Source: Candidatus Bipolaricaulis sp. (GTDB lineage: Bacteria; Bipolaricaulota; Bipolaricaulia; Bipolaricaulales; Bipolaricaulaceae). Taken from it: 12,024 nt of DNA. The position numbers were made by a program, and so were the translations under genes. Under the pieces are notes generated by a model, which saw nothing but the letters and a program-made list of their open reading frames with translations, made no database searches and was not told where the DNA came from. Below, in pieces: positions 1 through 12,024 of the stretch (position 1 is the stretch's first letter; each line of letters begins with the position of its first letter). The stretch is taken from assembly GCA_020062805.1 (NCBI GenBank), contig JAGUVP010000303.1, positions 1 through 12,024 of the forward strand, read 5' to 3'.

Positions 1-503
1 CCCTGGGCTCCCAGACCGACGTCGCCCCCGAGGTCCGCGAACACCCCATCCGACGCCTGGAGGACCGTTTCCCCGTTCACAAGGACCCGAGCCCTCTCGC
101 CGACGAACGCCACGATCACAATCGCCGGAAACGCCACCGCAACCGCCTGGGTCCAGACCTTCTCGCGCCCTCCCGACCATGCCACGAGCGTGACCCCCGT
201 CGCCGATACGCGGGCCTCCACCCACGCATCATCGCTCTCGTACTTCCCGATCACCGACGCCCACTCTCCCTGGACGTGGTCAACCACGACCTCAACGCGG
301 CGGACCGATCCGAGTTCGACCGGAAACAGGGCTCGCCCGCTCTCACCGAGCAGAAGGCCATCGGCAACGGTCCACGTGCCGGACTGGGCCACCCACGAGG
401 CCGCAGCTTCCGGCTGAAACCCCGCGTTCAAGACCGGCCCGCCAACCACGGTCAGGCCAGCCGCGACAAACGCCCCTACCATCCAGAAGATGATTCGCTG
501 CAT
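1..503 (-). CDS. Secreted jelly-roll (LamG/concanavalin A-like) protein, N-terminal part
   Basis: The gene starts at the ATG at 501-503 and runs off the left edge, giving 167 residues with no stop. The start is set by a near-perfect Shine-Dalgarno (AAAGGAGGT) about six bases upstream. Residues 1-27 (MQRIIFWMVGAFVAAGLTVV, then GGPVLNA) look like a signal peptide. The rest alternates short hydrophobic and charged stretches typical of an all-beta fold: SGTWTVADGLLLGESGRALF, then VEARVSATGVTLVAW, then ARVLVNGETVLQASDG, then GGDVGLGAQ. This order (GxWxVxDGxL, a 'V-NGE-VL' hairpin, then 'G-VGL') is that of LamG/3-keto-disaccharide-hydrolase-type jelly rolls, which bind glycans or serve as structural modules. 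It lies 67 bases after the gamma-glutamyltransferase at 571-2280, with a hairpin in between. No catalytic residue can be assigned, and the missing C-terminus could hold an enzyme domain. Confidence 0.7.
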   Translation of the reverse strand, partial: MQRIIFWMVGAFVAAGLTVVGGPVLNAGFQPEAAASWVAQSGTWTVADGLLLGESGRALFPVELGSVRRVEVVVDHVQGEWASVIGKYESDDAWVEARVSATGVTLVAWSGGREKVWTQAVAVAFPAIVIVAFVGERARVLVNGETVLQASDGVFADLGGDVGLGAQ

Positions 504-527
504 CGTACGACCTCCTTTGAAAGAACA

Positions 528-558
528 GGGGAGGGGACCACTTCGCAGTCCCCTCCCC
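528..558 (-). terminator. Hairpin after the 571-2280 gene
   Basis: A perfect 11-base inverted repeat (528-538 with 548-558; GGGGAGGGGAC/GTCCCCTCCCC) encloses a 9-base loop, 12 bases past the stop of the gamma-glutamyltransferase. Reading on the minus strand it is followed by TGTTCTTTC, a weak pyrimidine-rich tail, then the Shine-Dalgarno of the next gene. It could be an intrinsic terminator, an attenuator limiting expression of the downstream gene, or an mRNA-stabilising stem. Confidence 0.6.
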
Positions 559-570
559 AATGAACCACGA

Positions 571-2280
571 CTACGGACCTGCTGCTCCGCCGAGCCGTCG
601 GATGTCGGCCACGCCGATCAGCGTTCCGTCGGCGAGCACCATCACGGCGTTCGTGCCACCGAAGTACACGTCCAAGGGCCCGTACTCCTTGATCGCGTGG
701 CCCACGGCCTTGAGGGCTTCGATCAGACTGGGGGAGAACCCGCCTTCGATTTCCAGGTTCGCCACCGAGTTCCGGCTGTAGTACTTGGGAGCCGTGATCG
801 CGTCCTCGAGGTCCATGCAGAAGTCCACCACGTTGACGATCGTCTCCACGATCACGCCGGGGATACGGCCCGCACCCGGCGTCCCGATCACGAGGAACAC
901 CTCTCCTCCATCGAGAAGGATCGTCGGGGCGATCACCGTGCGCGGCCGCTTGTACGGACCGGCTACGTTGAGGTCGTCGGGCCGATCGGCGCGGTAGGCG
1001 TTGAAGTTCGTGTACTCGTTGTTCAGGACGAACCCGTGGTCGGGGACCACAATCCTGCTTCCCCAGAACGAGCTCAGGGTCTGCGTCAGACTGACCGCGT
1101 TCCCGTCCTTGTCCACCACGCTGACGTGGGTCGTGCACCCGGCATCGGGATCAGTCCCCACACCCACAGGAACCGCGGTCGTGTTGTACTGCAGCGGATC
1201 TCCCACCGGGGTCTTCGAGGGAACGATCGCCGTGCCCAGGGAGATGAGCTTCGCCCGCTCGGCGGCGAACGCCTTCGACGTCAGCCCAGCCACGGGAACA
1301 TCGTAGAAGTCGGGATCCCACACCACGGGATCTCGGTCGGCGAACGCGAGCTTGAGCGCCTCGGCGATGATGTGCACCACCGTCGGGTGGTCGTACCGGC
1401 GGTACCGTGCCAGGTTGAAGTGCTCGATGATGTTCAGCGCCTCGACCACCACCACCCCGGCCACGATCGGAGGAGCGCTGAGGATCTCGTAGCCACGGTA
1501 CGTTCCACGTACCGGCTCCCGTTCGACCGCGCGGTAAGCGGCCATGTCCTCCATCGTGATCCAGCCGCCGGTCGCGCTGACGATCGCCTCCGCGACCGCG
1601 CCCTCGTAGAACACCTCCGCCCCGCCGTCGGCGAGGAGCCGGAGCGTGTAGGCAAGACCGGGGTTCTTGAAGATCGCGCCCTCGTCAGGAACGAGCCCGT
1701 CGGCGAGGAACACCAAACCCAGCTCGGCGTACTTCGGATCGGACAGGTCCTTGTACGCATCGAGGACGCGGGTGACGAATACGGAGTCCACGGGGAAGCC
1801 GTTCTCCGCAAGCTCAATCGCGGGGGCGATGACTTCGGCCAACGTCATCGTCCCGTACTTGGTGAGCACGAGGTCCATCGCCGCCACAGTGCCTGGGATG
1901 CACACCGACTTCTCCCCGTAGGAGTTCTTCGGCGTCTGCGCCGTGACCGCACCCGGAGCCCACGAACGGAAGTCCACCGCCACCTGCGTACCATCAACGA
2001 GGGCCAAGATTACGTACCCTTCGCCACCCAGCCCTGAGGCGTACGGCTCCACCACGCCCAGCGCGAACGACATCGCCACCGCAGCGTCCACCGCATTCCC
2101 GCCCTGAGCCAGGATCTGCGCTCCCACTGCCGCTGCGAGCGGATGCGCGGAGGCCACCATCCCCTCCGTTCCAATGGCCACCTGGCCCGGAACGACTGCC
2201 GTAGCCTGAGCGAGGGCCGGAAGCCCCACCGCCAAAGCCGCCACAAGCAGGCCAACACCTACCGAGAATCGCCTTCTCAT
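571..2280 (-). CDS. Gamma-glutamyltransferase-family Ntn hydrolase with altered pocket
   Basis: A 569-residue exported member of the gamma-glutamyltransferase (GGT) family, which cleaves or transfers gamma-glutamyl groups after autocatalytic splitting into two subunits. The ATG at 2278-2280 follows AAAGGAGGAGG; the longer reading with an arginine-rich extension is unlikely. Residues 1-27 form a signal peptide. Family marks are GGNAVDAAVAMSFALGVVEP, KYGTMTLAEVIAPAIELAENGF, LKLAFADRD, and CTTHVSVVDKDGNAV. In the last, Thr383 (first T of TTH) is the predicted nucleophile and N-terminus of the small subunit. The pocket is unusual. Where Escherichia coli GGT has PLSSM this protein has PRTVI (446-450). 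NNQMDDF is NNEYTNF (420-426), with Asn replacing the key Asp. The SSGG loop is IVAG (272-275), and PGG is PGA. Arg105, matching E. coli Arg114, is kept. I infer autoprocessing is retained but substrate choice differs. It is probably a tandem duplicate of the gene at 2409-4112. Confidence 0.9.
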   Translation of the reverse strand: MRRRFSVGVGLLVAALAVGLPALAQATAVVPGQVAIGTEGMVASAHPLAAAVGAQILAQGGNAVDAAVAMSFALGVVEPYASGLGGEGYVILALVDGTQVAVDFRSWAPGAVTAQTPKNSYGEKSVCIPGTVAAMDLVLTKYGTMTLAEVIAPAIELAENGFPVDSVFVTRVLDAYKDLSDPKYAELGLVFLADGLVPDEGAIFKNPGLAYTLRLLADGGAEVFYEGAVAEAIVSATGGWITMEDMAAYRAVEREPVRGTYRGYEILSAPPIVAGVVVVEALNIIEHFNLARYRRYDHPTVVHIIAEALKLAFADRDPVVWDPDFYDVPVAGLTSKAFAAERAKLISLGTAIVPSKTPVGDPLQYNTTAVPVGVGTDPDAGCTTHVSVVDKDGNAVSLTQTLSSFWGSRIVVPDHGFVLNNEYTNFNAYRADRPDDLNVAGPYKRPRTVIAPTILLDGGEVFLVIGTPGAGRIPGVIVETIVNVVDFCMDLEDAITAPKYYSRNSVANLEIEGGFSPSLIEALKAVGHAIKEYGPLDVYFGGTNAVMVLADGTLIGVADIRRLGGAAGP

Positions 2281-2359
2281 GCGCCTCCTCCTTTGGGCCC
2301 TCTCGGGCCCTCGCGAGTATACACCCAAAACCAGTGCGTGCCCGCACCCTGAACGAAGA

Positions 2360-2380
2360 GCGGGGGCCGTCGGCCCCCGC
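2360..2380 (-). terminator. Hairpin after the 2409-4112 gene
   Basis: A perfect 9-base inverted repeat (2360-2368 with 2372-2380; GCGGGGGCC/GGCCCCCGC) has a 3-base loop and lies 28 bases after the stop codon. On the minus strand it is followed by TCTTCGTTC, which is only weakly U-rich. It sits in the 128-base space between the two gamma-glutamyltransferase genes, so it may be a partial terminator or an RNA-stabilising stem. Confidence 0.5.
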
Positions 2381-2408
2381 CTTCCCGCACAACCGTCAAC
2401 CGACCGTG

Positions 2409-4112
2409 TCAGTAGCCGACGGCGACCCCGAGCCGGCGGGAGTCCGCACCGCCGTACATGACCCCCGCATCGGGATCGAACAGGATGCCCTGCGCCGTGC
2501 CGAACGTGCTGCTCTTCGCCCCACCGGCCAACGTATGTCCAAGCTCCTCGAGCCCGGTCAGAACAGCACTGTCGATGCCCCGCTCGTAAAACAGGTCGCC
2601 GCCTTCCAGAGAGTAGATCCGGAGCTGCTCGATCGCCTCGTCCATCTTCATCCCGTGGTCCACTACGTTCACGATGATCTGGGCGAGGGCGGTGATGATC
2701 CGCGTGGCCCCCGCCGAGCCGACGATCATGAACGGACGACCCTCCGGATCGAGCACGACCGTGGGTGACATCGAGGACAGCGGCCGCTTCCCCGGCTCGG
2801 GGGCGTTGACGCTTGCCGGGTCCTTCGAGAAGTCGTCCATCTGGTTGTTGAGCATGATCCCGTGCTCGGGAACGAAGACGCCACTTCCGAAGAACTGGTT
2901 GATCGTGTTCGTCGCGCCGACGATGTTGCCCGCCGCGTCCACAACGGAAAAGTGACTCGTCGAGGTTAACTCGCCGCCCAGTCCCCCGACCGCATCCGGT
3001 GCCCCCCTGGCCTGGGGCCCGTACATCCAGGGATCACCTGGGCTGACCTGGGTCGCCGCCTGGGTGAGGTCGATCTTGGACGCCAGTTCGCGGGCATAGG
3101 CCTTGGACGTCAGGCCGGCCAGCGGGACGTCTGCGAACGCCGTGTCCGCCATGTACTTACCCCGGTCCGCGAACACCAGCTTCATCGCCTCGGCCATGAT
3201 GTGGAGGGCGACCGCCGAGTTGTGACCCAGCTCCCGCATCGGGAAGTGCTCCAGGATGTTCACGAGCTGCACGATGTGCGTGCCGCCGCTCGACGCGGGG
3301 GGCACGGAGTAGATCTGGTAGCCGCGGTACGTCCCGAACACCGGCTCGCGGGTTTCCATCGCGTAGCCCCGGAGATCGTCCATCGTCATCGCCCCGCCGG
3401 CCTTGTTCACCGCGGCCACGATCGCCTCGCCGATCGGGCCGTCGTAGAACACCTGGGGCCCGTGCTCGGAAACAAGACGGAATGTCTCAGCCAAGGCAGG
3501 CTGGCGGAGGTTCATCCCCGCTCCGATCGGAAGTCCGTCCTCCAGGTACGGCAAGAGGTCCGAAGACGTGTAGGCAAGCAGCTTGGCGAAGCTGTCAACG
3601 ATGATCCCTTCCTGCATCGGGTGGACCACGAACCCTTCCTCGGCAAGGCGGATCGCCGGAGCAGCCACTTGAGCGAACGTCATCGTCCCGTACTTCTCGA
3701 GGGCGGTCCACATCCCCAAGAGCCAGCCCGGCACACCCACCGACCTCCCGCCCAACGAAGACCAACGCTCGGCCTTCGCCTGGTCGGAGGCGTACATGTC
3801 CGTCGTCGCCGAGGCCGGGGCGACCTCGCGGTAGTCGAGGACGATCACCTCACCCGTCGCCGCGAGGTAGACCGTCATGAATCCCCCGCCGCCGATGCCC
3901 GAGGCGTTGGGCTCCACCACGTTCAACGCCAGCGCCGTGGCCACCGCCGCGTCCACGGCGTTGCCGCCCATCTGGAGGATCTCCACCCCGGCCCGGGAAC
4001 CCAGCTCGTGGGCCGAGGACACCATCCCCTGCCGGGCGATCACCTCATCGGCCAGAGAGAAGGCTCCCCCCAGAACCACGGTCCCAGCTATCCATGCTAG
4101 AGTCCTCCACAC
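2409..4112 (-). CDS. ggt: Gamma-glutamyltransferase, canonical active site
   Basis: A 567-residue gamma-glutamyltransferase, close to the usual family length. Translation starts at a GTG (4110-4112); GGGAGGTGG lies upstream at good spacing and no ATG competes. Residues 1-21 (MWRTLAWIAGTVVLGGAFSL plus A) form a signal peptide. The large-subunit part holds GGNAVDAAVATALALNVVEP, DYREVAPASATTDMY (Arg95 would bind the substrate carboxylate), and PPASSGGTHIVQLVNILEHF. The predicted nucleophile is Thr385 in STSHFSVVD, where cleavage would create the small subunit. Substrate-binding marks are intact: NNQMDDF (422-428), KRPLSSMSP (442-450), and GSAGATRI (465-472), where the usual second Gly is Ala. 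The family hydrolyses glutathione and other gamma-glutamyl amides; CapD of Bacillus anthracis is a member acting on poly-gamma-glutamate. Here the enzyme is extracytoplasmic. Upstream lies a gap with a decayed gene, so this and the next two genes may form their own transcript. Confidence 0.93.
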   Translation of the reverse strand: MWRTLAWIAGTVVLGGAFSLADEVIARQGMVSSAHELGSRAGVEILQMGGNAVDAAVATALALNVVEPNASGIGGGGFMTVYLAATGEVIVLDYREVAPASATTDMYASDQAKAERWSSLGGRSVGVPGWLLGMWTALEKYGTMTFAQVAAPAIRLAEEGFVVHPMQEGIIVDSFAKLLAYTSSDLLPYLEDGLPIGAGMNLRQPALAETFRLVSEHGPQVFYDGPIGEAIVAAVNKAGGAMTMDDLRGYAMETREPVFGTYRGYQIYSVPPASSGGTHIVQLVNILEHFPMRELGHNSAVALHIMAEAMKLVFADRGKYMADTAFADVPLAGLTSKAYARELASKIDLTQAATQVSPGDPWMYGPQARGAPDAVGGLGGELTSTSHFSVVDAAGNIVGATNTINQFFGSGVFVPEHGIMLNNQMDDFSKDPASVNAPEPGKRPLSSMSPTVVLDPEGRPFMIVGSAGATRIITALAQIIVNVVDHGMKMDEAIEQLRIYSLEGGDLFYERGIDSAVLTGLEELGHTLAGGAKSSTFGTAQGILFDPDAGVMYGGADSRRLGVAVGY

Positions 4113-4177
4113 CTGCTACCACCTCCCAGAAGATGACGCACACTCTGAAGTGTAGCCCCCCTGGCGGGGCAAGCCCC

Positions 4178-4395
4178 TCAGCGTATGGGGGTCTTCGGCC
4201 CTGAAGACCGTCTTCCTGGAAACCCTCGCGATCCCACGACAATGGCTAGAACCAACGTCAGGTACACCGCCCCTACGGTGGGGAACGGAACCCATGCCTT
4301 GGAGACCGTGCCGGCGTAGAAGTACCCCGCGCCGGGACGGGGAAGCGGTGAAGGATTCTACGGGAGCCCGTAGTGGGCCACCTGGAGCCCCAAGA
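4178..4395 (-). pseudogene. Decayed C-terminal copy of the 11710-12024 gene
   Basis: The minus-strand frame reads YGLP, TAG (4358-4360), then NPSPLPRPGAGYFYAG, VPFPTVGAVYLTLVLAIVVG and GFPGR, ending at a TGA at 4178-4180. The intact gene at 11710-12024 reads YGLPWDPSPLPRPGEG, FPFHVLAGVYLASIAGLAVA and LVPGR. The stop stands where the intact copy has Trp (TGG to TAG). A stretch of 23 bases is identical (4332-4354 and 11846-11868). The remnant keeps the YGLP-DPSPLPRPG motif and the C-terminal membrane helix. Upstream of about 4395 similarity is lost and the frame has another stop (TGA, 4448-4450), so the N-terminal bulk is gone. I read it as a degenerated duplicate of the poly-gamma-glutamate-system-like gene. 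It fills most of the 340-base space before the gamma-glutamyltransferase pair. The 65 bases from 4113 to 4177 hold only that gene's ribosome-binding site and a 5-base stem (ACACT/AGTGT). Confidence 0.8.
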
Positions 4396-4452
4396 CACAG
4401 TCCTTACCTGGGTGAGCACCGGCGTCTGTCTGACGTGCTTCCGTGCCTCAAC

Positions 4453-5619
4453 TCACTCGTATACAACCTTGCTTGCTGAGGCGGTTGCGGGGTCTTGGAA
4501 GAAGTACCCGGTGCCATTCGCCACAACATCGGCATAGCGGGGCACGCTTGTCACAACCAGGGGCTTTGAGCGGTTGAACAACGTCCAGAACTCGGCGATC
4601 TTGAGCACAGTCGAACAGTGTCGCCCCACCCGAGCGTCGATCGGCCAGCCGCTCTCGTCAATTGGCCAGTACAGGAGCCCGAACTCCCCTGCCTTCATCA
4701 CGAATTCATCCTTTCCCGTAAGGAGCAACGACTCATCGGTGATTCCCCGCACCCGATCGAGAAAGGGCTGGGGGGTCTCAGCCAGAAGAGCCGGAGCGTT
4801 GGAATGGTCGCCGATCTCGCGATGCGACAGACCGTGCAATGCCAGGGGAGAGATCTCCATCCCAATGCGGAATTCCTCGGCCGTAAGCGTCATCGAGGCC
4901 ATGGCGGCAATCCTCAACGCCTTCTGATGAGCAACGATCGTCCCGATGATCGGGTATTCGAGTTCCGCTTCGTGGAGATCAATCACGATGTCCACGCCCT
5001 CTGCCTCAATCAGCCGCATGAACGCGTAGCAGGTCTGCTCGGCGAGGCTCCCATTGGACCGGCCAGGCCACGTCCGGTTCAGGTTGCGCACATCCATGTA
5101 GGCCAGAAGCTGGCCACTCGGGAAATGAACGTAGGTTTCTGGATCCGGCCACGAATCGAGCGGATTCGCCCACCGGTCCCCCATGCGGAACTTCTTGATC
5201 CCCCAGTCGGTCTCGATGTGGAAAAACCGCGGGTAGGCGTCTCCAGGGCGGGTAACAGTCGATGCGCTTGGATTGCTGTGAATGACGACGATCAGCTTGC
5301 CCTGCTCGACCGTGGCATTCTCCACCAAGAGATGGGCAGTCAAGCTCGTCGCGGGTTCTTCAGGGTGCGAGGCACCTAGAACGAGCATCGTCCCCCCTGG
5401 CTCCCCGCTGTCCAGGATGAACACGTTGGCGTCGTTAGGACCACCCTTGAGCGGAGCGAAGTAGTCCCCCAAGGTTCTCACTGTGGTCACCCCCGGGCCG
5501 AGGACCACCTCCTCCTTGAAGTTGCGGTGTTGAGCAAACGCGATACCCGCCAGGACAAGGATTGTGCCCGTGACAGCCATCGCGATCCCTTTGATCGTCC
5601 ACTCCTTGTTCAGTCTCAT
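4453..5619 (-). CDS. Succinylglutamate desuccinylase/aspartoacylase-like (M14) zinc hydrolase
   Basis: A 388-residue metallo-hydrolase of the M14-like succinylglutamate desuccinylase/aspartoacylase group, which removes acyl or amino-acid groups from amide-linked substrates. The ATG at 5617-5619 follows GGGAGG at five bases; a GTG 27 bases upstream is less likely because it would touch the preceding stop. Residues 10-29 form a signal anchor or signal peptide ending in FAQ, so the enzyme is probably outside the membrane. Zinc ligands are the HxxE pair His85/Glu88 in GASHPEEPATS and His216 in DIVIDLHEAE. The substrate-binding motif is NLNRTWPG (179-186), and the probable catalytic Glu is Glu281 in LLAETPQPF. 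It sits 26 bases behind the small membrane gene and belongs with the transporter genes upstream. The substrate is unknown; an N-acyl or gamma-linked glutamate derivative is inferred from its neighbours. Confidence 0.82.
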   Translation of the reverse strand: MRLNKEWTIKGIAMAVTGTILVLAGIAFAQHRNFKEEVVLGPGVTTVRTLGDYFAPLKGGPNDANVFILDSGEPGGTMLVLGASHPEEPATSLTAHLLVENATVEQGKLIVVIHSNPSASTVTRPGDAYPRFFHIETDWGIKKFRMGDRWANPLDSWPDPETYVHFPSGQLLAYMDVRNLNRTWPGRSNGSLAEQTCYAFMRLIEAEGVDIVIDLHEAELEYPIIGTIVAHQKALRIAAMASMTLTAEEFRIGMEISPLALHGLSHREIGDHSNAPALLAETPQPFLDRVRGITDESLLLTGKDEFVMKAGEFGLLYWPIDESGWPIDARVGRHCSTVLKIAEFWTLFNRSKPLVVTSVPRYADVVANGTGYFFQDPATASASKVVYE

Positions 5620-5645
5620 CGCGGCCTCCCGTCCCTCTCCGATCA

Positions 5646-5795
5646 CTATTTCAGCCGGAACAACCTCAGCACGAATGGCATCAACACGGCGAGGTACAAG
5701 ATGCCCTTCTGCACGTCGCGGGTCTTGATGAAGTTCCGCACCAAGATCACAGTGAAGAGCGCCGTTATCACGTAGTACAGCACCATGACCGCCAC
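5646..5795 (-). CDS. Tiny two-helix membrane protein
   Basis: A 49-residue protein lies between the transporter and the zinc hydrolase. I chose the GTG at 5793-5795, about six bases after the GGAGG that follows the transporter's stop. The alternative ATG at 5784-5786 would give 46 residues but leaves about 15 bases between the Shine-Dalgarno and the start. Two hydrophobic segments (VLYYVITALFTVILV and GILYLAVLMPFVLRLF) flank a basic loop, RNFIKTRDVQKG, and the tail is RLK. It follows the transporter by 11 bases and precedes the hydrolase by 26, so all three should be translated together. A role as a small transporter subunit or stabiliser is inferred from position and topology. It is far shorter than a TRAP small permease (DctQ), and I recognise no family. 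Confidence 0.7.
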   Translation of the reverse strand: MAVMVLYYVITALFTVILVRNFIKTRDVQKGILYLAVLMPFVLRLFRLK

Positions 5796-5806
5796 AGCCA
5801 CCCTCC

Positions 5807-7135
5807 TTACCCGCCGACCAGGAACCCGAGTCTGCTGCTGAACACGACGAACAGCGACCCCAGCAACAACACGAACGCGGCCGGTACCAGACACGTCTTC
5901 GCGAAGCCCGAGTAATAGCGCCCTTTGAAGCCCAAGATCATCACCGTGGCGCGGCCGACGACGCTTGTTGGCGGGAGCATATCCCCAACCGGCCACATCG
6001 CCGCCATTCCCGCCAGCGCGATGATCGGGTTGAACCCCTTCATGTTGAACAGGAGGATCAGCGGAACACCGATCAGCGGAGCTACGGCATATTGGATCAG
6101 ACCCTCCGAAACGGGGAGGATGATGAATAGAGTGGCGAAGATCGCCACGAGGGGCATTGTCACAATGCTCAACGAGATCAGACCGCGCGCTCCACTCAAC
6201 GCCATGACTTGAACAAGGATGCCCACGACGACCATCACTCCAACAAGCGGCAGAAGCTGTTCCACTGTATCCGAGATGACCTTGATCAGCTTGAGCTGGC
6301 CGAGGTTCGTGAGCACAACAATGGCCGCGGCGATCATGAACATCAACGGAAGTCCCAACACAGGCATCGCCCATGGCCAGACACGCCCAGCAGCGATAAG
6401 GCCGAACAGGACAACAAACGGAACAACCACCTTCCACCACCTCATCCCACGCGGCGGCTTCGGGAGTTCCGTCATGATCTGCTCCAGATCGATGGGAGTC
6501 CCTCTCCAACCGAGGTAGAACATGCTGAACAGAGCACCCAACACAGAAAGCACACCTAACGGTAGGAAGAAACCGACGTAGGGCATGTTCGACCCAGCAG
6601 CAGCCATCATCGCCCAGAGGTTGATCGGCGGGGCAGCCGCACTCATCGCTGCGCACATGAAGACGATAGCTGTGACACGAACTTCGCTGACTCCCATATA
6701 GGTGAGCACAGTCCCGACCAGTGCGCCCACAACGAGCACCGTCACGGTCCCCGACCCCGTGAGCGCTCCCGGAATGAGCATCACGACGGTCAGGAACAGA
6801 AGGGCAAGCGCCCGGTGGCGATGGAACCGGCGAACGATACCCCGCACGATATACGCCACGCCGCCTGCATCCTTGAGAAGGTTCATGAACAAGGTTGCAG
6901 TCAGGAAAATCAGGACCACGTCGAAATAGGTGAACGCTCCATCGACAATATGGCGCGGCACCTCGAACCAGGCGAATGCGCCGACGAGCTCACGTGACGG
7001 GACCACCAACCCATGAACAATCAGCCCAGCAAGGGCCGCCCCAAGCATGGCCAGTTCAGTACTCAGCTTGAGGAACCTCGCCAAGGCGAAGACAAGTACG
7101 ATGACTCCAAGAACGATCCCCGCGTGGATGTACAC
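5807..7135 (-). CDS. IT-superfamily transporter (TRAP large-permease/DctM-like)
   Basis: A 442-residue inner-membrane protein with roughly ten to twelve hydrophobic segments. It starts at GTG (7133-7135) with GAGGTG five bases upstream. The first half carries a glycine/serine-rich turn, PGALTGSGTVTVLVVGA (about 122-138), followed by AAMSAAAPPINLWAMMAAAG (162-181). The second half has MWPVGDMLPPTSVVGRA (380-396). Paired small-residue/PP loops of this sort are the substrate- and Na+-binding hairpins of the ion-transporter superfamily, which includes DctM, DcuC, CitMHS and GntP types. These import or exchange carboxylates. A hydrophilic central loop (about 209-233, GWRGTPIDLEQIMTELPKPP) separates the halves. 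No DctQ or classical DctP gene is beside it; instead a DUF6305-type secreted protein lies upstream and a 49-residue membrane protein follows. Carboxylate or acidic amino-acid transport is inferred; the exact subfamily is uncertain. Confidence 0.78.
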   Translation of the reverse strand: MYIHAGIVLGVIVLVFALARFLKLSTELAMLGAALAGLIVHGLVVPSRELVGAFAWFEVPRHIVDGAFTYFDVVLIFLTATLFMNLLKDAGGVAYIVRGIVRRFHRHRALALLFLTVVMLIPGALTGSGTVTVLVVGALVGTVLTYMGVSEVRVTAIVFMCAAMSAAAPPINLWAMMAAAGSNMPYVGFFLPLGVLSVLGALFSMFYLGWRGTPIDLEQIMTELPKPPRGMRWWKVVVPFVVLFGLIAAGRVWPWAMPVLGLPLMFMIAAAIVVLTNLGQLKLIKVISDTVEQLLPLVGVMVVVGILVQVMALSGARGLISLSIVTMPLVAIFATLFIILPVSEGLIQYAVAPLIGVPLILLFNMKGFNPIIALAGMAAMWPVGDMLPPTSVVGRATVMILGFKGRYYSGFAKTCLVPAAFVLLLGSLFVVFSSRLGFLVGG

Positions 7136-7239
7136 GGTTCACCTCATCCCAAGACACATCCGGCCAAGGGGTTCTCCGTTGGCTTCTTCAGCCTTCCCCA
7201 CCACGGACCTCATCACGGCGCAACCCCACGGAGAGCCGC

Positions 7240-7265
7240 GGCGGGGAGAGGCACCTCTCCCCGCC
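7240..7265 (-). terminator. Hairpin after the DUF6305-type gene
   Basis: A 12-base perfect inverted repeat (7240-7251 with 7254-7265; GGCGGGGAGAGG/CCTCTCCCCGCC) has a 2-base centre, so about 11 pairs with a 4-base loop. It lies 11 bases past the stop. No U-run follows on the minus strand (CGCGGCTCTCC), so transcription may continue into the transporter. It may mark a 3' mRNA end or protect the upstream message. Confidence 0.6.
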
Positions 7266-7276
7266 CTGGTGTCACC

Positions 7277-7888
7277 CTAGTTCATCCCGAACAGGATCGG
7301 AAGGAGCCTCTGCAGATCGAGCGTCTTCTCGATGAAGATCTGGGGGATTCCCTTCTCTTCGGCGATCCTGGTGAAGTATCCGTCGTTGTTGACATCGCTC
7401 CGCGTGATCAGCAGATCTGCCTCCGGGGTCATCGCCCGGATGGATTTCTCATCGGACTCGTCCGTTCGGCGAGACGGACCCTCGATCTGCGCCACAATGA
7501 TGGTCACCCCGAGCTCGCGTGCCGCCGCGATCAGCGCAAGGCAACGCTTGACCTCGGAGTCCACGTCCACCCCCGCCGCCCCCATCCCTTTGAGGCTGGT
7601 TCCTGTGATGATCACCAGGACGTTCCACGCCGTGTCTCCGGTGCATTCGCTGACAAACTCCTCCACCGTGAGTAGCTCCCGTTCTTCACAGGGTATCCCG
7701 GCGGTGTCGCAGATCACATCGAACATCAGAGCGCCTGGCCCCTGACCGCAGGTGGTGACAACGATCGGCAGCTTCAGAAGGGGGAGGTTCCCGGGAATGA
7801 CGAACCCGTCCACCGTCTGCTGGGCGGCGGCCGTCCCCATGAAGACGCATGCAACCGCTAGAAGCCCGAACCCCAGCTTCGCTTTCAT
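7277..7888 (-). CDS. Secreted DUF6305-type protein
   Basis: A 203-residue exported protein. The ATG at 7886-7888 has GGAGGT five bases upstream, and residues 1-22 (ending TAAA) are a signal peptide. It matches the DUF6305 pattern as I remember it: VVTTCGQGPGALMFDVI (43-59), VIITGTSLKGMGAAGVDVD (92-110), VAQIEGPSRRTDESDEKSI (132-150), then SDVNNDGYFTRIAEEKGIP (164-182). The alternation of hydrophobic strands and glycine loops suggests a Rossmann-like alpha/beta fold. The TCGQGPGA and GTSLKGMGAAG loops are candidate ligand-binding sites. No biochemical function is known to me. It lies 141 bases before the transporter and after two secreted dipeptidases, so a periplasmic ligand-binding or presenting role for the transporter is plausible but inferred. 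Confidence 0.75.
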   Translation of the reverse strand: MKAKLGFGLLAVACVFMGTAAAQQTVDGFVIPGNLPLLKLPIVVTTCGQGPGALMFDVICDTAGIPCEERELLTVEEFVSECTGDTAWNVLVIITGTSLKGMGAAGVDVDSEVKRCLALIAAARELGVTIIVAQIEGPSRRTDESDEKSIRAMTPEADLLITRSDVNNDGYFTRIAEEKGIPQIFIEKTLDLQRLLPILFGMN

Positions 7889-7928
7889 CCTTGACCTCCG
7901 TTATCGTTATGCATCTCACGCGCCACTC

Positions 7929-7947
7929 CCATCCGATCTCGGGATGG
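7929..7947 (-). other. Second small hairpin in the 7889-8000 spacer
   Basis: CCATCC (7929-7934) pairs with GGATGG (7942-7947) around a 7-base loop, between the strong hairpin at 7957-7990 and the ribosome-binding site of the DUF6305-type gene. On the minus strand no U-run follows. It may form a tandem 3'-end structure or a leader element for the downstream gene. Confidence 0.3.
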
Positions 7948-7956
7948 CGGGCCACC

Positions 7957-7990
7957 GTGGGAGGGCAGCCGGTAGCGGCCGCCCCCCCAC
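7957..7990 (-). terminator. Hairpin after the second dipeptidase, with strand-specific wobble pairs
   Basis: Arms 7957-7971 and 7976-7990 form a 15-pair stem with a 4-base loop, ten bases past the stop at 8001. Two positions (7962/7985 and 7967/7980) are A-C mismatches in plus-strand RNA but G-U pairs in minus-strand RNA, so the stem is complete only in the coding-sense transcript. No U-run follows, so a stabilising 3' structure or a weak terminator is likelier than a classical intrinsic terminator. Confidence 0.65.
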
Positions 7991-8000
7991 GTCTCACAAC

Positions 8001-9671
8001 CTACTTCTCGTCGTTGTAGATGATGTCCTTGTACAGAGCGGGATTGGTTGTCTTCGCGTAGTCCACAGCCTCTAGCCACCAGCTGGGGTAGACCCTTGCC
8101 ACCCTTCGTCCGCCCTGGGAGACATAGCCATCGCTGTACTTGGCGATCAGCGTGTCGGCGAGGTCCCACCACGCGGACACCACGCGGTTCACCGCGTCGC
8201 TCGAGTAGTTGGTGAGGAACGTAACCGCCAGCTTCGGATCGGTGTTGTAGAGCGCCAGGGCTGCCTGTTCGACAGCCGGCTGCATCGCGAAGAACTCGCC
8301 CTCGAACTTCTGCTGCAGGGCCCGGACGTCCTGGATGATGTACGAGTACGCAAGGTTAGACCAGTTCTCGACGAAGTCGAACGCCCACCAGGCCGACTCC
8401 CGGGAGAAGGTGAAGATGTCTCGTACCTGCAGCGACTTAGGCACCTCGGTGATGCCGCAGTACAGCGGTATGTAGCAGGTCGTGTGCGGAGCGTCTTCGC
8501 CAAACCACAGGACGCCACCGATCGGGTTCGGAAGCCAGTTGCGGGATTGCGACACAAAGGAATACGAACAGCGGAACATGGAGATCGCTCGCTCCCAGTT
8601 CGCCCCGCCGGCAGCGTTGGCAGTCGGCCATCGGTCCGGTGCTCCGTACGGGCCGGCAGCGAGACCCTGGGTGAGGTCGAACTCCGTTCCCTCGTAGTAG
8701 TCCCTCTTGATGGCCATCAGATCGGCCACAGAGACCAGCTCGTCCGGCTTGACAGAGAACGGGTACTTCTTCGCGTACGGATCGAACTCGAGCGATGGGG
8801 CGAGGATGTCGAACACCCGCCACTCCCGACGGCTGTTGTAGAACCCTTCCTTCGGTCCATACACGTCGTCGAACCTGAAAGCGACACCGCTGTCCGGGCT
8901 CCACCACCCCATCTCCTGTCCAAGCGTGTAGATGTTGGGCGAAGCCATGAACCAGTCGGGCTGGTTGAGGTCGATCTCTCCGATCCGGCTCCGGTTGGCG
9001 CCTACGTACACGTGATCATCCGGAATCCGCTGGGCAACCCAGACCGCACCCGGCTTCCCGGAGTCCGGGGTCCAGAGGACGCCTGGCCCCATGATCTCGA
9101 AGATCCAGGCCTCGTTAGGATCGCAGACGCTGAGCGTCTCGCCGCCGTCGATATACCCGTACTTCTCGGCGAGGGCCCCCATGATCTGGATCGCCTCTCG
9201 GGCGGTCGTTGCCCGCTGGAGACCGAGCGCCTGGAGCTCCTCGATGTAGAAGAGCCCGTTCGTGTTACGCAATTCCCGGCGACCACCCGTGGTGTGCTCC
9301 CCCATCATCACCTGATGCTCGTTCATGAACGGATAGGCGATGTGAAAGTACGTATACGTGACCTCGACCTGGGGGATCTCGCCCAACACTCGGGGCGGAG
9401 AAGTCGGGTTGTCTCGTAGCCGTCCCGCGTACACCTTCACCATCTCCCCAGGCTCATGGGTCCCGCCCGGGATCACCCAGACCTTGGGATCGTACCATCC
9501 ATCGCAGGTGTGGGTCGTCATGACCGAACCGTCCACGGAAGCGTTCTTGCCAACGGCAACCACGGTGCAGTTCTCGGTGCAACCCTCCTCGTCCTCCCAC
9601 ACCCCCTGCGCAGCCCCTAGCCACGACACCACGAACAGCCCAGCTACCAACAACATTCCAACTCGACGCAT
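8001..9671 (-). CDS. Secreted peptidase family C69 dipeptidase (second copy)
   Basis: A 556-residue protein of peptidase family C69 (PepD-type dipeptidases of the Ntn-hydrolase fold). The ATG at 9669-9671 follows GAGGAGGG. Residues 1-22 are a signal peptide (cleavage near GAAQG), then a short acidic segment VWEDEEG. The predicted nucleophile is Cys35 in CTVVAVGKNASVDGSV, which must be exposed as the N-terminus by removing the pro-segment; a nearby Cys31 is unusual. Further family marks are MTTHTCDGWYDPK (51-63), YPFMNEHQVMMGEHT (113-127), TAREAIQIMGALAEKYGY, CDPNEAWIFE (183-192), GANRSRIGEIDL, and RNWLPNPIGGVLWFG. Near the C-terminus are SAWWAFDFVENWSNLAY and a final segment of about 45 residues absent from the upstream paralogue. 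It probably cleaves dipeptides or short peptides in the periplasm. It is a clear tandem paralogue of the gene at 9807-11369, 135 bases away. Confidence 0.92.
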   Translation of the reverse strand: MRRVGMLLVAGLFVVSWLGAAQGVWEDEEGCTENCTVVAVGKNASVDGSVMTTHTCDGWYDPKVWVIPGGTHEPGEMVKVYAGRLRDNPTSPPRVLGEIPQVEVTYTYFHIAYPFMNEHQVMMGEHTTGGRRELRNTNGLFYIEELQALGLQRATTAREAIQIMGALAEKYGYIDGGETLSVCDPNEAWIFEIMGPGVLWTPDSGKPGAVWVAQRIPDDHVYVGANRSRIGEIDLNQPDWFMASPNIYTLGQEMGWWSPDSGVAFRFDDVYGPKEGFYNSRREWRVFDILAPSLEFDPYAKKYPFSVKPDELVSVADLMAIKRDYYEGTEFDLTQGLAAGPYGAPDRWPTANAAGGANWERAISMFRCSYSFVSQSRNWLPNPIGGVLWFGEDAPHTTCYIPLYCGITEVPKSLQVRDIFTFSRESAWWAFDFVENWSNLAYSYIIQDVRALQQKFEGEFFAMQPAVEQAALALYNTDPKLAVTFLTNYSSDAVNRVVSAWWDLADTLIAKYSDGYVSQGGRRVARVYPSWWLEAVDYAKTTNPALYKDIIYNDEK

Positions 9672-9763
9672 GCACTCCCTCCTCTTGGTTCACTGAACTC
9701 CGAGTGCCCATGCACTACCTACCCGTTATGCACGCCACTCGCCCTTAGCCGGCCGAGATCCAT

Positions 9764-9792
9764 GGGTGGGGCACTCCACAGGCACCCCACCC
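9764..9792 (-). terminator. Hairpin after the first dipeptidase
   Basis: Arms 9764-9774 and 9782-9792 form an 11-pair stem in minus-strand RNA (GGGTGGGG/CCCCACCC plus U-G, G-U and C-G) with a 7-base loop, 14 bases past the stop at 9807. Two of the inner pairs are C-A mismatches in plus-strand RNA, so the fold favours the coding-sense transcript. No U-run follows (ATGGATCTC). Confidence 0.45.
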
Positions 9793-9806
9793 CGGACCAC
9801 ACATCC

Positions 9807-11369
9807 TTACAACCTGAACAGAAGCGTGTCCACCAGGTTCCACCACAGCTGCTCAGCCTTCAGCATGTACGTGTAGGTGAAGTTGGTCAGAAGCTGCACC
9901 GCAGCCTTGGGATCTGTGGCGTACATGAGCGTTGCTGCCCGCTCGACTGCCGCATACGTGGTGTTTATCTCGTCCTGGAAAGGATCCTTGACCCCGTCCA
10001 GAACGGGTTTGAGGTTGCCGTATCGTTGGTTGACCAGGGTATCGGCGATGTCAAACGCCCACCACGCCGAGTTCCGATCGAACTTCGTCCGGTCAAGCAC
10101 TGTCCACGACACTGGGACTTCCTCAATCCCCACCCAGACCGGAATCCACGGGCTGGTCGCAGGGTTATTGAGGCCAAACCACGCCACAGCCCCGATCTCG
10201 TTGGGTAGCCAGTCGCGAACCTGACCAACGAAAAAGTACGAGCAGGTGGAAATGGCGATCTTGCGAGCGGGACTCAGACCCAACCAAGCAGCCATTCCCG
10301 ACAAGGCCTGAACCTGTGGTGTGGCATAGGGGGATTTCACCCGATTCCCTCGACTGTCCGTGTAATACCAGACTTCAGCTTCAGTGATGTCGTACTCCGT
10401 CCCTTCGAGCACGTCGTGGTAGATCTCGATGATGTCTGCTAGAGAGAGAAGCTTGTCCGGCTGGAAGGAGAATGGGTAGTTGGGCACATCTTCGATCTGC
10501 CAGTTCCCCGATGGAGCGAGCAGGTTGAAGAGCCGCCACGTCCGGTAGTCAAGTGAGAGTGGCCGGACGTCCCTGTACACGAACCTCCACACGAACGGTT
10601 CACCGCTGGCCGGATCGTAGAGGCCGAGCTCGATAGCGCAGCTCATGTAGTTGCTGCTGACCATGAAGTTCTCAGTGTCGTTGGGATCGATCTCGCCGAT
10701 CCTGCTCCGATTCGGCTGAACGGCAACATGTCCATCAGGCACCCTCGCAGCAACCCAGACCGCCCCGGGCTTCCCACTGTCGCGGGTCCACAGGGGGCCA
10801 ACCGGGTAGATCTCGAACAACCACACCTCATTCGGGTCAGCGATCGCAAGTCCCTCTCCGGTGTCAGCGTACCCGTACTTCTCGGCCAGCTCGCCCATCA
10901 CGAGGATGCATTCCCGAGCTGTCTTCGCCCGCTGAAGACCGAAGTACTCCAGCTGTTCGATGTACATGATCGCTTCATCCAGGTTCGGTGCCAGGACTGA
11001 TGCGCGGCCGATCGTGTTCTCGCCGATCATGACCTGGTGCTCATTAGCGAATGGGTAGGCGATCTTGAAAATCTTGTAGGTGTGTGGAACCTCTGGGATC
11101 TCGCCGAGCTTGACCATCGGCGGGTACTGACTGAACTCCGGATACGCTCGGATCATCCCTTTCCACACAGAAGCCATCGTCCCTGGCGCATGATCTGCCG
11201 CTGGAACGATGATCAGCCGAGAGTCATACGCACCATCACAGGTGTGCGTCGTGATCACCGAACCGTCTACCGTCGCCCCCTTGCTCACCAGTACGTCGGT
11301 ACACGGAAAAGCTAGCACTCCAAGGATGGCCACCAAGATGAGCACAAACCCTGTCTTCACTGCCACCAT
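9807..11369 (-). CDS. Secreted peptidase family C69 dipeptidase (first copy)
   Basis: A 520-residue C69-family dipeptidase. I chose the ATG at 11367-11369, preceded by GGGAGGGGGGAG; the GTG 27 bases upstream would lie across that purine-rich site. The N-terminus MVAVKTGFVLILVAILGVLA, then FP, is a signal peptide, and Cys23 follows at once in CTDVLVSKGATVDGSV. Signal-peptide removal alone could therefore expose the nucleophile. Other marks are ITTHTCDGAYDSR, YPFANEHQVMIGENT, RAKTARECILVMGELAEKYG, DPNEVWLFEIYPVGPLW, DSGKPGAVWVAARVPDGH, NRSRIGEIDP, and RDWLPNEIGAVAWFG. The protein ends at WWNLVDTLLFRL, about 45 residues earlier than the paralogue at 8001-9671; the sequence after its stop does not resemble the missing tail, so this looks like a true shorter form. 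It is probably a periplasmic dipeptidase whose specificity differs from its sister. Confidence 0.92.
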   Translation of the reverse strand: MVAVKTGFVLILVAILGVLAFPCTDVLVSKGATVDGSVITTHTCDGAYDSRLIIVPAADHAPGTMASVWKGMIRAYPEFSQYPPMVKLGEIPEVPHTYKIFKIAYPFANEHQVMIGENTIGRASVLAPNLDEAIMYIEQLEYFGLQRAKTARECILVMGELAEKYGYADTGEGLAIADPNEVWLFEIYPVGPLWTRDSGKPGAVWVAARVPDGHVAVQPNRSRIGEIDPNDTENFMVSSNYMSCAIELGLYDPASGEPFVWRFVYRDVRPLSLDYRTWRLFNLLAPSGNWQIEDVPNYPFSFQPDKLLSLADIIEIYHDVLEGTEYDITEAEVWYYTDSRGNRVKSPYATPQVQALSGMAAWLGLSPARKIAISTCSYFFVGQVRDWLPNEIGAVAWFGLNNPATSPWIPVWVGIEEVPVSWTVLDRTKFDRNSAWWAFDIADTLVNQRYGNLKPVLDGVKDPFQDEINTTYAAVERAATLMYATDPKAAVQLLTNFTYTYMLKAEQLWWNLVDTLLFRL

Positions 11370-11709
11370 GTCTCCCCCCTCCCGAGAAAGGATCACCCTT
11401 CGGCCGCAGGCGGCGAGCGTACCTCAGAGGCACAAACGACCGCCCTGCAATCACAACTGCCCACCAGCGCGATCTTGGCTCTCACCCCCTCGGGCACAGA
11501 GAGATGGCTGCGTTGGGTAGTCTAGCGCCGCCCCAGGCATTAGCAAGTCCTTGCAGATATTAACACCTCCGTGAGGGCTGACGCGATACCGGAACAGCCC
11601 CTCTTAAGGCCCGCCCCGCGCTGTGTGACGCGAAAGCCCCAGGATGATGATCACAGACGGAATTCAGACGACCCTTCAGTAAGTGGTAGCTAGACGGCGC
11701 ATCGGTTGG
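11370..11709. other. 340-base intergenic region, possible promoter
   Basis: I find no convincing gene, RNA or repeat here. Minus-strand frames are interrupted, and none resembles the neighbours. The purine-rich ribosome-binding site of the first dipeptidase lies at its left end. The best minus-strand promoter-like pair is TTGCTA (11541-11546) and TAGACT (11519-11524) with a 16-base spacer, four of six matches each; this is weak. No terminator hairpin is evident after the gene ending at 11710. The length and lack of coding make it the likeliest promoter site for the downstream genes. Confidence 0.35.
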
Positions 11710-12024
11710 CTACCTGCCTGGAACAAGACCCCGGCGGACAACTCGCCAGGCCACAGCGAGACCGGCAATAGAGGCCAGATACACCCCCGCAAGGACGTGG
11801 AACGGGAACAACGGCCTTGAGCTGTATGTGACCATGTGTCCCTCTCCGGGACGGGGAAGCGGTGAAGGGTCCCAGGGAAGACCGTAGCGGGTGGTCAAGC
11901 CTCGCATGTTCAGAAGGTGGACGAGGGGGATGCCGGCGGCGGCCATCGCCAGCGCCACACCGCGCCCTGGACCCTCGGGGACCACGGTCAGCACGTTCAG
12001 CCCCGGCTGGAGCGTGAGCACGGC
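11710..12024 (-). CDS. Poly-gamma-glutamate-system-like membrane protein, C-terminal part
   Basis: The last 104 residues of a gene whose start lies beyond the right edge; the GTG at 12019-12021 is taken as an internal Val. Visible parts are a glycine-rich stretch (VVPEGPGRGVALAMAAAGIP), then LVHLLNMRGLTTRYGLPWDP, SPLPRPGEGHMVTY, and a C-terminal membrane helix (FHVLAGVYLASIAGLAVAW) with a basic tail, RVVRRGLVPGR. The 'HLLN...YGLPxDPxPLPxPG' pattern with a terminal helix is what I remember from proteins annotated 'poly-gamma-glutamate system protein'. That identification is from memory and moderate in certainty. The helix and positive-inside tail suggest the bulk of the protein is outside the membrane. 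A decayed copy of this same end lies at 4178-4395. Its family implies a link to gamma-linked glutamate polymers, which suits the gamma-glutamyltransferases and dipeptidases downstream. Confidence 0.6.
   Translation of the reverse strand, partial: AVLTLQPGLNVLTVVPEGPGRGVALAMAAAGIPLVHLLNMRGLTTRYGLPWDPSPLPRPGEGHMVTYSSRPLFPFHVLAGVYLASIAGLAVAWRVVRRGLVPGR

Follow-up and report, generated by a model that had tools for sequence, protein, structure and literature searches.

A decayed pgsW-like gene end between a zinc hydrolase gene and a gamma-glutamyltransferase gene in a putative poly-gamma-glutamate-type cluster of Candidatus Bipolaricaulis

The spacer (4113-4452) between a zinc hydrolase gene and the first of two gamma-glutamyltransferase genes in a contig of Candidatus Bipolaricaulis sp. 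holds, judging from sequence comparison, a pseudogene fragment of a pgsW-like gene: a broken copy of its last ~60 codons (4178-4377). The history we favour for it, with about as much belief as doubt, is that it marks the seam left when a six-gene block carrying C69 family peptidases was inserted between a resident pgsW gene and the gamma-glutamyltransferase genes that had followed it.

The window (the whole stretch of DNA analysed, 12,024 nucleotides) is the entire contig G000:C123 of an assembly of 1.7 Mb in 330 contigs that is 73% complete. Read along the minus strand, it carries the end of the pgsW-like gene, the two peptidases C69a and C69b (presumably Ntn hydrolases), a DUF6305 protein, a transporter, a small protein, the zinc hydrolase, the spacer, the gamma-glutamyltransferases GGT1 and GGT2, and a protein without family match (Table 1). 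“pgsW-like” stands for the family model TIGR04332, “poly-gamma-glutamate system protein”; pgsW is the name we take this gene to bear. The relatives used for comparison come from a search of 100 genomes of the class, the window's own genome (G000) included: G010 and G002 are nearer relatives that share the window's outline, G003 belongs to the same genus, and G059 and G092 belong to another family. The small protein between the transporter and the zinc hydrolase has no Pfam or NCBIfam match and is 64% identical to its counterpart in G059 and 60% to that in G092. In G010, G002 and G003 the GGT block continues with counterparts of the protein at 3-560.

Table 1. Features of the window, with the corresponding spacers of two relatives
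Feature	Position	Strand	Remark
pgsW-like gene	11710..12024	minus	C-terminal 104 codons; cut by contig end
C69 family peptidase a (C69a)	9807..11396	minus	family match
C69 family peptidase b (C69b)	8001..9671	minus	family match
DUF6305 protein	7277..7888	minus	family match
Membrane transporter	5807..7135	minus	weak match to Na+/H+ antiporter family
Small hydrophobic protein	5646..5801	minus	51 aa; counterparts in G010, G002, G059, G092
Zinc hydrolase	4453..5646	minus	succinylglutamate desuccinylase/aspartoacylase type; final gene of C69 block
Stretch separating zinc hydrolase stop from remnant	4378..4452	minus	4394-4452 without detectable pgsW similarity
pgsW remnant	4178..4377	minus	YGLP, TAG stop, NPSPLPRPGAG, hydrophobic tail, closing TGA
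In-frame TAG	4358..4360	minus	Trp TGG in the genes of the window, G010, G002 and G003
Identical block	4332..4354	minus	23 bases, identical to 11846-11868
Gap from remnant stop to GGT1	4113..4177	minus	65 bases; likeness to pgsW downstream region not convincing
Gamma-glutamyltransferase 1 (GGT1)	2409..4112	minus	G003 orthologue directly behind intact pgsW
Gamma-glutamyltransferase 2 (GGT2)	571..2328	minus	
Protein without Pfam or NCBIfam match	3..560	minus	cut by contig end
Zinc hydrolase-GGT1 spacer of G010	L028 13228-13661		
Zinc hydrolase-GGT1 spacer of G002	L027 14093-14533		

The remnant's frame runs for 59 open codons from the TAG to the TGA at 4178-4180, and an in-frame TGA lies upstream at 4448-4450. 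Of the two remaining frames across 4178-4378, one has three stops and one has none, so the openness of this frame alone says little. The match to the contig-end gene covers 4326-4377 against 11840-11891 (83% identity over 52 bases; E 1.8e-8 in a whole-genome DNA search), and none of 2000 dinucleotide-preserving shuffles equalled its local score of 59 against 11397-12024 (maximum 34). The identical block within it is exact and has no third occurrence in the window. A preliminary description made from the letters alone had reported this minus-strand frame with its hydrophobic stretch, the alignment to 11710-12024 and the change from a tryptophan codon to TAG, and all three hold on direct reading. 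Within the same genome, a DNA search returned only the contig-end copy and the remnant itself, a search with pgsW sequences from across the class returned the contig-end copy only, and the TIGR04332 model found only 11854-12021, at 36 bits against a cut-off of 100 (the gene being cut by the contig end). The model does not detect the remnant in this genome, because its coverage stops close to where the remnant's stretch begins. Searched against five relatives, the whole spacer matched only the pgsW ends of G002 (63 bases, 86%) and G010 (119 bases, 72%), with no match at E 0.01 in G003, G059 or G092.

Similarity extends past the proline-rich motif, the point on which the preliminary description had proposed that its reading be checked. 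With the hydrophobic tail taken by itself, shuffled proteins reached the observed score in 10 of 2000 trials against the window's gene, 3 of 2000 against that of G010 and 1 of 2000 against that of G002, and none of 505 control windows of other membrane proteins did so in any of the three comparisons; at the DNA level the corresponding shuffles numbered 5, 1 and 10 of 1000. Against G010 and G002 the tail aligns without gaps over 30 residues (0/5000 shuffles each). The likeness to G003 is weak: 290/2000 shuffles were as good in the gapped protein comparison, 82/505 control windows and 425/1000 shuffles of the DNA, and the motif DNA is not significant either (104/1000), although one test, an ungapped, in-register protein alignment over 30 residues, speaks in its favour (equalled by only 17/5000). 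The remnant is closer to the pgsW genes of the window, G010 and G002 than to that of G003. Among more distant pgsW genes, the shuffles as good as the tail comparison were 42 of 2000 for G033, 340 for G047, 346 for G053, 609 for G092, 840 for G059 and 1659 for G014.

The remnant is shorter than was first proposed. The preliminary description had placed it at 4178-4395 and proposed translating from 4452, and this stands as far as about 4377, where the pgsW match stops; the bases up to 4395 or 4452 are not demonstrably pgsW-derived, 4394-4452 giving no pgsW match (shuffles as good, of 1000: 377 against the window's gene, 894 for G010, 330 for G002, 116 for G003 and 488 for G059). The 5′ part of pgsW has left no trace at the seam. 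At the other end, an extension into the region that follows pgsW was tried and is not claimed: of 1000 shuffles, 16 did as well against the window, 58 against G010 and 220 against G002, and the placements differed. Across the 17 motif codons, changes at codon positions 1, 2 and 3 number 2, 2 and 6 against G010 and 1, 2 and 3 against G002; over 48 codons against G002 they number 14, 18 and 21, a nearly even spread of the kind expected where coding constraint may have been absent during part of a sequence's history. Over 48 codons the remnant shares 63% DNA identity with the G002 or G010 gene, whereas G002 and G010 share 91%, and the remnant is therefore older than the split between those two. 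A tree of C-terminal pieces that included it gave no resolved placement because its branch is long. The similarity past the motif, the in-frame stop with the missing 5′ part, and an intact orthologue at the same site in G003 together point to a pseudogene fragment of a TIGR04332 gene, which agrees with the original view of the spacer as a decayed C-terminal piece of a poly-gamma-glutamate-system gene.

How such a piece came to lie there is best approached through the relatives. A pgsW match at E 1e-10 is found in 10 of the 100 genomes and GGT1 at E 1e-100 or better in 6; at 77% identity or more, GGT1 is present only in the window, G010, G002 and G003, and the matches in G059 and G092 (42-43% identity) lie on other contigs. 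In G003 the order is secA-pgsB-pgsC-pgsW-GGT1-GGT2-unnamed-DUF6305-zinc hydrolase-transporter-zinc hydrolase, and its intact pgsW ends 16 bases before the orthologue of the window's GGT1, the sort of copy in a related genome that the preliminary description had suggested looking for. In G010 a single contig carries secA-pgsB-pgsC-pgsW, then C69a-C69b-DUF6305-transporter-small protein-zinc hydrolase, then the GGT set. G002 has a similar outline on two contigs, with the break inside the transporter. Its C69 block (L044 9667-16841) differs in detail from that of the window and G010: it opens with C69b, after which come a C69 gene only 51% like C69a and two DUF6305 genes. G059 and G092 have pgsB-pgsC-pgsW, about 1.2 kb, and then C69b-DUF6305-transporter-small protein-zinc hydrolase, with neither a GGT nor a C69a counterpart on the stretches examined; five of the six C69-block genes have counterparts there at 60-72% identity. 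Other arrangements occur as well: pgsBCW divergent from a GGT gene (G053, G047), a zinc hydrolase gene immediately preceding pgsBCW (G033 and G014, on short contigs), and, outside the phylum, a Desulfobacteraceae record (L056) in which DUF6305-GGT-transporter-zinc hydrolase faces pgsC, pgsB and pgsW on the opposite strand. Family models confirmed SecA, PgsB, PgsC and TIGR04332 in G010 and PgsB, PgsC and TIGR04332 in G003, the intact TIGR04332 genes beside PgsB and PgsC scoring 308.7 bits in G010 and 309.3 bits in G003 (cut-off 100).

G003, G010 and G002 all begin with secA-pgsB-pgsC-pgsW. Given this common start, fewer losses need to be assumed if the C69 block was inserted behind one resident pgsW. 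In a tree of nine pgsW rows (midpoint root), G010 and G002 join G003 (96/99), apart from the C69-linked genes of G059 and G092, which makes the pgsW now standing before the C69 block one of the resident type; taken with secA upstream in G003, G010 and G002, this means that the C69 block most simply came in behind a resident pgsW. A fragment bearing the block (C69a, C69b, DUF6305, transporter, small protein and zinc hydrolase), similar to the one that follows pgsBCW in G059 and G092 (where C69a is missing), would have recombined with the resident pgsW close to its 3′ end. The outcome would be a full pgsW upstream and a 5′-truncated pgsW end at the far side of the block, and the truncated end would then have decayed through point mutation. 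No product or function of its own is predicted for it. We infer recombination here purely from the anatomy of the locus; none of the 10 window proteins scanned matched a recombinase or integrase family. This reading is limited by the truncation of the window's pgsW at the contig end and by the spread of the G002 locus over two contigs. Also against it are the remnant's lesser likeness to the pgsW of G003 than to those of the window, G010 and G002, and the lack of a C69a counterpart in the G059 and G092 stretches examined.

The direction of change could also be the reverse, G003 having lost the C69 block. On this account the composite order would be the older one, and the block would have been removed by recombination between the two pgsW 3′ ends, which flank it in the same orientation at a distance of 7.5 kb; the class does contain pgsBCW-C69 loci (G059, G092), and the G003 tail is slightly remnant-like when held in register (17/5000). 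With gaps allowed it is not detectably so (290/2000), although a likeness would be expected if the G003 end derived from the remnant's, and the deleted state occurs in no second genome examined. We consider this history very improbable.

A possible, if clearly less probable, alternative to the insertion is the one first put forward, in which the locus held two complete pgsW copies, one before the C69 pair and one before the GGT pair; a deletion would have removed the 5′ part of the second, which then went on to decay. Part of that proposal stands: pgsW occurs intact before GGT1 in G003 and before C69 genes in G010, G002, G059 and G092, so that both positions exist. The gap-free alignment of the tail over 30 residues (0/5000 shuffles against G010 and G002) fits it too, and the DNA divergence of about 37% from the G002/G010 gene suggests a sequence long separate, so that age speaks for it somewhat; the remnant's age, on which the insertion reading is vulnerable, is equally that of a second gene that diverged while working. 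The claim of two complete copies in this locus fares less well: there is no 5′ trace at the seam, the even spread of changes over codon positions (14, 18 and 21 of 48 against G002) gives little sign of long coding constraint, both copies occur together in no relative examined, and G010 and G002 lack the remnant.

That last observation bears on the insertion reading as well, since G010 and G002 share the window's outline and a further loss or replacement is then needed. Their zinc hydrolase-GGT1 spacers (434 and 441 bp) are 89% alike and unlike the window's, and they have no counterpart in G000 or G003. They contain no pgsW remnant, with local scores of 21-27 against the pgsW DNA of G010, G002 and G003; in the same comparison the window's spacer scores 70 against G010, 81 against G002 and 23 against G003. 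The difference is not confined to the spacer. From about 5000 to 2130 the window carries a divergent allele, 39-92% identical to G002 and 46-88% to G010 in steps of 100 columns (a patch in G010 excluded). Its edges are graded, one falling within the zinc hydrolase gene and the other within the 5′ part of GGT2, and identity in the flanks is mostly 90-100%. The patch, in GGT1 of G010 at about 3872-3472, matches the window at 91-99%. A second assembly thus shares that part of the allele, which makes an artefact of assembly less likely there, and the divergent allele and the patch together indicate that the stretch has been exchanged among relatives. If the block was inserted as proposed, G010 and G002 would have lost the remnant when their spacer was replaced, or it may instead have arrived in the window with the divergent allele. 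A wholly imported junction, in which spacer, GGT1 and flanks came with the pgsW end by homologous recombination from an unsampled relative, would account for a divergent allele set between more similar flanks. We think it unlikely: the divergence starts inside the zinc hydrolase, so the donor would already have had the order zinc hydrolase-remnant-GGT1, and the remnant's origin would only be shifted to another genome and not explained.

The spacer might instead be kept for something it does, as a short membrane peptide, a regulatory RNA or the promoter region of GGT1. A peptide could use the 59 codons that stay open past the TAG, where GTG and TTG codons might serve as starts, but one other frame is open too, and in G010 and G002 the spacer has no match except to their pgsW ends; this explanation seems to us scarcely credible. 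For an RNA, the window has no Rfam match at gathering scores, and 4113-4300 folds no more strongly than shuffles (z -0.19). No sigma-70-like site lies in 4050-4520, and the single terminator-like site, at 4077-4062, falls inside GGT1.

Truncated gene remnants are a known kind of sequence in the spacers of bacterial operons, and this one resembles them in that the 3′ end of a gene is kept, interrupted by a nonsense codon, and the 5′ part is missing, while an intact copy precedes the neighbouring gene in a relative. It departs from them in that the locus also holds a stop-free relative of the gene, separated from the remnant by a block of six genes. The intact genes of G010 and G003 conform to a TIGR04332 gene accompanied by PgsB and PgsC, whereas the remnant falls outside the model. 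A second known kind is Campbell-type integration, or duplication of a target end by integrative elements, which leaves the 3′ end of the target on both sides of the insert. Here the block has a pgsW end on either side, at 11840-11891 and at 4326-4377, which may be of this sort, though the two are 83% alike and show no defined boundary or precise repeats, and no recombinase family was matched. A bolder reading is that the two pgsW 3′ ends serve as recombination handles by which whole hydrolase blocks (C69, GGT) are swapped behind a shared pgsBCW core. The remnant would then be a used handle, G003 would represent the condition in which the C69 block is absent, and G059 and G092 that in which the GGT block is absent; we regard this general scheme as quite unlikely. 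At the level of search listings, literature searches for PgsW with poly-gamma-glutamate, for Bipolaricaulota with gamma-glutamyltransferase, and for combinations of pgsB, pgsC, gamma-glutamyltransferase, remnant and pseudogene found nothing, and the name of the TIGR04332 family led to one paper, which by its title concerns a mutation in Francisella.

The remnant is a pseudogene fragment of an ordinary kind, with no function indicated, and it is informative on how a putative poly-gamma-glutamate-type cluster, so named on its family matches, was assembled. In this composite cluster two hydrolase sets that are found apart in relatives share one poly-gamma-glutamate-type core, and the remnant would be their seam. 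This arrangement ties both sets, C69 and GGT, to a common core, and comparison of further genomes could test whether they are interchangeable. As a separate observation, the matches to a second zinc hydrolase in the relatives (L013, L014, L007) each contain one in-frame stop, TAG in G002 and G010 and TGA in G003, which may lie only upstream of the true start.
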